Of a stretch of 64,000 nt of DNA, positions 1 to 64,000 are shown one piece after another. The notes under the pieces were generated by a model that saw nothing but the letters and a program-made list of their open reading frames with translations, was not told the origin of the DNA and did no database searches. The stretch's first letter is position 1. Every line of letters begins with the position of its first letter. The stretch comes from Candidatus Epulonipiscium sp. (lineage in GTDB: Bacteria; Bacillota; Clostridia; Lachnospirales; Defluviitaleaceae), in assembly GCA_012519205.1 (NCBI GenBank), contig JAAYQR010000007.1, forward strand, positions 62,001-126,000, in the 5' to 3' direction. Made by a program: the position numbers and the translations under genes.

Positions 1-2
1 CA

Positions 3-179
3 AGATTAAACGATTCGGAGATTATAATTAATGCGGAATTGATTGAATTAATTGAGGCAACCCCCGATACGGTTATTACGATGACAACAGGTAGAAAAAT
101 TGTAGTAAAGGAAACAGTTGATGATATTATCGACATAGTGGTACAATATAAACAAAAAATTTTAATAAGAATGGATTAG
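3..179 (+). CDS. flbD: FlbD/SwrD family flagellar protein (5' partial)
   Basis: An open frame runs from the window edge to a TAG stop at 177-179 and gives 58 residues starting RLNDSEIIINAELIELIEAT, with GRKIVVKETVDDII further on. This is the usual body of the short (about 60-70 residue) FlbD/SwrD proteins encoded just before motA or fliL in Firmicutes fla operons. In Bacillus SwrD is linked to flagellar motor power; the biochemical role is not settled. Only the first few residues are missing. The gene lies 23 bases before motA and is probably co-transcribed with it. Confidence 0.85.
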   Translation, partial: RLNDSEIIINAELIELIEATPDTVITMTTGRKIVVKETVDDIIDIVVQYKQKILIRMD

Positions 180-202
180 CACTCAGAGTGAGGTGGGGAT
201 AA

Positions 203-1000
203 TTGGATATTTCAACCATTATAGGACTTATAAGTGGTGTAGTATTTGTAGTAGTATCAATTTTGCTAGGGGGGAGATTAAACTTATTCTTTGACCTTCC
301 TTCCGTAATGATTACCATTGGGGGAACATTTGCTTCAGTACTGATTTCATATCCTTTAAATAAATTTATTAATTCCCTCAAAACAATACGTCTGATTTTT
401 CATAACAAAGAGATGAATACAGGTAATCTCATCCAAAAGATAATTGATCTAGCTAATATTGCTAGAAAGGAAGGATTACTTGCCTTGGAAGAAGCAGCCC
501 AGTCTATGGAAGATAAATTTTTACAAAAAGGGGTCCTTTTAATTGTAGATGGTACCGACCCTGAATTGGTAAGAAATATATTGGAAACCGAATTGGCATT
601 CATCGAAGGAAGACATAAGGAAGTTCAAGGGTTTTGGGAAACTATTGCTAGTTTGGGTCCCGCTTGGGGGATGATAGGAACTTTAATTGGTCTTATTAAT
701 ATGCTAGACCAGCTCAATGACCCAGCATCTATAGGGCCGGCGATGGCAGTTGCATTAATAACTACATTTTATGGTTCTATATTAGCAAACTTTTTAGCTA
801 ATCCAACCGCCAATAAATTAAAATTAAAAAGTAATGAAGAAATACTCTTAAAAGAGGTTATGATAGAGGGTCTTCTTTCAATTCAGGCTGGGGAAAATCC
901 AAGAATAATTGAAGAAAAATTAAAGGCATTCTTATCACCAACACTTCGTGAAACGATGAAAGAAGATGGAACTGAAGAGGAAGTAAGGGCAGGTGAATAA
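203..1000 (+). CDS. motA: Flagellar motor stator protein MotA
   Basis: The 265-residue product has the MotA layout: two N-terminal membrane segments (about 4-24 and 31-51), a large cytoplasmic loop, then two more segments (about 146-167 and 177-199) with the conserved LGPAWGMIGTLIGL and GPAMAVALITTFYGS stretches. MotA and MotB form the ion-conducting stator that pushes on FliG to turn the rotor. The start is TTG at 203, chosen because GAGGTGGGG lies just upstream at 190-199. motB follows after 2 bases. H+ or Na+ specificity cannot be decided from the sequence alone. Confidence 0.95.
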   Translation: MDISTIIGLISGVVFVVVSILLGGRLNLFFDLPSVMITIGGTFASVLISYPLNKFINSLKTIRLIFHNKEMNTGNLIQKIIDLANIARKEGLLALEEAAQSMEDKFLQKGVLLIVDGTDPELVRNILETELAFIEGRHKEVQGFWETIASLGPAWGMIGTLIGLINMLDQLNDPASIGPAMAVALITTFYGSILANFLANPTANKLKLKSNEEILLKEVMIEGLLSIQAGENPRIIEEKLKAFLSPTLRETMKEDGTEEEVRAGE

Positions 1001-1002
1001 AG

Positions 1003-1788
1003 ATGGCTAGGAAAAGAACTGAGGATGAAGTAAAGGCAGGGGCACCGGAGTGGATGAATACCTATGGTGACATGGTTACTTTGCTATTAACTTTTTTTAT
1101 TCTTCTTTTTTCGATGTCAACAGTAGATATAGCAAAGTTCAGGGCTTTTATTAACTCTATGGAAGGTTCGATTGGGATATTAGCAGGTGGTTCCACCATA
1201 GGAGATGGTAGCGAGGTTGGCAATGGAATTAATCAATTACCGGATCTTGAAAAATTCCTAGAAGAAACCACGAAACAAGTAGAAATGCAAAGCATAGAGG
1301 AATTAAAAAAAATGCATGCTGATTTTAAGACCTATATAAAGGAAAATAATTTAGAGGGAAAAATTGCTGCCCAATTAAGTGATTATTATGTCACATTAAC
1401 CTTTGATGATGGCGTTCTCTTTGATAGTGGACAAGCTAATCTTAAGCCCAGTGCTGTGGATATATTAGATAAACTAGGAGTGCAGCTATCTAAATACCCT
1501 AATAATAGAATTAGATTTGAAGGACATACGGATAATCGCCCAATCAATACTGCTCAATTTCCAAGTAATTGGGAATTATCCGCTGCTAGAGCTATAGCAG
1601 TAGCAAAATATTATATCAATGAATTAAAATTTAATCCAAAACAATTTTCAACAGAGGGATTTGGAGAATATGTACCCATAGCTAATAATGCTACCCCGGA
1701 AGGTAGAGCAAAAAATAGAAGAGTTGAGATAAAAATACTAAGTGAATATGCTTCATATTCAGGAATCAATGAACCATTGATTCAATAA
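1003..1788 (+). CDS. motB: Flagellar motor stator protein MotB
   Basis: The 261-residue product starts with a short charged tail, then one membrane helix (about 21-40) containing Asp23 in the YGDMVTLLL context. This is the ion-binding aspartate of MotB-type stators. The C-terminal half is an OmpA-like peptidoglycan-binding domain (FEGHTDNRP, then AKNRRVEIKI near the end) that anchors the stator to the cell wall. The gene starts 2 bases after motA, so the two are translated together. A homologous sodium-type PomB-like function is possible. Confidence 0.95.
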   Translation: MARKRTEDEVKAGAPEWMNTYGDMVTLLLTFFILLFSMSTVDIAKFRAFINSMEGSIGILAGGSTIGDGSEVGNGINQLPDLEKFLEETTKQVEMQSIEELKKMHADFKTYIKENNLEGKIAAQLSDYYVTLTFDDGVLFDSGQANLKPSAVDILDKLGVQLSKYPNNRIRFEGHTDNRPINTAQFPSNWELSAARAIAVAKYYINELKFNPKQFSTEGFGEYVPIANNATPEGRAKNRRVEIKILSEYASYSGINEPLIQ

Positions 1789-1801
1789 GGAGTGACACAT
1801 T

Positions 1802-2290
1802 ATGGAAAAAAGTAAAACGCTCGTATTTATAATTATCGGCATCTTGTTTACAACTGTAATCGCAGTCACAGTTGCATTGGTCTTTACCTTTAGTTCCTTA
1901 AAATCTATTACCAATGGTAATGGGCAGGAGGTTTTGGCACAAGAAGCCCATAGGCAGGATGACATAGAAATTTTTTCTATCACAGAACCCATAACGGCAA
2001 ATCTTATACAAGACAATGACGATGAAGGCAAACATATGCTTCGTATATCCGTAGGAGTAGGGATGGATACAAAACAAAAGAATTACAAAAAACTAAAAGA
2101 ACAATTAGAAAACAAAATCTCTGTTCTAAGGCATACGATAATAAAGGTAATCCGCAACAAAACCTATGAGGAAATGCTGCAGCCGAATGCACAGGAATTA
2201 ATGGGGCAGGAAATATTAAATGAACTTAAAGAAGAATTTCAAACGGATGCAATCGTAAATATTTACTTTGGAGAATTTTTTGTACAGTAA
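1802..2290 (+). CDS. fliL: Flagellar basal body-associated protein FliL
   Basis: The 162-residue product has a short N-terminus, one membrane segment (about 8-31), and an extracytoplasmic domain with the FliL-type ending (YEEMLQPNAQELMGQEIL, then a terminal VNIYFGEFFVQ). FliL surrounds or stabilises the MotAB stators at the basal body. Its place between motB and fliM is the usual one. AAGGAG at 1787-1792 serves as ribosome binding site and overlaps the motB stop codon. Confidence 0.93.
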   Translation: MEKSKTLVFIIIGILFTTVIAVTVALVFTFSSLKSITNGNGQEVLAQEAHRQDDIEIFSITEPITANLIQDNDDEGKHMLRISVGVGMDTKQKNYKKLKEQLENKISVLRHTIIKVIRNKTYEEMLQPNAQELMGQEILNELKEEFQTDAIVNIYFGEFFVQ

Positions 2291-2341
2291 TTTAATAGGA
2301 TTTCTAAGAAAGCAATACTATTTGGCATGGGAGGTGGTTAA

Positions 2342-3328
2342 ATGGGTGAAGTTTTATCGCAAAACGAAATTGATGAATTGTTAAATGCGTTAAATACGGG
2401 GGAACTGGATGTAACAGATATACAAACCACTGACCGGGAAAAGCATGTAAAAAATTATGACTTTGCCAGGCCTTCAAAATTTGCAAAAGAACAATTAAGA
2501 ACCCTAGAAATTATTTTTGATAACTATTCGAGGATTATATCAACATATTTATCTGGTTACTTGCGTGCGGGTACGCAAATAGACGTTATTAACGCGGAGG
2601 CAGTGACGTATTATGAGTTTAGTAATTCATTGTCTAATCCAGTCATTTTATCAATTGTAGATTTTTCCCCCTTGAAAGGTTCAGTTATACTAGAACTTTC
2701 ACCTAGTATTGGGTATTCGATTATAGATAGAATTTTAGGTGGAAAGGGTTCAATGATTGATAAAATAAGGGAATTTACTGAAATCGAAAGAATACTCTTA
2801 GAAAGAATAATTTCTCAATTGATTAACTTATTAAGAGAACCTTGGGAAAACGTAGTTGACCTTCGACCTAGATTAGATAAAATAGAAACAAATTCACAAT
2901 TTGCACAGGTTATTTCTCCTAATGAAATGATTGCTCTTGTTACATTAAATATTAAAATAGGGGAAGTAGAAGGTATGATGAATATTTGCATTCCCCATTT
3001 AGTTATTGAACCAATAATGGATAAACTAAATACAAAGTATTGGTTTACTATTATAGAGCAAGAAGATCAAACGATTTATAGAAAACATTTAGAAAAAAGG
3101 TTGCAGATTGCAAAAATCCCTATTAAGACTATTTTGGGAAAAACTCATATTACCGTAGGGGAATTTGTAAATCTTCAAGTAGGAGATGTTATTAAATTGG
3201 ACTCATATACAAATTCTGATTTAGATATCATGGTTGGAAATCTCCTAAAGTTTCATGCAAAGCCGGGAGTGTTTAAAAATAGAAATGCGATTCAAATCAC
3301 TTCTATTGAAAGAAAGGAGGAAGAATAA
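2342..3328 (+). CDS. fliM: Flagellar motor switch protein FliM
   Basis: The 328-residue product opens with LSQNEIDELLNAL, the N-terminal CheY-P binding motif of FliM. This is followed by the CheC-like middle domain and a C-terminal SpoA (FliN-like) domain around residues 245-325. FliM links FliG to FliN/FliY in the C ring and takes the signal that controls rotation direction. GGGAGGTGG lies just upstream at 2329-2337. The stop codon overlaps the fliY start (TAATG at 3326-3330), which points to coupled translation. Confidence 0.96.
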   Translation: MGEVLSQNEIDELLNALNTGELDVTDIQTTDREKHVKNYDFARPSKFAKEQLRTLEIIFDNYSRIISTYLSGYLRAGTQIDVINAEAVTYYEFSNSLSNPVILSIVDFSPLKGSVILELSPSIGYSIIDRILGGKGSMIDKIREFTEIERILLERIISQLINLLREPWENVVDLRPRLDKIETNSQFAQVISPNEMIALVTLNIKIGEVEGMMNICIPHLVIEPIMDKLNTKYWFTIIEQEDQTIYRKHLEKRLQIAKIPIKTILGKTHITVGEFVNLQVGDVIKLDSYTNSDLDIMVGNLLKFHAKPGVFKNRNAIQITSIERKEEE

Positions 3329-4500
3329 TGGGAGATATGTTATCACAAGCGGAAATAGATGCGTTGTTGGGGGGAACTGATGACGATTTAAATGATAATG
3401 AAGAACATGTAATAGCTGTCGATCCACTTACAGAGGATGAAAAGGATGCTTTGGGTGAGATTGGTAATATAAGTATGGGCACTGCGGCAACAACGCTTTT
3501 TACCTTGCTAAATCAAAAGGTAACGATAACCACTCCAAGGGTTAAAGCTATGACCTGGGATGAATTGTGCAATGAATATAAGAAACCATTTGTTGCAATT
3601 AATGTAGAATATAAAGAGGGTTTAAAGGGTGTTAATCTATTAGTCTTAAAAGAAGACGATGTTAAGATTATAGCTGATCTAATGATGGGCGGAGAAGGAG
3701 AAATTTCAGAAGGCGAACTTTCAGAATTGCACCTAAGTGCAATCAGTGAGGCAATGAACCAAATGGTTGGTTCTGCTTCAACTTCCATGTCCTCAATGTT
3801 TAATAAGAAAATTGATATCAATCCTCCCCATGCATTTGTTACTCATTTTCATCAAGGTATCATTGCAGAAGATATAGGGTTTGATAATGATGAGATTGTA
3901 AGGATTTCATTTAAGATGGAAATAGGAAACTTAATAGATAGTGAAATTATGCAGATACTTCCATTGGACTTTGCCAAGGGACTTGTGGAAAATCTTATGA
4001 ATGCACAAAAAGAACAACCTAATCCCGTGAAGGTAGAGCAGCCGTCTCAAAAGCCAACCAAGCCTACACCAAAACCTGTAGATATAGTACAACCAGAATT
4101 AGACTTTAATCAACAAAGTCAACAGGAACAGCCAAATTATCCAGCGCCTACTATGCAACCACAAATGATGCCTTCAAGTAATTACCAACAAAATATTAAT
4201 GTACAGCCTGCACAATTTCAAAACTTCGATGTTGGGGCTGTGATGCAGCAGAAAGAAAATATTGATATAATAATGGATGTGCCATTAGAGGTCACTGTTG
4301 AATTAGGCAGGACTCATAAAGTAATAAAAGAAATATTAGAGTTTAGCCCGGGAACCATTATTGAACTGGATAAATTGGCAGGAGAACCTATCGATATTTT
4401 AGTAAATGGTAAGTATGTTGCAAAGGGTGAAGTAGTAGTGATTGATGAAAATTTCGGAATTAGGGTGACAGATATAATCAACCCAGAAAAGAGAATATAA
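3328..4500 (+). CDS. fliY: Flagellar motor switch phosphatase FliY
   Basis: The 390-residue product has three parts. It begins with a FliM-like CheY-P binding peptide (LSQAEIDALLGG). A CheC-type phosphatase domain follows (about 35-215) with both E-x-x-N signatures present (GEIGNISMG and SEAMNQMVG). After a Gln/Pro-rich linker (about 225-305) comes a C-terminal FliN/SpoA domain. The intact signatures suggest that it dephosphorylates CheY-P at the switch, as FliY does in Bacillus. It serves as the FliN subunit; no separate fliN is present. Confidence 0.95.
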   Translation: MGDMLSQAEIDALLGGTDDDLNDNEEHVIAVDPLTEDEKDALGEIGNISMGTAATTLFTLLNQKVTITTPRVKAMTWDELCNEYKKPFVAINVEYKEGLKGVNLLVLKEDDVKIIADLMMGGEGEISEGELSELHLSAISEAMNQMVGSASTSMSSMFNKKIDINPPHAFVTHFHQGIIAEDIGFDNDEIVRISFKMEIGNLIDSEIMQILPLDFAKGLVENLMNAQKEQPNPVKVEQPSQKPTKPTPKPVDIVQPELDFNQQSQQEQPNYPAPTMQPQMMPSSNYQQNINVQPAQFQNFDVGAVMQQKENIDIIMDVPLEVTVELGRTHKVIKEILEFSPGTIIELDKLAGEPIDILVNGKYVAKGEVVVIDENFGIRVTDIINPEKRI

Positions 4501-4529
4501 ATTCTGTTCACTAAATTTGTTTTTAAAGA

Positions 4530-4558
4530 TGGAATTTAAACGATAAATATATTATAAT
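4530..4558 (+). promoter_or_regulatory. Candidate vegetative promoter before cheY
   Basis: The 117-base gap between fliY and cheY holds a perfect TATAAT at 4553-4558 with a weak -35 (TGGAAT at 4530-4535) at 17-base spacing. It could give extra transcription of cheY inside the operon. The -35 match is poor, so this is a tentative call. Confidence 0.35.
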
Positions 4559-4617
4559 ACCTATTAAAGCATATAACTAGATTAATGTACTATACTATTC
4601 AAAGGAGAGGGTATTTA

Positions 4618-4980
4618 ATGGCAAAAAGGATATTAATTGTTGATGACGCGGCTTTCATGAGAATGATGATTAAAGATATTTTAACGAAAAATGGATATGA
4701 AGTTGCCGGAGAAGCAGAAAACGGTGTTAAAGCTGTGGATAAATTTAAGGAATTAGCTCCTGATTTGGTTATAATGGATATTACAATGCCGGAAATGGAT
4801 GGTATTCAGGCTGTAAGAGAAATTAAGAAAGTTGATGGTGCAGCTACAATTATTATGTGTTCTGCCATGGGACAACAGGCTATGGTAATAGAATCCATAC
4901 AGGCAGGGGCTAGGGATTTCATAGTAAAACCATTCCAAGCAGATAGGGTAGTAGAGGCCGTGAAGAAGGTTATAGGTTAA
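4618..4980 (+). CDS. cheY: Chemotaxis response regulator CheY
   Basis: This is a 120-residue single receiver domain. Acidic residues Asp9/Asp10, phospho-acceptor Asp54 (VIMDITMPEMDG), Ser82 and Lys104 (FIVKPF) are all in place. Phosphorylated by CheA, it binds FliM/FliY to change motor behaviour. The start is the ATG at 4618 behind AAAGGAGAGG; the longer frame from 4585 would add 11 residues that are not typical of CheY. CheC, CheD and FliY in the same operon are its expected phosphatase partners. Confidence 0.96.
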   Translation: MAKRILIVDDAAFMRMMIKDILTKNGYEVAGEAENGVKAVDKFKELAPDLVIMDITMPEMDGIQAVREIKKVDGAATIIMCSAMGQQAMVIESIQAGARDFIVKPFQADRVVEAVKKVIG

Positions 4981-4982
4981 AA

Positions 4983-5468
4983 ATGAATACTCAACTAAAT
5001 GTGTGTTTGTCTTTTCTATTACTGCAGGGTAATACTTCTTCAGATAGTGGAGGGCAGGTGAATATAAACTGGTTTAATATGTTAGGCCAGTTTTTTTTCC
5101 TAATAGTCCTATTTATGATTATACTAGCTGCAGCCTATTATGTAACTAGGCTTTTAGGAAGATTCCAGCATCAAAAGTATAAGACCTGTAATATTAAAAT
5201 AATAGAATCTATAGCAATTGCTCCCCAAAAAACATTGCAGCTTATAAAAGTAGGTAATAAGGTTTACCTAATCGGTATTACCAAGGACAATATCGTATAT
5301 TTATCGGAAATTGATGGTGAAATAATTCATGAGCTGGAATTGGATGATGTAGGTGTACTTAATCCTAAATTTGATAAATATTTAAATCTATGGCTTGATA
5401 AGTTTAAGGATAAAGGCAAAAATAAAGACACTGGCTCTGATGGAGAGGTTCGCGATGAAAATGAGTAA
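4983..5468 (+). CDS. fliO: Flagellar biosynthetic protein FliO (FliZ of Bacillus)
   Basis: The 161-residue product has a short N-terminal segment, one clear membrane helix (about 33-55), and a basic, then acidic cytoplasmic tail with the FliO-like APQKTLQLIKVGNKVYLIGI motif. FliO helps assemble the FliP/FliQ/FliR export gate of the flagellar type III system. It starts 2 bases after cheY. Its last 14 bases overlap fliP in another frame, so the two are probably translationally coupled. FliO is poorly conserved; the call rests on the motif plus position. Confidence 0.85.
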   Translation: MNTQLNVCLSFLLLQGNTSSDSGGQVNINWFNMLGQFFFLIVLFMIILAAAYYVTRLLGRFQHQKYKTCNIKIIESIAIAPQKTLQLIKVGNKVYLIGITKDNIVYLSEIDGEIIHELELDDVGVLNPKFDKYLNLWLDKFKDKGKNKDTGSDGEVRDENE

Positions 5469-6261
5469 AAAGTCTAGAAATATAATCCTTATAATAACAA
5501 TAATATTGGCTGTACAAATTCTTTTTAGTCTTACAATATTTGCAGAACCAGTTGATGAAACAACGCTGCCAATACCGCAAATTGGAATTAACATAGAACC
5601 GGCAGAAAGTCCAAGGGAAGTAGCCAGCAGTTTGCAGATTTTATTTATTCTAACAGTTATTTCTTTGGCTCCTTCTATATTAATAATGATGACTTCATTT
5701 ACAAGAATTATAATTGTTCTGCATTTTTTACGTTCTGCCTTGGGAACCCAGCAGGCCCCTCCTAATCAAGTTTTAATTGGACTGGCCCTATTTTTAACAT
5801 TATTTATTATGAGCCCAACCCTTACCCAAATTAATGAACAAGCCATAAAACCTTATACGGCAGGTCAATTATCTCAGGAAGAGGCAATAGATAATGGGAT
5901 GGAACCAATAAGGGATTTTATGTTCAGGCAAGTGGGAACAAGCGACCTTAATTTATTCATGGGTATTTCAGGAATGGAGCCTATAGAAAATACAGAAAAT
6001 ATTTCAATTACCGACCAGATTCCTTCTAGAGTACTAATACCTGCTTTTATTATTGGAGAATTAAAAAAAGGTTTTATGATAGGGTTTTTATTATATATTC
6101 CTTTCATAGTTATCGATATGGTTGTTGCTTCAACCCTTATGTCCATGGGAATGATGATGCTTCCTCCAGTTATGATTTCCCTTCCATTTAAAATATTGCT
6201 TTTTGTTATGGTAGATGGATGGAATCTAGTTATAGGGCAACTTGTTCAAACTTTTAGGTAA
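5455..6261 (+). CDS. fliP: Flagellar export gate protein FliP
   Basis: The product is 268 residues from ATG 5455, chosen because GGAGAGG lies at 5442-5448. The frame stays open up to 5395. An N-terminal hydrophobic signal-like segment is followed by the FliP core with MMTSFTRIIIVLHFLRSALG, and the C-terminal LPPVMISLPFKILLFVMVDG stretch. FliP forms the pentameric core of the export gate. The usual order fliP-fliQ-fliR-flhB-flhA follows directly. Confidence 0.96.
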   Translation: MKMSKKSRNIILIITIILAVQILFSLTIFAEPVDETTLPIPQIGINIEPAESPREVASSLQILFILTVISLAPSILIMMTSFTRIIIVLHFLRSALGTQQAPPNQVLIGLALFLTLFIMSPTLTQINEQAIKPYTAGQLSQEEAIDNGMEPIRDFMFRQVGTSDLNLFMGISGMEPIENTENISITDQIPSRVLIPAFIIGELKKGFMIGFLLYIPFIVIDMVVASTLMSMGMMMLPPVMISLPFKILLFVMVDGWNLVIGQLVQTFR

Positions 6262-6276
6262 AAAGGAGAAGGTGTA

Positions 6277-6543
6277 ATGGAACAATTGATAATAGATTTA
6301 GCCCAGGACGCATTGATGACTGTTATAAAGGTTTCAGCCCCGATGCTCTTAATGGGACTTATCGTGGGATTGGCAGTGAGTATATTTCAAACGACTACTT
6401 CTATACAGGAGCCTACTTTGGCCTTTATACCCAAAATCTTAGCGGTCCTAGCTGCAATTTTAATATTTGGACCATGGATGCTCACAACAATGCTAGAGTT
6501 TTTTAATAATTTATATAGGAATATGAATCTTTATATTCGTTAA
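6277..6543 (+). CDS. fliQ: Flagellar export gate protein FliQ
   Basis: The 88-residue protein has two membrane helices and the FliQ signatures LLMGLIVGLAVSIFQTTTSI and IQEPTLAFIPKI. It packs around the FliP5-FliR1 core of the type III export gate. AAAAGGAGAAGG lies directly upstream at 6261-6272. Length and position between fliP and fliR match the family. Confidence 0.96.
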   Translation: MEQLIIDLAQDALMTVIKVSAPMLLMGLIVGLAVSIFQTTTSIQEPTLAFIPKILAVLAAILIFGPWMLTTMLEFFNNLYRNMNLYIR

Positions 6544-6555
6544 AGGAAAATGCAT

Positions 6556-7341
6556 ATGGGCTTTTTAATGAGTAATGTATTTTTGAGAATTGACATTTTA
6601 TTATTAGTTTTTATACGGTTTCTGGGCTTTTTTGTTACATCTCCTATTTTTGGAGGCAGTAATGTGCCCACTTATTCAAAAATTGGACTTTCTTTTATTA
6701 TGAGTACTATTTTGCTTTCAACGATGCCTGATGTTATCATAACTTATGACAATCATATTATAGGCTATGCTGTACTTATTTTGAAGGAAATGGTCATAGG
6801 AATGCTACTTGGTTTTGTAGTATACTTATTATTAAGTATATTTTCTTTAGCAGGTCAGTTAATCGATTATCAAATAGGGTTTAGCATGGTAAGCGTTCTA
6901 GATCCATTAAGTAATTTTCAAATGCCTATTACGGGGAATTTGTATTATTTTATCGTTATTGCAATACTCCTTATCACTAATGGTCATCATAAATTACTTC
7001 AGGCATTGTTCTATAGCTATCAGGTACTTCCCATAGGAGAAGCAGTTTTTAATAATGAATTAATAGGGAATTATATTGTTATTTTATCTAATATATTCGT
7101 GATTTCAATAAAAATAGCGGCTCCAATAATTGGTTCGATTTTAATCCTCGATGTTGCCCTAGGTATTTTAGCTAGGACAGCCCCCCAAATGAATATGTTT
7201 GTAATAGGTATTCCTTTAAAACTAATACTGGGTCTATTATGCCTAATTGTTGTAATGCCCTTATTTAGAATAATATATGATTTTGTTTATCAGGAAATGC
7301 TAAGAGATCTATTTCGTATTATTAAAGGATTGGTTCCATGA
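6556..7341 (+). CDS. fliR: Flagellar export gate protein FliR
   Basis: The product is 261 residues from ATG 6556; an alternative ATG at 6550 lies only 2-3 bases from the AAAGGA box at 6542-6547, so 6556 is preferred. Several membrane helices are visible, with FliR-like SPIFGGSNVPTYSKIGLSF and LALGIL-type (ALGILARTAPQMNMFVIGIP) segments. FliR is the single-copy partner of FliP and FliQ in the export gate. The stop overlaps the flhB start by 4 bases (ATGA). Confidence 0.95.
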   Translation: MGFLMSNVFLRIDILLLVFIRFLGFFVTSPIFGGSNVPTYSKIGLSFIMSTILLSTMPDVIITYDNHIIGYAVLILKEMVIGMLLGFVVYLLLSIFSLAGQLIDYQIGFSMVSVLDPLSNFQMPITGNLYYFIVIAILLITNGHHKLLQALFYSYQVLPIGEAVFNNELIGNYIVILSNIFVISIKIAAPIIGSILILDVALGILARTAPQMNMFVIGIPLKLILGLLCLIVVMPLFRIIYDFVYQEMLRDLFRIIKGLVP

Positions 7342-8462
7342 ATAAGAAAATAAGATTTGATAATCAATCTAATTGGCTGGATTATAATCTCCAGTTCTTT
7401 GCAGACAAAGATGGGAAAACAGAAAAAGCCACCCCTAGAAAACGTAGTAAAGCAAGGGAAGAAGGACAAGTAGCAAAAAGCATGGAAATAAACACTGCTT
7501 TTCTGCTTATTTTTATGTTTGCGGCAATAAGACTGTTTGCCCCATTCATGTATGGTAGACTAACTTCGATTTTTGAAAGAACATATATTCTCTATCCTAA
7601 ATTAGATGATTTATTTGTTGAATCATATATTTTGAAATTTGTTCCTTATATCTTAACACAAATTCTAATTATTATTGCTCCACTTTTTGCTGTTGCCATG
7701 ATAGTTGGTGTAACTGTAAATTTTGTTCAGGTGGGATGGCATCCTACCCTCAAGCCTCTAAAGCCCAAGTTTAGCAGATTAAACCCCATATCTGGAATGA
7801 GCCGATTGTTTTCAAAACATTCATTGGTGGAGTTGTTAAAATCAATTATTAAGATTACAATTGTTAGTCTTGTTATATACAACTCTGTTATTGGAGAAGT
7901 AAAAAACATCATTCTTTTGCTAGATATGGATTTAATGCAAATGATAAAATACATCGGAAAAGTTATTATAAATATAGGGTTAAAGGTAGGCATGTTTTTT
8001 CTATTTATTTCTGCAGCAGATTATGCATATCAAAGATTTGAACATGAGGAAAACTTAAAGATGACGAAAGAAGAAATAAAAGAAGAATATAAAATGACAG
8101 AAGGTAATCCTCAAATCAAGAGTAAAATCCGACAAAAAATGCGAGAAGCCTCCATGAGGAGGATGATGCAGGAAATACCTAAAGCCGATGTTGTCATTAC
8201 AAACCCGACCCACTATGCCATAGCGATACAATATGATTCAAATGTGGCTTCTGCCCCGATAGTTATTGCTAAGGGGGTAGATTATTTAGCAATGCGTATT
8301 AAAACCATTGCTGCAGAAAGTGAAATTGAGATTGTCGAAAATAAACCTCTTGCTAGAACCCTTTACCAAACGGTCGATATAGGTCAAGAAATTCCTCCTG
8401 ATTTATACCAGGCTGTTGCAGAGATTCTTGCATTTGTTTATAGCCTAAAGAACAACTACTAA
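7338..8462 (+). CDS. flhB: Flagellar export switch protein FlhB
   Basis: The 374-residue protein has a basic N-terminus with EKATPRKRSKAREEGQVAKS, four membrane helices, and a cytoplasmic domain. The autocleavage motif Asn289-Pro-Thr-His292 lies in VVITNPTHYAIA. Self-cleavage after this Asn switches export from rod/hook to filament substrates. FlhB is a separate gene here, not fused to FliR as in some clostridia. It overlaps fliR by 4 bases and is followed by flhA. Confidence 0.97.
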   Translation: MNKKIRFDNQSNWLDYNLQFFADKDGKTEKATPRKRSKAREEGQVAKSMEINTAFLLIFMFAAIRLFAPFMYGRLTSIFERTYILYPKLDDLFVESYILKFVPYILTQILIIIAPLFAVAMIVGVTVNFVQVGWHPTLKPLKPKFSRLNPISGMSRLFSKHSLVELLKSIIKITIVSLVIYNSVIGEVKNIILLLDMDLMQMIKYIGKVIINIGLKVGMFFLFISAADYAYQRFEHEENLKMTKEEIKEEYKMTEGNPQIKSKIRQKMREASMRRMMQEIPKADVVITNPTHYAIAIQYDSNVASAPIVIAKGVDYLAMRIKTIAAESEIEIVENKPLARTLYQTVDIGQEIPPDLYQAVAEILAFVYSLKNNY

Positions 8463-8497
8463 ATGAGCTTATTATAGTAGTGAAGGAGGATGGTTTT

Positions 8498-10543
8498 GTG
8501 AAATTTGGAGATGCATTTCTTGGAATATTTGTTATTGTTATTATTGTTATGATTATAATTCCGCTTCCACAATGGATGTTGGATACATTATTTACTTTAA
8601 ATATTGCTATTGCACTTATAATTTTATTAAATACACTATTCTCGAAAGAACCTCTCGACATGTCAATGTTTCCGACCATACTCTTAATTTCTACAATATT
8701 TAGGTTAGCTCTTAATGTATCCTCTACTAGATTAATATTAGGGGAAGGGGATGCAGGTTCAGTTGTGAGAGTTTTTGGAAGCTTTGTGGCCGGAGGAAAT
8801 ATTGTTCTTGGGGTAATAGTATTTATAATTATTATAGTGATACAGTTTTTGGTTATCACAAAGGGTGCAGAAAGGGTAGCTGAAGTATCGGCTCGTTTTA
8901 CATTAGATGCAATGCCGGGAAAACAAATGGCAATAGATGCTGACTTAAACACGGGCTTAATTGATGAGGCCGAAGCAAAGGCAAGAAGAAAAAAAATACA
9001 GGACGAAGCTGCCTTTTATGGGGCAATGGATGGTTCTAGTAAGTTTGTTAAAAACGATGCTATAGCAGGAATTATCATTACATTTATTAATATTATCGGT
9101 GGGCTTATTTTAGGTACTACAGGCATTACCACAGGAAAACCTCTTCCAGTAGCGGAAGCCTTCGAGATATATACTATTTTAACCATAGGAGATGGACTGG
9201 TAAGTCAGATTCCTGCCCTTCTTATTTCAACTGCCACAGGTATATTGGTAACGAAAACAGCTACAGAAACAAATATGAGCAGTGACTTATTAAAGCAGCT
9301 AGGAAGTACCCCAAGGGTATTGCAAATTACAGGGGGAACCTTAATACTTTTAGGAATTTTTACCCCTTTGCCTATTTTGATTTTTGTTCCAGTCGGTATG
9401 TTATTAATTTTAGGTGCAAGTACGATTGATAAAAATCTTAAGTTACAAACCATTAATGAAGAAATATCTACGGAAGACATAGAGGCTGAAGAAATAAGAA
9501 AGCCAGAAAATGTAGTTTCGCTTTTACAGGTTGATCCCATAGAATTAGAATTTGGGTATGGAATTATTCCCCTAGCGGATGTAAACCAAGGGGGAGACTT
9601 ATTAGATAGGGTGGTTATGATAAGACGACAAATCGCTTTGGAATTAGGAGCTGTTGTTCCTATTATCAGACTGCGAGACAATATTCAACTAAGTCCCAAT
9701 CAATATCTTATAAAGATTAAAGGGGTAGAAATATCCAAAGGTGAAATACTATTTGACCACTATATGGCAATGAATCCGGGATATGTGGAAGAGGAAATAG
9801 ATGGTATAGAAACATTGGAACCGGCCTTTGGGCTACCGGCACTTTGGATATCAGAAACCCAAAGGGAAAAAGCCGAAATGATGGGTTATACGGTCGTTGA
9901 CCCTCCTTCAATCATAGCAACCCATTTAACGGAGATTATAAAGAAGCATTTAGACGAATTACTCACCCGTCAAGATGTTCAAATCCTTATTAATAATGTA
10001 AAAGAAACGCATCCAGCCCTTATTGATGAATTGGTGCCAAAGGTCCTTGGTATAGGGGATATTCAAAAAGTATTATCCAATTTATTAAGGGAACATGTAT
10101 CCATAAGGGATTTAGTGACCATATTTGAAACTTTAGCTGATTATGGTCCTATAACCAGGGATATAGATTTATTAACAGAATATGTTCGTCAAAGCTTAGG
10201 AAGGGCAATTTCTAAAAGGTTCTTAGTTCAAAAAACTAACAATATTATCACCCTAGATCCTTCTCTAGAACAACAGATTATGGATGCTGTGCAACAATCC
10301 GAACAGGGGTCTTATTTGGCATTAGACCCGGAAACCACACAACAGATTTTTGAGAAATTAAGTCAGGAAATCCATAGATTTAATTCCATAGGACAGCAGC
10401 CAATTCTTTTAACATCGCCTATTGCAAGAATTTATTTTAAGAGATTAACTGAACAAATTGCACCGGATTTAATCGTACTATCCTATAATGAAATTGACCC
10501 AAGCATTGAGATACAATCAATTGGAATGGTTAGCATAGCATAA
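8498..10543 (+). CDS. flhA: Flagellar export apparatus protein FlhA
   Basis: The product is 681 residues from GTG 8498, placed 8 bases after AAGGAGG (8483-8489). An in-frame GTG at 8480 lies before that site and is less likely. The N-terminal half is a multi-spanning membrane domain with the FHIPEP signature region (AEVSARFTLDAMPGKQMAID). The C-terminal cytoplasmic domain (from about residue 345) is the substrate/chaperone platform. FlhA forms the nonameric ring of the export gate and couples export to the proton motive force. Confidence 0.97.
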   Translation: MKFGDAFLGIFVIVIIVMIIIPLPQWMLDTLFTLNIAIALIILLNTLFSKEPLDMSMFPTILLISTIFRLALNVSSTRLILGEGDAGSVVRVFGSFVAGGNIVLGVIVFIIIIVIQFLVITKGAERVAEVSARFTLDAMPGKQMAIDADLNTGLIDEAEAKARRKKIQDEAAFYGAMDGSSKFVKNDAIAGIIITFINIIGGLILGTTGITTGKPLPVAEAFEIYTILTIGDGLVSQIPALLISTATGILVTKTATETNMSSDLLKQLGSTPRVLQITGGTLILLGIFTPLPILIFVPVGMLLILGASTIDKNLKLQTINEEISTEDIEAEEIRKPENVVSLLQVDPIELEFGYGIIPLADVNQGGDLLDRVVMIRRQIALELGAVVPIIRLRDNIQLSPNQYLIKIKGVEISKGEILFDHYMAMNPGYVEEEIDGIETLEPAFGLPALWISETQREKAEMMGYTVVDPPSIIATHLTEIIKKHLDELLTRQDVQILINNVKETHPALIDELVPKVLGIGDIQKVLSNLLREHVSIRDLVTIFETLADYGPITRDIDLLTEYVRQSLGRAISKRFLVQKTNNIITLDPSLEQQIMDAVQQSEQGSYLALDPETTQQIFEKLSQEIHRFNSIGQQPILLTSPIARIYFKRLTEQIAPDLIVLSYNEIDPSIEIQSIGMVSIA

Positions 10544-10577
10544 GGGCTATAATAGTTGTGGAGGAATGATAATTGCC

Positions 10578-11789
10578 ATGAAGGTTAAAAAATATGAGGC
10601 TAAAACTGAACAGGAAGCAATAGAAAAAGTAAAAGATGACTTAGGTAAAGAGGCATTGATTTTAAATATAAAAAAGATAAATCCAAAAGGTATTTTTAAA
10701 CTGTTTAGACAACCTACGGTGGAAGTATTAGCAGCTCTAGACGGGCAACTAAATAAGACTAATGATTTCAAACAGCAAGAGAGCAATTTTAATAATATAG
10801 TAGAAGAGACCATAAGAAACATTAGTAATGGCAGCAAGCAATCTGAAAAAACCATAGTAGATGAACAAAAAGAAACAATAAAGGGCTTGGAGAGCAAATT
10901 AGATCACCTAGAAGGGCTTCTTACAAAGGTCATGGAAAGGGTAAGTACGGAAAATCAAATTCAGGCATCCTATACAAATGAAACATGTAGGAAATATAAT
11001 AGTACGATTTTGCAATTATTTTATGATAATCTCATTAAAAACGAAGTGATGCCCGAATTGGCAGAGACTATTTTAAAAGATTTAGATGAAATGGACGAAG
11101 AAACAAAAAACGATGTCAACAACCTCATCGCTATTGTTTACAATAGGATTATGGAAATAATGGGGAATCCAACCCAAATTGAAATGGATAATAAAAAACC
11201 TAAAATAGTTTTCTTTGTCGGACCCACAGGGGTTGGGAAGACGACAACTATCGCAAAAATAACCGCCCATTTTTCTTTGAATGAAAAGAAAAAAGTTGGC
11301 TTAATTACAGCAGACACATATAGGATAGCTGCGGTTGAACAGTTAAAAACCTATGCAGAAATACTAAACGTACCTGTTGAAGTGATATATTCTTCCGATG
11401 AATTATTAGAAACCCTTGAAAAAATAAAGGATGTTGATATTGTTTTTATAGATACAGCTGGAAGATCTCATAAAAATGCACAGCAATTTCAAGAATTAGA
11501 TAATTTGCTTTCTTTAGTAGATGAAAAACAAATATTTTTGGTGCTGAGTGCAACCACTAAGTATAAAGATATGTTAAATATTTTGAATCAATATTCTTCA
11601 ATCTCAGATTATGATATTATTTTTACTAAGGCTGATGAAACGACATCTCTCGGAACAATTCTAAATGTAAGATACCTAACGCAAAAATCCTTATCCTATA
11701 TAACATTTGGGCAAGATGTTCCGGATGATATAGAACTTATCAGTCCTAAAAAAATGACAAAAGCCTTATTAGGGAGTATGGATGAATGA
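10578..11789 (+). CDS. flhF: Flagellar SRP-type GTPase FlhF
   Basis: The product is 403 residues from ATG 10578 (MKVKKYEAKTEQEAIEKV), the typical FlhF beginning. GGAGGA at 10560-10565 lies 12 bases upstream, a long gap; the ATG at 10566 sits right on that site and is less likely. After a variable N-terminal region comes the SRP-type NG GTPase domain with GPTGVGKTTTIAKI near residue 215 and DTAGRSHKN. FlhF helps place the flagellum. It overlaps flhG by 4 bases. Confidence 0.95.
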   Translation: MKVKKYEAKTEQEAIEKVKDDLGKEALILNIKKINPKGIFKLFRQPTVEVLAALDGQLNKTNDFKQQESNFNNIVEETIRNISNGSKQSEKTIVDEQKETIKGLESKLDHLEGLLTKVMERVSTENQIQASYTNETCRKYNSTILQLFYDNLIKNEVMPELAETILKDLDEMDEETKNDVNNLIAIVYNRIMEIMGNPTQIEMDNKKPKIVFFVGPTGVGKTTTIAKITAHFSLNEKKKVGLITADTYRIAAVEQLKTYAEILNVPVEVIYSSDELLETLEKIKDVDIVFIDTAGRSHKNAQQFQELDNLLSLVDEKQIFLVLSATTKYKDMLNILNQYSSISDYDIIFTKADETTSLGTILNVRYLTQKSLSYITFGQDVPDDIELISPKKMTKALLGSMDE

Positions 11790-12670
11790 TGGACCAAGCA
11801 GAGAAACTAAGAAGAATTGTAAATAATCAACTAGAGCAGGCCATATCGGAGCCTAGAACTTCGCGAGTAATCACCGTTACAAGCGGAAAAGGCGGCGTCG
11901 GAAAGACGAATGTAACAGCCAATTTAGCTGTACAACTTCAAAGAGCAGGGAAAAAAGTTGTTATAATTGATGCTGATTTTGGCTTAGCAAACATAGAAGT
12001 AGTTTTGGGAATTGTACCTAGATCAAACCTTGGAGAAGTCATCCATGGAAAAAAAGTTATTACCGATATCATAACAGAGGGACCAATGAATATAAAATTC
12101 ATTTCAGGAGGTTCTGGGGTACAGGATTTGATACATCTAAATGAACATCAATTATCTTTTTTTATTAAAAATTTGAGTCTTCTTGATCAGATGGCAGATA
12201 TTATACTAATCGATACGGGGGCGGGACTAACAGATGCTGTCCTTAGCTTTTCTAAGGCGGCAGATGAAATCATCCTTGTTACCACCCCGGAGCCAACATC
12301 AGTCACCGATGCTTATGCATTGATAAAAACATTATGTAGCCAAAAAAATAATGCTACTCCCAATATAAAATTACTGGTTAATAGGGTAGATGATGAAGAA
12401 GAGGGCAGAGAAATATACTATAAGTTAAAGCAGGTATCAAAGAGGTTCCTAAATGTGGAAATCGATGATTTAGGATATATACCCTATGATAGGGCATTGG
12501 TAAAGTCAGTAAAGTTGCAAGAACCAGTTTCCATCAGTTTTCCAAAAAGTGATGTGAGCAAAGCCTTCGAGATAATTTCTAATAGGGTATTAGATACAGA
12601 ATATAAAGAAAAGAAAAATACAGGCCTTACACTGTTTGTAAAACGATTAATGAATATATTTGGTTCTTAA
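11786..12670 (+). CDS. flhG: Flagellar number regulator FlhG (MinD/ParA-type ATPase, YlxH)
   Basis: The 294-residue product begins with an N-terminal FlhF-activating helix containing QAEKLRRIVN and then a MinD-type deviant Walker A SGKGGVGKTNVTANLAVQL starting near residue 33. It also has the Walker B IIDADFGLANIEVVLG. FlhG stimulates FlhF GTPase and controls flagellar number or pattern. The start overlaps the flhF stop (ATGATGG at 11786; an ATG 3 bases later is equally possible). Confidence 0.95.
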   Translation: MMDQAEKLRRIVNNQLEQAISEPRTSRVITVTSGKGGVGKTNVTANLAVQLQRAGKKVVIIDADFGLANIEVVLGIVPRSNLGEVIHGKKVITDIITEGPMNIKFISGGSGVQDLIHLNEHQLSFFIKNLSLLDQMADIILIDTGAGLTDAVLSFSKAADEIILVTTPEPTSVTDAYALIKTLCSQKNNATPNIKLLVNRVDDEEEGREIYYKLKQVSKRFLNVEIDDLGYIPYDRALVKSVKLQEPVSISFPKSDVSKAFEIISNRVLDTEYKEKKNTGLTLFVKRLMNIFGS

Positions 12671-12692
12671 GACTAGGTAAGGAGGTCCGTCG

Positions 12693-13337
12693 GTGAAAAA
12701 AATATTAACCCCAGGATTAAAGCTAGAAATAACAAATATAGAGACTAGAAATAAAAAAAAGGGTTATGGATATATTAGTCAAATTGAAGAATATGTAGAT
12801 GATAAGACATTAATAATAGGTACTCCTATTGTGGGAGGGCAAATTGTACCTTTAAGAGTTGGTAATCAATATGCTTTAATAATTTATTCAGATACGACCC
12901 TTTATCGTTGTAAAATTCTTATCAAAAATAGGCTTAAAAAGGGTTTAGTTGAAATGTTAAAGGTCGAAATCATAACCCAACTTGAAAAAATTCAAAGAAG
13001 AGAATTCTTCCGCTGTGAATGCATCATACCATTTAAATACAATATCAATGATTCTTGGGAAGAAAGCATTATTAAGGATATAAGCGGCGGAGGACTTCGA
13101 TTTATTACAAATGTAAAATTGCAAATATCGGAGTTGATTATATGCGATATTCCCTTAGATGGCCAAGAAATAAGTGCAAGGGGAAGATTAATCAGCAGAG
13201 AAGACTCCAACACTGAGACTTATAAGTATCAATATAGGGTTTCCTTTGAAGAACTTTCAAAGATTGAGCGGGAAAAAATAATCCAATACATCTTTTTACA
13301 ACAAAGAAAAAGGGTACAACAGCATAGAGGGTTGTGA
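12693..13337 (+). CDS. PilZ-domain flagellar brake protein (YcgR/DgrA-like)
   Basis: The 214-residue product starts at GTG 12693 behind AAGGAGG (12679-12685). The N-terminal half resembles the YcgR-type beta-barrel. The C-terminal half is a PilZ domain with both c-di-GMP-binding signatures, R103-E-F-F-R107 (RxxxR) and DISGGG (DxSxxG). Placed between flhG and cheB, it most likely slows or stops the motor when c-di-GMP is high, like YpfA/MotI of Bacillus. That role is inferred from the family and the location. Confidence 0.9.
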   Translation: MKKILTPGLKLEITNIETRNKKKGYGYISQIEEYVDDKTLIIGTPIVGGQIVPLRVGNQYALIIYSDTTLYRCKILIKNRLKKGLVEMLKVEIITQLEKIQRREFFRCECIIPFKYNINDSWEESIIKDISGGGLRFITNVKLQISELIICDIPLDGQEISARGRLISREDSNTETYKYQYRVSFEELSKIEREKIIQYIFLQQRKRVQQHRGL

Positions 13338-13341
13338 TTGT

Positions 13342-14409
13342 ATGGCAGAAAAAATAAAAATATTAGTAATTGATGACTCTGCTTTCATGAGAAGGGTTAT
13401 TTCTGATATAATTAATAGTGACAACAGATTTATTGTAGTGGGCACTGCAAGAAATGGCGAAGAAGGTCTAAAAAAGATAAAAGAGTTAAATCCAGATATG
13501 ATTACCCTGGATATAGAAATGCCAGAGATGAACGGATTAGAAATGCTAGATGATTTAATGAAAACAAATCCTAAGCCTGTACTGGTAATCAGTGTTCTAA
13601 CCAATGAAGGAGCAGATACAACCATTCGGGCATTAGAGGCAGGGGCAGTAGATTTTATAACAAAACCTAAAAACATTTTTAAGATGAATGAAGAAGAAAT
13701 TAAGCTGCAGATTCTTCAAAAAATATATGTAGCCTCTAAAATTAAAAACTTCCCCATAAAGGTAAAAAAACATAGGGATGAAGTTATAGGAAGTACCCAA
13801 CCTTTGACTCCACGAGATACGAACATTAAAAACATAATAGCCATAGGAACATCAACAGGGGGACCTAGGGCTTTACAAGAAATTTTACCCTATATCCCCA
13901 AATCCCTACCCGCCAGCTATATTATTGTTCAACATATGCCTCCAGGATTTACCAAGTCCTTGGCAGAAAGACTGAATAATCTAAGCGATATCATGGTAAA
14001 AGAGGCGGTGGATAGAGATATATTACACCCCGGAGTTGCATATATAGCACCTGGAGATTACCATATTTTAATTGAAAAAATCCCAGGAAAAAATATGTAC
14101 TGGATTAGATTATCAAGCAGCCCTTCAGTATCAGGACATAGACCTTCAGTTAATGTAATGTTTAATTCTATTTCAGAAACAAATTTAAACAACGTAGTTG
14201 GAGTTATTATGACGGGAATGGGTAATGATGGATGCGAAGGTATGAAAAATTTAAAACTTAAAAATAAGGCTTATATTATTGCACAGGATGAAAAAAGTTG
14301 TGTTGTATACGGTATGCCTAAGGCTGTAATAGAGGCAGGAGTTGCAGATGTGGTAGTACCTTTAGAACAGATAGCAAAAGAGATTATTAAAGTGGTGGAG
14401 GTGCGTTAA
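13342..14409 (+). CDS. cheB: Chemotaxis protein-glutamate methylesterase CheB
   Basis: The 355-residue product consists of a receiver domain (phospho-acceptor Asp57 in TLDIEMPEMNG) joined by a linker to a CheB methylesterase domain. The catalytic Ser171 lies in GTSTGGPRAL; the active-site His is in QHMPPGFT and the Asp in MTGMGNDG. Phosphorylated by CheA, CheB demethylates or deamidates chemoreceptors. Its opposite number, the methyltransferase CheR, is not in this cluster. Confidence 0.97.
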   Translation: MAEKIKILVIDDSAFMRRVISDIINSDNRFIVVGTARNGEEGLKKIKELNPDMITLDIEMPEMNGLEMLDDLMKTNPKPVLVISVLTNEGADTTIRALEAGAVDFITKPKNIFKMNEEEIKLQILQKIYVASKIKNFPIKVKKHRDEVIGSTQPLTPRDTNIKNIIAIGTSTGGPRALQEILPYIPKSLPASYIIVQHMPPGFTKSLAERLNNLSDIMVKEAVDRDILHPGVAYIAPGDYHILIEKIPGKNMYWIRLSSSPSVSGHRPSVNVMFNSISETNLNNVVGVIMTGMGNDGCEGMKNLKLKNKAYIIAQDEKSCVVYGMPKAVIEAGVADVVVPLEQIAKEIIKVVEVR

Positions 14410-14410
14410 T

Positions 14411-16474
14411 ATGGATATGAGTCAATACTTGGAAATTTTTGTTGAAGAATCAAAAGAACATCTTCAAAGTTTAAATGAAAGTTTGCTTCAATTAGAAAAC
14501 GAACCTGGAAATATGCCTATCCTAAATGAAGTTTTCCGCGTAGCCCACACATTAAAGGGCATGGCTGGAACTATGGGTTTTACAAAGATGCAAAAACTAA
14601 CCCACAACATGGAAAATGTCCTTTCGGAAATTCGAAATGGTCGTATTTTAGTTGATTCCAACTTACTGGATACACTTTTTAAATGCCTAGATGCTCTTGA
14701 AAATTATGTTGATGAAATTATAAATACAGGAAATGAAGGCAGTGAAGAATATACTCAAATTATCAATGAGCTAGGTAATATATTATCGAATAATTTTGAC
14801 CAAGGAGAAACAACTGAAAAACAAGGAACTGTCCATGTGGAACAAGAAAGCTCTACTAATTCAGACTTGGAGATTGCAGATGTTCATTTAACTGATTTTG
14901 AAAACAATGCAGTTAAGAATGCCCTCTCAAGAAGTTACAATGTATATCAAATCAGCATTTACTTAAATAAAGCTTGTGTACTTAAATCAGCTAGGGCATT
15001 TATTGTCTTTAGATCCTTAGAGAGCTTAGGGGAAATCATTAAATCCCTCCCAAAGGTTGAAGATATAGAAGATGAAAAGTTTGAATTTGATTTTACTGTA
15101 GTGGTTATTTCAAAAGAAGCAAAGGATATGTTCGAAAAAGAATTGCTTTCAATTGCAGAGGTTGAACAAGTAATTATTAGAGATATTGTTGTATCAGGTG
15201 GGGAAGATGAACTGGTAAACATACCCGATACTGAAAATAAACAAGATAGTTTACCGGGTCATACGCCACAAGATACCCATGAAAAAGATGGGGGCGAGTC
15301 AAAATCTATAGTAGGAAAATCAAGGCCTAAGGCTGGGAAAACTGTTCGTGTAGATATTGATAGATTAGATACATTAATGAATCTCGTGAGTGAATTAATT
15401 ATTATAAAAACAAGACTTGAGGGAATCGAAGGCGGAAACAATACCCAAAATTACAATGAGGCAGTGGAATATCTAGAAAGAATTACAACGAGTCTCCATG
15501 ATGCTGTAATGAAGGTTAGGATGGTTCCTGTTGAAAGAGTATTTAATCGGTTCCCAAGGATGATAAGAGATTTATCAAGAAAGCTAAATAAAGAAATCGA
15601 ATTGACCATGTCCGGTGAAGAAACAGAGTTAGATAGAACTGTTATTGATGAAATTGGCGATCCATTAATTCACTTATTAAGAAATGCAGCGGATCACGGG
15701 TTAGAAACCACAGAAGAAAGACTACAAAAAGGAAAAGATAAAATAGGAAATATCTATTTAAGAGCTTATCAAGATGGAAATAACGTAGTAATAGAAGTTG
15801 AAGACGACGGAAAAGGTATAGACACAAAGAAAATAAAGGCAAGAGCAGTTGAAAAGGGAGCAATTACTTCTGATATGGCTTCAAATATGTCAGAACAAGA
15901 TATCGTTGAACTTTTATTTAATCCTAGTTTTAGCACCGCAGAAAAGATTTCTGATGTATCTGGAAGAGGTGTTGGTCTAGACGTTGTTAAGACAAAAATA
16001 GAAGCCCTTGGTGGGGATATAGAAGTTAAAACTACCTTAGGCAAAGGTAGCAAGTTTATCGTTAGACTACCATTGACCTTGGCAATCATCCAAGCTTTAA
16101 TGGTTAAACTCGGAGAAGAAAAATATGCTATTCCACTTAATACAATTCAAAATATTGAGGATGTAAAAATTAGCGATATACAATATATACAAAAACAAGA
16201 AATTATAGTTTTAAGAAATCAAGTTATTCCGATTATACGTTTGGATAGGGTACTTGATGTTCCCAAAAAAGAGCAAAAGGAACTTATCACCGTTGTTATC
16301 GTTAAAAAGGGAGAAAAACAGGCAGGATTTGTAGTTGATGGTTTAATTGGCCAACAGGAAATAGTAATAAAATCCCTAGGAAAATATCTAAGTGGTATTC
16401 GAATGATTGCTGGGGCAACCATTTTGGGGAATGGTGAAGTAGCACTTATTTTAGATATTAATACACTAGTATAG
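14411..16474 (+). CDS. cheA: Chemotaxis sensor histidine kinase CheA
   Basis: The 687-residue product has the full CheA layout. P1 HPt carries the phosphorylated His46 in VAHTLKGMAGTMGF, and a P2 CheY-docking domain lies at about 155-265. A linker leads to the P3 dimerisation helices starting at VRVDIDRLDTLMNLV. The P4 ATPase has HLLRNAADHGLE, DDGKGI and SGRGVGLDVV, and a C-terminal P5 CheW-like domain closes it. It phosphorylates CheY and CheB in response to receptors. GGTGGAGGTG at 14394-14403 serves as ribosome binding site. Confidence 0.97.
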   Translation: MDMSQYLEIFVEESKEHLQSLNESLLQLENEPGNMPILNEVFRVAHTLKGMAGTMGFTKMQKLTHNMENVLSEIRNGRILVDSNLLDTLFKCLDALENYVDEIINTGNEGSEEYTQIINELGNILSNNFDQGETTEKQGTVHVEQESSTNSDLEIADVHLTDFENNAVKNALSRSYNVYQISIYLNKACVLKSARAFIVFRSLESLGEIIKSLPKVEDIEDEKFEFDFTVVVISKEAKDMFEKELLSIAEVEQVIIRDIVVSGGEDELVNIPDTENKQDSLPGHTPQDTHEKDGGESKSIVGKSRPKAGKTVRVDIDRLDTLMNLVSELIIIKTRLEGIEGGNNTQNYNEAVEYLERITTSLHDAVMKVRMVPVERVFNRFPRMIRDLSRKLNKEIELTMSGEETELDRTVIDEIGDPLIHLLRNAADHGLETTEERLQKGKDKIGNIYLRAYQDGNNVVIEVEDDGKGIDTKKIKARAVEKGAITSDMASNMSEQDIVELLFNPSFSTAEKISDVSGRGVGLDVVKTKIEALGGDIEVKTTLGKGSKFIVRLPLTLAIIQALMVKLGEEKYAIPLNTIQNIEDVKISDIQYIQKQEIIVLRNQVIPIIRLDRVLDVPKKEQKELITVVIVKKGEKQAGFVVDGLIGQQEIVIKSLGKYLSGIRMIAGATILGNGEVALILDINTLV

Positions 16475-16487
16475 TAGGGGGGATAAA

Positions 16488-16964
16488 ATGGATAACAATA
16501 CCAATCACGAAATTAAACAGTATGTAGTTTTTAAATTGGGTAATGAAGAGTATGGTGTAGATATACAAAGGGTACAAATAATTGAACGCATTCAAAATAT
16601 AACCAGAGTGCCGAAATCTCCCTACTTTATAAAAGGGGTAATAAACCTTAGGGGAGAAATCATTCCAGTAATGAGTTTAAGAGTTAAATTTGAATTGGAG
16701 CCGGATGATTATACGGATGAAACACGAATAATCATTGTTAAAATTGATGAAAACCAAGTAGGGATGATTGTTGACCAGGTAAAAGAAGTATTACAGCTTT
16801 CAACAGAAGCTATAGAGAATGTACAAGGCTTTACTTCGGATATCAATTTAAACTTTATTCAAGGGGTTGGAAAGGTTAATGATCATATAGTTACCCTCCT
16901 AAACTTAAAGAATCTAATTGATTCTACACTTAATAACCCCAAGGAAAACCAACCAGCCCAATGA
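16488..16964 (+). CDS. cheW: Chemotaxis adaptor protein CheW
   Basis: The 158-residue single CheW domain has the family features VVFKLGNEEYGVDIQRVQII, the VPKSPYFIKGVINLRGEIIP core and a C-terminal IQGVGKVNDHIVTLLNLKNL. It bridges chemoreceptors and CheA. GGGGGGA at 16477-16483 (within AGTAGGGGGG ATAAA) acts as ribosome binding site. A 94-base gap with a stable hairpin separates it from cheC. Confidence 0.96.
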   Translation: MDNNTNHEIKQYVVFKLGNEEYGVDIQRVQIIERIQNITRVPKSPYFIKGVINLRGEIIPVMSLRVKFELEPDDYTDETRIIIVKIDENQVGMIVDQVKEVLQLSTEAIENVQGFTSDINLNFIQGVGKVNDHIVTLLNLKNLIDSTLNNPKENQPAQ

Positions 16965-16990
16965 TTGATTGACAATATTTGACCTAATAA

Positions 16991-17033
16991 GATTTCCAAC
17001 ATGAATGTGCATTTTATATTCAGGTTGGAAATC
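16991..17033 (+). promoter_or_regulatory. Intra-operon hairpin between cheW and cheC
   Basis: GATTTCCAAC (16991-17000) is perfectly complementary to GTTGGAAATC (17024-17033). After one mismatch the stem continues with TGAAT/ATTCA. No U-run follows, so it is not a standard terminator. A transcript-processing or mRNA-stability element, or a weak attenuator, is possible. Confidence 0.5.
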
Positions 17034-17058
17034 TATCATTATTTGAAGGAGTGAAAAC

Positions 17059-17682
17059 ATGTCCAATATCGACATTGATATGTTAGATACCCTGCACCTA
17101 GATGTTCTAAGGGAAATAGGCAATATTGGTGCAGGAAATGCAACAACTGCCCTAGCTAAAATATTAAATAAAAAGATTGACATGGGAGTGCCTAAGGTCA
17201 ATATTTTGGAATTTAAAAATGTTGCCGATGTTTTAGGGGGACCGGAAAATTTAGTAGTAGGGATATTACTTAGTGTCTCTGGTGATATTAATGGAATGAT
17301 GATGTTCGTTCTTGAACAGCGTTCAGCCCATGTTTTGGTTAATATTTTAATGGGAAGGGAAATTCATGATATATCCGAGTTTACAGAAATGGATGTTTCT
17401 GCACTACAAGAAATTGGTAATATATTAACGGGATCGTATTTGTCATCATTATCTGCCCTAACAAAACTATCAGTAATACCCTCAATCCCTCAAATGGCTT
17501 TTGATATGGCAGGGGCGATACTCAGTGTTCCTGCTATAGAATTTGGAAAGGTTGGGGATAAGGTTTTATTTATAGAGACTGAGTTTGCGGAAGGTATAGA
17601 CCACGTTACAGGATACTTTATATTAATACCTGATATCAATTCATATGAAAAAATATTAACATCCCTAGGAGTTAGCATATGA
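17059..17682 (+). CDS. cheC: CheY-P phosphatase CheC
   Basis: The 207-residue product contains two copies of the CheC active-site helix: LREIGNIGAGNATTAL near residue 15 and LQEIGNILTGSYLSSL near residue 115. Both keep the E-x-x-N pair, so both centres look active. CheC removes phosphate from CheY-P and also binds CheD to control CheD activity. Its last 4 bases overlap the cheD start (ATGA), so the two partners are made together. Confidence 0.96.
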   Translation: MSNIDIDMLDTLHLDVLREIGNIGAGNATTALAKILNKKIDMGVPKVNILEFKNVADVLGGPENLVVGILLSVSGDINGMMMFVLEQRSAHVLVNILMGREIHDISEFTEMDVSALQEIGNILTGSYLSSLSALTKLSVIPSIPQMAFDMAGAILSVPAIEFGKVGDKVLFIETEFAEGIDHVTGYFILIPDINSYEKILTSLGVSI

Positions 17683-18173
17683 TAGATTCCCATACAATCA
17701 TCAAAGTTGGAATGGCAGATTTAAATACGACAATACATCCTGGTATCCTAACTACATTAGGTTTAGGTTCTTGCGTCGGGATTGCATTATATGACCCAGT
17801 GGCTAAGGTAGGTGGCCTCGCCCATATAATGCTTCCGGATAGCACACAAATTAAAAATAATTCAAATGTTGCAAAGTTTGCTGACACTGCTGTGATTAAA
17901 CTAATAGAAGATATGATTTATCTAGGGGCAAGAAAAGAGAGAATGGTTGCAAAACTAGCCGGTGGCGCTCAAATGTTTGCATTTAATAATACAAATGACT
18001 TAATGAGAATCGGTTTTAGAAATGTATCTGCATCTCAAAAAGTACTTAATGAATTGGGAATCCCGATAATATCTTCCGATACGGGTGCAAATTATGGTAG
18101 AACCATAGAATTGTATACAGAAGATGGAAGATTGCTTATTAAAACGATAGGGCATGGCATAAAACAAATATAA
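17679..18173 (+). CDS. cheD: Chemoreceptor glutamine deamidase CheD
   Basis: The 164-residue product has the CheD signature LGLGSCVGIALYDP with the catalytic Cys and GLAHIMLPDS with the His. CheD deamidates receptor glutamines and binds CheC, stimulating its phosphatase activity. Length and arrangement directly after cheC match the Bacillus/Thermotoga type system. Confidence 0.96.
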   Translation: MIDSHTIIKVGMADLNTTIHPGILTTLGLGSCVGIALYDPVAKVGGLAHIMLPDSTQIKNNSNVAKFADTAVIKLIEDMIYLGARKERMVAKLAGGAQMFAFNNTNDLMRIGFRNVSASQKVLNELGIPIISSDTGANYGRTIELYTEDGRLLIKTIGHGIKQI

Positions 18174-18183
18174 GGAGTTTACA

Positions 18184-18444
18184 ATGGTTAAAAAGTTGGA
18201 TGTAATTCTTCCTTTAATATCGGCTATAATTATTGGAGGAATTAGTTTATTACAAAGGGATTCTTTGAACATTATGACTATTAAACTGATTGTTGTTATC
18301 ACTGTATTTTATATTTTTGGCTTGATGATAAGTACTGTACTACAAAGAATATATTCTAGCTCAAAAAGTAATTATAATAATACTCAAACGATGGAAGAAC
18401 CGATGAAAGAATCAAATGAGGATAGAAACGATACTATACAATAA
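18184..18444 (+). CDS. Small two-helix membrane protein of the che operon
   Basis: The 86-residue product has two membrane segments (about 8-24 and 30-54) and a hydrophilic tail rich in Ser, Asn and Glu. TAAGGAG lies 8 bases before the ATG (18171-18177). It sits between cheD and the flagellar sigma gene, where B. subtilis has no gene. I recognise no functional domain. Similar small membrane proteins occur at this place in other clostridial operons, from memory. A role near the flagellum is only a guess from position. Confidence 0.75.
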   Translation: MVKKLDVILPLISAIIIGGISLLQRDSLNIMTIKLIVVITVFYIFGLMISTVLQRIYSSSKSNYNNTQTMEEPMKESNEDRNDTIQ

Positions 18445-18482
18445 ACATCTACTGAACTCAAATTGGTTTCAGGAGGAATTAT

Positions 18483-19250
18483 ATGATTGAAAGAGATCTC
18501 GAAGAACTATGGGAAAAATATAAACGGACCAACCTCTCATCTATAAAAGAAAAATTGATTATAGAATATGCCCCTTTGGTAAAATATGTTGCAGGAAGGC
18601 TTAATGTTTATCTAGGTCAAAATGTTGAGTATGAAGACCTCATTAGCTACGGGGTATTTGGGCTAATCGATGCAATCGATAAATTTGACCTAAAAAAAGG
18701 GGTAAAATTTGAAACCTACGCTTCCCTTAGGATTCGAGGAGCAATACTAGACAATATTAGAAAATTAGATTGGGTTCCTAGAACATTAAGACAAAAAAAC
18801 AAGCAAATAGAAAAGGCTTATGCAGAACTTGAAACGGAGCTAGGAAGAAGTGCGACAGACGAGGAAATGGCAGTGAAAATGGGGATAACTGTAGAAGAAT
18901 TACGGGAGATGTTAAAGCAAGTAAACCTTTTATCACTCATATCCCTAGAGGAGTATGTGGAACAAAACAATGAGCCATCTATGGGTTCTGTCAAGCAACC
19001 GGGCAATGAACAGCCAGAAGCCTATTTAGAAAAACAAGAACTTAAAAGAATACTTAAAGAATCTATTGAAAAACTTCCTGAAAGGGAACAGCGAGTTTTG
19101 ATACTTTATTACTTTGAAGAATTAACCCTAAAAGAAATCAGCTCTATTATGGGTGTTTCTGAATCAAGGATATCCCAACTTCACACAAAGGGCATCATGA
19201 GGTTAAAGGGTAAATTAGGAAAGTATAGAACAATCTTATTTGAATTATAA
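18483..19250 (+). CDS. sigD: Flagellar RNA polymerase sigma factor (FliA/SigD family)
   Basis: The 255-residue sigma-70 family protein has regions 2 (YEDLISYGVFGLIDAIDKFD and KFETYASLRIRGAILDNIRK), 3 and 4 (LPEREQRVLILYYFEELTLK and ISSIMGVSESRISQLHTKG). The WVPRTLRQK segment after region 2 is typical of FliA/SigD/WhiG. It should direct late flagellar and chemotaxis genes. It follows cheD and the small membrane protein, as in the Bacillus fla/che operon. CAGGAGGAA at 18470-18478 is the ribosome binding site. Confidence 0.96.
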   Translation: MIERDLEELWEKYKRTNLSSIKEKLIIEYAPLVKYVAGRLNVYLGQNVEYEDLISYGVFGLIDAIDKFDLKKGVKFETYASLRIRGAILDNIRKLDWVPRTLRQKNKQIEKAYAELETELGRSATDEEMAVKMGITVEELREMLKQVNLLSLISLEEYVEQNNEPSMGSVKQPGNEQPEAYLEKQELKRILKESIEKLPEREQRVLILYYFEELTLKEISSIMGVSESRISQLHTKGIMRLKGKLGKYRTILFEL

Positions 19251-19262
19251 AGGAGGGATAAA

Positions 19263-20906
19263 ATGAATAATACAGGAAATACTACGCCAAATGCAAGTAG
19301 CAATTATGATGGCTTCTTTGATTTCGAAATAAAAGACGATGGATTTTATCTTATTCTATACGCTCCAAAAGGGGAGGGGGAATTTCCCAAACTTGAAGAA
19401 ATCGTTAATAGACTAAATAACAAAAAGGTTATGGATTACGATTTAGAAATTATAAAAAAGTCAGTTAGGGATATCCATTCACAGGAAAAGTTGGAAGTTT
19501 TGATTTCCACTCAAACAAAGTTAAAGCCAATAGATGAAAAACTATATGTCGAAATTTCAAAAGACAAGATGTTTGCAGTTATATCATTTACTCCTCCAGA
19601 AAACGAAGGGAAAATCCTTTCCTATGATGATGTACTTCATAAAATTGAAGAAAATAAGGTGAATTTTGGAATAAACAAAGAGGAGCTTAAAAAAGCAGTC
19701 GAAGAGAAAAAAATAAACCATAAATATGTTATTGCTCAGGGATTAAAACCGGTTAATGGGCAAAACGCTAAACTAGATTTTCATTTCAATAAAAAAAGAG
19801 ACAATAAACCTAAGGTCTTGGAAGATGGAACCGTTGACTTTTATAATTTAGATTTAATTGAGAATGTAGTAAAAGGTCAAGATTTAGTTACACTAATACC
19901 TCCTGTAGAGGGAACTCCTGGTAGAAATGTCCTAGGGGTTGAAATCCCCTCAATCAAAGGGAAAAATATAAAACTTCCAAAGGGAAAAAACACAGAAATT
20001 TCAGAGGATGGCACGAAACTAGTAGCAACTACCGATGGACAGGTAAATTACACAAATGGAAAAGTAAACGTTTATGAAACCTATGAGGTTCCCGACAATG
20101 TCGATAATTCAGTAGGAAATATTAATTTTATAGGAAATGTGGTTGTAAGAGGAAATGTATTAACGGGTTTTTACATAAAGGCCGGAGGAAATGTTGAGGT
20201 ATACGGTGTTGTTGAAGGGGCAAAGATTGAAGCCCAAGGAGATATAATTTTACGTAGAGGAATTCAAGGAATGAGTAGGGGAATTTTAAGTTCCATGGGA
20301 AATGTAGTAGCCAAATACATCGAAAATAGTATTGTAGAAGCAGCAGGAGATATACAAAGCGATGCCATTATGCATAGTCAGATTAAATGCGGGGGGAGTA
20401 TTAGGGCAGATGGAAGAAAAGGCCTTATTGTCGGCGGTGTAATTAGGGCTGGAAGAGAAGTAGATGCCAAGGTCATAGGTTCTCATATGGCTACTGCGAC
20501 AGAAATAGAGGTAGGTATAGATCCGGCAATACTTGAAAGATACCGTTTTTTAAAAGATGAATTAAGTAATATAAAAAAAGAGATTATAAAAACTACACAA
20601 ATTGTAGACTTACTTAATAAAATGAAAGATGCTGATAAATTAACAGATTCAAAAAGAGATATGCTGATAAAATCCATACGTACGAAGGTATTTCTTGACA
20701 ATCGCCTAAAGAGTGTTAAAAATGAAATTGTGGAATTAGAGCCATTGCTAGAGGAAAAAGAAGACGGAAAGGTTAAGGCTTATAATATTATACATCCTGG
20801 AGTTAAAATAACCATTGGAACTGCTTGTATGTATGTAAGGGAAGAAATAAAGTTTTGTTCCTTATATAAAGACAAAGCAGATATTAGAACAAGCAGCTAT
20901 GATTAG
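19263..20906 (+). CDS. FapA family protein (DUF342, polymer-forming-like)
   Basis: The 547-residue product has a variable N-terminal part and a conserved FapA middle with PPVEGTPGRNVLG. It then has a repetitive glycine-rich beta-helix (about 275-415; NFIGNVVVRGNVLTGFYIK, GGNVEVYGVVEGAKIEAQG) and a C-terminal coiled coil (about 420-500). The helix resembles bactofilin-type polymerising domains. Such genes are common in Firmicutes flagellar operons, but their function is not established. The gene follows the sigma factor gene by 12 bases behind AAAGGAGGG. Confidence 0.88.
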   Translation: MNNTGNTTPNASSNYDGFFDFEIKDDGFYLILYAPKGEGEFPKLEEIVNRLNNKKVMDYDLEIIKKSVRDIHSQEKLEVLISTQTKLKPIDEKLYVEISKDKMFAVISFTPPENEGKILSYDDVLHKIEENKVNFGINKEELKKAVEEKKINHKYVIAQGLKPVNGQNAKLDFHFNKKRDNKPKVLEDGTVDFYNLDLIENVVKGQDLVTLIPPVEGTPGRNVLGVEIPSIKGKNIKLPKGKNTEISEDGTKLVATTDGQVNYTNGKVNVYETYEVPDNVDNSVGNINFIGNVVVRGNVLTGFYIKAGGNVEVYGVVEGAKIEAQGDIILRRGIQGMSRGILSSMGNVVAKYIENSIVEAAGDIQSDAIMHSQIKCGGSIRADGRKGLIVGGVIRAGREVDAKVIGSHMATATEIEVGIDPAILERYRFLKDELSNIKKEIIKTTQIVDLLNKMKDADKLTDSKRDMLIKSIRTKVFLDNRLKSVKNEIVELEPLLEEKEDGKVKAYNIIHPGVKITIGTACMYVREEIKFCSLYKDKADIRTSSYD

Positions 20907-20923
20907 GGAAAAGGGGGGGGAGT

Positions 20924-21226
20924 ATGATTCGTCCTATAGATATGCAAGTTATCATTCCTAAGACATCCGAAATATCTAGGCAGCACCATGGAGAGGCTCA
21001 AAAGGGAGAAGTTGAACAGCATCAATTTGCCCAGCAGATGGAAAAACAGGTGTATCAAAACCAGCAACAGGTAGTAAGCTCTAACAAGCCAGAAAGCACA
21101 GTAAATCAGGATGGACGTAACAAAAGCCAATACCAAAAGAATCATTCAAAAAAACAAAAGAATAAAAACCAAAAGGATAAAAAAGAGGATTCAACAAAAA
21201 GTAGTATTATAGACATTAGAATTTGA
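20924..21226 (+). CDS. Small Gln/Lys-rich protein of the flagellar operon tail
   Basis: The 100-residue protein begins MIRPIDMQVIIPKTSEISRQ and is otherwise very hydrophilic: a Gln-rich middle and a Lys/Asn/Gln-rich C-terminus that is probably disordered. It has no membrane segment or signal peptide. The ribosome binding site is a G-rich run (GGGGGGGGAG, 20913-20922). The short N-terminal IDMQVxIPKTxEISR-like patch is the part I would expect to be conserved. No function is known to me. Confidence 0.7.
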   Translation: MIRPIDMQVIIPKTSEISRQHHGEAQKGEVEQHQFAQQMEKQVYQNQQQVVSSNKPESTVNQDGRNKSQYQKNHSKKQKNKNQKDKKEDSTKSSIIDIRI

Positions 21227-21240
21227 TTGAGGTGTAGGGT

Positions 21241-21735
21241 ATGCCACATAGTGAAATTATGAATACAATGATTTTTTTCCTTATAGCCGTGGGGATTATT
21301 ATATTAATCATAGGCTTAATCTTTATGAAGGATAAAACAAGCAATGCTTCTAATAAGTCCTTTGATAAACAGATAGAAATGGACAATATGTTAAAAACAC
21401 GAATAGATGAGGCAGATAAGATGCTGCAAGAATTAAGCCAATTATCTTCTTATATCAAATCCGAATTGGAGAAAAAACATAAGGAATTATTGTTCTTGTA
21501 TCAAATGATTGATGAAAAGAAGGCTTCTTCCTTGAAGAAAACAATAAATAATGAAGAATCGGTTCCTAAGAATGATGAGGAAGACTTAAAAGCATCGGTA
21601 TTCCTAAACAATAAAAATTACAATAAGATCATTGAGCTATATAAAATGGGTAAGGATACATCTACCATAGCTAGACAATTAAAAATAGGCAAAGGTGAAG
21701 TAGAATTGATTTTAGGGCTTGCAAAAATGGGGTGA
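21241..21735 (+). CDS. SwrB-like membrane-anchored protein (DUF6115-type)
   Basis: The 164-residue product has one N-terminal membrane helix (about 8-28), a coiled coil (about 38-85), and a C-terminal helix-turn-helix-like patch (IIELYKMGKDTSTIARQLKI then GKGEVELIL). This architecture, its length and its place just after the sigma gene match SwrB (YlxL) of B. subtilis. SwrB promotes flagellar type III secretion and motor assembly. The assignment rests on architecture and context, as sequence identity cannot be measured here. The stop overlaps the start region of the next gene. Confidence 0.75.
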   Translation: MPHSEIMNTMIFFLIAVGIIILIIGLIFMKDKTSNASNKSFDKQIEMDNMLKTRIDEADKMLQELSQLSSYIKSELEKKHKELLFLYQMIDEKKASSLKKTINNEESVPKNDEEDLKASVFLNNKNYNKIIELYKMGKDTSTIARQLKIGKGEVELILGLAKMG

Positions 21736-21740
21736 GTATA

Positions 21741-22226
21741 TTGGATTTATCGGCTAAGAGTTTAATAATAGGTTTAGGATTAGGGATTATTTTAACTGCT
21801 ACTTTTCTTATATTTATCCCCAAGGAATCCTTAACTAATGAAGATATTATCGAAAGGGCTAAAGACTTAGGCATGCTTGATCCATTGGACTTGGCACCAG
21901 AAAAGTTTGTTCTATCAGAGGAAGAAATTATAAGTAGAGCTAGAAGAATAGGGATGATATTTAAAACGGAAAATACCAATTACCTAGAGCAAGAAGATGT
22001 GAAACCCGACGGGGATGAAGAAGAAATAGTTACTATTTTTATTCCAAGGGGGCTTAAATCAAAAGATATAAGCATTATATTGTTTGAAAATCATTTAATT
22101 GATGATGCAGAAGAATTTGATTTATATCTTAGAAAAGTTAATGTAGACAGGGTTATAGGTGATGGATATTTTAATATTTCCAAGGGAAGTAATTATGAAA
22201 AGATAACTAAAACCCTAATAGAATAA
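21741..22226 (+). CDS. Membrane-anchored protein with MltG-type LysM-like N-domain only
   Basis: The product is 161 residues from TTG 21741, preferred because GGGGTGAG lies at 21729-21736; a GTG at 21732 is the alternative. It has one membrane helix (about 7-25) and an acidic linker. The C-terminal module (TIFIPRGLKSKDISIILFEN ... GDGYFNISKGSNYEKITKTL) resembles the LysM-like domain at the start of MltG/YceG endolytic transglycosylases. The catalytic lytic domain is missing, so it is unlikely to cut peptidoglycan itself. It is the last gene of the flagellar operon. Confidence 0.7.
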   Translation: MDLSAKSLIIGLGLGIILTATFLIFIPKESLTNEDIIERAKDLGMLDPLDLAPEKFVLSEEEIISRARRIGMIFKTENTNYLEQEDVKPDGDEEEIVTIFIPRGLKSKDISIILFENHLIDDAEEFDLYLRKVNVDRVIGDGYFNISKGSNYEKITKTLIE

Positions 22227-22227
22227 T

Positions 22228-22264
22228 AAAACCACAATTTGATTGTATTATAAATTGTGGTTTT
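22228..22264 (+). terminator. Terminator of the flagellar/chemotaxis operon
   Basis: AAAACCACAATTT (22228-22240) pairs perfectly with AAATTGTGGTTTT (22252-22264) around an 11-base loop, with TTTTATTATT at the end. It follows the last flagellar-operon stop codon by 1 base and precedes the rpsB promoter. Confidence 0.9.
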
Positions 22265-22316
22265 ATTATTAATAGTTTTTATATAGAGGGAAAATTTTAA
22301 TAATAATAATTAAATA

Positions 22317-22345
22317 TTGATAAAATAGCAATAGTATGATATACT
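22317..22345 (+). promoter_or_regulatory. rpsB promoter
   Basis: TTGATA (22317-22322) and TATACT (22340-22345) are separated by exactly 17 bases. This is a strong vegetative promoter placed after the flagellar terminator. Transcription should start near 22352, leaving a leader of about 100 bases before rpsB. Confidence 0.8.
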
Positions 22346-22366
22346 TCCATGTGGAATTAAAACACA

Positions 22367-22422
22367 CGCATCGGATTTTTTGAAGGGGTGCTGAAAAGTC
22401 CTTCAGGAAGATGACGAATGCG
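22367..22422 (+). ncRNA. Structured rpsB leader (candidate S2 autoregulatory RNA)
   Basis: In the leader, CGCATCG (22367-22373) pairs with CGAATGCG (22415-22422, one bulged A) and encloses a hairpin with stem TGAAGG (22381-22386)/CCTTCA (22400-22405). The structured region ends about 20 bases before the rpsB ribosome binding site. Ribosomal protein leaders often bind their own product to limit translation. That function here is an inference. Confidence 0.5.
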
Positions 22423-22454
22423 GAGGAAAAACCAAAACTAGGAGGAAAATTATA

Positions 22455-23171
22455 ATGGGCGTAATTTCAATGAAACAATTACTTGAAGCAGGGGTACATT
22501 TTGGGCATCAAACAAGACGTTGGAATCCTAAAATGGCAGAATACATTTTTACTGAAAGAAATGGTATATACATCATAGACCTTCAAAAAACAGTAAAAAA
22601 GATTGAAGAAGCATACCAGGTAGTTCGAAATGTTGTAGAAGATGGAGGAAATGTACTTTTTGTAGGTACTAAGAAGCAAGCACAAGACTCTATTAAAGAA
22701 GAAGCTGAACGTTCTGGAATGTTCTACGTAAACCAAAGATGGTTAGGTGGAATGCTTACAAACTTTAAAACTATCCGCGCGAGGATTAGTCATTTAAGAA
22801 AATTAGAAGAAATGGAAGAAAACGGAACATTTGATTTATTGCCTAAAAAAGAGGTAATAAAACTTCGTCACGAAAAAGAAAAACTTGAAAGAAACTTAGG
22901 CGGAATCAAAGATATGACACAAATTCCAGATTTACTTTTTGTTGTAGATCCTAGAAAAGAAAGAATTGCAATTCAAGAAGCTCATATCTTAGGTATTCCA
23001 ATAATTGCAATCGTAGATACAAACTGTGATCCTGAAGAAGTAGATTATGTAATACCAGGTAATGATGATGCAATCAGAGCGGTAAAATTAATCGTTGGTA
23101 AAATGGCAGATGCTGTAATCGAAGTAAAGCAAGGCGTTCAAGATACCACTGTTGCTAAAGACGAAGAATAA
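22455..23171 (+). CDS. rpsB: 30S ribosomal protein S2
   Basis: The 238-residue product has the S2 signatures [20 protein letters not shown] near the start and [20 protein letters not shown] later. It is a late-binding protein of the small subunit that sits at the platform near bS1 and the Shine-Dalgarno helix. AGGAGG (22440-22445) precedes the ATG. The usual partner tsf follows, but a hairpin terminator lies between the two. Confidence 0.98.
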
Positions 23172-23188
23172 TGGCATAGACCTATAAA

Positions 23189-23212
23189 AAAATGCGGCAG
23201 TTGCCGCATTTT
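23189..23212 (+). terminator. Terminator-like hairpin between rpsB and tsf
   Basis: AAAATGCGGC (23189-23198) pairs with GCCGCATTTT (23203-23212) around a 4-base loop, ending in TTTTCTATAT. It probably lets only part of the rpsB transcripts continue into tsf, giving different amounts of S2 and EF-Ts. Confidence 0.75.
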
Positions 23213-23286
23213 CTATATATTGAATAAACGCATAAAAAATACAAATTATACATTATGTGATAAAATAAATTATTGGAGGTTTTATT

Positions 23287-24207
23287 ATGGCAATTACAGC
23301 TAGTATGGTAAAAGAATTAAGAGAAATGACAGGCGCTGGAATGATGGATTGTAAAAAAGTATTAACAGAAACCAATGGCGACCTTGAAAAGGCAGTTGAA
23401 CTTTTAAGGGAAAAAGGATTAGCGAAAGCTGCTAAAAAAGCAGGTCGTATAGCTGCAGAAGGATTAGTGGTTGATTATATTTCCGAAGATGGAAAAATAG
23501 GAGCCCTAGTAGAAGTAAACAGTGAAACAGATTTCGTTGCTAAAAACGAAGAGTTCAAATCTTTTGCTGCACAGGTGGCAAAACAAGCAGCAATGACCAA
23601 AACAAATAATATCGAAGATTTCATGAAAGAAGCTTGGATTTTGGATAATACCAAGACTGTGCAAGATGTATTAACTGAAAAAATCTCTGTTATTGGTGAA
23701 AACCTTAATATTAGACGTTTTGTTAAATATGAAGCAAAATCCGGAATTCTTGTTTCCTATATCCACGGCGCTGGAAGAATCGGTGCATTGGTTGAATTAA
23801 ACAGCACAGATTCCTCAGACAGATTAAAAGAAGCAGGTAAGGATGTAGCAATGCAAATTGCTGCTGCAAGTCCAAAATACATCACAAGAGATGAAATACC
23901 CGCAGATTTTATCGAAAAAGAAAAAGAAATCTTAAAACAACAGGCGCTTAATGAAGGCAAACCAGCAAATATTGTTGAAAAGATGATAGAAGGTCGCTTA
24001 ACAAAGAACTTAAAAGAAATATGTATCGTTGATCAGGCTTATATCAAGGATCCTGATATGACTGTTGCTAAATACTTGGAAAGTGTTGCTAAAGAAGTTG
24101 GAGCAGATGTTTCCATAAAAGCATTTACCCGTTATGAAACAGGTGAAGGACTAGAAAAGAAAGAAGAAGATTTTGCAGAAGAAGTTGCAAAACAGATGAA
24201 TGTATAA
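23287..24207 (+). CDS. tsf: Translation elongation factor Ts
   Basis: The 306-residue product starts with the EF-Ts UBA-like region (VKELREMTGAGMMDCKKVL) and contains the conserved VEVNSETDFVAKNEEF core. Two EF-Ts dimerisation-type subdomains are present, which is the long form of the family. It exchanges GDP on EF-Tu. TTGGAGG (23273-23279) precedes the ATG. It is separated from rpsB by 115 bases with a hairpin. Confidence 0.98.
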   Translation: MAITASMVKELREMTGAGMMDCKKVLTETNGDLEKAVELLREKGLAKAAKKAGRIAAEGLVVDYISEDGKIGALVEVNSETDFVAKNEEFKSFAAQVAKQAAMTKTNNIEDFMKEAWILDNTKTVQDVLTEKISVIGENLNIRRFVKYEAKSGILVSYIHGAGRIGALVELNSTDSSDRLKEAGKDVAMQIAAASPKYITRDEIPADFIEKEKEILKQQALNEGKPANIVEKMIEGRLTKNLKEICIVDQAYIKDPDMTVAKYLESVAKEVGADVSIKAFTRYETGEGLEKKEEDFAEEVAKQMNV

Positions 24208-24224
24208 TTAACTAAAAATTTGGT

Positions 24225-24250
24225 GGGGGAACACAATGTGTTTCCCCTTT
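24225..24250 (+). terminator. Terminator after tsf
   Basis: GGGGGAACAC (24225-24234) pairs with GTGTTTCCCC (24238-24247), with one G-U pair and a 3-base loop, and is followed by TTTTATAT. It lies 18 bases after the tsf stop. Confidence 0.75.
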
Positions 24251-24297
24251 TATATGGATTTATATATAAGTAATTTTTAAAATAAGAACTACTAAAA

Positions 24298-24326
24298 TTG
24301 AATAATTATATGGAAAAATATATGAA
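24298..24326 (+). promoter_or_regulatory. Candidate pyrH promoter
   Basis: TTGAAT (24298-24303) and TATGAA (24321-24326) are 17 bases apart. A second possible -10, TATGAT, lies at 24329-24334. One of these probably starts the pyrH-frr transcript after the tsf terminator; the exact pair is uncertain. Confidence 0.4.
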
Positions 24327-24359
24327 AATATGATACATTAATAACGGAGGAGTTATTCT

Positions 24360-25064
24360 ATGATGAAATATAAACGTGTACTCATTAAACTAAGCGGTGA
24401 AGCCCTTGCCGGAACTAAGGGAAATGGATTTGATTTTGAAATAGTTATTTCAGTGGTTAAGCAGCTTAAAAAGATTGTAGAACAAGGGGTAGAGGTTTCT
24501 GTTGTGATTGGGGGCGGTAATTTTTGGAGAGGCAGAAGCAACGAGAAAATGGACCGTACGAAATCAGATCAAATAGGAATGCTGGCAACAGTGATGAATT
24601 CATTGTATGTGGCAGAAGCCTGTAGATCCATAGGGTTAAATGCAGTTGTGCAAACTCCCTTTTCAGTTGGAACGATGACAGAATTATTTACCAAAGAGTC
24701 GGCCTTAAATAATATGAAGAATAAAACCGTGGTTTTCTTTGCCGGGGGAACCGGTCATCCGTTTTTTTCTACAGATACAGGGGCTGCGCTTCGCGGATGT
24801 GAAATAGAGGCAGATGTTCTTTTATTTGCAAAAAATATTGATGGGGTTTATGACTCAGACCCTAAATGCAATCCTAATGCAACAAAATATACGGAACTAA
24901 CTGGCAAACAAATCATAGAAAAGCAATTAAAAGTTATTGATGGGACTGCAGCTAGTCTTTGTATGGATCAGCATTTATCCATATTAATATTTGGTCTTAA
25001 TACAATGGATGGTATAATAAAGGCAGTTTCTGGTGAAAATATAGGAACAATAATAAATAATTAA
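24360..25064 (+). CDS. pyrH: UMP kinase
   Basis: The 234-residue amino-acid-kinase-fold protein has YKRVLIKLSGEALAG, VVIGGGNFWRGR and the CEIEADVLLFAKNIDGVYDSD segment typical of bacterial UMP kinases. It phosphorylates UMP to UDP in pyrimidine synthesis. CGGAGGAG at 24344-24351 serves the ATG at 24360 (a second ATG follows directly). frr starts 12 bases downstream in the same transcript. Confidence 0.97.
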   Translation: MMKYKRVLIKLSGEALAGTKGNGFDFEIVISVVKQLKKIVEQGVEVSVVIGGGNFWRGRSNEKMDRTKSDQIGMLATVMNSLYVAEACRSIGLNAVVQTPFSVGTMTELFTKESALNNMKNKTVVFFAGGTGHPFFSTDTGAALRGCEIEADVLLFAKNIDGVYDSDPKCNPNATKYTELTGKQIIEKQLKVIDGTAASLCMDQHLSILIFGLNTMDGIIKAVSGENIGTIINN

Positions 25065-25076
25065 GGGGGAAATATT

Positions 25077-25634
25077 ATGGATAGTAAACAATATGCTGCA
25101 TATGAAGAAAAGATGAAAAAAACGATTGCTTCATTGTTGGATGAATATAACACCATTAGAGCTGGAAGAGCTAATCCACATATATTGGACAGAATTTCAG
25201 TAAGTTATTACGGTGTCCAAACTCCACTTCAACAAGTTGGAAATGTCAGCGTACCAGAAGCAAGAGTGATACTGATACAACCTTGGGATACCTCTGTCCT
25301 TAAGGATATTGAAAAGGCTATTTTGATATCGGATATTGGAATAACCCCTAATAATGATGGGAAATCTATTCGATTGGTTTTTCCTGAATTAACTGAAGAA
25401 AGAAGAAAAGAATTAACAAAGGATGTAAAGAAAAAAGGTGAAGAAGCCAAAATTGCTATAAGAAACACAAGGAGAGAAGCAATTGATTATTTTAAAAAGC
25501 TCCAAAAGGCTGGGGATATCAGCGAAGATGATTTAAAAGATGCAGAAGTAGACATACAAAAATTAACAGACCGCTACATTGAAGATATTGATAAACATGT
25601 AGAAAATAAAAGTAAAGATATTCTTTCAGTATAG
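25077..25634 (+). CDS. frr: Ribosome recycling factor
   Basis: The 185-residue product has the family marks IRAGRANPHILDRISVSYYG near residue 25 and PLTEERRKEL-like PELTEERRKELTKDVKKKGE in the middle. With EF-G it splits post-termination ribosomes. AAGGGGGAAA (25064-25072) is the ribosome binding site. It follows pyrH, as in most bacteria, and is followed by a hairpin. Confidence 0.98.
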   Translation: MDSKQYAAYEEKMKKTIASLLDEYNTIRAGRANPHILDRISVSYYGVQTPLQQVGNVSVPEARVILIQPWDTSVLKDIEKAILISDIGITPNNDGKSIRLVFPELTEERRKELTKDVKKKGEEAKIAIRNTRREAIDYFKKLQKAGDISEDDLKDAEVDIQKLTDRYIEDIDKHVENKSKDILSV

Positions 25635-25644
25635 CAGCATACAT

Positions 25645-25670
25645 ATGCCCCTTCCTTGGAGGGGTATTTT
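25645..25670 (+). terminator. Terminator after frr
   Basis: ATGCCCCT (25645-25652) pairs with AGGGGTAT (25660-25667), with one G-U pair and a 7-base loop, and is followed by TTTATTG. The T-run is short, so termination may be partial. Confidence 0.6.
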
Positions 25671-25745
25671 ATTGATGGTTGCCTTTAGCAGTCAAATTGG
25701 GCTTAGCATTATTTTATCTTTTAACTGAATATTTAGGAGGTAGTA

Positions 25746-26480
25746 ATGGATAAAAGTGGCTATAAAGAAAAAATTCAACTAAACAACCTACCAAGGCATA
25801 TAGCCATTATTATGGATGGCAATGGTCGCTGGGCAAAAATCAGAAACAAATCAAGGACATCCGGGCATAGGGCAGGAACAAAAGCATTACAAAAAATATC
25901 GGATGCCGCTAACTCTTTAGGTATAAAGCACCTTACGGTGTACGCCTTTTCTACGGAAAACTGGAATAGACCTGAAGATGAAGTAAACAGCCTAATGAAG
26001 TTGCTTAGGGAATACCTAAATCAATATTTGAGGGACTCGGGTAAAAATAACATTAAAATAGATATAATGGGAGATACAAACAAGTTAGATGCGGATATCC
26101 AAAATCAAATCAAAAAACTCCAGGAAATAACGGTTAATAAAAATGGCCTCCATCTGCATATAGCCCTAAACTATGGCAGTCGCGATGAAATAACTCGGGC
26201 GATGCGGAAGATAGGGCAAGATATTTTAGAGGGTAAAATCACTATCGATGCCATTACTCAAGAGACCATTCCTACATATTTGGATACAAGGGATATGCCC
26301 GATCCTGATTTTGTAATCAGAACCAGTGGGGAACAAAGAATCAGTAATTTTTTATTATGGCAAATTGCTTATAGTGAATTATATTTTACAGATATATTAT
26401 GGCCGGATTATAATGAAGATGATTTTTATAGGGCAATTTATGAATATCAGAACAGAAACCGCCGTTTCGGAGGAGTTTAA
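25746..26480 (+). CDS. uppS: Undecaprenyl diphosphate synthase (isoprenyl transferase)
   Basis: The 244-residue product has the cis-prenyltransferase marks HIAIIMDGNGRWAK (catalytic Asp24), YAFSTENWNRP, LNYGSRDEI and PDFVIRTSGEQRISNFLLWQ. It extends farnesyl diphosphate to the C55 lipid carrier for cell-wall synthesis. TTAGGAGGTAG precedes the ATG. It starts a lipid/isoprenoid gene row, uppS-cdsA-dxr-rseP. Confidence 0.97.
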   Translation: MDKSGYKEKIQLNNLPRHIAIIMDGNGRWAKIRNKSRTSGHRAGTKALQKISDAANSLGIKHLTVYAFSTENWNRPEDEVNSLMKLLREYLNQYLRDSGKNNIKIDIMGDTNKLDADIQNQIKKLQEITVNKNGLHLHIALNYGSRDEITRAMRKIGQDILEGKITIDAITQETIPTYLDTRDMPDPDFVIRTSGEQRISNFLLWQIAYSELYFTDILWPDYNEDDFYRAIYEYQNRNRRFGGV

Positions 26481-26497
26481 TATCGGAGGAGATTGTA

Positions 26498-27313
26498 TTG
26501 CGTGTACGTATAATTACAGCGATATTGGGTATACCATTACTTTTAGGAATAATAATCGTAGGGGGATGGGTGTTAAAAGCAGCAGTTTGCTTTATTTCCC
26601 TGGTTGGTATATATGAATTTTATAGGGCTATGGACAAAAAGGTTAATACAATAAAGCCCGTAGGTTATGTTTTTACTTTAAGTTTTATTTTGTTTACGTT
26701 TCCCAAGGTAGAATGGTATTTTGCCTTTATGGTATGCTTTTTATTTTGTATATTTTTAAGTATTATATTTTTTCATGAAAAATATACTATTATTGATGGG
26801 GCTATTACTTTTATAGGGTTTTTCTACATATGCGTTTTGTTTTCCTATATTCTCAAAGTTAGAAACTATGCATATGGGGATGTATTTATATGGTTGATTT
26901 TTATTAGCGCTTGGGGAAGTGATACAGGGGCATATTTTACAGGTATTACCATTGGAAAACATAAACTCTGCCCCAATGTAAGCCCTAAAAAAACCATTGA
27001 AGGTGCATTAGGTGGAGTGGTTGGCGGGGCTTTATTGGCATTATTATACGGGGGAGTCCTTTTATATTTTAGAAATATATCCATACCAAATTTCCTTATG
27101 GTATGTGCAGTGATAGGAGCCATGGGGGCAATCATATCCCAATTAGGTGATTTAACGGCATCCTCAATTAAAAGGCTGGTGGATATAAAGGATTATGGAA
27201 AATTATTCCCAGGCCATGGGGGCGTATTAGATAGATTTGATAGCATCCTATTTACAGCTCCTTTGGTATATTATTTAATCGTTTTAGCAGATGCTTATTT
27301 GAAAATATCTTAG
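26498..27313 (+). CDS. cdsA: Phosphatidate cytidylyltransferase
   Basis: The 271-residue multi-spanning protein has the CdsA signature SPKKTIEGALGGVVGGALLA and, near the C-terminus, SQLGDLTASSIKRLVDIKD with DFGKLFPGHGG-like DYGKLFPGHGGVLDRFDS. It makes CDP-diacylglycerol for phospholipid synthesis and supplies pgsA at 55288. The start is TTG 26498, 7 bases after CGGAGGA (26484-26490). Confidence 0.96.
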   Translation: MRVRIITAILGIPLLLGIIIVGGWVLKAAVCFISLVGIYEFYRAMDKKVNTIKPVGYVFTLSFILFTFPKVEWYFAFMVCFLFCIFLSIIFFHEKYTIIDGAITFIGFFYICVLFSYILKVRNYAYGDVFIWLIFISAWGSDTGAYFTGITIGKHKLCPNVSPKKTIEGALGGVVGGALLALLYGGVLLYFRNISIPNFLMVCAVIGAMGAIISQLGDLTASSIKRLVDIKDYGKLFPGHGGVLDRFDSILFTAPLVYYLIVLADAYLKIS

Positions 27314-27370
27314 GATTTGCAGTAAAATACTTATATCCGAATTTAAGGATGGACAAATGGAGTGAAGACG

Positions 27371-28507
27371 TTGAAATCTATTTCTATATTAGGCTCAACC
27401 GGTTCCATTGGAACTCAGACCTTGGATGCTGTAAGAAATTTGGGGAATATTAAGGTAGAAGGATTAACAGCAGATAAAAACATAGATTTATTAGAAAAAC
27501 AAATTAAAGAATTTCATCCTAAAAAGGTTGCTGTGATGGATGAAAATAAAGCCTATGAACTAAAAAGAAGAATAGGAAATACCACAGAAATATTAACCAG
27601 CATGGAAGGCTTAGTTGAAGTGGCTACAATGGAAGAAATTGATACGGTCGTTACATCTGTTGTAGGTATAATCGGATTAATCCCGACCTTTAAAGCTATC
27701 CAAAATAAAAAGGATATTGCCCTAGCCAATAAGGAAACTCTAGTTACGGCAGGGGAAATTATAATAAATGAAGCTAAAAAAAATGGGGTTAATATTCTTC
27801 CGGTCGATAGTGAACATTCGGCGATATTTCAGTGTTTACAGGGAAATGTGAACAACCCTATAGAGCGAATTATACTAACTGCCTCAGGGGGACCCTTTCG
27901 CGGCAGAACTATTAAGGAACTTAAGGAAGTGACAGTTGAAGAAGCCCTAAAGCACCCTAATTGGGATATGGGGACAAAAATAACTATAGACTCTGCCACC
28001 ATGATGAATAAGGGGTTAGAAGTTATTGAAGCAAAATGGCTGTTTGATGTAGAACTTAGTCAAATTGAGGTGGTAGTTCACCCACAAAGCATGATTCATT
28101 CCATGGTGGAATTTGAAGACGGTTCTATTATGGCCCAGGTAGGAGAACCTGATATGAGATTTCCGATTCAATACGCTCTTACCTATCCCAAGCGTATTAA
28201 AAATAATTGGCCCAGGGTGGATTTCACGAAAAGGAATCTGTTTACCTTTGAATTACCGGATACATCTGTTTTTAAATGTTTACAATTGGCCTATGATGCC
28301 TTAAATATAGGGGGTACTATGGCAGTAGTGCTGAATGCAGCCAATGAAATAGCGGTAGAAAGATTTGTAAAAAAAGAAATACAATTTTTAGATATTTCTA
28401 GAATCATTGAAGATACAATGAATATGCATAATGTAATAAAACATCCGACCTTATCGGATGTTTTGGATGTAGATTTATGGGCAAGGAAAATTTCTAAGGG
28501 CAGGTGA
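27371..28507 (+). CDS. dxr: 1-deoxy-D-xylulose 5-phosphate reductoisomerase
   Basis: The product is 378 residues from TTG 27371 (MKSISILGSTGSIGTQTL). GGAG at 27359-27362 fits this start; the in-frame GTG at 27362 overlaps that site. It has the NADPH-binding GSTGSIG, LANKETLVTAGEI, and the metal/substrate motif PVDSEHSAIFQ. It catalyses the committed step of the MEP isoprenoid pathway, which feeds uppS just upstream. It overlaps the open frame of rseP. Confidence 0.96.
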   Translation: MKSISILGSTGSIGTQTLDAVRNLGNIKVEGLTADKNIDLLEKQIKEFHPKKVAVMDENKAYELKRRIGNTTEILTSMEGLVEVATMEEIDTVVTSVVGIIGLIPTFKAIQNKKDIALANKETLVTAGEIIINEAKKNGVNILPVDSEHSAIFQCLQGNVNNPIERIILTASGGPFRGRTIKELKEVTVEEALKHPNWDMGTKITIDSATMMNKGLEVIEAKWLFDVELSQIEVVVHPQSMIHSMVEFEDGSIMAQVGEPDMRFPIQYALTYPKRIKNNWPRVDFTKRNLFTFELPDTSVFKCLQLAYDALNIGGTMAVVLNAANEIAVERFVKKEIQFLDISRIIEDTMNMHNVIKHPTLSDVLDVDLWARKISKGR

Positions 28508-28512
28508 TTGTA

Positions 28513-29544
28513 TTGACCATATTACTAGCAATTATAGTATTTGGAATTATTATCTTAATTCATGAATTTGGGCATTATATCGTAGCAAAAAAAAATGGGG
28601 TTAAGGTAGAGGAATTTGCTATCGGGATGGGACCTAAACTATTTGGCAAAAAATACAAAGAAACTGTTTATTCTATTCGTGCATTGCCCCTCGGAGGGTT
28701 TTGCAAGATGTTAGGGGAAGATGATGCTTCTGAGGACGAGAGATCCTTTACTAATAAATCCGTAGGCGTTCGTATAGCAATCATAGCCGCCGGTCCTATT
28801 ATGAATTTACTTTTAGCCCTAGGGATTACCATTTGGTTTTTGACTGTTAATGGTTATTCCACCACAATTGTTAGGGAGGTTTACCCTGATACACCAGCAG
28901 AAAGGGCGGATTTCCAATCGGGAGATAAGGTGATTTCAATCGATAATCAAAAAATTCATGTAAGGGAAGAAATGAACTTTATCATAAACGAGACAGAGGG
29001 TAGGCCTGTTGAAGTGATTATACTAAGGAATGGGGAAAAGATTAAAAAGACAGTCAGCCCCGCCTTAGACCCAAAATACAATCAATGGCTTCTAGGATTT
29101 AGCTTAGAGGAAGGTAGCGGGAATTTTGCCAGTACTATAAGGGAAGGATTTTGGCAGGTAGCCTTTCTTGTTAAACAAACAGTCATTGGGTTTGTTAGGA
29201 TTATCACAGGACAAATAGGCAAAGATCAGGTAGCAGGTCCTATAGGGGTAATTGGTATTATTGGTGAAGCCTATGAAACCGGCTTAAAATCCAGTTTCTT
29301 TATAGCAGTTCAGTATGTTTTGTATGTTGCTTCCTTAATTAGTGCTAATTTAGGAGTTATGAACTTACTGCCAATTCCCGCCCTAGATGGTGGAAGATTA
29401 GTATTCCTCATTATCGAAGCAATAAGAGGAAAACCCATAGATGTTGAGAAAGAGGGTTTTATTCACTTTGCAGGATTTGTCTTATTAATGATATTGATGG
29501 TCTTTATTGTATATAATGATATTGTTAGAATGGTAGTCAGTTAA
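28513..29544 (+). CDS. rseP: Site-2 intramembrane zinc protease RseP/RasP
   Basis: The product is 343 residues from TTG 28513, placed after AGGTGA (28502-28507); GTG 28504 is an alternative. It has the zinc motif HEFGH (His17, Glu18, His21) in the first helix and one PDZ domain in the middle. The third zinc ligand region is LLPIPALDGGRLVFL, and it has four predicted membrane segments. It clips membrane-bound anti-sigma factors and signal-peptide remnants. The next gene, polC, begins 55 bases later; ispG or proS, often found here, is absent. Confidence 0.95.
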   Translation: MTILLAIIVFGIIILIHEFGHYIVAKKNGVKVEEFAIGMGPKLFGKKYKETVYSIRALPLGGFCKMLGEDDASEDERSFTNKSVGVRIAIIAAGPIMNLLLALGITIWFLTVNGYSTTIVREVYPDTPAERADFQSGDKVISIDNQKIHVREEMNFIINETEGRPVEVIILRNGEKIKKTVSPALDPKYNQWLLGFSLEEGSGNFASTIREGFWQVAFLVKQTVIGFVRIITGQIGKDQVAGPIGVIGIIGEAYETGLKSSFFIAVQYVLYVASLISANLGVMNLLPIPALDGGRLVFLIIEAIRGKPIDVEKEGFIHFAGFVLLMILMVFIVYNDIVRMVVS

Positions 29545-29599
29545 AAGATGGGTCATATACTTATTCTATTGGATGTAATGAGATACAGGGGGCCTTTCA

Positions 29600-32500
29600 A
29601 TGGAGCAAAATGAAAACTGTCGTCATTTTATAAATGTATTTCCTAAGGTTCATATGGATGATTCTATTAAGGAAACGTTAAAAGAAGCGCAAATAAGTAA
29701 TATTCGTATCATTAAAGAATCAAAGTCCATGGAGATATTCCTACTAACCGATACAATCATACATCAAGGGGTATTAGATGGTTTAGGATTTCAAATAAAA
29801 AACCAATTCCCCGGTATCAGTGATGTTTCCTTAAAGGCTAAGATTCCCATAGAAAAAAGCAACAAGATTTCAGATTTATCTCCCAAGAAGCTGTTGCATT
29901 TGTATTGGGATAATATCATTTACTCCATTTATAATCAAAATCCAATTTGCACTGGGATTTTAAAAGATTGTGAATGGAAACTCCAGCAAAACAATCTTAT
30001 TATATCGGTTAATAATCACCAATTATTTTATTTGAAGAAAAAGGGCCTTGATAAACATATTAAGTCCATAATAAACAGTGGTTTAGGACTTAATATCGAA
30101 GTTCTTTTTAAGGAGGATAAAATATCAAAAGGTAAGAAAGAGGAATACGAAAAGAATTTATCCTCCCAAGAACAAGATATTATCCGTGAAATGGCAATGG
30201 CTCCTATATTGAAATTAGGTAAAAAGAGCGAGTCAGGTATCAATGAGTTAATAACTCCTCTTATCTTAGGGAAGGATATAACTGGTACCCCAATAAAAAT
30301 CAAAGAAGTTTCTGAAGAATTAGGGGAAGTTATCATTGAAGGAGATATCATCTCAAGTGAGTATAGGGAAATCAAAAATAGCAAATATATAGTTGTTTTT
30401 GATATTACAGATTATGAGGATTCCGTTACAGTCAAAGCCTTTTTGAAAAAAGATGTCTTCGAAAATTCAGTCAAAGAAAGATTAAAAGTAAATGCGCATA
30501 TTAAAATAAGGGGATTTGTACAGTTTGATACCTATTCTAGAGAATTTGTTGTTATGGCAAGGGATATTGTCGAAATTCCTTTAACAAAAATAAGAGTAGA
30601 CAAGGCACATAAAAAAAGGGTAGAACTTCATACCCATACACAAATGAGCAGTATGGATGGGATAACATCTGTAGAGGCTTTGGTACAAAGGGCTGCAAAA
30701 TGGGGGCATAGTGCCATCGCAATCACTGATCATGGAGTTGTCCAAGCCTATCCCGATGCTGCGGCTGCAGGAAAAAAATATGGAATCAAAATCATTTATG
30801 GCATGGAAGCTTATTTAGTAGATGATTTGAGGGCTATTGTATCATCTCCAAGGGGACAAACCTTAAACGATATTTTTACTGTATTTGACATTGAAACAAC
30901 AGGCCTGCATGTAGGAAGGGATAAAATAACAGAAATAGGTGCTGTGAAAATTAAAAATGGGGAAATAGTCGATTACTACAATAGTTTTGTAAATCCCGAA
31001 ATGCCTATACCGGAAAAAATACAAGAATTAACGAAAATCACCGATGAAATGGTAAAGGACTCCCTTACAGTAAAGGAAGTATTACCTCAATTTTTAGATT
31101 TTGTAGGAGATAGCATCCTTGTGGCCCATAATGCCAGTTTTGATATGGGGTTTATACGATATTTTGCTGATTTGTATGATACAACCGTTAATAATACTGT
31201 ATTAGATACCCTAGAATTATCAAGGTTATTATTTCCAACATTAAAAAGACATAAATTAAATGCGGTTGCCGAGCATTTAAATATTTCACTGGAAAATCAC
31301 CATAGGGCCGTGGATGATGCAAAAGCAACAGCGGAGATTTTAATAAGCTCCATGGAAATATTAACGGCACAAGGAATTAAAAATCTAAATGAAATCAATA
31401 CTCTAGCCAGCGATACCATAGATATAAAGAAACTAAAGACATATCACGCAGTGATATTGGTTAAAAATCAAACAGGTTTAGTTAATTTATATAAATTGGT
31501 ATCCCAATCCCATATTAATTATTTTCATAAAAGGCCTAGAATCTCTAAAAGTTTATACCTAAAACATAAAGAGGGTTTAATAATCGGTACTGCCTGTGAA
31601 GCAGGGGAATTATATAGGGCATTTCTTAATAAAAAAACAAAGGAAGAAATAGAGGAAATTGCTTCTTTTTATGATTATTTAGAAGTGCAGCCCCTAGGGA
31701 ATAATCAATTTCTAATTGATAATGGAACCATAGAAAAAATAGAAGGATTAAGAGAGATTAATAAAAATATCGTTAGGTTAGGGGAGGAAATTAAAAAACC
31801 TGTAGTTGCTACCTGCGATGTTCACTTTCTAGACCCTAGGGATGAGGTCTTTAGAAGAATTATTATGGCAGGTCAGGGATTTTCCGATGCAGACAATCAG
31901 GCCCCCTTATACCTGCGTACAACGGATGAAATGCTCTTAGAATTTTCATACCTAGGCGAGGAAATTGCAAGACAAGTCGTAATAGATAATCCTAATAAGA
32001 TTGAGCAGATGGTAGAAGAGATAAAACCTATTCCTGATGAAACATTCCCACCCAAAATAGATGGAGCAGAGGAAGAACTCACAAAGATTACTATGAAAAA
32101 GGCAAAGGATATATATGGGACTCCTTTACCCCCACCGGTACAGCAAAGATTAGATAGGGAGTTAGGCTCCATCATCAAAAATGGTTTTGCGGTTTTATAT
32201 ATCATTGCACAAAAATTGGTTTGGAGGTCCCTAGAAGACGGGTATCTAGTTGGTTCAAGGGGATCTGTAGGTTCCTCCTTCGTTGCCACCATGGCATCCA
32301 TCACAGAGGTAAACCCACTTCCCCCTCACTACATTTGTCCAAAATGTAAGACCTCAGATTTCGATTCTGAAACTGTTAAATCCTTTGCAGGGGGCTCAGG
32401 ATGTGATATGCCGGATAAAAATTGTCCGAATTGTGGTACAGTAATGAATAAGGACGGCCATGATATTCCTTTTGAAACTTTTCTAGGGTTTGATGGCGAT

Positions 32501-33928
32501 AAGGAGCCGGATATTGATCTTAACTTCTCTGGGGATTATCAGCCTAGGGCCCATGCCTATACAGAGGAACTGTTCGGGGAAGGCCATGTGTTCAGGGCAG
32601 GAACCATAGGCACTTTAGCTGAAAAAACAGCCTATGGATTCGTAAGAAAATATTTAGAAGGAAAAAATATTATTGCTAGAAATGCAGAAATAAACCGTCT
32701 GATTAAAGGATGCACGGGAATAAAAAGGACAACAGGTCAGCATCCCGGAGGACTAATGGTTGTACCAAGGGACCATGAGATTTACGAATTTTGTCCTGTT
32801 CAAAGACCTGCTAATGACGTTAAGTCAACTACTACCACTACTCATTTTGATTATAACTCCATTAGCGGAAGGCTACTAAAATTAGATATACTAGGCCATG
32901 ACGACCCCACGGTTATTAAAATGCTTGAAGATTTAACAGGGATCAATGCTACGGAAATCCTTTTAGATGATAAAAAAACTATTTCTTTATTTACCTCTAC
33001 AAAGGCTTTAGGAATTACTCCTGAAGATATTAATAGCGAAGTAGGAACATTTGGTCTACCTGAATTTGGTACAAAATTTGTAAGGCAAATGTTGGTTGAT
33101 ACGAAGCCTAAGACCTTTGCGGAACTTATTCGTATCTCAGGATTGTCCCATGGAACGGATGTGTGGTTAAACAATGCCCAGGATTTGGTCCGAGAAGGCA
33201 CTGCAACCCTTTCAGAGGTGATATCTACCCGAGATGATATTATGGTCTATTTGATTATTAAAGGGGTAGAGAAAAAGCTCTCATTTAAAATCATGGAAAA
33301 GGTAAGAAAAGGAAAAGGTCTTGATCCAGAAGATGAAGAAGCAATGAAAGCTTGTGGGGTTCCACAGTGGTACATTAGCTCTTGTAAAAAGATAAAATAT
33401 ATGTTTCCAAAGGCCCATGCGGCGGCATATGTTATGATGGCATTTAGAATAGCCTATTTTAAGGTGTATCATCCAGAAGCTTTTTATGCTACCTACTTTA
33501 CAGTAAGGGCAGAGGATTTCGATTATACCTTAATGTGTAAGGGGCCGAATAGAGTAAAATCTATCATAAAAGAACTTGAGGAAAAAGGAAATGACCTTAC
33601 TACAAAAGAAAAGGGAACGCTTACAGTTTTAGAGATTGTATTAGAAATGTACGCAAGGGGATTGACATTTACCTCCATTGATTTGTATCAATCCGATGCC
33701 CTAAAATTCAAAATAACAAAAGGAGGGCTTTTACCCCCTCTAAATGCACTGCAAGGTTTAGGTAATACAGCAGCATGTAGCATAGTTGAGGCAAGAAACC
33801 AAAAGGAGTTCTTATCTATTGAAGATTTAAGAGAAAGAACAAGGATAAGCAGAACGGTTATAGAAATTATGAAAGAAAATAATATGCTTTCAGGAATGCC
33901 CGAAACCAGTCAATTAAGCCTGTTTTAA
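29600..33928 (+). CDS. polC: DNA polymerase III alpha subunit, PolC type
   Basis: The 1442-residue product has the PolC layout. An N-terminal region and an OB-fold (about 215-335) come first, and a PHP domain begins at VELHTHTQMSSMDG. A DEDDh exonuclease inserted in the PHP domain begins at TVFDIETTGLH. The polymerase core has PDIDLNFSGDYQ near residue 970, and a zinc-type Cys set is present (CPKC ... CPNCG). It is the replicative polymerase of low-GC Gram-positives, with its own proofreading. GGGGGCC (29588-29594) precedes the ATG. Confidence 0.97.
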   Translation: MEQNENCRHFINVFPKVHMDDSIKETLKEAQISNIRIIKESKSMEIFLLTDTIIHQGVLDGLGFQIKNQFPGISDVSLKAKIPIEKSNKISDLSPKKLLHLYWDNIIYSIYNQNPICTGILKDCEWKLQQNNLIISVNNHQLFYLKKKGLDKHIKSIINSGLGLNIEVLFKEDKISKGKKEEYEKNLSSQEQDIIREMAMAPILKLGKKSESGINELITPLILGKDITGTPIKIKEVSEELGEVIIEGDIISSEYREIKNSKYIVVFDITDYEDSVTVKAFLKKDVFENSVKERLKVNAHIKIRGFVQFDTYSREFVVMARDIVEIPLTKIRVDKAHKKRVELHTHTQMSSMDGITSVEALVQRAAKWGHSAIAITDHGVVQAYPDAAAAGKKYGIKIIYGMEAYLVDDLRAIVSSPRGQTLNDIFTVFDIETTGLHVGRDKITEIGAVKIKNGEIVDYYNSFVNPEMPIPEKIQELTKITDEMVKDSLTVKEVLPQFLDFVGDSILVAHNASFDMGFIRYFADLYDTTVNNTVLDTLELSRLLFPTLKRHKLNAVAEHLNISLENHHRAVDDAKATAEILISSMEILTAQGIKNLNEINTLASDTIDIKKLKTYHAVILVKNQTGLVNLYKLVSQSHINYFHKRPRISKSLYLKHKEGLIIGTACEAGELYRAFLNKKTKEEIEEIASFYDYLEVQPLGNNQFLIDNGTIEKIEGLREINKNIVRLGEEIKKPVVATCDVHFLDPRDEVFRRIIMAGQGFSDADNQAPLYLRTTDEMLLEFSYLGEEIARQVVIDNPNKIEQMVEEIKPIPDETFPPKIDGAEEELTKITMKKAKDIYGTPLPPPVQQRLDRELGSIIKNGFAVLYIIAQKLVWRSLEDGYLVGSRGSVGSSFVATMASITEVNPLPPHYICPKCKTSDFDSETVKSFAGGSGCDMPDKNCPNCGTVMNKDGHDIPFETFLGFDGDKEPDIDLNFSGDYQPRAHAYTEELFGEGHVFRAGTIGTLAEKTAYGFVRKYLEGKNIIARNAEINRLIKGCTGIKRTTGQHPGGLMVVPRDHEIYEFCPVQRPANDVKSTTTTTHFDYNSISGRLLKLDILGHDDPTVIKMLEDLTGINATEILLDDKKTISLFTSTKALGITPEDINSEVGTFGLPEFGTKFVRQMLVDTKPKTFAELIRISGLSHGTDVWLNNAQDLVREGTATLSEVISTRDDIMVYLIIKGVEKKLSFKIMEKVRKGKGLDPEDEEAMKACGVPQWYISSCKKIKYMFPKAHAAAYVMMAFRIAYFKVYHPEAFYATYFTVRAEDFDYTLMCKGPNRVKSIIKELEEKGNDLTTKEKGTLTVLEIVLEMYARGLTFTSIDLYQSDALKFKITKGGLLPPLNALQGLGNTAACSIVEARNQKEFLSIEDLRERTRISRTVIEIMKENNMLSGMPETSQLSLF

Positions 33929-33945
33929 ATACTATAGACTTATCC

Positions 33946-33974
33946 TTGCATTTATTAACAGCTAATGCTATAAT
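33946..33974 (+). promoter_or_regulatory. Strong promoter of the rimP-nusA-infB operon
   Basis: TTGCAT (33946-33951) and a perfect TATAAT (33969-33974) are 17 bases apart, with an extended TGC directly before the -10. Transcription should begin near 33981. That is about 150 bases before rimP and only about 30 bases before a full terminator hairpin. Confidence 0.85.
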
Positions 33975-34010
33975 GATTGATAGTGGGTATTTTTAATATG
34001 AAGTTTGTCA

Positions 34011-34040
34011 AAAGAGTGGGTTTTCGCCCACTCTTTCTAT
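34011..34040 (+). terminator. Attenuator-like terminator in the rimP leader
   Basis: AAAGAGTGGG (34011-34020) pairs perfectly with CCCACTCTTT (34027-34036) around TTTTCG, followed by a T-rich stretch. It lies between the promoter at 33946-33974 and rimP. AGTGGG at 33982-33987, at the very 5' end of the RNA, could pair with the same CCCACT, which would break the terminator. It may also end polC transcripts. Confidence 0.75.
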
Positions 34041-34131
34041 TGTATTATGGCATTGGATAAACAAGATGCATAGTAAAGGGACTTTTTAAAAAGACTATAA
34101 AGAAAGAAGATGAATATGGGAGGATGAAAAT

Positions 34132-34596
34132 ATGTCAAAACAAAAGGTTGAACATATTGTACAATCTTACTTGGAACCAATTACGAAGGAGCATGGATTT
34201 GAATTGGTAGATTTAGAGTATGTGAAAGAAGGAACCAATTGGTACCTTAGGGTTTTTATTGATAAAGAAGGAGGAATCACAATCGATGATTGTGAAATCG
34301 TTTCAAAAGAACTAGAACAAATACTAGATGAAGAGGATCCTATAGATAATGCTTATATCTTAGAGGTAAGTTCACCAGGGTTAGATAGACCCCTTAAGAA
34401 AGAATCAGATTTTAAAAGGTTTAAGGGAGACATTGTAGATATTAAGCTTTACAAGGCCTTTAATAAAAAGAAGGAATACAGAGGTGAGTTGCAAGGATTA
34501 AAGGATAATATTGTAACTATCACAGATGAAGATAGTCATGAATTGAATTTTGACAGAGATGATATTGCTATGATTCGGTTGGCAATTTTATTTTAA
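34132..34596 (+). CDS. rimP: Ribosome maturation factor RimP
   Basis: The 154-residue product has the RimP signatures GFELVDLEYVKEGTNWYLRV and the LEVSSPGLDRPLKKESDFKR core. It helps assemble the 30S subunit. GGGAGGATG (34115-34123) lies upstream of the ATG. It heads the rimP-nusA-ylxR-L7Ae-infB-rbfA row, as in most Firmicutes. Confidence 0.97.
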   Translation: MSKQKVEHIVQSYLEPITKEHGFELVDLEYVKEGTNWYLRVFIDKEGGITIDDCEIVSKELEQILDEEDPIDNAYILEVSSPGLDRPLKKESDFKRFKGDIVDIKLYKAFNKKKEYRGELQGLKDNIVTITDEDSHELNFDRDDIAMIRLAILF

Positions 34597-34634
34597 TTAT
34601 AGATTATCATTGTTATATTGAGGAGGTAAAGAAG

Positions 34635-35729
34635 ATGAGCGGCGACTTCATCGATGCATTAGAACAGTTAGCACAAGAAAAGGGGATTGATAAGGAACTT
34701 CTTATTGAAGCAATCGAAACATCCTTGGTATCAGCTTGTAAAAAGAATTTTGGTACTTCACAAAATGTTAAGGTGCTTATCAATCGAGAAAAGGGAGATG
34801 TGGCTGTTTATGCACAAAAAATAGTGGTCGAAGAGGTAGAAAATGATGCCTTGGAAATTTTGTTGGAAGACGCAAAAAAAATTAAGCCAGAGTATGAATT
34901 AGGTGATATTGTAGATATTGAGGTTACTCCGAAAAATTTTGGGAGGATAGCTGCCCAAGCAGCTAAACAAGTAGTGGTTCAAAGAATAAGAGAAGCCGAA
35001 AGAGAAATAATATACAATCAATACATTACCAAAGAAAAGGATATCATAACAGGGATTGTTCAAAGGAAAGAAAGAAAAAATGTTATGATTAACTTAGGAA
35101 AAACAGAAGCCATTCTTCCCCCTAACGAACAAATTATCGGAGAAGACTACGAATTTAATACACGGATCAAAATATATGTACTAGAAGTAAAACAAACCAC
35201 AAAAGGACCACAAATATATGTATCAAGGACCCATCCTGAACTTGTTAAAAGGCTCTTTGAACAGGAGGTTCCTGAGGTATATGAAGGTATTGTCGAAATA
35301 AAGAGTATTTCAAGAGAGGCCGGTTCAAGAACTAAAATGGCAGTTTATTCTAAAAATCCTGAGGTGGATCCTGTAGGTTCCTGTGTGGGACAAAATGGAC
35401 AAAGAGTAAATGTGATTGTCAATGAGCTCAGGGGAGAAAAAATAGATATCATTCAATGGGATGAAGATCCAAAAGCATATATTGCTGCTTCTTTAAGTCC
35501 TTCTAAAGTAATTAATGTAGTAGTTAACGAGGAAGAAAAAAGTGCTAAGGTCGTAGTACCGGATTATCAACTTTCCTTAGCCATTGGTAAAGAGGGGCAA
35601 AACGCAAGATTAGCCGCAAAATTAACAGGCTGGAGAATTGATATTAAAAGTGAATCCCAAGCTGAAAAAGCAGGGTTTATTGAAGAAACAGAAGAAAGTA
35701 AAAAAGAGCTTGAAACAAGCATAGAATAA
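34635..35729 (+). CDS. nusA: Transcription termination/antitermination factor NusA
   Basis: The 364-residue product has an N-terminal RNA-polymerase-binding domain, an S1 domain (about 130-200), and two KH domains with EVPEVYEGIVEIKSISREAG, VGQNGQRVNVI and LAIGKEGQNARLAAKLTGW. It lacks the acidic C-terminal repeats of E. coli NusA, as is normal in Firmicutes. It modulates pausing and intrinsic termination, and it is the natural candidate to act on the hairpin in its own operon leader. Confidence 0.97.
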   Translation: MSGDFIDALEQLAQEKGIDKELLIEAIETSLVSACKKNFGTSQNVKVLINREKGDVAVYAQKIVVEEVENDALEILLEDAKKIKPEYELGDIVDIEVTPKNFGRIAAQAAKQVVVQRIREAEREIIYNQYITKEKDIITGIVQRKERKNVMINLGKTEAILPPNEQIIGEDYEFNTRIKIYVLEVKQTTKGPQIYVSRTHPELVKRLFEQEVPEVYEGIVEIKSISREAGSRTKMAVYSKNPEVDPVGSCVGQNGQRVNVIVNELRGEKIDIIQWDEDPKAYIAASLSPSKVINVVVNEEEKSAKVVVPDYQLSLAIGKEGQNARLAAKLTGWRIDIKSESQAEKAGFIEETEESKKELETSIE

Positions 35730-35744
35730 ACGAGGAGTGAGAGT

Positions 35745-36017
35745 ATGAAAAAAAGAAAAATTCCTCTTAGAAAATGTACTGGCTGCCAAGAAATGAAAAA
35801 CAAAAAAGAATTAATACGGATTGTAAGAAACAAAGAAGGAGAAATATCCCTAGATTATACGGGTAAAAAGCCGGGACGGGGGGCTTATATCTGCCCTAAT
35901 GAAGAATGTTTATTAAAAGCACAAAAGATAAAAGGCTTAGAAAGATCTTTTAAGATAAATGTTCCAAATGAAATATATGAAACATTAAAAAGTGAGCTGA
36001 AAAATAATAATGAGTGA
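35745..36017 (+). CDS. ylxR: YlxR family RNA-binding protein (RnpM)
   Basis: The 90-residue product has the YlxR signatures PLRKCTGCQEMKNKKELIRI and PGRGAYICPNEECL. In Bacillus the protein (RnpM) binds RNase P RNA and modulates RNase P, as I recall. It sits between nusA and the L7Ae-like gene, which is the conserved place. Its stop overlaps the next gene by 8 bases. Confidence 0.93.
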   Translation: MKKRKIPLRKCTGCQEMKNKKELIRIVRNKEGEISLDYTGKKPGRGAYICPNEECLLKAQKIKGLERSFKINVPNEIYETLKSELKNNNE

Positions 36018-36321
36018 TTCGATATTTTTTATGTTGGGACTATGTCAAAAAGCAAGAAAGCTCTTATCCGGAGAATACCAATGTGAGCAGGCAATAAAAT
36101 CCGAGGAAGCAAAACTTGTTATTGTTGCGGAGGATGCATCGGCGAATACGAAAAAGTTATTTAAAGACAAATGTAATTATAGAAATATACCTTTATATGA
36201 ATTTGGTACTAAAAAAAGATTGGGGAAGGCCATAGGTAAGGAAGAAAGAGCTTCTCTGGCTGTAACCGATAAAAACCTTTCATATAAAATAAGACAGTTA
36301 CTAGATCATAAGGTTATATGA
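36010..36321 (+). CDS. ylxQ: L7Ae/YlxQ family K-turn RNA-binding protein
   Basis: The 103-residue product has the L7Ae/L30e/S12e/Gadd45 fold marks: [37 protein letters not shown], and [20 protein letters not shown]. Such proteins bind kink-turn RNAs; the physiological role of YlxQ in Firmicutes is not clear. The 8-base overlap with ylxR suggests coupled translation. Confidence 0.92.
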
Positions 36322-36340
36322 ATATTTGGAGGTGGATTAT

Positions 36341-38434
36341 TTGTCAAAAATCCGAGTATATGAAATTGCAAAACAGTTAAATATAAGTAGTAAAGAATTA
36401 ATCAAACAGTTAAAAGAGTTCGGGATTGAAGTACATAGTCATATGGGAACCCTAAAAGGCGAGGAGGCGCAGCTCATTATTGACTTTTATACCAGCGAAG
36501 AAGACGAATTAGTAAAAGATAAACCAGCAAAAAAATCAAAAGAAGAACAAAATGATAAAGAAGAATTTGAAAAAGAGTCCAATGACTTAGCAGATAAAGA
36601 AAGTAAAAATGAAGAAAGTAATAAAAATAAACCTGCTGCAAAAGAGGATTCTACAGAAAGTAATTTAGAGGAAGAAACCTTAAAAGTGATTGAACTACCA
36701 AGCAAAATTACTGTGCAAGATTTTTCAGATAAGCTAAATCAATCCCCTACAGAGGTAATAAAAATATTGATATCAAAAGGTATCATGGCATCTATTAATC
36801 AAGAAATAGATTTTGAAATGGCTTCCCAAGTGGCAGAAGAATTTGATGTTTTGGTAGAGGAAGAAAAGGAAATAGATCTAGCAAAAGAACTTCTTAATGA
36901 GGAGCCAGATAATCCAGAAGATCTTACAGAAAGACCTCCTATAGTTGTTATAATGGGGCATGTTGACCACGGAAAAACTTCACTTTTGGATGCTATTAGA
37001 CAAAGTAATGTAACTGCCAGGGAAGCAGGAGACATTACTCAGCACATAGGAGCTTCCATGGTTGAGATTGCAGGTAAAAAGATTACTTTCCTTGATACAC
37101 CGGGTCATGAGGCATTTACTGCCATGAGAATGCGAGGAGCCCAGGTAACGGATATTGCCATATTGGTTGTAGCTTCAGACGATGGTGTAATGCCCCAAAC
37201 GATAGAGGCCATTAATCACGCAAGGGCTGCAAACATCCAAATTATAGTAGCAATCAATAAAATGGATAAACCAGGAGCAAACCCCGACCGTGTTAAACAA
37301 GAATTGGCCGATCATGGACTTCTTGCAGAAGATTGGGGCGGTGATACAATCTGTGTACCTGTTTCAGCTCTCCAAAAAACCAACTTGGATACTTTACTAG
37401 AAATGGTTTTACTAGTAGCAGAAATGGGAGAGTTAAAGGCTAACCCTGATAAAAAAGCAAAAGGAACCATCGTTGAAGCAGAATTAGATAAAGGCAGAGG
37501 TCCCGTAGCAACTGTTCTTGTTCAAGGAGGCACCTTAGAAGTAGGGGATCCCATTGTTGCAGGGGCAGCTTTTGGAAGAATAAGAGCAATGATGGATGAT
37601 AGAGGCCGTCGGGTTAAAAAAGCAGGACCTTCTACCCCAGTTGAAATTTTAGGTTTATCAGAGGTACCAACAGCAGGGGATATGTTTTATGTAACTGAAA
37701 ATGATAAACAGGCAAGACAAATTGCAAATACCCTAGCTATCCATGATAGAGAGCAATCCCTAAGGGCAACTCCTAATAAGGTTTCCTTAGACGATTTATT
37801 TAGTCAAATACAATCCGGTAATGTTAAACAATTAAATATTGTAGTTAAAGCCGATGTTCAAGGTTCTGTAGAGGCAGTAAAACAGGGCCTAGAACGCCTA
37901 TCTAATGAGGAAGTTAGAATCCATACAATTCATGGGGGCGTTGGGGCTATTACCGAATCTGACGTTATGCTGGCATCAGCTTCTAATGCAATCATCATTG
38001 GATTTAATGTTAGACCGGAAACAGGGGCAAAATCAGTAGCTGATAGTGAGAAGGTAGACATTAGGCTATATCGCGTTATCTATAATGCAATCGAAGATAT
38101 TGAGGCAGCTATGAAAGGAATGCTCGATCCGGAATACAAGGAAAAGGTAATAGGTCATGCAGAAATTCGTCAGACATTTAAGGTATCGGGTATTGGCACC
38201 ATCGGCGGTGCCTATGTTCAAGACGGTAAATTTACTAGGAATAGCAAAGTACGTATTGTTAGAAATGGTATTGTTATATATGAAGGGCAGCTTAGTTCCC
38301 TTAAGAGATTTAAAGATGATGTAAAAGAAGTTAACAGCGGGTATGAATGCGGTTTAACCTTTGAAAAGTTCAATGATATAAAAGAAGGAGACATAGCAGA
38401 GGCCTTTATTATGGAGGAAATCCCAAGGGCCTAA
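36341..38434 (+). CDS. infB: Translation initiation factor IF-2
   Basis: The product is 697 residues from TTG 36341, chosen because GGAGGTG lies at 36328-36334; the frame is open from 36326. The N-terminal IF2N helix-turn-helix ([20 protein letters not shown]) is followed by a Lys/Glu/Asn-rich linker (about 55-115) and a second IF2N domain. The GTPase has GHVDHGKT (206-213), [11 protein letters not shown] and NKMD, and the beta-barrel and C-terminal domains follow. It brings fMet-tRNA to the 30S subunit. Confidence 0.97.
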
Positions 38435-38471
38435 ACAAATATTTGCCATAAGGGCGGAATGGTGGTTGAAT

Positions 38472-38843
38472 ATGTCGAAAAGTTCAAGAATGACAAGAAT
38501 CAATGAAGAAATTAAAAAAGAAATAAGTGATATCATCCGTCAAGATTTAAAAGACCCAAGAATTAATCAGTTGATGGTAAGTGTTATCAATGTTGATACA
38601 ACCAATGATTTAAAGCACTGTAAGGTTTACATCAGCGTCATGGGAGATAAGAATCAAAAAGAAGGAGTTTTGGAAGGACTAAAAAGCGCCGGGGGATTTA
38701 TAAGGAGAGAGATTGCCAGAAGAATTAACTTAAGAAATACCCCGGAATTTATATTTAAACTGGATGATTCAATTGAATATGGTATACATCTTTCAAAGAT
38801 ATTAGATGATATAAACCAAGATGCAAAAGAGGATATCAAATAA
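38472..38843 (+). CDS. rbfA: 30S ribosome-binding factor RbfA
   Basis: The product is 123 residues from ATG 38472 (MSKSSRMTRINEEIKKEISD). GGTGG at 38461-38465 gives better spacing for this start than for the TTG at 38466. The KH-like core has DLKDPRINQLMVSVINVDTT and ARRINLRNTPEFIFKLDDSI. It is needed for 16S rRNA maturation and cold adaptation. Its stop overlaps the next gene by 1 base. Confidence 0.96.
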   Translation: MSKSSRMTRINEEIKKEISDIIRQDLKDPRINQLMVSVINVDTTNDLKHCKVYISVMGDKNQKEGVLEGLKSAGGFIRREIARRINLRNTPEFIFKLDDSIEYGIHLSKILDDINQDAKEDIK

Positions 38844-39796
38844 TGAAAAAGGATATCATAAAACAAATACAAAATCATAAGTACATAGCGATAGCAACCC
38901 ACATAAATCCTGATGGGGATGCTATCGGCTCCTGTACTGCCTTGGCATTGGCTCTTTATAAAAACGGTAAAAAACCTATAATTCTTATCAATGAACGGCC
39001 TAAAAAATATGCTTTTTTATCTGGGGAAGAATTTATTTTTGAAGAATATCCTAGGGATATTCCCCTAGAGTTATTCATAGCCTTAGACTGTGGAGATAAA
39101 GAGCGGCTGGGGGATTATATATCCTACTTTGATAATGCCCCTATTTCAATTAATATTGACCATCATATAAGCAATCCCAAATATGGACATTATTATTATG
39201 TCGATTCCCAAGCATCTTCAACATCTGAAATGATATATGGGCTCATAAAAGATTGTGGCATTCCTTTTGATGGGACAATAGCACAATCTATTTATGCAGG
39301 CATAGCCTATGACACAGGAAACTTTAGACATAGCAGCACAACTTCCTCTACCCATAGGGTAATTTCGGATTTGCTACAATATGATTTTGACTTCACAAAA
39401 ATTCTTGATAAATTATTTCATTTAAGGTCTTTAGCCTCTGCAAAATTATTAGGATATGCCCTAAATAAGATGGAGATTGCCTATAATAATGAAATTTGTA
39501 TATGCACCTTAACCCGAAAAGAAATGGATGCCCTAGGCGCCGGTACAGATGACACAGAAGGAATCATTTCTTTCATGAAAAATATAGAAGGTGTAACGGT
39601 GGCTATCCTTATATACGAAAAGAAAGATAATGATATTAAGGTAAGCTTTCGTTCTTCAGGAGATAAGGATGTATGTAGTGTAGCGCAATTATTTAAAGGA
39701 GGCGGACATAAAAAGGCTTCCGGCTGCTCTTTAAGTATGCCTATTCATAAGGCTAAAGAAGAGGTATTCAATGTAGTATTAAAAGAATTATTTTAG
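38843..39796 (+). CDS. nrnA: DHH-DHHA1 phosphoesterase (NrnA-like nanoRNase/pAp phosphatase)
   Basis: The 317-residue product has DHH motifs in order: ATHINPDGDAIGS, ALDCGD, and INIDHHISN. The C-terminal DHHA1 domain contains FKGGGHKKASGCSL. NrnA breaks down 2-5 nt RNA and dephosphorylates pAp; related proteins cleave c-di-AMP or pGpG. Its place between rbfA and truB is typical for Clostridia. The exact substrate cannot be read from the sequence. Confidence 0.92.
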   Translation: MKKDIIKQIQNHKYIAIATHINPDGDAIGSCTALALALYKNGKKPIILINERPKKYAFLSGEEFIFEEYPRDIPLELFIALDCGDKERLGDYISYFDNAPISINIDHHISNPKYGHYYYVDSQASSTSEMIYGLIKDCGIPFDGTIAQSIYAGIAYDTGNFRHSSTTSSTHRVISDLLQYDFDFTKILDKLFHLRSLASAKLLGYALNKMEIAYNNEICICTLTRKEMDALGAGTDDTEGIISFMKNIEGVTVAILIYEKKDNDIKVSFRSSGDKDVCSVAQLFKGGGHKKASGCSLSMPIHKAKEEVFNVVLKELF

Positions 39797-39807
39797 GAGA
39801 TATGAAC

Positions 39808-40713
39808 TTGAATGGTATTTTAAATATTTACAAAGAAAAGGGATATACTTCCCATGATGTAGTAGCTGTAGCTAGAAAAATATTGAACCAAAAAAAAATA
39901 GGTCATACAGGAACTTTAGACCCTGAAGCAGAAGGGGTTTTGCCAATTTGTATAGGAAAGGCTACAAAAGCCGTAGAATATATAACTGACCAAAAAAAGA
40001 TATATAGAGCAGTGGTTAAGCTTGGAACCACTACCACAACCGAAGACCATACAGGAGATATTATTACAAAAAAACCTGTGATTTTTAATGAAGAAGATAT
40101 TAGGCAGGCAGTGGATACATTTGTAGGTGAACATGAACAAATTCCCCCCATGTATTCAGCTATTAAAGTAAATGGCAAGAAGCTATATGAATTGGCAAGA
40201 CAGGGTAAAACCATCGAAAGAAAGCCACGGAAGATTACCATTTATAATATAGACATCCACGCCTTCATGCCCCCAGATCAAATTCAAATAGATGTAAAAT
40301 GTTCTAAGGGTACTTATATTAGGACGCTTTGCGCGGATATCGGTGAAAAATTAGGGTTTGGAGCCCATATGAATGGTTTAATTAGAACAGAGGTAGGGAT
40401 ATTCAATATCCAAAACAGCATTAAATTAGGTGATTTGAAAGAATTAGTTTTAAAAGGAAAAGTTGATGGAGCAATGGTTAAGGTGGAAAAGTTGTTTGAT
40501 ACCTACCCTAAGATAAAAATCCAATCGACCGGTGAAAAGGCCTTAAAAAACGGAAACAAGCTTCATATTTCCTATGCAATGGAAAAGATAGAAAAAATCA
40601 ATTCCAGTGAAATTTTTAAGGTATACGATTTTTCTAATCAATTTGTGGGGTTGTACAAAATCAAAGCTGAGGGGACGGAATATTACCTAAAACCATTGAA
40701 ATTATTTTTGTAA
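39808..40713 (+). CDS. truB: tRNA pseudouridine(55) synthase TruB
   Basis: The product is 301 residues from TTG 39808 (MNGILNIYKEKGYTSHDVV). AGGAGA at 39795-39800 has proper spacing for it, but is only 1 base from the ATG at 39802. The catalytic aspartate is in GHTGTLDPEAEGVLPICIG. RQVPPMYSAIK-like IPPMYSAIKVNGKKLYELAR and a C-terminal PUA-like part are also present. It makes pseudouridine 55 in the T-loop of tRNAs. Confidence 0.96.
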   Translation: MNGILNIYKEKGYTSHDVVAVARKILNQKKIGHTGTLDPEAEGVLPICIGKATKAVEYITDQKKIYRAVVKLGTTTTTEDHTGDIITKKPVIFNEEDIRQAVDTFVGEHEQIPPMYSAIKVNGKKLYELARQGKTIERKPRKITIYNIDIHAFMPPDQIQIDVKCSKGTYIRTLCADIGEKLGFGAHMNGLIRTEVGIFNIQNSIKLGDLKELVLKGKVDGAMVKVEKLFDTYPKIKIQSTGEKALKNGNKLHISYAMEKIEKINSSEIFKVYDFSNQFVGLYKIKAEGTEYYLKPLKLFL

Positions 40714-40724
40714 GGGGCTTTATT

Positions 40725-41648
40725 ATGAAATATATATCTAATGTAAATATATCTCAAAATCTACCTAGTGTCATAACCCTAGGAAATTTTGATGGAATTC
40801 ATTTGGGGCATAGAAAACTTATTAATACTGTTAAAAAGGTAGGAGAGGATATGGGTTTACAATCCATCATTTTTTCATTTTATCCCCATCCACAAATTGT
40901 TTTAAATAAGGGTAATTTTCCGGGAATGATATTTTCTAGGAATGAGAAGAAAAAAAGATTGGAAGAAATAGGTATAGATACTTATATAGAACACCCTTTT
41001 ACAAAAGAGTTTGCAAATATTTCACCTGAAGAATTTGTTGAGAAAATACTTATAAAAGAGCTAAATACAAAAATAATTGTTATAGGTACCAATAATAAAT
41101 TCGGCAAAAAACAAAAAGGTGATATCCATTTCCTAAGGGAAAGGGAAAAACAATGGGGAATATCCGTTATCGAAATGACCCCCGTTTTATACGATAATGC
41201 CATAGTAAGCAGCACCCGAGTAAGGGAAGAATTACTAAAAGGAAATATTGAAAAGGTAAATGAATTATTAGAAGTTTCCTACAGTATAATCGGAAAAATA
41301 GTAAAAGGGAGAAATCTAGGGCATAAATTAGGATATCCCACAGCTAATATATTGCCGTATAAAGACAGGATATATCCTCCAGAGGGAGTATTTATAACTC
41401 GAACAAAATATAAGGCTAAAGTATATAATAGTGTAACCAATATTGGCTTTAATCCTACGGTAAATGGAAAAGTTAAAAATATTGAGACCCATATGATTGA
41501 TTTTAATAAATCTATTTATGATGAAGAGATAGAAGTTGAGTTCCATAAATGGATTAGAAAAGAACAAAAGTTCTCAAATTTACAGGGGTTAATGAGCCAA
41601 TTAAAATTAGATGTCAACGAAAGCAAGAGATATTTTGAGAATTGGTAA
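40725..41648 (+). CDS. ribF: Bifunctional riboflavin kinase / FAD synthetase RibF
   Basis: The 307-residue product has an N-terminal nucleotidyltransferase-like FAD synthetase domain (TLGNFDGIHLGHRKLI, FSFYPHP and SSTRVREELLKGNIEKV). The C-terminal riboflavin kinase domain has GRNLGHKLGYPTANI, NIGFNPTV and ETHMIDFN. It converts riboflavin to FMN and FAD. It follows truB by 11 bases and ends the rimP operon before the rpsO promoter. Confidence 0.96.
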   Translation: MKYISNVNISQNLPSVITLGNFDGIHLGHRKLINTVKKVGEDMGLQSIIFSFYPHPQIVLNKGNFPGMIFSRNEKKKRLEEIGIDTYIEHPFTKEFANISPEEFVEKILIKELNTKIIVIGTNNKFGKKQKGDIHFLREREKQWGISVIEMTPVLYDNAIVSSTRVREELLKGNIEKVNELLEVSYSIIGKIVKGRNLGHKLGYPTANILPYKDRIYPPEGVFITRTKYKAKVYNSVTNIGFNPTVNGKVKNIETHMIDFNKSIYDEEIEVEFHKWIRKEQKFSNLQGLMSQLKLDVNESKRYFENW

Positions 41649-41679
41649 AATAGCCTCATTTTTAAAATGAAAAATAAAG

Positions 41680-41708
41680 TTTACAGAAAGACTATAAAGT
41701 GATATAAT
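41680..41708 (+). promoter_or_regulatory. rpsO promoter
   Basis: TTTACA (41680-41685) and a perfect TATAAT (41703-41708) are 17 bases apart, directly upstream of the structured rpsO leader. This is a near-consensus vegetative promoter; transcription should start near 41715. Confidence 0.85.
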
Positions 41709-41717
41709 CACCTTTGT

Positions 41718-41769
41718 AGAATAACCTTTGCTCGGATTCAGGTATCTCCGACCTATTCTTAGCAAAAGG
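41718..41769 (+). ncRNA. rpsO leader (candidate S15-binding autoregulatory RNA)
   Basis: Two alternative folds are visible. One nests TCGGA (41732-41736)/TCCGA (41747-41751) inside AGAATA (41718-41723)/TATTCT (41754-41759). The other pairs CCTTTGCT (41725-41732) with AGCAAAAGG (41761-41769, one bulge) and can coexist only partly with the first. Ribosomal protein S15 is well known to control its own mRNA through such leader structures in several phyla. Binding here is inferred. Confidence 0.6.
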
Positions 41770-41796
41770 GGTTTATAAATTAAGGAGGATTTTATA

Positions 41797-42060
41797 ATGG
41801 ACAAATTGCAAAAGCAAGAAATTATTCAAAAACACGGAAGAACTGAAAACGATACAGGTTCTCCAGAAGTTCAGATTGCTATTCTTACAGAAAGAATTAA
41901 TCATTTAACAGAACATTTAAAGTCTCACAAAAAGGACCACCATTCAAGAAGAGGACTTCTTAAGATGGTAGGGCAAAGAAGAGGTTTATTAAACTATCTT
42001 ATGAAAAAGGATATTGAGAGATATCGTGCAATTATCTCTGAACTTGGCATAAGAAAATAA
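41797..42060 (+). CDS. rpsO: 30S ribosomal protein S15
   Basis: The 87-residue product has the S15 signature [20 protein letters not shown] followed by [18 protein letters not shown]. It is a primary binder of 16S rRNA helices 20-22. TAAGGAGGA (41780-41788) precedes the ATG. It stands as a one-gene unit with its own promoter, structured leader and terminator. Confidence 0.98.
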
Positions 42061-42065
42061 TAAGA

Positions 42066-42095
42066 AAAGAAGCGGGATAATCCGCTTCTTTATTT
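42066..42095 (+). terminator. Terminator after rpsO
   Basis: AAAGAAGCGG (42066-42075) pairs perfectly with CCGCTTCTTT (42082-42091) around GATAAT, followed by ATTTTG. It starts 5 bases after the rpsO stop. Confidence 0.9.
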
Positions 42096-42165
42096 TGCAA
42101 TAAAAGTAACTAAAATATAAATTATCATAATTATTATAAATTATTTATCATAATTGGGATTTACA

Positions 42166-42174
42166 TGGTATAAT
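42166..42174 (+). promoter_or_regulatory. Candidate extended -10 promoter before pnp
   Basis: TGGTATAAT (42166-42174) is an extended -10 element with a perfect TATAAT. The -35 is weak (TATCAT or TTTATC near 42144-42151). It lies 69 bases before pnp and after the rpsO terminator. Confidence 0.55.
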
Positions 42175-42242
42175 ATGAATAATTAAATTCTATAATTGTA
42201 AATCTATACATAAGACTAATTTAGAAGGGAGAAACACACTAT

Positions 42243-44372
42243 ATGTCTAGAACATTTTCAACAGACTTAGCTGGACGCAAACTCGTAGTTGAAATAGGCA
42301 AAGTAGCAGAATTGGCTAATGGTGCTGCCATTGTAAGATATGGAGATACAGTAGTTTTAGTTACGGCGACAGCTTCAGATAAACCAAGAGAAGGAATAGA
42401 CTTTTTTCCATTAAGCGTTGATTACGAAGAGCGGTTATATGCAGTTGGTAAGATTCCTGGAGGATTTATAAAAAGAGAAGGGAAGCCAACAGAAAAAGCA
42501 ATACTTACTTCAAGGGTTATTGACCGTCCGATTAGGCCGTTATTCCCTAAAGATTATCGTAATGATGTTTCGGTTGTATCTACGGTTCTCTCCGTAGACC
42601 AAGATTGTAGCCCAGAAATAGCTGCGATGATAGGATCTTCCATTGTACTTTCTATATCTGACATTCCGTTTTTTGGACCTACAGGCTCTGTTAATGTGGG
42701 TTATGTAGATGGGGAAATAGTAATCAATCCTACCTCGGAACAAAGGGAAGTGAGCACTCTTTCTTTAACGGTGTCTTCTACAAAGGATAAGGTAATGATG
42801 ATAGAAGCAGGGGCAGATGAAATCGAGGATAGTATTATGTTAGAGGCAATCTTTAGGGGTCATGAAGAAAACCAAAAGATTGTAAAATTCATAGAAGAAA
42901 TCCAAGCAGAATGTGGAAAGCCAAAACATGATTACGAAAAGCACGAAATTCCCCAAGAAATATACAATGCAGTTAAGGCTTTAGTAAGTGGGGAAGAAAT
43001 GGAAGCAGCTGTTTTCACCGATGATAAGCAACAAAGGGACGAGCAGATGAAAGCCCTTACAGAAAAAGTTATGGCGTATTTTATGGAAAACAACCCTGAA
43101 TACGAACCTTATATCAATGAAGCAATATATAAATACGAAAAAGAAACAGTTAGAAAGATGATTTTAAAAGATAATAAACGTCCTGATGGAAGGTCACTAG
43201 AAGAAATTAGATCCCTTTCAGCAGAGGTAGATATCCTTCCAAGAACCCATGGTTCTGCTATATTCAAAAGAGGACAAACTCAGGTTTTAACCGTAACAAC
43301 CCTAGGAGCTATGGGAGATGTACAAATATTAGATGGTCTAGATGCCCTAGAAGATACCAAACGGTACATGCATCATTATAATTTTCCATCCTATTCTGTA
43401 GGAGAAACAAGACCTTCAAGAGGCCCAGGAAGACGAGAAATCGGTCATGGGGCTTTGGCAGAAAGGGCACTTCTTCCTGTTATCCCTAGTGAAGAGGAAT
43501 TTCCCTATGCTATCCGTCTGGTTTCAGAAGTATTAAGCTCTAACGGCTCCACTTCCCAAGCCAGTGTATGTGGTAGCACATTGTCTTTGATGGCGGCAGG
43601 GGTACCGATTAAAGCTCCTGTAGCAGGGATTTCTGTAGGCCTTATAACGGGGGAAAGTGACGATGATTTTGTACTTCTTACCGATATACAAGGGCTTGAA
43701 GACTTTTTTGGAGACATGGACTTTAAAGTTGCCGGGACCCATAAAGGAATTACTGCAATACAAATGGATATGAAAATCCAAGGACTAACAAAAGAAATCA
43801 TAGAACAATCATTACAACAAACCAAAAGAGCAAGGGCATACATCCTAGACGAAGTTATGTTAAGGGCTATTCCTGAACCTAGAAAATCCTTGTCCTCCTA
43901 TGCTCCGCAGATTGTTAGAACCAATGTGGACCCTGAAAAAATCAGTGAAATTATTGGGCCTAGGGGAAAAACTATTAATAAGATTATTGATGAAACAGGG
44001 GTAAAAATCGATATCGAAGATGATGGACGCATATTCATATGCGGTGTAGATTCCGAAAGGGTAAAAAAAGCTCTATCCATTATAGAAGGTATTACAAAAG
44101 AAATTGAACCGGGGGAAATATACCTTGGTAAGGTAGTTAAAATTATGAACTTTGGTGCATTTGTTGAGGTTGCACCAGGAAAAGAAGGCTTGGTTCATAT
44201 ATCAAAGTTAGCCCATGAACATGTTAAAAATGTTGAAGATGTTGTTCATGTGGGAGATGAAATACTAGTTAAAGTAACAGATATAGATAAGCAAGGAAGG
44301 ATTAACTTATCTAGAAAAGACACCCTTCCAAAACCTGAAAAGGAAGAAACCAAAGAACAAACCAAAGAATAA
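42243..44372 (+). CDS. pnp: Polyribonucleotide nucleotidyltransferase (PNPase)
   Basis: The 709-residue product has two RNase PH domains (N-terminal [14 protein letters not shown] and [10 protein letters not shown]; second [19 protein letters not shown]), and the SGSTSQAS-like [20 protein letters not shown] stretch. A KH domain ([17 protein letters not shown]) and an S1 domain ([20 protein letters not shown]) close it. It degrades mRNA by phosphorolysis from the 3' end and is a core part of RNA turnover. A hairpin terminator follows directly. Confidence 0.98.
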
Positions 44373-44400
44373 ACATAAACCCAGAGGTTTATGTTTTCTT
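44373..44400 (+). terminator. Terminator after pnp
   Basis: ACATAAACC (44373-44381) pairs with GGTTTATGT (44386-44394) around CAGA and is followed by TTTCTTG. It starts immediately after the pnp stop codon. Confidence 0.8.
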
Positions 44401-44430
44401 GTATTATTCTTTATTTTTCATAAAAGAGGT

Positions 44431-44436
44431 TATAAT
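44431..44436 (+). promoter_or_regulatory. Candidate -10 element before the M16 peptidase gene
   Basis: A perfect TATAAT lies at 44431-44436, 35 bases before the ATG, but the -35 at 17-base spacing (TCTTTA, 44408-44413) is poor. It is likely, though not certain, that the peptidase-dut unit starts here. Confidence 0.35.
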
Positions 44437-44471
44437 AAATCAATAGAATTGTAATTAAAAAGGAGAACCCC

Positions 44472-45740
44472 ATGTTTGAGCTTAAAAAATTACCCAATGG
44501 TGTTACCATCGTAGCAGAAAAACTGCCCTTTGTTCGTTCGATTGCTTTTGGACTTTGGGTTGGCAATGGCTCCCGCCATGAGGAAAACTATGAAAATGGC
44601 ATTTCTCATTTTATCGAACATATGATGTTTAAGGGCACAAAAGACAGAACCTCAAAGGAAATTGCAGATGAAATGGATTCCATTGGAGGGCAACTTAATG
44701 CCTATACAACTAAGGAATACACCTGTTATTATTTTAGATCCTTAGATAATCATTTTAACCAAGCTTTAGATATACTTACAGATATGTTTTTTAATTCTCA
44801 TTTTGAGGATAAGGAAATTAAAAAAGAAAAAGGGGTTATACTAGAAGAAATCAATATGTATGAAGACTCTGCAGAAGAATTGGTTCATGATTTAATGCAG
44901 GAAGCCGTATGGCCTAATAATCCCTTAGGGAAACCCATCCTCGGAACTCATAAAACTATAGAAAACTTTGATAATGAGAGATTGATATCCTTCTATAAGA
45001 AAAGATATCGTCCGGAAAACACAGTAATAGCAGTGGCAGGGAATTTTAATTACGAGGAAATGATAAATACAATAGAAGAAAAATTTAGCCATTGGACCTT
45101 TGGGGATAAGGAGGATAATCCTCTTATGACCCCAAAATACATCCCAAAAATAATAAGCAAATCAAAGGATATAGAACAAGTACACCTATGCTTAAGTTTT
45201 CCTGGTATCCCTTCAGACTCAAAATTCGTATATAGCCTAATTATATTAAATACCATATTAGGAGGGGGAATGAGTTCAAGGCTTTTCCAAAAAATTAGGG
45301 AAGATAGGGGTATGGCTTACTCCATCTACTCCTATCCTACTAATTATAAAGATACGGGGCTGTTTACCATCTATGCTGGGATGAATCCTCTGCAAACTTT
45401 AGAGGCAATCGAACTAATTATGAAAGAAATAGAAGCAATCAAAAAAGAGCAAATATCTATAGAAGATCTAATAAGGACAAAGGAACAATTAAAAAGTAGT
45501 TATATTATGGGACTGGAAAGTACTAGCAGTAGGATGTCTAGCATAGGAAAATCTCAACTACTATTAAATAGGATTAATACACCGGATGAAATTATTCGAA
45601 GGGTGGATGAAGTCACCATGGAAAAAAATCATCATGTTATAGAGAGAGTATTTGATTTTTCTCAAATTAGCTTATCTTTAGTGGGAAAAATAGAACATGT
45701 GGATATTAAGGAGATTAAAAAAATATGTCTGATGCATTAA
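44472..45740 (+). CDS. mlpA: M16 family zinc metallopeptidase (MlpA/YmxG)
   Basis: The 422-residue product has the inverted zinc motif HxxEH in [20 protein letters not shown]. The downstream Glu is in [16 protein letters not shown], and the C-terminal M16 half has [17 protein letters not shown]. The protein corresponds by family and position to B. subtilis MlpA (YmxG), whose substrate is not well defined. AAAGGAG (44459-44465) precedes the ATG. The last 16 bases overlap dut. Confidence 0.93.
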
Positions 45741-46177
45741 AAATAAAAATAAAAAGGTTGGAGGGAGCAGAAGATATCCCACTGCCCCACTATATGACAA
45801 GGGAATCTGCAGGGATGGATCTTTATGCCAATATAGAAAAAGAAATAACCTTAAAAAAAGGAGCCATTAAGCTAATTCCAACAGGAATTTGTATTCAACT
45901 TCCTAGGGGGTACGAAGCCCAAATTCGACCTAGAAGTGGATTGGCGTACAAATACGGGATAGGTATTGTAAATAGTCCAGGAACAATAGATGCAGATTAC
46001 AGGGGAGAAATCAAAATTATCATGATTAACTTTGGCGAGGATGATTTTGTCATAAAAAGAGGGGATAGGATAGCCCAAATGGTTATTAATAAAATCGAAC
46101 AAATAAAATGGACCCTTGTGGAAGAATTGGAGGATTCAGAGAGAAGCTCCGGGGGTTTTGGACACACAGGATATTAA
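45725..46177 (+). CDS. dut: dUTP diphosphatase
   Basis: The 150-residue product has the trimeric dUTPase motifs in order: [41 protein letters not shown] and the C-terminal [11 protein letters not shown]. It hydrolyses dUTP to dUMP, keeping uracil out of DNA. It overlaps the M16 gene by 16 bases. Its TAA stop lies inside the left arm of the next hairpin. Confidence 0.97.
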
Positions 46178-46215
46178 AAGCCGTATGAACTTTATGTTCA
46201 TACGGCTTTTAATAT
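46171..46215 (+). terminator. 20-bp perfect hairpin terminator after dut
   Basis: Bases 46171-46190 are a perfect inverted repeat of 46196-46215 around TTTAT (inner pairs CCGTATGAAC/GTTCATACGG). A-rich and T-rich outer ends make it work in both directions. The left arm contains the dut stop codon. Confidence 0.85.
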
Positions 46216-46247
46216 CTGGGGAATCCTATTGCTTCCTATGGACTAGC

Positions 46248-46276
46248 ACCAAATACAGTAGCTATTACATAAACTA
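46248..46276 (+). promoter_or_regulatory. Candidate sigma-K promoter before dpaA
   Basis: ACC (46248-46250) and CATAAACTA (46268-46276) lie 17 bases apart. This fits the mother-cell sigma-K pattern (AC near -35, CATAnnnTA at -10). It lies 62 bases before dpaA. Dipicolinate synthase is a late mother-cell function, so the match makes biological sense, but it is short and unproven. Confidence 0.5.
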
Positions 46277-46338
46277 TACTATCGATATCCCCTAAGGATA
46301 AATAAAAAATTTGTAAGGTTTTGGCAGGAGGGATTGGA

Positions 46339-47223
46339 TTGAACCTTAAAAGGCTTAAAATTGCCATTATTGGAGGAGACCTACGGCAAATAAAATTAAT
46401 CAATCTTTTAATAGAAGAAGGAATGGAAGTCCGGGTATTTGGATTAAATGGAATTGATTTTAAGGATAATGTACTCGTTTTTGACACCCTTCATCAAGCA
46501 CTTGCGGGAGCAGATATGATTATTGGACCTATTCCTTGTTCTTCTGACAATACCACATTATTTTCTAAATATCAGGATTCACCCATAAACTTGGAAAATG
46601 TTTTCAAACATATTCCCAAGGGCAAGCTTTTTATGGCAGGAATGATTACTCCTGAAATACAAAAAATCGCAAGATCTTATGACTTTAAAATAGTTGATTT
46701 ATTAAAAAGAGAAGAATTGTCGATTTTAAATGCCATACCTACAGCAGAAGGAGCCATCCAATGTGCTATGGAAAATAGCGAGATTACAATCCATGGCAGT
46801 AGAAGTCTGATACTGGGTTTTGGGAGATGTGGTAAAATACTAGCTCATATACTAAAAGGTATTGGTGCTAATCTCACAGTGGAGGCCAGGAAAGCCGAAG
46901 ATTTAGCCTATATCAAAAGCTATGGATATCAACCAATGGACCTTAGTCGTTTGGAGGAATTTATAGGTGAATTTGATTTTATTTTTAACACAATTCCTTC
47001 TAAGATTTTGGACTTAGAAATGCTTAAAAAAATGAAAAAGGATGTTTTAATAATTGATTTAGCCTCAAAGCCTGGGGGAGTAGATTATGACGGTGCAAAA
47101 GAGCTGGGATTAAAGGCTATCCTTGCTTTAGGTTTACCGGGCAAAGTGGCACCGAAAACAGCAGCATTAATTATTCGCGATACCATATTTAACATATATA
47201 GCGAGATGGGGGTAGTTAAATGA
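46339..47223 (+). CDS. dpaA: Dipicolinate synthase subunit A (SpoVFA)
   Basis: The product is 294 residues from TTG 46339, 6 bases after GGAGGG (46327-46332); the frame is open from 46321. It has an N-terminal domain (LKIAIIGGDLRQIKLINLL), IPTAEGAIQCAMEN, and a Rossmann NAD(P)-binding part (LILGFGRCGKILAHILKGIG). With DpaB it oxidises dihydrodipicolinate-pathway intermediate to dipicolinic acid for the spore core. It overlaps dpaB by 4 bases. It is direct evidence that the organism makes endospores. Confidence 0.95.
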   Translation: MNLKRLKIAIIGGDLRQIKLINLLIEEGMEVRVFGLNGIDFKDNVLVFDTLHQALAGADMIIGPIPCSSDNTTLFSKYQDSPINLENVFKHIPKGKLFMAGMITPEIQKIARSYDFKIVDLLKREELSILNAIPTAEGAIQCAMENSEITIHGSRSLILGFGRCGKILAHILKGIGANLTVEARKAEDLAYIKSYGYQPMDLSRLEEFIGEFDFIFNTIPSKILDLEMLKKMKKDVLIIDLASKPGGVDYDGAKELGLKAILALGLPGKVAPKTAALIIRDTIFNIYSEMGVVK

Positions 47224-47813
47224 GTAGTTTAAAAAATGTAAAGATTGGATTTGCATTATGCGGGTCCTACTGTACCTATGCTAAAGTGATACCAGAAATA
47301 GAAAATTTAGTTCAGGCAGGGGCGGAAGTGTTTCCGATTATGTCATATAATTCCTATCAAACGGATACAAGATTTGGTGCGGCTAAGGACCATATAGATA
47401 GAATTGAAAAAATAACAGGAAAAAGTATAATTAAAACAATTACAGAAGCAGAGCCTTTAGGTCCTGATAATATAGTTGATATATTGATTGTTGCCCCATG
47501 TACAGGAAACACCTTGGCAAAACTTGCCAATGCCATAACCGACACCCCTGTATTAATGGCAGCTAAGGCAATTCTTAGAAATAACAAGCCTGTTGTATTG
47601 GCTGTAGCTACCAATGATGGCCTAGGGGCTAATATAAGAAATATCGGAATTCTTATGAATAGTAAAAAGATATATTTTGTTCCTATGGGTCAGGATAATT
47701 ATAAAAAAAAGCCAAACTCTATAGTGGCAGATATGCATTTGATATCAAAATCAATAATAAAAGCCTTGAAAGGCGAACAAATCCAGCCGGTGATTATTGA
47801 TATGAATAAGTGA
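47220..47813 (+). CDS. dpaB: Dipicolinate synthase subunit B (SpoVFB)
   Basis: The 197-residue flavoprotein-fold protein has IGFALCGSYCTYAKVIPEIE near the start, SYNSYQTDTRFG, and VAPCTGNTLAKLANAITDTP. It is related to the flavoprotein family of phosphopantothenoylcysteine decarboxylases and is the partner of DpaA. The ATGA overlap with dpaA indicates equal production. In Bacillus asd-dapG-dapA follow; here they do not. Confidence 0.95.
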   Translation: MSSLKNVKIGFALCGSYCTYAKVIPEIENLVQAGAEVFPIMSYNSYQTDTRFGAAKDHIDRIEKITGKSIIKTITEAEPLGPDNIVDILIVAPCTGNTLAKLANAITDTPVLMAAKAILRNNKPVVLAVATNDGLGANIRNIGILMNSKKIYFVPMGQDNYKKKPNSIVADMHLISKSIIKALKGEQIQPVIIDMNK

Positions 47814-47826
47814 TAGGTATTTCTAT

Positions 47827-47856
47827 TTGCATCTGAGGTAAAGAATATGGCATAAT
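47827..47856 (+). promoter_or_regulatory. Candidate vegetative promoter before tepA
   Basis: TTGCAT (47827-47832) and CATAAT (47851-47856) are 18 bases apart, with TG one base before the -10 (extended -10). It overlaps in location with a possible forespore promoter slightly downstream. Confidence 0.45.
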
Positions 47857-47862
47857 ATTTTT

Positions 47863-47892
47863 GAATGAACTCCTCTTAAACGACCCATACTA
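47863..47892 (+). promoter_or_regulatory. Candidate forespore (sigma-F/G-like) promoter before tepA
   Basis: TGAATG (47862-47867) and CATACTA (47886-47892) are about 18 bases apart. They resemble the sigma-G pattern (GnATA-like -35, CATnnTA -10). The gene lies in a sporulation neighbourhood. The match is weak at the -35, and spacing is at the long end. Confidence 0.3.
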
Positions 47893-47928
47893 AAAATAAA
47901 CATTATATTATTAAAGAGGAGAAATTTT

Positions 47929-48654
47929 ATGAACAATGAAACCATACCCAAGGAATGCAATAAGGAACAAGACCCTGTAACTGAATCCATAAAAGAATTT
48001 GGTCAGATGCCTTTACCAAAAGATAATGATAGAAATAAACAAAGGATTCACTGTCTCACTATTATAGGTCAAATTGAAGGGCATATCGCCCTACCGCCTC
48101 AAAACAAAACAACAAAGTATGAGCATGTGATTCCACAATTGGTGGCAATAAGGGATAATGATGAAATTGACGGGGTAATTTTGGTACTAAACACCGTTGG
48201 TGGAGATGTGGAAGCAGGGCTTGCCATTGCAGAGATGATTGCCTCCTTGGGGAAACCAACGGTATCTTTAGTGCTGGGCGGAGGACATTCCATTGGGGTT
48301 CCCCTGGCAGTATCCGCAAAATATTCTTTTATAGCCTCCAGTGCCACTATGACCATTCATCCTGTTCGTATGAGTGGTACGGTTATAGGAGTCCCCCAAA
48401 CCTTTGAATATTTCGATAAAATGCAAGAAAGGATTGTTGATTTTGTTTCGCGAAAATCAAAAATTTCTCAACAGCGTTTTAAAGAACTCATGCTTGATAC
48501 CGGGAAGCTGGCAAAGGACGTTGGGACAATCGTCATAGGGGAAGAAGCTGTAAAAGAAAAGCTAATTGATGAGGTGGGTGGATTGGATGATGCCTTAAAA
48601 AAACTATATGCCTTAATTGAAGAAGACAAAAAATCCAAGGAGGATAAAAAGTGA
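47929..48654 (+). CDS. tepA: ClpP-fold serine protease-like protein (TepA)
   Basis: The 241-residue product has the ClpP/crotonase fold. The Ser nucleophile region is [16 protein letters not shown] and the His region [36 protein letters not shown] is the substrate-loop region. It lacks a signal peptide. It matches B. subtilis TepA (YmfB) in family and in gene order (tepA-ylzJ-spoIIIE). TepA has been linked to protein translocation and, in Bacillus, to spore protein degradation; substrates are unclear. AAAGAGGAGAAA precedes the ATG. Confidence 0.9.
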
Positions 48655-48878
48655 TTTACTCTATCATACCTAATGAGGTCATCTTTAGTGTTTTAAAAAG
48701 CGATGAAAGTTTTAAACTTGAAGAAGTAGAATACAGAGGATGCTTATTGCAAATTGCTGTAGATAGGGATAAAGGAGCAAGTATACAAAGAATCATATCC
48801 ACAGATCCAAGAGATTATCTAAATCAGGAATTACAACCGGGCACTATCTTTTCTATGGAAAAAATCAACAGATTCTGA
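48651..48878 (+). CDS. ylzJ: YlzJ-like protein
   Basis: The 75-residue protein begins [12 protein letters not shown] and contains [20 protein letters not shown] and [19 protein letters not shown]. Its length and place between tepA and the ftsK/spoIIIE gene match YlzJ. Its ATG overlaps the tepA stop by 4 bases, so the two are made together. Its function is unknown. Confidence 0.88.
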
Positions 48879-48897
48879 ACAAAAATATAAAATCATA

Positions 48898-48926
48898 TTA
48901 CAAAAACATTTAAACAGTGTTATAAT
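48898..48926 (+). promoter_or_regulatory. Candidate ftsK promoter
   Basis: A perfect TATAAT at 48921-48926 lies 17 bases after a weak -35 (TTACAA, 48898-48903). Transcription would start near 48933, directly before a terminator-like hairpin. Confidence 0.4.
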
Positions 48927-48936
48927 TGTGTTAAAC

Positions 48937-48961
48937 GTGTTAGCAAAAGCTAGCACTTTTT
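48937..48961 (+). terminator. Terminator-like hairpin before ftsK
   Basis: GTGTTAGC (48937-48944) pairs with GCTAGCAC (48949-48956), one G-U pair, loop AAAA, followed by TTTTT. It may end the tepA-ylzJ transcript. If the TATAAT at 48921 is used, it would lie in the ftsK leader. Confidence 0.55.
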
Positions 48962-48984
48962 ATTTAAAAAGGGGAAGGACAAAT

Positions 48985-51351
48985 ATGAAAAGAAAGACAA
49001 GCAGCAGTACTAAAAAAAACATTAAAAAACCTATAAGCAAAGTAAAATCTCCTAGGGGACCATTGTCCCAAGAAATCCAAGGGATATTTATTTTTGCCAT
49101 AGCACTTATTTTTGGAGTGGGTATATATACTAAACAGGGTGGATTAATCGGAAGATGGATTCATCACTTTTTTATGGGGATTATGGGTATTGCCGCCTAT
49201 GGATTACCTATACTTATTTCCATAGCAGGGATGCTTATGCTTCTTAAGAAAATGAACAATTATACTAGGATTAAAATGGCTATGAGTTTTGCTTTATTGG
49301 TTTTGGTATCTACATTTGTCCACAGTATGAATTTAGCTTCATATTCCATAGTGGGGATAAATTTGTGGGAGAAAATAAAGTATTTTTACGGCAGAGGTAA
49401 TTGGAATAATGGGGGAGTAATAGGTGCTGCATTAGGCAATTTTTTACTAAAGATAATTGGCATATATGGTACTTATATTTTAATTATCACCCTTTTTATC
49501 ATAATATTTATTTTATTAACTGGTAGATCCTTCGTAGAAGGGATTATTTTAATTTCAAAATTGCTTGCAAAACAAATATGCAAGATAAAAAATCTAATAC
49601 ATAGCTATCAAAAGGTTCAAGAAGACAGAAGTTTAAAAAGGAAAGAAAAGCACAAAATCAAAGAAGAAAATAAAAACATATCCAGGGAAGAAAATACACC
49701 GCAAGATGAACATGTACATATAGAAGCTACTAGGGATACAGTAGAAAAAGATAAGGAAATAAAAGTATTGGATTTTGCCCAAAAACAAGAACATCAAAAA
49801 AGCAATAAGGAACCTATAAAAAAAGAAACAAAACAAAATCCAGATGTCGAAAAATCCATGGATAATATTTCTTCTGGAAATAGTCCAATAAATTATAAAT
49901 TTCCTTCTATTGGTTTGTTACAACTAAACGAAAGCACTGTAACATCTAATTCTAAGAAGATGATGCTAGATAATGCCAAAAAGTTAGAAAAAACCTTATC
50001 TAGTTTTGGGGTAAATGCAAAGGTGCTACAGATTAGTAGGGGACCTGCTGTAACAAGATACGAATTGCAGCCCAGTCAGGGAGTAAAGGTAAGCAAGATT
50101 GTAAATTTAGCAGATGATATCGCCCTTAACTTAGCTGCGGCAGGAATAAGGATAGAAGCCCCAATACCCGGGAAAGCCGCTGTGGGGATAGAGGTGCCTA
50201 ATAAGGAAGCACAGTCCGTATTTTTAAGAGAAGTGATTGAAGGGGATGAATTTGACAAGTTCCCATCTAAACTGGCTTTTGCCCTAGGAAAGGATATTGC
50301 CGGTAATTCTGTAGTGACAGATATTGCTAGGATGCCCCATTTGCTTATTGCAGGGGCAACCGGTTCAGGTAAGAGTGTATGTATTAATACCTTAATTACA
50401 AGTATTCTCTATAAGGCTAACCCTAATGAAGTAAAGTTATTAATGATTGACCCTAAGGTGGTTGAATTAAGTGTATATAATGGAATACCCCATCTTATGA
50501 TTCCTGTTGTCACAGATCCTAAAAAAGCAGCAGGGGCCCTTAACTGGGCAGTACAGGAAATGACTAATCGCTATAAACTTTTTGCAGAAAATAATGTTAG
50601 GGATATTAAGGGTTATAATAATATGAAAAAAGATCAGACAGAAGAAGATAACGTGGAAACAATGCCCCAGATGGTGATAATCATTGATGAATTGGCGGAT
50701 TTAATGATGAGCGCCCCGGGAGATGTTGAGGATGCTATTTGCCGTTTAGCACAAATGGCAAGGGCAGCAGGCATACATCTGGTGATTGCTACCCAAAGGC
50801 CTTCAGTTGATGTAATCACAGGGGTTATTAAGGCAAATATTCCTTCAAGACTTGCTTTTGCGGTTTCCTCAGGAACGGATTCTAGGACTATCTTAGATAT
50901 GGTGGGGGCAGAGAAGCTCCTAGGAAAAGGTGATATGCTATTTTACCCCGTAGGAGCTTCAAAACCTGTAAGGATTCAGGGGGCGTTTATTTCTGATAAA
51001 GAAGTAGAAAGTATAGTAGAAAGTATTAAAACTACTGGAAGTGCAGAATATGATGAGGATGTACTTGAAAAAATAACATCCTCCGGCAGTCTACCCTCAG
51101 AGGGAGAGGCGGTGGATGAATTTTTAGACCAGGCAATTGAAATGGTCATCGATAAAGAAAAGGCATCTATTTCTATGCTTCAAAGATACCTAAGAATCGG
51201 ATTTAATAGGGCAGCAAGGATAATGGAAGAAATGGAGCAAAGAAATATTGTAGGTCCCGATGAGGGAAGCAAACCAAGAAAAGTCCTTATTAGCAAGGAA
51301 GAATTTGAACAAATAAAATTAGACACTGGACAAAAAGCATCTAATTTGTAA
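48985..51351 (+). CDS. ftsK: DNA translocase FtsK/SpoIIIE
   Basis: The product is 788 residues from ATG 48985, behind GGGGAAGGA (48971-48979); the frame is open from 48928. Four membrane helices lie in the first 190 residues, followed by a Lys/Glu-rich linker (about 215-300). The motor domain has Walker A GATGSGKS (457-464) and Walker B VIIIDELADLMM. A C-terminal gamma winged helix (ISMLQRYLRIGFNRAARIME) reads KOPS/SRS sequences. It pumps chromosomes away from the division or sporulation septum. Position after ylzJ matches spoIIIE. Confidence 0.96.
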   Translation: MKRKTSSSTKKNIKKPISKVKSPRGPLSQEIQGIFIFAIALIFGVGIYTKQGGLIGRWIHHFFMGIMGIAAYGLPILISIAGMLMLLKKMNNYTRIKMAMSFALLVLVSTFVHSMNLASYSIVGINLWEKIKYFYGRGNWNNGGVIGAALGNFLLKIIGIYGTYILIITLFIIIFILLTGRSFVEGIILISKLLAKQICKIKNLIHSYQKVQEDRSLKRKEKHKIKEENKNISREENTPQDEHVHIEATRDTVEKDKEIKVLDFAQKQEHQKSNKEPIKKETKQNPDVEKSMDNISSGNSPINYKFPSIGLLQLNESTVTSNSKKMMLDNAKKLEKTLSSFGVNAKVLQISRGPAVTRYELQPSQGVKVSKIVNLADDIALNLAAAGIRIEAPIPGKAAVGIEVPNKEAQSVFLREVIEGDEFDKFPSKLAFALGKDIAGNSVVTDIARMPHLLIAGATGSGKSVCINTLITSILYKANPNEVKLLMIDPKVVELSVYNGIPHLMIPVVTDPKKAAGALNWAVQEMTNRYKLFAENNVRDIKGYNNMKKDQTEEDNVETMPQMVIIIDELADLMMSAPGDVEDAICRLAQMARAAGIHLVIATQRPSVDVITGVIKANIPSRLAFAVSSGTDSRTILDMVGAEKLLGKGDMLFYPVGASKPVRIQGAFISDKEVESIVESIKTTGSAEYDEDVLEKITSSGSLPSEGEAVDEFLDQAIEMVIDKEKASISMLQRYLRIGFNRAARIMEEMEQRNIVGPDEGSKPRKVLISKEEFEQIKLDTGQKASNL

Positions 51352-51407
51352 TACTGTAAACAGCATTTGCAAATGAAACATTTTAAAGTTTTGAGGGAGG
51401 ATAACAA

Positions 51408-53078
51408 ATGAAAAGTGATATTGAAATTGCACAGGAAGCAGCCATAAAACCTATTACTGAAATTGCTTCAAACCTTAACATCAATACGGATGATTTAGAA
51501 CTATATGGAAAATACAAAGCGAAGTTATCCAATACCCTATGGGAAAAGGTAGGAAACAATAAGGATGGGAAATTAGTTTTAGTAACCGCAATTAATCCTA
51601 CTCCGGCTGGAGAAGGAAAGACCACCATATCTGTCGGTCTCGGACAAGCCCTTTGTAGACTAAATAAAAAGGCTATTGTGGCTCTTCGAGAACCTTCCCT
51701 AGGGCCTTGTATGGGAGTCAAAGGGGGAGCAGCTGGGGGTGGATATGCCCAGGTGGTTCCTATGGAAGACATCAACCTTCATTTTACAGGGGATATCCAT
51801 GCTATTTCAACAGCCCATAATTTGCTTTCGGCAGTTATAGATAATCATATTCAACAGGGCAACGAACTGCAAATTGATCCAAGACAAATCCTTTGGAAAA
51901 GAGTCATAGATATGAATGACAGAGCTTTAAGAAATATAGTAGTGGGCTTAGGGGGCAGGGCCCATGGAATGCCTAGGGAAGACGGATATATGATTACAGT
52001 GGCCTCAGAAGTCATGGCGATACTTTGTCTTTCCAAGGATTTAGAAGATTTAAAAGAAAGACTGGGGAAAATTATTGTAGCCTATAATTTTAATAAGGAT
52101 CCAATAACCCCTAATGATTTGGGAGTAAATGGGGCAATGGCAGCCCTGCTTAAGGATGCCCTAAAGCCTAATTTAGTTCAAACTTTAGAAAACACCCCTG
52201 TTATTATGCATGGAGGTCCGTTTGCAAATATTGCCCATGGATGCAATAGCATTAGGGCAACTCAATTGGCCTTAAAACTTTCTGATATTGTAGTAACAGA
52301 AGCAGGTTTTGGAGCAGATTTAGGAGCAGAAAAGTTTTTGGACATTAAATGTCGTTTGGGGGGATTAAAACCAGATGCAGTGGTATTGGTAGCTACCATC
52401 AGGGCCTTAAAGTATAATGGGGGAATTGCCAAGGACCAACTAAGTATAGAAAATTTAGGGGCCCTTCAAAAAGGCTTTGTAAACCTTGAAAAACATATAG
52501 AAAACATAAATCAATATAAGACCCCTATTGTAGTGACCCTTAATGCCTTTTCTACAGATACGGATGAAGAGATTGCCTATGTTAAAGAAAAATGTGAAGC
52601 CATGGGATGTTCTTTTGCTATTTCTAAAGTATGGGAAAAAGGAGGGGAAGGTGGATTGGAACTGGCACATCAAGTCATCGATACCCTAGAAAACAAACCT
52701 TCAAATTTCCAAGTCCTATATGATGCCCATGATACTATAACAGAAAAAATAGAAACCATAGCAAAGAAAATATACGGGGCAAAGGGAGTTGTATTTACCC
52801 CTAAGGCAAGGGCAGATATGAAACAAATCGAGGATATGAATTTGGATAAGATGCCCATATGCATTGCCAAAACACAATACTCCCTATCGGATAACCCCGC
52901 CTTACTTGGACGGCCGAAAGATTTTGAAGTTACCGTTAGGGAATTGAAATTATCTGCTGGGGCTGGATTTATCGTTGCTTTAACCGGAGAAATCATGACA
53001 ATGCCAGGGCTTCCTAAAAAACCAGCAGCAATGAATATAGATATTAATAGCAATGGACAAATTACAGGATTATTCTAG
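51408..53078 (+). CDS. fhs: Formate--tetrahydrofolate ligase
   Basis: The 556-residue product has the ATP-binding loop [20 protein letters not shown] and the family marks [20 protein letters not shown] and [18 protein letters not shown]. It joins formate to THF, forming 10-formyl-THF for purine synthesis or, in acetogens, the methyl branch of the Wood-Ljungdahl pathway. folD follows after 9 bases, giving a C1 unit. TGAGGGAGG (51391-51399) is the ribosome binding site. Confidence 0.97.
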
Positions 53079-53087
53079 GAGGATTTT

Positions 53088-53930
53088 ATGGATACGATTT
53101 TAATAGATGGGAAAAAAATAGCACAGGATATAAAAGATGAACTAAAAACGGAAGTCGAAGCCCTTAAACAAAGAGGAATAACCCCAGGATTAGCCGTTGT
53201 ATTGGTTGGGGAAAATCCTGCCTCTAAGGTCTATGTAAACAATAAAAAAAAGGCCTGTGAATACATAGGAGTCCGTTCATTTTCCTATGAGCTTCCAAAA
53301 GAAACAACGGAAGAAGAGCTATTAAAACTTATAGATGTACTCAATCACACAAAAGAGGTAAACGGTATATTAGTTCAGCTTCCCCTGCCCCAACATATAG
53401 ATGAAAATAAGGTTCTTTTATCCATTGACCCTAAAAAGGATGTAGATTGTTTCCATCCTATAAACGTAGGATTGATTACAATAGGGGAATTAGATGGATT
53501 TTTACCTTGCACCCCTGCAGGAATCATAGAATTAATCAAAAGAACCCAAATTGAAATTGAAGGAAAAAAATGTGTCATAGTAGGTAGGAGCAATATCGTT
53601 GGAAAGCCTGTGGCTTTGCTATTACTAAGCAATAATGGAACAGTAGAAATCTGTCACTCACGCACAAAGGATTTGGCTAAGGTATGTAAAAGTGCCGATA
53701 TCCTCGTGGCAGCTATAGGCAAACCTAACTTTATCACCGCTGATATGGTTAAGGAAGGTGCCATACTCATAGATGTCGGGATTAACCGTTTAGAAAATGG
53801 CAAATTATGTGGTGATATAGATTTTGAAAACTGTAAACAAAAGGCAACAGCCATCACTCCAGTTCCCGGAGGAGTAGGGCCTATGACCATTGCTATGTTA
53901 ATGAAAAATTGTGTAAAGGCAGCATTGTAG
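53088..53930 (+). CDS. folD: Methylenetetrahydrofolate dehydrogenase / cyclohydrolase FolD
   Basis: The 280-residue product has the FolD marks VGENPASKVYVNNKKKAC (with the catalytic Lys), ILVQLPLPQHIDE, CTPAGIIELI, VVGRSNIVGKPVALLLL-like IVGRSNIVGKPVALLLLSNN, and the ending TPVPGGVGPMTIAMLMKN. It interconverts 5,10-methylene-THF and 10-formyl-THF, directly following Fhs in the pathway. GGAGGA precedes the ATG. Confidence 0.97.
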   Translation: MDTILIDGKKIAQDIKDELKTEVEALKQRGITPGLAVVLVGENPASKVYVNNKKKACEYIGVRSFSYELPKETTEEELLKLIDVLNHTKEVNGILVQLPLPQHIDENKVLLSIDPKKDVDCFHPINVGLITIGELDGFLPCTPAGIIELIKRTQIEIEGKKCVIVGRSNIVGKPVALLLLSNNGTVEICHSRTKDLAKVCKSADILVAAIGKPNFITADMVKEGAILIDVGINRLENGKLCGDIDFENCKQKATAITPVPGGVGPMTIAMLMKNCVKAAL

Positions 53931-53960
53931 ATTGTGTGAATAGCTAGGAAGGGGATTATT

Positions 53961-55304
53961 TTGTCAATTAGAATAGCATTTGTTTCCTTAGGTTGTGACA
54001 AAAATTTAGTAGACAGTGAAGTAATGCTTGCTCTATTACAAAAGGCGGGTTTTATTTTAATACCTGATGAAGATCAAGCAGAAGTACTAGTGGTTAATAC
54101 CTGTTGTTTTATACAGGATGCCAAAGAAGAAAGCATTGAGAATATATTAGAAATGGCAGAGTATAAAAAACATGGCAATTGTAGGGCACTTATTGTAACC
54201 GGTTGTATGGCAGAGCGCTACAAGGAGGAAATACTATTAGAAATCCCCGAAGTAGATGCTGTAGTTGGAACCACAAGTTACGAAAATATTGTAGAAGTAG
54301 TGCAAGAGGTTATACAGGGGAAAAAGGTCCAAAGATTTAAGCCCATAGATGCCAAGCTTAATGAAGATAATGAAAGAATAATAAGTACAGGGGGGTACTT
54401 TGCATACCTTAAGATTGCAGAGGGCTGCAATAATAAATGTACATATTGTATTATTCCAAAGCTTAGGGGTTCTTATAGAAGCCGTTCCATAGAAAGTTTG
54501 CTTAAGGAAGCAAAAACCCTAGCCCATCAAGGGGTAAAAGAACTTATATTAGTTGCCCAAGACACCACTAGATATGGATGTGATTTATATGGGAAAAAAA
54601 GGCTTCCACAACTTTTGACCAAACTATGTGAAATTGAAGGACTGGAATGGATTCGACTTTTATACTGCTACCCCGAGGAAATAACCGATGAACTTATAGA
54701 AGTGATTGCAAGGGAAAAAAAGATATGTAAATACTTAGATATGCCAATACAACATGCCAATAACTCTGTTTTAAAAAGAATGGGAAGAAAAAGCAATAAG
54801 GAAGAACTAATTGAACTTATCAATAAAATGAGGAAAAAGATTCCAGAAATTTGTCTTAGAACAACTCTAATACTTGGATTTCCAGGGGAAACCAAGGAAG
54901 AGTACGATGATTTGGTGGACTTTGTAAATAGGGTGAAATTTGATCGTTTAGGTGTTTTTTCTTACTCAAAAGAAGAAGGTACCGCAGCTGCCAAAATGAG
55001 TGGACAGATTTCGAATAATGTTAAAGAGTCTAGAAAAAATAACATTATGCAAATACAAGAAAATATTTGTGCAGAAAAATCTAGGGCATTTATAGGAAAA
55101 ACTTTAGATGTCATTATAGAAGGAAAGCTTCCTAAAGAGAATATATATTGTGGGAGAACCTATAGGGATTCTCCAGAAATAGATGGAATGGTATTTATTC
55201 AAACCGATAAAGAAATTTTATCCGGAGAGTTTATTAAAGTAATTGTAACCAAAGCCCAAGAATATGATTTAATAGGGGAGATAATTAATGAACCTAGCAA
55301 ATAA
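53961..55304 (+). CDS. rimO: Ribosomal protein S12 methylthiotransferase RimO
   Basis: The product is 447 residues from TTG 53961 behind AAGGGGAT. An N-terminal UPF0004 domain carries three cluster cysteines (SLGCDKNLVDSE, NTCCFIQDA, VTGCMAERYKEE). The radical-SAM domain has CNNKCTYCIIPKLRGSYRSR (CxxxCxxC), and a C-terminal TRAM domain closes it. The SLGCDKNLVDSE start is typical of RimO rather than MiaB. It methylthiolates Asp in uS12. It overlaps pgsA by 17 bases. Confidence 0.95.
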   Translation: MSIRIAFVSLGCDKNLVDSEVMLALLQKAGFILIPDEDQAEVLVVNTCCFIQDAKEESIENILEMAEYKKHGNCRALIVTGCMAERYKEEILLEIPEVDAVVGTTSYENIVEVVQEVIQGKKVQRFKPIDAKLNEDNERIISTGGYFAYLKIAEGCNNKCTYCIIPKLRGSYRSRSIESLLKEAKTLAHQGVKELILVAQDTTRYGCDLYGKKRLPQLLTKLCEIEGLEWIRLLYCYPEEITDELIEVIAREKKICKYLDMPIQHANNSVLKRMGRKSNKEELIELINKMRKKIPEICLRTTLILGFPGETKEEYDDLVDFVNRVKFDRLGVFSYSKEEGTAAAKMSGQISNNVKESRKNNIMQIQENICAEKSRAFIGKTLDVIIEGKLPKENIYCGRTYRDSPEIDGMVFIQTDKEILSGEFIKVIVTKAQEYDLIGEIINEPSK

Positions 55305-55821
55305 AATAACCTTTTTAAGAATAGGTATGATTCCTATATTTTTAATCATACTTTTAACTGACTGGATTGGGGACCCCAAGAGAAGAATAATTGCACTCAT
55401 TATATTTATCCTAGCATCTCTTACAGATATGCTAGATGGATATATTGCAAGATCTAGAAATCAAATTACGACCCTAGGTAAGTTCATGGATCCCTTAGCA
55501 GACAAACTTCTTGTGACCTCAGCATTAATAAGTCTAGTTGAATTAGGAGATTTGCCTGCATGGATTGTCACTATCATATTAAGCCGTGAATTTATTATCA
55601 CGGGCTTTAGGATAGTGGCAGCTTCAGAGGGTATAGTCATTGCCGCTAGTTGGTGGGGCAAAATAAAAACTATATCCCAGATGCTTATGATAATCATCAT
55701 CTTATTAAATATTCCTAGCCTATACTTATTAGAAATAATTTTAACCTGGTTGGCGGTTGCTTTTACAATCATATCTGGGGTGGACTATATAGTAAAAAAC
55801 AAGCAAGTTTTTCGTAATTAA
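55288..55821 (+). CDS. pgsA: CDP-diacylglycerol--glycerol-3-phosphate phosphatidyltransferase
   Basis: The 177-residue multi-spanning protein has the CDP-alcohol phosphatidyltransferase motif, with the DG..AR...G...D...D residues in DMLDGYIARSR and LGKFMDPLADK. It makes phosphatidylglycerol phosphate from CDP-diacylglycerol. It overlaps rimO by 17 bases. In many Firmicutes cinA and recA follow; here they do not. Confidence 0.95.
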   Translation: MNLANKITFLRIGMIPIFLIILLTDWIGDPKRRIIALIIFILASLTDMLDGYIARSRNQITTLGKFMDPLADKLLVTSALISLVELGDLPAWIVTIILSREFIITGFRIVAASEGIVIAASWWGKIKTISQMLMIIIILLNIPSLYLLEIILTWLAVAFTIISGVDYIVKNKQVFRN

Positions 55822-55910
55822 AAGGATTCAGTGAAATAAATGTCGAATTTATTTAATAAGAAACATTTTTAGTCTTGAATTTTACTGCGTATTACGAAGG
55901 GGGGACCATT

Positions 55911-57554
55911 ATGAAGCTAACTTTTTTAGGAGCAGCTCAAACTGTCACCGGTTCTTGTTATTTGATGGAGGCAAACGGTAAAAATGTTTTGATTGATTGT
56001 GGAATGTTTCAAGGCCATGATAAAGAAGAAGATATAAACTTTGAACAATTTCCTTTTGCTCCAGGTTCAATTGACTATGTATTTTTAACCCATGCCCATA
56101 TTGACCATAGTGGGAGAATACCTAAGCTTTGTAAGGATGGTTTTCATGGGGAGATAATATCTACCAAAGCCACCGCTGATTTATGTGCAATCATGCTTCC
56201 AGATAGCGGGTATATTCAAGAGTCAGAAGTAGAATGGAAAAACAGAAAAAGACAAAGGGCAGGTAAGCCACTTTTAGAGCCATTGTATACTTATCAGGAT
56301 GCCATAGATTCTATTCAATATTTTACGCCGGTTAAATATCATGAAGAATTACATTTAGAGGGAAATATAACCATAAGGTTTTCTGATGCGGGGCATATTT
56401 TAGGTTCAGCTATTTTGGAAATATGGGTCCGAGAAGATGAAAACGAAACAAAAATAGTATGCACGGGGGACTTAGGGAATCAGGATATTCCTTTATTAAA
56501 AAATCCGGAGATTATTGAAAGTGCCGATTATTTGATTATAGAATCTACTTATGGAAATAGGCTTCATAAGGAACATGAAAACAAAGTAAGAAAGCTACTT
56601 AACATCATTGAGGATACTATCAAAAAAGGCGGTAATGTCATTATTCCCTCATTTGCCGTTGGACGTACCCAAGAAATCATTTACGAACTTCATAAATATA
56701 GAAAACTATATAAAGAGGATATGGAGTTTTTAACCCATGTTCCCGTATATGTGGATAGCCCCTTGGCAATTTCAGCGACAGAAGTATTTAGAAAGAATTT
56801 GGATTGTTATGATGAAGAGGCAAGGGCCTATGTTGAAAACGGGGATAATCCTTTAGATTTTCCCAATTTAAGTTTTTCAAGAACCCCGGAAGAATCAAAA
56901 CTTCTTAATGAAAAAAAGGAACCGGTTATTATTATATCGGCCAGTGGAATGTGTGAAGCAGGCAGAATTAAGCATCATTTAAAACATAATCTTTGGAGGG
57001 AAAATAGTGCAATCTTATTTGTGGGGTATCAGGCACCGGGAACCTTAGGAAGAAGAATATTAGATGGGGTAAATAAGGTAAAGATATTAGGAGAGGATAT
57101 CTCTATTAAAGCAAGGATAGAAAGTATAGATGGGTATTCAGGCCATGCAGATCAACAAGGGCTCATTAACTGGGTCGGTCGTTTTAAAAAAATGCCTAAA
57201 AAGGTGTTCATAACCCACGGGGAGCTAGAAGCTCAAAAAGTTTTTGCAAAACTACTTAAAACCCATTTTAACCTAGAGACGATTATCCCCGGACGAGGAG
57301 ACAATTATGAATTAACGGCTACTCGCATTATCACCCATAAACCAGTTAAAAAGCTTAAAGATAATTTCATCCGCTTACAACTATTGGCTCAAATCGATAT
57401 TCTCTCAGAAGAGATTTACTTCTTAACTAAGACTTTGAACCAAGAAATATTAAATGGCAAGGAAGATGCAGAAATACAAATCATTCAGGATAAAATAGAA
57501 GAAGTCCATCATTCTATTAAGAGAATTAATCAAATTCTACAAGGGTCATTATAA
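55911..57554 (+). CDS. Beta-CASP metallo-beta-lactamase fold RNase-like protein
   Basis: The product is 547 residues from ATG 55911 behind AAGGGGGGACC; the frame is open from 55875. Metal motifs are in order: HAHIDH (61-66), SDAGHILGSAILE, and the beta-CASP motifs STYGNR, PSFAVGRTQEIIYEL, ISASGMCEAGRIKHHL and SGHADQQGLINW. A C-terminal helical extension follows (about 490-547). This is the CPSF73/YsaA-like group of predicted exo/endoribonucleases, distinct from RNase J. The RNA target is unknown. Confidence 0.9.
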   Translation: MKLTFLGAAQTVTGSCYLMEANGKNVLIDCGMFQGHDKEEDINFEQFPFAPGSIDYVFLTHAHIDHSGRIPKLCKDGFHGEIISTKATADLCAIMLPDSGYIQESEVEWKNRKRQRAGKPLLEPLYTYQDAIDSIQYFTPVKYHEELHLEGNITIRFSDAGHILGSAILEIWVREDENETKIVCTGDLGNQDIPLLKNPEIIESADYLIIESTYGNRLHKEHENKVRKLLNIIEDTIKKGGNVIIPSFAVGRTQEIIYELHKYRKLYKEDMEFLTHVPVYVDSPLAISATEVFRKNLDCYDEEARAYVENGDNPLDFPNLSFSRTPEESKLLNEKKEPVIIISASGMCEAGRIKHHLKHNLWRENSAILFVGYQAPGTLGRRILDGVNKVKILGEDISIKARIESIDGYSGHADQQGLINWVGRFKKMPKKVFITHGELEAQKVFAKLLKTHFNLETIIPGRGDNYELTATRIITHKPVKKLKDNFIRLQLLAQIDILSEEIYFLTKTLNQEILNGKEDAEIQIIQDKIEEVHHSIKRINQILQGSL

Positions 57555-57580
57555 AAACAGCAGAGCATTCTGCTGTTTTT
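57553..57580. terminator. Bidirectional terminator between convergent genes
   Basis: AAAAACAGCAGA (57553-57564) pairs perfectly with TCTGCTGTTTTT (57569-57580) around GCAT. A-run and T-run at its ends allow it to stop both the plus-strand RNase-like gene and the minus-strand YprB-like gene. Confidence 0.9.
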
Positions 57581-58678
57581 AATTTGTCATAAAATCTATA
57601 AAATGAGTTCCTAAATGAATTAATTTGGTTTTATTATTTTGTATTAGGTCATATTCTATATAAATGTATTTTTTATCCGAATCATAAGAGTCCATAAATA
57701 CAGGGAGACCAATATTATCCGAGATTATCGGTAAAAACAGACCTGTTTTTTTGATATAGCAGGTGGAGCGTTTAGCAGGCTCTCGTTTTTCCCTAGGGAT
57801 AATACTACCTAGGGATTTATGAACAGCTTCATCCTGCTCGGGTAAATAATAATATTCTTTGTAGTTGGGGAAAAAGTGATACAAAGTGCCCCTAAAAGTA
57901 TGTACATTAAAATCAATCACGGGGCTCTTACTAGTTAAAGAACAGTGCCAGCCTTTATCTTTTATAATATGGGAGAGGGGGGAGGGTTTTAGAACCTTTA
58001 ATGAAAATAAAAGTGCTTTGTTTTTTAAGTTTATGGAGACAATATCATTATAAAAAGAAACTGTGCTCAATTTTTTAATATATTCCATAATGTCATAGAT
58101 TCTTAGGATTTTAAGCAATCCATAAATATCCTCTTCATTATGAGTAAGCAAATTGTTTAAAAGATTATCCTTAGGGCTATGGCAGTATCTCTTGTACTGG
58201 CTAATTAATTCTCTACCATCGTAAATATCTTTCCTATTTATATTTAGAAACCTTTCAATTGTTTTTAATCTACAATTATCTAAATTTAAGGTATTTTTAT
58301 ATGGCCGGATATATTTTAGGATGTCTATGGTTTTCATGTTTTTTAAGGGATTTGGGATTTTTGCGATACGAGCCTTTTTTTCTAGATAAGGGATATCAAA
58401 TGTATCCCCATTAAAATGAATTATATGGCTAAATGAAGAAGCAAGCTTAAAAAAGCCATCGATGACATCATTTTCTTCATCGGGATTTTCAGCAAAAAAC
58501 TGATTCAAAATCCAGTGATTGTTTTTGAAATAGGCACAGCCAATAAGAAATACCTTAGAGTGCTCAGCTGAAAAGCCAGTGGTTTCTATATCGAAAAAGA
58601 GAAGTTCTTTTTTATTATATTTTGAAAAAAATAATTACATGCATCATAAAATCGAAATTCTTTGACTAATTTATACAT
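57579..58678 (-). pseudogene. YprB-like RNase H-fold exonuclease, frameshifted near its 5' end
   Basis: On the minus strand a good start exists: AGGAG at 58690-58686, 7 bases before ATG 58678-58676, beginning MYKLVKEFRFYDACNYFF. That frame stops after about 30 codons. The conserved part (ELLFFDIETTGF, then HFNGDTFDIPYLEKKA and LLTHNEEDIYGL) continues in the -1 frame to the stop at 57579. The shift point is a 7-T run (plus-strand A7 at 58625-58631). One extra T would give a single frame of 366 residues. It is either a recent pseudogene, a sequencing error, or a slippage site. The family is the YprB/RNase_H_2 exonucleases. Confidence 0.8.
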
Positions 58679-58708
58679 TTTAAGGCTCCTTATAAAATAT
58701 ATGTATAT

Positions 58709-58737
58709 ATAATACAAACGAATTTATAAATATGCAA
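58709..58737 (-). promoter_or_regulatory. Promoter of the minus-strand YprB-like gene
   Basis: On the minus strand TTGCAT (58737-58732) and TATTAT (58714-58709) are exactly 17 bases apart, about 30 bases before the ATG. The intact promoter and ribosome binding site suggest that the gene is, or was recently, expressed. Confidence 0.75.
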
Positions 58738-58788
58738 GAATTTAATTTTGCCAAATGATAACAAAAGCAAAACTATCGAAAATTATTC

Positions 58789-58817
58789 TTGAAATTGCAA
58801 GAGTTTAGTTATATAAT
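58789..58817 (+). promoter_or_regulatory. Promoter of the liv operon
   Basis: TTGAAA (58789-58794) and a perfect TATAAT (58812-58817) are 17 bases apart, 66 bases before the livJ start. The region between the two divergent promoters (58738-58788) is AT-rich, with no clear operator repeat that I can see. Confidence 0.8.
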
Positions 58818-58883
58818 TTCATATATAAATTGATATAAAAATATAACAAATCATATTTTTGTAAAATTATAAGGAGGAAGATT

Positions 58884-60032
58884 ATGAATACGACAAAAAA
58901 ATTAATGACATTATTACTTGCAGGGAGTCTTATGGTTTCTTCCCTTGTAGGCTGTGGAAACCAAGGGGGTAAATCAGCGGATTCAGATGAAATAAAGATT
59001 GGAGGTATAGCACCTCTAACAGGGAACGTGGCTGTTTATGGAGTTGCAGCAGATAGAGGGGCAAAATTAGCAATAGAGGAAATTAATGCAGCAGGAGGTA
59101 TCTTAAATAAGCAAATTAAATATATAGTTTATGACGATAAAGGAGATACCACAGAAGCAGTTAATGCTTATAAAAAGTTAACCAGTAATGATAAAGTAGA
59201 TGCAATCTTTGGTGCGGTGACCAGTAAGCCAACTCTATCGGTAACACCATTGGCTGCAAAGGATAATATCCCAATGATTTCTCCTACAGCTACCGCTTTA
59301 GAGGTAACTGAAGCAGGACCTAATATTTTCCGTGCTTGTTTTATAGATCCATATCAAGGGGAAATTATGGCTAAGTTTGCAGTAGAGGATTTGAAGGCAG
59401 GAAAAGCAGCAGTTGTGTATAACACAGCAGATGACTATTCAGTAGGAGTTGCAGAAGCTTTTAAAGCTGCCTTTGAAGCAAATGGAGCAGAAATTGTAAG
59501 CTACGAAGGATATAATGGGGATGACAAAGATTTTAAGGCAGTTCTTACAAATGTAAAAGCTAAGGATCCGGAAGTATTATTTATTCCTGATTATTACAAC
59601 ACCGTAGGACTTATTGCACAACAGGCAAGGGAAGTAGGAATCAGCGCAGCTTTACTTGGCGCGGATGGTTGGGATGGAGTAATAGGAGTAAATGCCGAAG
59701 CAGTAGAAGGGGCATACTTTTGTAATCACTACTCAACCGATGATACAGCTTCACAGGTTCAAGATTTCTTGACAGCATACAAAGAAAAATATGATGAAGA
59801 CCCTGTGAGTTTTGCGGCATTAGGTTATGATGCTATAAAAATTTTAGCAGCAGCTATAGAAAAGGCAGGGTCCACCGATAAAAAAGCAGTTGCAGAGGCT
59901 TTAAGCGAAACTAATATTACTTCTGTTACTGGAACAGTTACCTTTGACGAAAATAGAAACCCTGTTAAAGAAGTATCCATCATAAAGATAGAAGATGGTA
60001 AGAATAGATTATTTACAAAGATGAGCCTTTAA
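58884..60032 (+). CDS. livJ: Branched-chain amino-acid ABC transporter, substrate-binding lipoprotein
   Basis: The 382-residue product has a lipoprotein signal peptide ending in LVGC (Cys24), then a type-1 periplasmic-binding fold (IKIGGIAPLTGNVAVYGVAA, GAVTSKPTLSVTPLA, SPTATALEVTEAGPNIFRAC). It captures Leu/Ile/Val or related ligands outside the membrane; exact specificity cannot be told. TAAGGAGGAAG precedes the ATG. A partial terminator after it probably lets this protein be made in excess over the membrane parts. Confidence 0.93.
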   Translation: MNTTKKLMTLLLAGSLMVSSLVGCGNQGGKSADSDEIKIGGIAPLTGNVAVYGVAADRGAKLAIEEINAAGGILNKQIKYIVYDDKGDTTEAVNAYKKLTSNDKVDAIFGAVTSKPTLSVTPLAAKDNIPMISPTATALEVTEAGPNIFRACFIDPYQGEIMAKFAVEDLKAGKAAVVYNTADDYSVGVAEAFKAAFEANGAEIVSYEGYNGDDKDFKAVLTNVKAKDPEVLFIPDYYNTVGLIAQQAREVGISAALLGADGWDGVIGVNAEAVEGAYFCNHYSTDDTASQVQDFLTAYKEKYDEDPVSFAALGYDAIKILAAAIEKAGSTDKKAVAEALSETNITSVTGTVTFDENRNPVKEVSIIKIEDGKNRLFTKMSL

Positions 60033-60036
60033 TCAC

Positions 60037-60062
60037 AAAGGGAGAAGAAATTCTCCCTTTCT
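60037..60062 (+). terminator. Hairpin between livJ and livH
   Basis: AAAGGGAGAA (60037-60046) pairs perfectly with TTCTCCCTTT (60051-60060) around a GAAA loop, then CTCTAC. The stem is strong and the following T-run weak. Partial termination or 3'-end protection of livJ mRNA is likely. Confidence 0.7.
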
Positions 60063-60100
60063 CTACATTTTTAAAACATTTAACAAAAGGAGGGCAGAAG

Positions 60101-60988
60101 ATGGAATTCTTAACTAAATTTTTACAACAACTCATCAACGGGATTCATATAGGAAGTATATATGCCCTGATTGCTTTGGGATATACTATGGTATATGGTA
60201 TCGTTAAACTAATCAATTTTGCCCATGGGGATATCATTATGATGGGGGCATTTATTGCCTTTGTATCCATTACAGGATTTGGAATGCCTTTATGGGCAGT
60301 TCTTATTATTTCTGTTTTATTTTGCTTGGTATCTGGGATTTTGATTGAAAAGATTGCATATAAACCTCTTAGAGGCGCACCAAGGATATCTGCTCTTATT
60401 ACAGCTATAGGGGTAAGTTTGTTTTTGGAAAATCTATTCTTTAAAATTTTTGGCGCAAACCCAAGACCTTTTCCAACATTATTTAATCCTGAACCTATTT
60501 TCATTGGTTCCCTTAGAATCAGTAGAATTACTGCTGTTACCATAGTTATATCCTTGGTTTTAATGGTGGTGTTGGACTTTTTTGTTAGAAAAACGAAAAC
60601 AGGGAAGGCCATGAGAGCAGTTTCAGAGGACCAAGGGGCAGCACAATTAATGGGGATTAATGTAAACACTACTATCTCTATTACTTTTGCCATAGGTTCG
60701 GCCCTAGGAGCTATCGGAGGCATTCTATACAGTGCAGCATATCCATTAATCGAACCCTTTATGGGAATGATGCCAGGGCTTAAAGCCTTCGTTGCTGCTG
60801 TATTAGGAGGAATAGGAATTATCCCGGGGGCTATGCTTGGGGGTTTTATCATGGGAATTGCAGAAAGTTTTACAAAGGGATATATATCCAGTCAACTGGC
60901 GGATGCCGTGGTATTTGGAATCTTAATTATTGTATTAAGTATAAAACCTTCAGGGATATTTGGCAAAAATATTAAAGAGAAAGTGTAG
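60101..60988 (+). CDS. livH: Branched-chain amino-acid ABC transporter permease LivH
   Basis: The 295-residue multi-spanning protein has the LivH marks GSIYALIALGYTMVYGIVKL, INFAHGDIIMMGAF, and the ABC-contact loop KTKTGKAMRAVSEDQGAAQL with LMGINV. GVAMLGGFIMG-like GAMLGGFIMGIAESF follows near the end. It pairs with LivM to form the channel. AAAGGAGGGCAG precedes the ATG. Confidence 0.95.
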   Translation: MEFLTKFLQQLINGIHIGSIYALIALGYTMVYGIVKLINFAHGDIIMMGAFIAFVSITGFGMPLWAVLIISVLFCLVSGILIEKIAYKPLRGAPRISALITAIGVSLFLENLFFKIFGANPRPFPTLFNPEPIFIGSLRISRITAVTIVISLVLMVVLDFFVRKTKTGKAMRAVSEDQGAAQLMGINVNTTISITFAIGSALGAIGGILYSAAYPLIEPFMGMMPGLKAFVAAVLGGIGIIPGAMLGGFIMGIAESFTKGYISSQLADAVVFGILIIVLSIKPSGIFGKNIKEKV

Positions 60989-60997
60989 GTGAGCAGA

Positions 60998-61984
60998 ATG
61001 GGTAATAAGTGGAAATCCTATATCATTAATTTGTCCCTAATCATCTCTATTTACGTTATTTTAATTCTGCTCATGCAGGCAGGTATTGTTAATAGCTATT
61101 ATGAAGGTATTCTAATAGGTATATGCATTAATATTGTTTTGGCAACCAGCTTAAACCTGGCTACGGGATATTTGGGACAGCTGGCTTTAGGACATGCAGG
61201 ATTTATGGCAATTGGTGCCTATGCGGCGGCAATTACCACTTCTATGATGAATTTACCGGGTTTACTGCAACTTGTAGTATCTATTTTAATTGGAGGAATA
61301 TTAGCAGGGATTTTCGGGATCCTTATAGGGATTCCGGCACTTCGTCTTAAAGGAGATTATCTTGCTATAATTACCCTAGGTTTTGGCGAAATCATCAGAG
61401 TTATTATATTAAATTTGAATATTACCGGTGGGGCAAGAGGGCTTAAGGGAATTTTGCCTCTTACTACTTTTAGCTCGGCTTTTTGGGTTGCTGTTTTGGT
61501 TGTAGCTATTATTTACACCTTGATTAATTCAAGACATGGTAGGGCAATTATCTCAATTCGTGAGGACGAAATTGCAGCTGAGGCCATGGGGGTTCCTACT
61601 ACGTTTTATAAAATACTTGCATTTTCCATTGCTGCATTTTTCGCAGGAATTGGTGGGGGATTATTTGCCCACTTTAATAATGTATTAGGGGCAGAAAACT
61701 TTAAATTTATGTACTCAATCGAAATCCTTATTATTGTTGTATTAGGAGGAATGGGCAGCCTTACAGGGTCCATAGTAGCAGCTATTATCCTTACAGTATT
61801 ACCTCAGTTATTACTGGATTTTGCCGATTGGCGTATGTTGATTTATTCAGTTTTGCTTATTATTATGATGATTTTTAAACCAGAAGGACTTTTGGGTAAA
61901 AGGGAGTTTTCTATTAGCCGGTTCCTGCAAAAAAGAAAAAATAATCTAAAAGTTACTCCTAACAGTAATGAAAGGAGTGAGTAA
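60998..61984 (+). CDS. livM: Branched-chain amino-acid ABC transporter permease LivM
   Basis: The product is 328 residues from ATG 60998 behind AGGTGAG; a GTG at 60989 overlaps this site. The family marks are LNLATGYLGQLALGHAGFMA, LRLKGDYLAIITLGFGEIIR, and SRHGRAIISIREDEIAAEAM with GVPTTFYK. It forms the transmembrane pore with LivH. Its last bases overlap the frame of livG, which starts 1 base after its stop. Confidence 0.95.
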   Translation: MGNKWKSYIINLSLIISIYVILILLMQAGIVNSYYEGILIGICINIVLATSLNLATGYLGQLALGHAGFMAIGAYAAAITTSMMNLPGLLQLVVSILIGGILAGIFGILIGIPALRLKGDYLAIITLGFGEIIRVIILNLNITGGARGLKGILPLTTFSSAFWVAVLVVAIIYTLINSRHGRAIISIREDEIAAEAMGVPTTFYKILAFSIAAFFAGIGGGLFAHFNNVLGAENFKFMYSIEILIIVVLGGMGSLTGSIVAAIILTVLPQLLLDFADWRMLIYSVLLIIMMIFKPEGLLGKREFSISRFLQKRKNNLKVTPNSNERSE

Positions 61985-61985
61985 T

Positions 61986-62744
61986 ATGGCTTTACTAGAA
62001 ACTAAAGACCTAGGGATTACCTTTGGCGGGTTAAGAGCTGTTGGAAATTTTAGCATTCATATAGAAGATAGGCAATTAATGGGACTTATTGGTCCAAATG
62101 GGGCAGGAAAAACAACTATTTTTAACCTATTAACAGGAGTGTATCATCCTACAGAGGGTGTTATCAATTTAAATGGTGAAAACATCGTAGGGAAAAAAAC
62201 CTATGAAATTGTTCAAAGGGGCATAGCACGGACATTCCAAAACATAAGATTGTTTAAGGACTTATCAGTTATGGATAATGTTAAAATAGCATTTCATCAT
62301 AAAATGAAACACTCCATTGCATCAGGAATATTAAGAATGCCTTCTTATTGGAAGGAAGAAAAGGAAGTCCATGAAAAAGCCTTGGAACTTCTATCCCTTT
62401 TTGATATGGAAAAGAGTGCAAATATAACAGCAAAAAACCTTCCCTATGGCCAGCAAAGAAAATTAGAAATTGCTAGGGCCCTAGCAGCAGACCCTAAACT
62501 ACTGTTGCTAGATGAACCTGCAGCAGGGATGAATCCTCAAGAAACAAAGGAACTGATGGAAACAATTCATTTTATCAGAAATAAGTTTAATATCGCTATA
62601 CTTCTTATTGAACATGATATGGGTCTAGTTATGGGAATCTGTGAAAAAATAGTTGTTATCGATTATGGGATGATTATTGCAACAGGGACTCCTTTGGAAA
62701 TCCAAAAGAACAAAAAAGTAATCGGCGCCTACTTAGGTGAATAG
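61986..62744 (+). CDS. livG: Branched-chain amino-acid ABC transporter ATPase LivG
   Basis: The product is 252 residues from ATG 61986, 8 bases after AAAGGAG (61971-61977); an upstream ATG at 61968 lies before that site. Walker A is GPNGAGKTTIFNLLTG. The signature-like loop is LPYGQQRKLEIARALAADPK, and Walker B is LLLLDEPAAGMNP. The H-loop is IEHDMGLV. The GQQRKLEIARA form is typical of LivG. It energises uptake together with LivF. Confidence 0.95.
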   Translation: MALLETKDLGITFGGLRAVGNFSIHIEDRQLMGLIGPNGAGKTTIFNLLTGVYHPTEGVINLNGENIVGKKTYEIVQRGIARTFQNIRLFKDLSVMDNVKIAFHHKMKHSIASGILRMPSYWKEEKEVHEKALELLSLFDMEKSANITAKNLPYGQQRKLEIARALAADPKLLLLDEPAAGMNPQETKELMETIHFIRNKFNIAILLIEHDMGLVMGICEKIVVIDYGMIIATGTPLEIQKNKKVIGAYLGE

Positions 62745-62755
62745 GAGGGCTGTAA

Positions 62756-63460
62756 ATGCTACAAATAAAAAATATTAATGTGTATTATGGGGCAATCCAT
62801 GCCATTAAAAATATAAGCTTTAAAGTTAAAGATGGGGAAATAGTGACTCTAATAGGAGCTAATGGGGCAGGAAAGACTACGATACTTCATACTGTTTCCG
62901 GGCTTATGAGAGCTAGAAGTGGAGAAATATCCTTTTTAAATGAACGAATTGATGCTATAGATGCCCATAAATTATTACCGATGGGAATGGCCCATGTACC
63001 AGAGGGTAGAAGGGTTTTTGCCCAAATGACCGTCCAGGAAAATCTAGAAATGGGGGCATTTATACGAAAAGATAAAAGTGGCATAGAAGAAAGTTTTGAG
63101 ATGGTATTTAATAAATTCCCAAGATTAAAGGAAAGAAGAAAGCAGTTAGCAGGAACGTTAAGTGGAGGGGAACAGCAGATGCTTGCCATAGGAAGGGCAT
63201 TAATGTCTAAACCTGAACTTCTACTAATGGATGAACCTTCCATGGGACTTGCACCAATTCTTGTTCAGGAAATTTTTAATATTATAAAGGAAATCAATTC
63301 TACAGGGACAACCATCTTACTGGTTGAGCAAAATGCAAATATAGCATTATCCATAGCCCATAGGGCATATGTGTTAGAAACTGGCAAAGTTGTTCTAGAA
63401 GGTAATGCAAGAGAACTCCTAGGCAATGAAGAGGTTAAAAAAGCATATCTAGGATCATAA
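62756..63460 (+). CDS. livF: Branched-chain amino-acid ABC transporter ATPase LivF
   Basis: The 234-residue product has Walker A GANGAGKTTILHTVSG, the signature LSGGEQQMLAIGRALM, Walker B LLLMDEPSMGLAP and LLVEQNANIALSIAHRAYVL. The last motif is typical of LivF (LVEQNA). It completes the livJHMGF transporter. AGGAGGG lies before the ATG. A bidirectional terminator follows at once. Confidence 0.95.
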   Translation: MLQIKNINVYYGAIHAIKNISFKVKDGEIVTLIGANGAGKTTILHTVSGLMRARSGEISFLNERIDAIDAHKLLPMGMAHVPEGRRVFAQMTVQENLEMGAFIRKDKSGIEESFEMVFNKFPRLKERRKQLAGTLSGGEQQMLAIGRALMSKPELLLMDEPSMGLAPILVQEIFNIIKEINSTGTTILLVEQNANIALSIAHRAYVLETGKVVLEGNARELLGNEEVKKAYLGS

Positions 63461-63487
63461 AAAAAGAAGGCGGTGCCTTCTTTTTTT
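63461..63487. terminator. Bidirectional terminator after livF
   Basis: AAAAAGAAGGC (63461-63471) pairs with GCCTTCTTTTT (63475-63485) around a 3-base loop, with a long T-run. It sits between convergent livF and the minus-strand CBS-ACT gene, whose stop it touches. Confidence 0.9.
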
Positions 63488-63998
63488 AGTCTTTTTTACT
63501 AACGGATAAAACATTGTATCCCCGATTTTTTAATGTATTTAATAAATCGTCAACATAAGTGGTATTTAATCTGATGATTATTTCACTTCTTTCATTTTCT
63601 ATATCAAAATTGGTTACATGGTGGATGTTGATGCCATATTCTTTAATAACACTGGAAATATCAGCCAGAGTACCTAGTTCATCTTTTACTTCAAGGGAGA
63701 TTCTAGTTCCATGATCATTGGCACCAAGAAACTCGATGAACGCATCTAATATATCTGTTCGGGTAATAATGCCAACTAGTTCACCCTTATCATCTACAAC
63801 GGGAAGAGAGCCTATATTATTACCACGAAGCAAAACAGCAGCTTCTTCAATAAGCATATCAGGAGATGCGGTGAATAAACCTGTAAGCATTATATCTTTT
63901 ACCTTAGTTTTTGATAAAAGGTAGTTAAGTTCAAAGATGCTAAGGGAAGTGGTCTTAGAGGGACTTACTTCCTTAAGGATATGTTCTGTAACTAATCC
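63486..63998 (-). CDS. CBS-ACT domain protein (AcuB-like), 5' partial
   Basis: The minus-strand frame is open from the window edge to the TAA at 63486-63488, 170 residues. It shows the end of a first CBS domain (GLVTEHILKEVSP), a linker with KVKDIMLTGLFTASPD, a full second CBS domain (GNNIGSLPVVDDKGELVGII), and a C-terminal ACT domain (TRISLEVKDELGTLADISSV). The real start lies outside the window; an internal ATG at 63890 would cut off the first CBS domain. Such proteins sense adenine nucleotides and amino acids. Whether it affects the adjacent liv operon is unknown. Confidence 0.85.
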   Translation of the reverse strand, partial: GLVTEHILKEVSPSKTTSLSIFELNYLLSKTKVKDIMLTGLFTASPDMLIEEAAVLLRGNNIGSLPVVDDKGELVGIITRTDILDAFIEFLGANDHGTRISLEVKDELGTLADISSVIKEYGINIHHVTNFDIENERSEIIIRLNTTYVDDLLNTLKNRGYNVLSVSKKD

Positions 63999-64000
63999 TT

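Follow-up and report, generated by a model that had tools for sequence, protein, structure and literature searches.

As listed in Table 1, sigD is directly followed, in the window (the whole 64,000-nt stretch of DNA analysed), by fapA, a gene for a Gln/Lys-rich protein (the Gln protein), a swrB-like gene and a gene for a membrane protein with the N-terminal domain of MltG (the MltG-N protein). The intergenic gaps are 12, 17, 14 and −4 nt, the last being the overlap of the swrB-like ORF with the MltG-N ORF, which has a GTG start. The genes upstream are in the order motA motB fliL fliM fliY cheY-like fliO fliP ... fliR flhB flhA flhF flhG PilZ/YcgR cheB cheA cheW cheC cheD, an 86-aa ORF with two transmembrane (TM) helices and sigD, with cheA and cheW assigned by reading. 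At the other end of the run, segment 22220-22275 folds at −20 kcal/mol (z −5.98), and none of 200 shuffles folded as well; the terminator scan did not list a hairpin after the MltG-N gene. The gaps and the hairpin bear out the tight four-gene operon tail, ending at a terminator behind the sigma gene, that the earlier note had described, and its four protein identities were supported.

Table 1. Features of the sigD-proximal block and of related genes in the window.
Feature	Position	Strand	Basis or remark
flhF, SRP54 GTPase domain 159 bits	10566..11789	+	before flhG; proposed partner of SwrB/FipA-like protein
flhG, ParA/MinD-type domain	11786..12670	+	
FlgV-like 2-TM protein, 86 aa, between cheD and sigD	18184..18444	+	alignments; position as in passages of PMC11607428
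sigD (sigma-28, FliA/WhiG family)	18483..19250	+	family assignment
fapA, FapA/DUF342 protein, FapA_N and beta-solenoid domain, 547 aa	19263..20906	+	Pfam
Gln/Lys-rich protein, 100 aa, unnamed family ("IDIRI-tail protein")	20924..21226	+	
C-terminal motif IDIRI-COOH of Gln protein	21209..21223	+	
SwrB/FipA-like protein, DUF6115, 164 aa: N-terminal TM helix, long helix, C-terminal HTH	21241..21735	+	Pfam, AlphaFold model, HTH matches
FipA-type signature G137-x15-E153-x2-L156	21649..21708	+	spacing equal to VpFipA G110/E126/L129
TM protein with MltG N-terminal LysM-like domain, without catalytic domain, 164 aa	21732..22226	+	
SLTNEDIIERAKDLGM linker directly after TM helix of MltG-N protein	21828..21875	+	alignments; within core retained by short forms
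MltG N-domain, residues 96-164	22017..22223	+	structural match to 4iiw
Hairpin terminator closing the four-gene run, before rpsB	22222..22270	+	fold energy −20 kcal/mol, z −5.98

Beside sigD, and in many lineages beside flgV as well, the flagellar operon carries a conserved accessory block that consists of fapA, the Gln gene, the swrB-like gene and, usually, the MltG-N gene. In a sample of 60 genomes at class level, 59 of them with FlhA, the first three genes were found together in 42, and 30 of these have the MltG-N gene too. The order cheD-flgV-sigD-fapA-Gln-swrB-MltG-N was retained across class and named loci and was kept repeatedly across families of the class and the phylum; of the 80 named loci, which were chosen as best FapA matches, 78 have a called Gln gene. 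The Gln protein was detected in 43/148 class genomes and 133/299 phylum genomes, and in the class sample it occurred in 42/59 FlhA-positive versus 1/89 FlhA-negative genomes. FlhA accompanied the Gln protein in 42/43 class genomes, DUF6115 over cut-off in 45/46 and FapA over cut-off in 52/53, the 53 including a 31.3-bit match (G056). Among FlhA-negative genomes, G179 and G308 have the Gln gene adjoining sigD on contigs of 4.1 and 3.6 kb, and in G080 a 12 kb contig beginning near the expected flhA site holds cheD-flgV-sigD-fapA-Gln-swrB, with FlgM on another contig. For FlhA-negative genomes with the Gln protein, assembly breaks seem likelier than real absence. As fapA, the Gln protein and swrB are co-conserved in flagellated Clostridia and nearly absent without FlhA, neither of the outcomes that the earlier note had held to be fatal to its proposal (no co-conservation, or presence in non-flagellated relatives) was found for these three.

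The fapA product scored over the Pfam gathering scores of FapA (253.2 versus 31 bits) and FapA_N (177.6 versus 27 bits; PF03961/PF20250). The Gln protein is probably disordered, as read from its amino-acid composition. Judged by sequence matches it is an unnamed, phylum-wide family; comparison with Pfam, NCBIfam and PDB gave no convincing known family, with stray single or double matches in the first two and none in PDB, and YjfB was not among the Pfam matches of 37 members (E ≤ 0.01). In 149 of 150 distinct members the protein ends with [IVLF]D[IVLFM]x[ILVAM]. The motif is not a by-product of the search profile, since it was present in 116 of 117 proteins retrieved with a profile whose training sequences had been shortened by their last 20 residues, although 39 phylum loci had been picked with the full profile and 16/78 named matches are identical to a training sequence. 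In all 39 phylum loci selected for the Gln protein, sigD lies at most 2.6 kb upstream, with or without an intervening fapA. The Gln gene still stands beside sigD in the 7/39 of these loci without a called fapA and in the 7/39 without a called swrB (one of them cut by the contig end), so neither need be the partner of the Gln protein.

The SwrB-like protein of the window matched DUF6115 above the cut-off (59.6 versus 27 bits) and DUF2802 below it (26.2 versus 33.5 bits). At E ≤ 0.01, DUF6115 was matched by 37/37 family members and DUF2802 by 25/37. The model has the architecture of a TM helix, a coiled region and a cytoplasmic domain, and K+R is higher after the TM helix than before it in 144/147 proteins. 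The FipA signature was found in 130/153 family members, compared with FapA 0/149, SigD 4/170, CheD 0/140, FlgV 0/92 and MltG-N 1/114; in the 37-row alignment its E and L are invariant and its G is conserved in at least 90%. Passages of PMC11620751 report that G110A and L129A each abolish FlhF binding by VpFipA and that E126A does not affect it, so the signature E says little. The HTH was also considered as a DNA binder; its matches to Pax, resolvase and terminase HTHs reached only Z of about 7-8, a common range, and were not counted as evidence.

In the model of the MltG-N protein an N-terminal helix spans residues 4-28; MltG also has a TM helix. The MltG N-domain superimposes on 4iiw (Listeria lmo1499) with Z 12.8 and 0.8 Å over 68 residues at 31% identity. 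The window protein scored 19.1 bits with YceG, below the cut-off of 32.4, and its assignment therefore rests on this structural match and on the 27/30 family members that match YceG at E ≤ 0.01. The catalytic transglycosylase domain is absent, the protein stopping after YceG profile position 61 of 275. Charge weakly favours an N-in topology (56 versus 30, 21 ties). The injectisome entry 6pem matched at Z 2.3 and was disregarded, and the first search of genome contigs with the MltG-N protein gave no match. The gap between swrB and the MltG-N gene has a median of 3 nt, and 48/114 distinct pairs overlap. The MltG domain is missing in 23/114 distinct copies, so wall binding cannot be the universal job of this protein, and the label "membrane/cell-wall module" used in the earlier note rests solely on this domain. 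The short forms are not frameshifted long forms: in 23 of 25 distinct ones, none of the frames over the following 700 nt encodes the domain, and of the other two, one runs off its contig (L109) and one carries the domain in its own frame (L244). A reduced arrangement, sigD-swrB-short MltG-N protein, was found in 9 loci. Stand-alone YceG-N proteins also occur away from flagellar genes. The co-conservation claimed earlier for all four genes is thus weaker for the MltG-N gene, which was called in 40/60 class genomes.

The 86-aa ORF between cheD and sigD, missed by the earlier note, encodes a FlgV-like protein and belongs to the same conserved block. It has the FlgV type 1 traits of two TM helices (by reading), a polar tail and a gene position between flhF/flhG and sigma28; the TM2 arginine of type 1 (aligned consensus FYxxGxxxR) is replaced by S. 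A motif similar to the Gln-protein tail recurs inside some clostridial FlgV tails. A PSSM of Gln-protein C-termini scored at least 10 in 20/90 FlgV tails (shuffled, 0.3) and in about 14/62 when one FlgV per 50% cluster was used (versus 0.2); the controls gave SwrB 3/153, MltG-N 0/114, FapA 2/149, SigD 0/170 and CheD 1/140. Most FlgV tails score below 10, and the window's own lacks the common motif.

The literature on SwrB and FipA makes a supporting role in basal-body assembly plausible. Our tentative reading, to which we give somewhat less than an even chance, is that the block helps to start and place basal bodies through the SwrB/FipA-like protein and FlhF, a wall-side partner, a Gln adaptor and a FapA scaffold. 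It is favoured because of the retained gene order, the co-occurrence with FlhA, the FipA signature, the DUF2802 matches of the relatives, the VpFipA mutants, the presence of flhF and flhG in the same operon, the close swrB/MltG-N spacing, the structural fit of the MltG N-domain and the PSSM scores of FlgV tails. The sub-cut-off DUF2802 score of the window protein, the short MltG-N forms, the weak topology signal, the Gln loci without a called fapA or swrB and the low scores of most FlgV tails weigh against it. The membrane-anchored SwrB/FipA-like protein would bind the GTPase FlhF, not DNA, with its HTH-like domain and would license the nascent basal body or export gate. The MltG-N protein, encoded by the adjacent and often overlapping gene, would be its close membrane partner; the MltG N-domain, where present, would lie outside the membrane and link the site to peptidoglycan, which it would not cut; the work would be divided much as it is between FipA and LysM-bearing HubP in gamma-proteobacteria. 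The Gln protein may be a cytoplasmic adaptor docking via its beta-strand-like C-terminal IDI[RK]I peptide, at a site perhaps also used by the FlgV tail, and FapA may be a beta-solenoid scaffold. A bolder form, which we consider unlikely, takes the Gln protein for a new, phylum-wide flagellar family whose C-terminal peptide [GS]xxIDI[RK][IVL] would share one docking site on the basal body with the cytoplasmic tail of FlgV, the two competing or handing over during assembly, while the FipA/SwrB-type protein and its wall-facing partner would be a Gram-positive landmark for FlhF.

It is less probable, though still a serious candidate, that the SwrB-like protein acts as in B. subtilis, where SwrB would switch on the type III export gate of the flagellum (FliP) rather than work through FlhF, with its neighbours as separate helpers. 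The gene has the same position, between sigD and rpsB, as swrB of B. subtilis. The DUF6115 profile also matches in B. subtilis, the gene matched and its standing relative to the cut-off not being specified, and SwrB activates hook secretion there via FliF/FliP (PMC4526659, in part). The same passages describe SwrB as conserved only in Bacillus, however, and what is conserved here is the C-terminal domain, which bears the FipA signature. In B. subtilis, loss of SwrB, but not of FlhF, raises basal-body mobility (passages of PMC12153297), which argues against a simple SwrB-FlhF pathway in that species.

Shared regulation in an ancient operon could have held together four proteins with unrelated jobs, and each of the four genes is indeed absent from some genomes, as in the reduced form at 9 loci; the repeatedly retained order, the tight swrB/MltG-N spacing and the motif common to the Gln protein and FlgV make this improbable. 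As sigD is its one constant neighbour, the Gln protein could instead work with sigma-28, as its helper, its brake or its escort in export, and it is small and probably disordered like FlgM, a small and disordered protein. FlgM was nevertheless found in 41/43 Gln-protein genomes of the class sample, so the Gln protein is no FlgM substitute, and the similar motif sits in FlgV, a basal-body protein; we regard such a partnership as quite improbable. Least probable is a role for the MltG-N protein in regulating or recruiting the cutting of peptidoglycan, so that a pore opens for the rod: the domain it carries is the non-catalytic one of a transglycosylase, but it has no catalytic domain itself, and short forms without even the LysM-like domain occupy the same place.

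The siting of flagella beyond the monotrichous pattern is called unclear in passages of PMC12826062, as is, in those of PMC12153297, the means by which flagella of B. subtilis, having no dedicated lyase, pass through the wall. In many flagellated Clostridia the block supplies candidates: a FipA-like possible partner of FlhF, an adjoining membrane protein that carries a domain of a wall enzyme, and an unnamed family whose five-residue tail suits small-deletion tests. The block would, moreover, bring SwrB and FipA together; the main-text passages covered here leave the two unconnected, and "SwrB" occurs three times in the FipA record (PMC11620751) outside the main text.

The block is not wholly new as a unit, contrary to the earlier note. 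Passages of Zamba-Campero 2024 (PMC11607428) already describe it in part, naming a submodule in which sigma28, FapA, YjfB and a TM+HTH protein stand beside FlgV. In both, a single flagellar superoperon holds sigma28, FapA, the TM+HTH protein and FlgV, in Firmicutes too, whereas the available text of that paper names YjfB, a label that might take in the Gln protein, and neither a Gln-rich nor an MltG-N protein, nor does it mention the motif common to FlgV and the Gln protein. The fapA product has both Pfam domains of FapA/DUF342 over cut-off, and no difference from that family was found. The MltG-N protein shares a TM helix and the N-terminal LysM-like domain with the endolytic transglycosylase MltG/YceG, but has no catalytic domain and an additional EIIxRAxxLGM linker; short forms also lack the LysM-like domain. 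The likeness to the polar landmarks HubP/FimV is one of idea, that of a TM protein which has its LysM-like domain outside the cytoplasm and works on FlhF together with FipA; the MltG-N protein lacks a TPR/FimV domain and a long acidic cytoplasmic region, and homology is not claimed. In B. subtilis the swrB gene likewise lies after sigD, and the DUF6115 profile matches in that species. SwrB itself, described as Bacillus-only, is also a single-pass protein with a cytoplasmic domain (PMC4526659, in part). Compared with FipA (DUF2802) of gamma-proteobacteria, the best family here is DUF6115, with DUF2802 below cut-off, the host lineage is Gram-positive and FlhF binding is only proposed; both have an N-terminal TM helix, a coiled region and a C-terminal domain with G-x15-E-x2-L, and fipA likewise lies near flhF, flhG and fliA (passages of PMC11620751).

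The four-gene unit that follows sigD in the window is real and flagellar; the mechanism proposed for it is one that we infer. As the earlier note gave them, four ORFs lie tightly spaced behind sigD (gaps of 12, 17, 14 and -4 nt) and end at a terminator, a hairpin that parts them from rpsB-tsf-pyrH-frr-uppS (names assigned by reading). The first product, FapA in that note too, has both FapA_N and FapA in full, and the third, SwrB-like, is DUF6115. The source genome measures 2.13 Mb and is 98.75% complete, and the nearest named FapA loci among the matches listed belong to Candidatus Epulonipiscium MAGs (68%) and Defluviitalea phaphyphila (66%). On a contig other than that of the flagellar operon, the same genome encodes another complete FapA, a paralogue of 532 aa; multiple FapA proteins are likewise present in several class genomes.

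Positions of features in the window and in fetched loci (L)
Feature	Sequence	Position	Remark
PilZ/YcgR-type protein gene	window	12693-13337	between flhG and cheB
fapA	window	19263-20906	(+)
Gln gene	window	20924-21226	(+)
swrB-like gene	window	21241-21735	(+)
MltG-N gene	window	21732-22226	(+)
Hairpin	window	22222-22270	z -5.98
FapA paralogue	L027	7280-8878	contig C27
MltG-N-type ORF	L082	1267-1764	genome G048
Stand-alone MltG-N protein	L073	1489-1938	genome G148
Transposase-like ORF	L239	8403-10148	581 aa, by reading

Co-occurrence with flagella, put forward for survey, was upheld for three of the four products: among 148 evenly drawn class genomes, 59 with FlhA, the Gln/Lys-rich (Gln) protein, DUF6115 and FapA are nearly confined to FlhA-positive ones. 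Genomes with and without FlhA numbered 42/1 for the Gln protein (Fisher p 6e-22), 45/1 for DUF6115 over cut-off (p 2e-24) and 52/1 for FapA over cut-off (p 5e-31), p values that overstate the significance because the sampled species are related; DUF6115 at any E ≤ 0.001 gave 48/6. Counted by hand over 62 family labels, themselves inferred from the way they are numbered, the Gln protein occurs in 18 of the 26 families that include an FlhA-positive genome and in 0 of the 36 others. The phylum sample (n = 299) has it in 131 of 246 FlhA-positive genomes and 2 of 53 others, so almost half of its flagellated genomes are without a detectable Gln protein.

Six of the seven other genomes of the family retain sigD-fapA-Gln-swrB, one (G004) counted from fapA onward, where its contig is cut. 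The seventh (G002), covered by the DUF6115 search, showed no such locus there, and none of the three genus-g2 genomes that have the locus yielded an MltG-N gene. The region was retrieved from 60 class genomes, the 59 FlhA-positive ones and G080, with calls, lowered by contig ends, of sigD 58, swrB 52, fapA 45, Gln 43, MltG-N 40 and flgV 33. fapA, Gln and swrB occur jointly in 42 of the 60, with MltG-N in 30 and flgV in 31 of these; G027 lacks sigD, its contig beginning at fapA, and G009 is split over two contigs. swrB was uncalled in eight, some on short contigs. Ten have swrB and no called Gln gene: in G094 an ORF in the Gln position, missed by the profile, terminates in FDLRI, and nine are a reduced form. 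These nine loci (L102, L112, L122, L123, L128, L136, L138, L140, L141) have a core of sigD, swrB and short MltG-N (48-86 aa), and no fapA, Gln or flgV was called within them; a rod/hook-type FlgF/FlgG-like gene (by reading) is next in L122, L138 and L141.

Among the best 80 of at least 348 confirmed FapA relatives (search of genome contigs), a choice that favours the block and repeats some class-sample genomes, Gln and swrB were each called at 78 of the named loci, sigD at 76, cheD at 74, MltG-N at 68, flgV at 61 and rpsB at 40. The two without Gln are L169, whose contig stops inside fapA, and L204, where the gene is present, broken by unknown bases. In L239 a transposase-like ORF separates Gln from swrB. 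At 39 phylum-sample loci, chosen out of 133 Gln-positive genomes, sigD is always upstream of Gln (39/39), with fapA called at 32, swrB at 32 by best label (33 before best-label assignment), MltG-N at 15 and flgV at 4.

The Gln family begins approximately MSIRPxDMQVxIPKxxE, and 149 of its 150 distinct sequences end in [IVLF]D[IVLFM]x[ILVAM]-COOH. Only L223 deviates, and sequence errors are the likely cause, its sigD and fapA frames being split. As a control, a profile whose training sequences were stripped of their 20 C-terminal residues matched 78 ORFs in the FapA-picked loci (best 80 of at least 348), 16 of them identical to a training sequence, and 77 carry the motif, as do 39/39 phylum-locus matches; 7 of 8177 other mechanical ORFs (≥60 aa) end so. 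An internal look-alike is present in some FlgV tails of these loci, the window's own FlgV-like protein being without it. A looser pattern occurs in 43/90 FlgV tails versus 4.6 in shuffled ones (sd 2.0, highest 10), in SwrB 11/153 and in MltG-N 9/114. With a PSSM built from Gln C-termini, score 10 is reached by 20/90 FlgV tails versus 0.3 shuffled, SwrB 3/153, MltG-N 0/114, FapA 2/149, SigD 0/170 and CheD 1/140; at score 6 FapA gives 30/149, though it is far longer. Taking one FlgV per 50% cluster left 14.4/62 versus a null of 0.2 (maximum 2, 200 rounds). The open-licence literature, searched by words and not by sequence, yielded no paper that treats the MltG-N partner protein, the Gln protein or the FlgV motif.

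The fourth protein alone scores under the YceG cut-off; family and model nevertheless settle its identity as MltG-N. The MltG N-domain claimed for it is confirmed by residues 96-164, which match that of Listeria lmo1499 (4iiw; Z 12.8, 0.8 Å, 68 residues), followed by MltG 8yoa (Z 8.9). Copies of ≤110 aa make up 25 of 114 distinct MltG-N proteins; one has the domain, one leaves its contig and 23 have no visible MltG domain, and the family core is therefore a TM helix plus EIIxRAxxLGM linker. A 165-aa ORF in G048, which has no FlhA match, matches the N-domain part of the profile, so MltG-N-only proteins also occur outside flagellar operons. G148 has a stand-alone copy with an EKAKELGM linker on a different contig from its flagellar locus, where no MltG-N was called.

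The claim that these genes are not described as a unit did not stand: the unit is already partly described, as the sigma28-FapA-YjfB-TM+HTH submodule (PMC11607428). For the MltG-N protein, excerpts of PMC12403147 offer a precedent in FliO variants bearing extracytoplasmic LysM or AMIN domains, and excerpts of PMC12918733 mention the LysM domain of HubP/FimV. The SwrB-like protein is modelled as a single long helix (residues 2-103) and a C-terminal three-helix HTH. In FipA, excerpts of PMC11620751 state that G110, E126 and L129 are 100% conserved and that FlhF binding is abolished by G110A and L129A, not by E126A. G137, E153 and L156 of the SwrB-like protein have the same spacing (matched by spacing and DUF2802 matches, not by direct FipA alignment), and this FipA-type G/E/L pattern is found in 130 of its 153 relatives.
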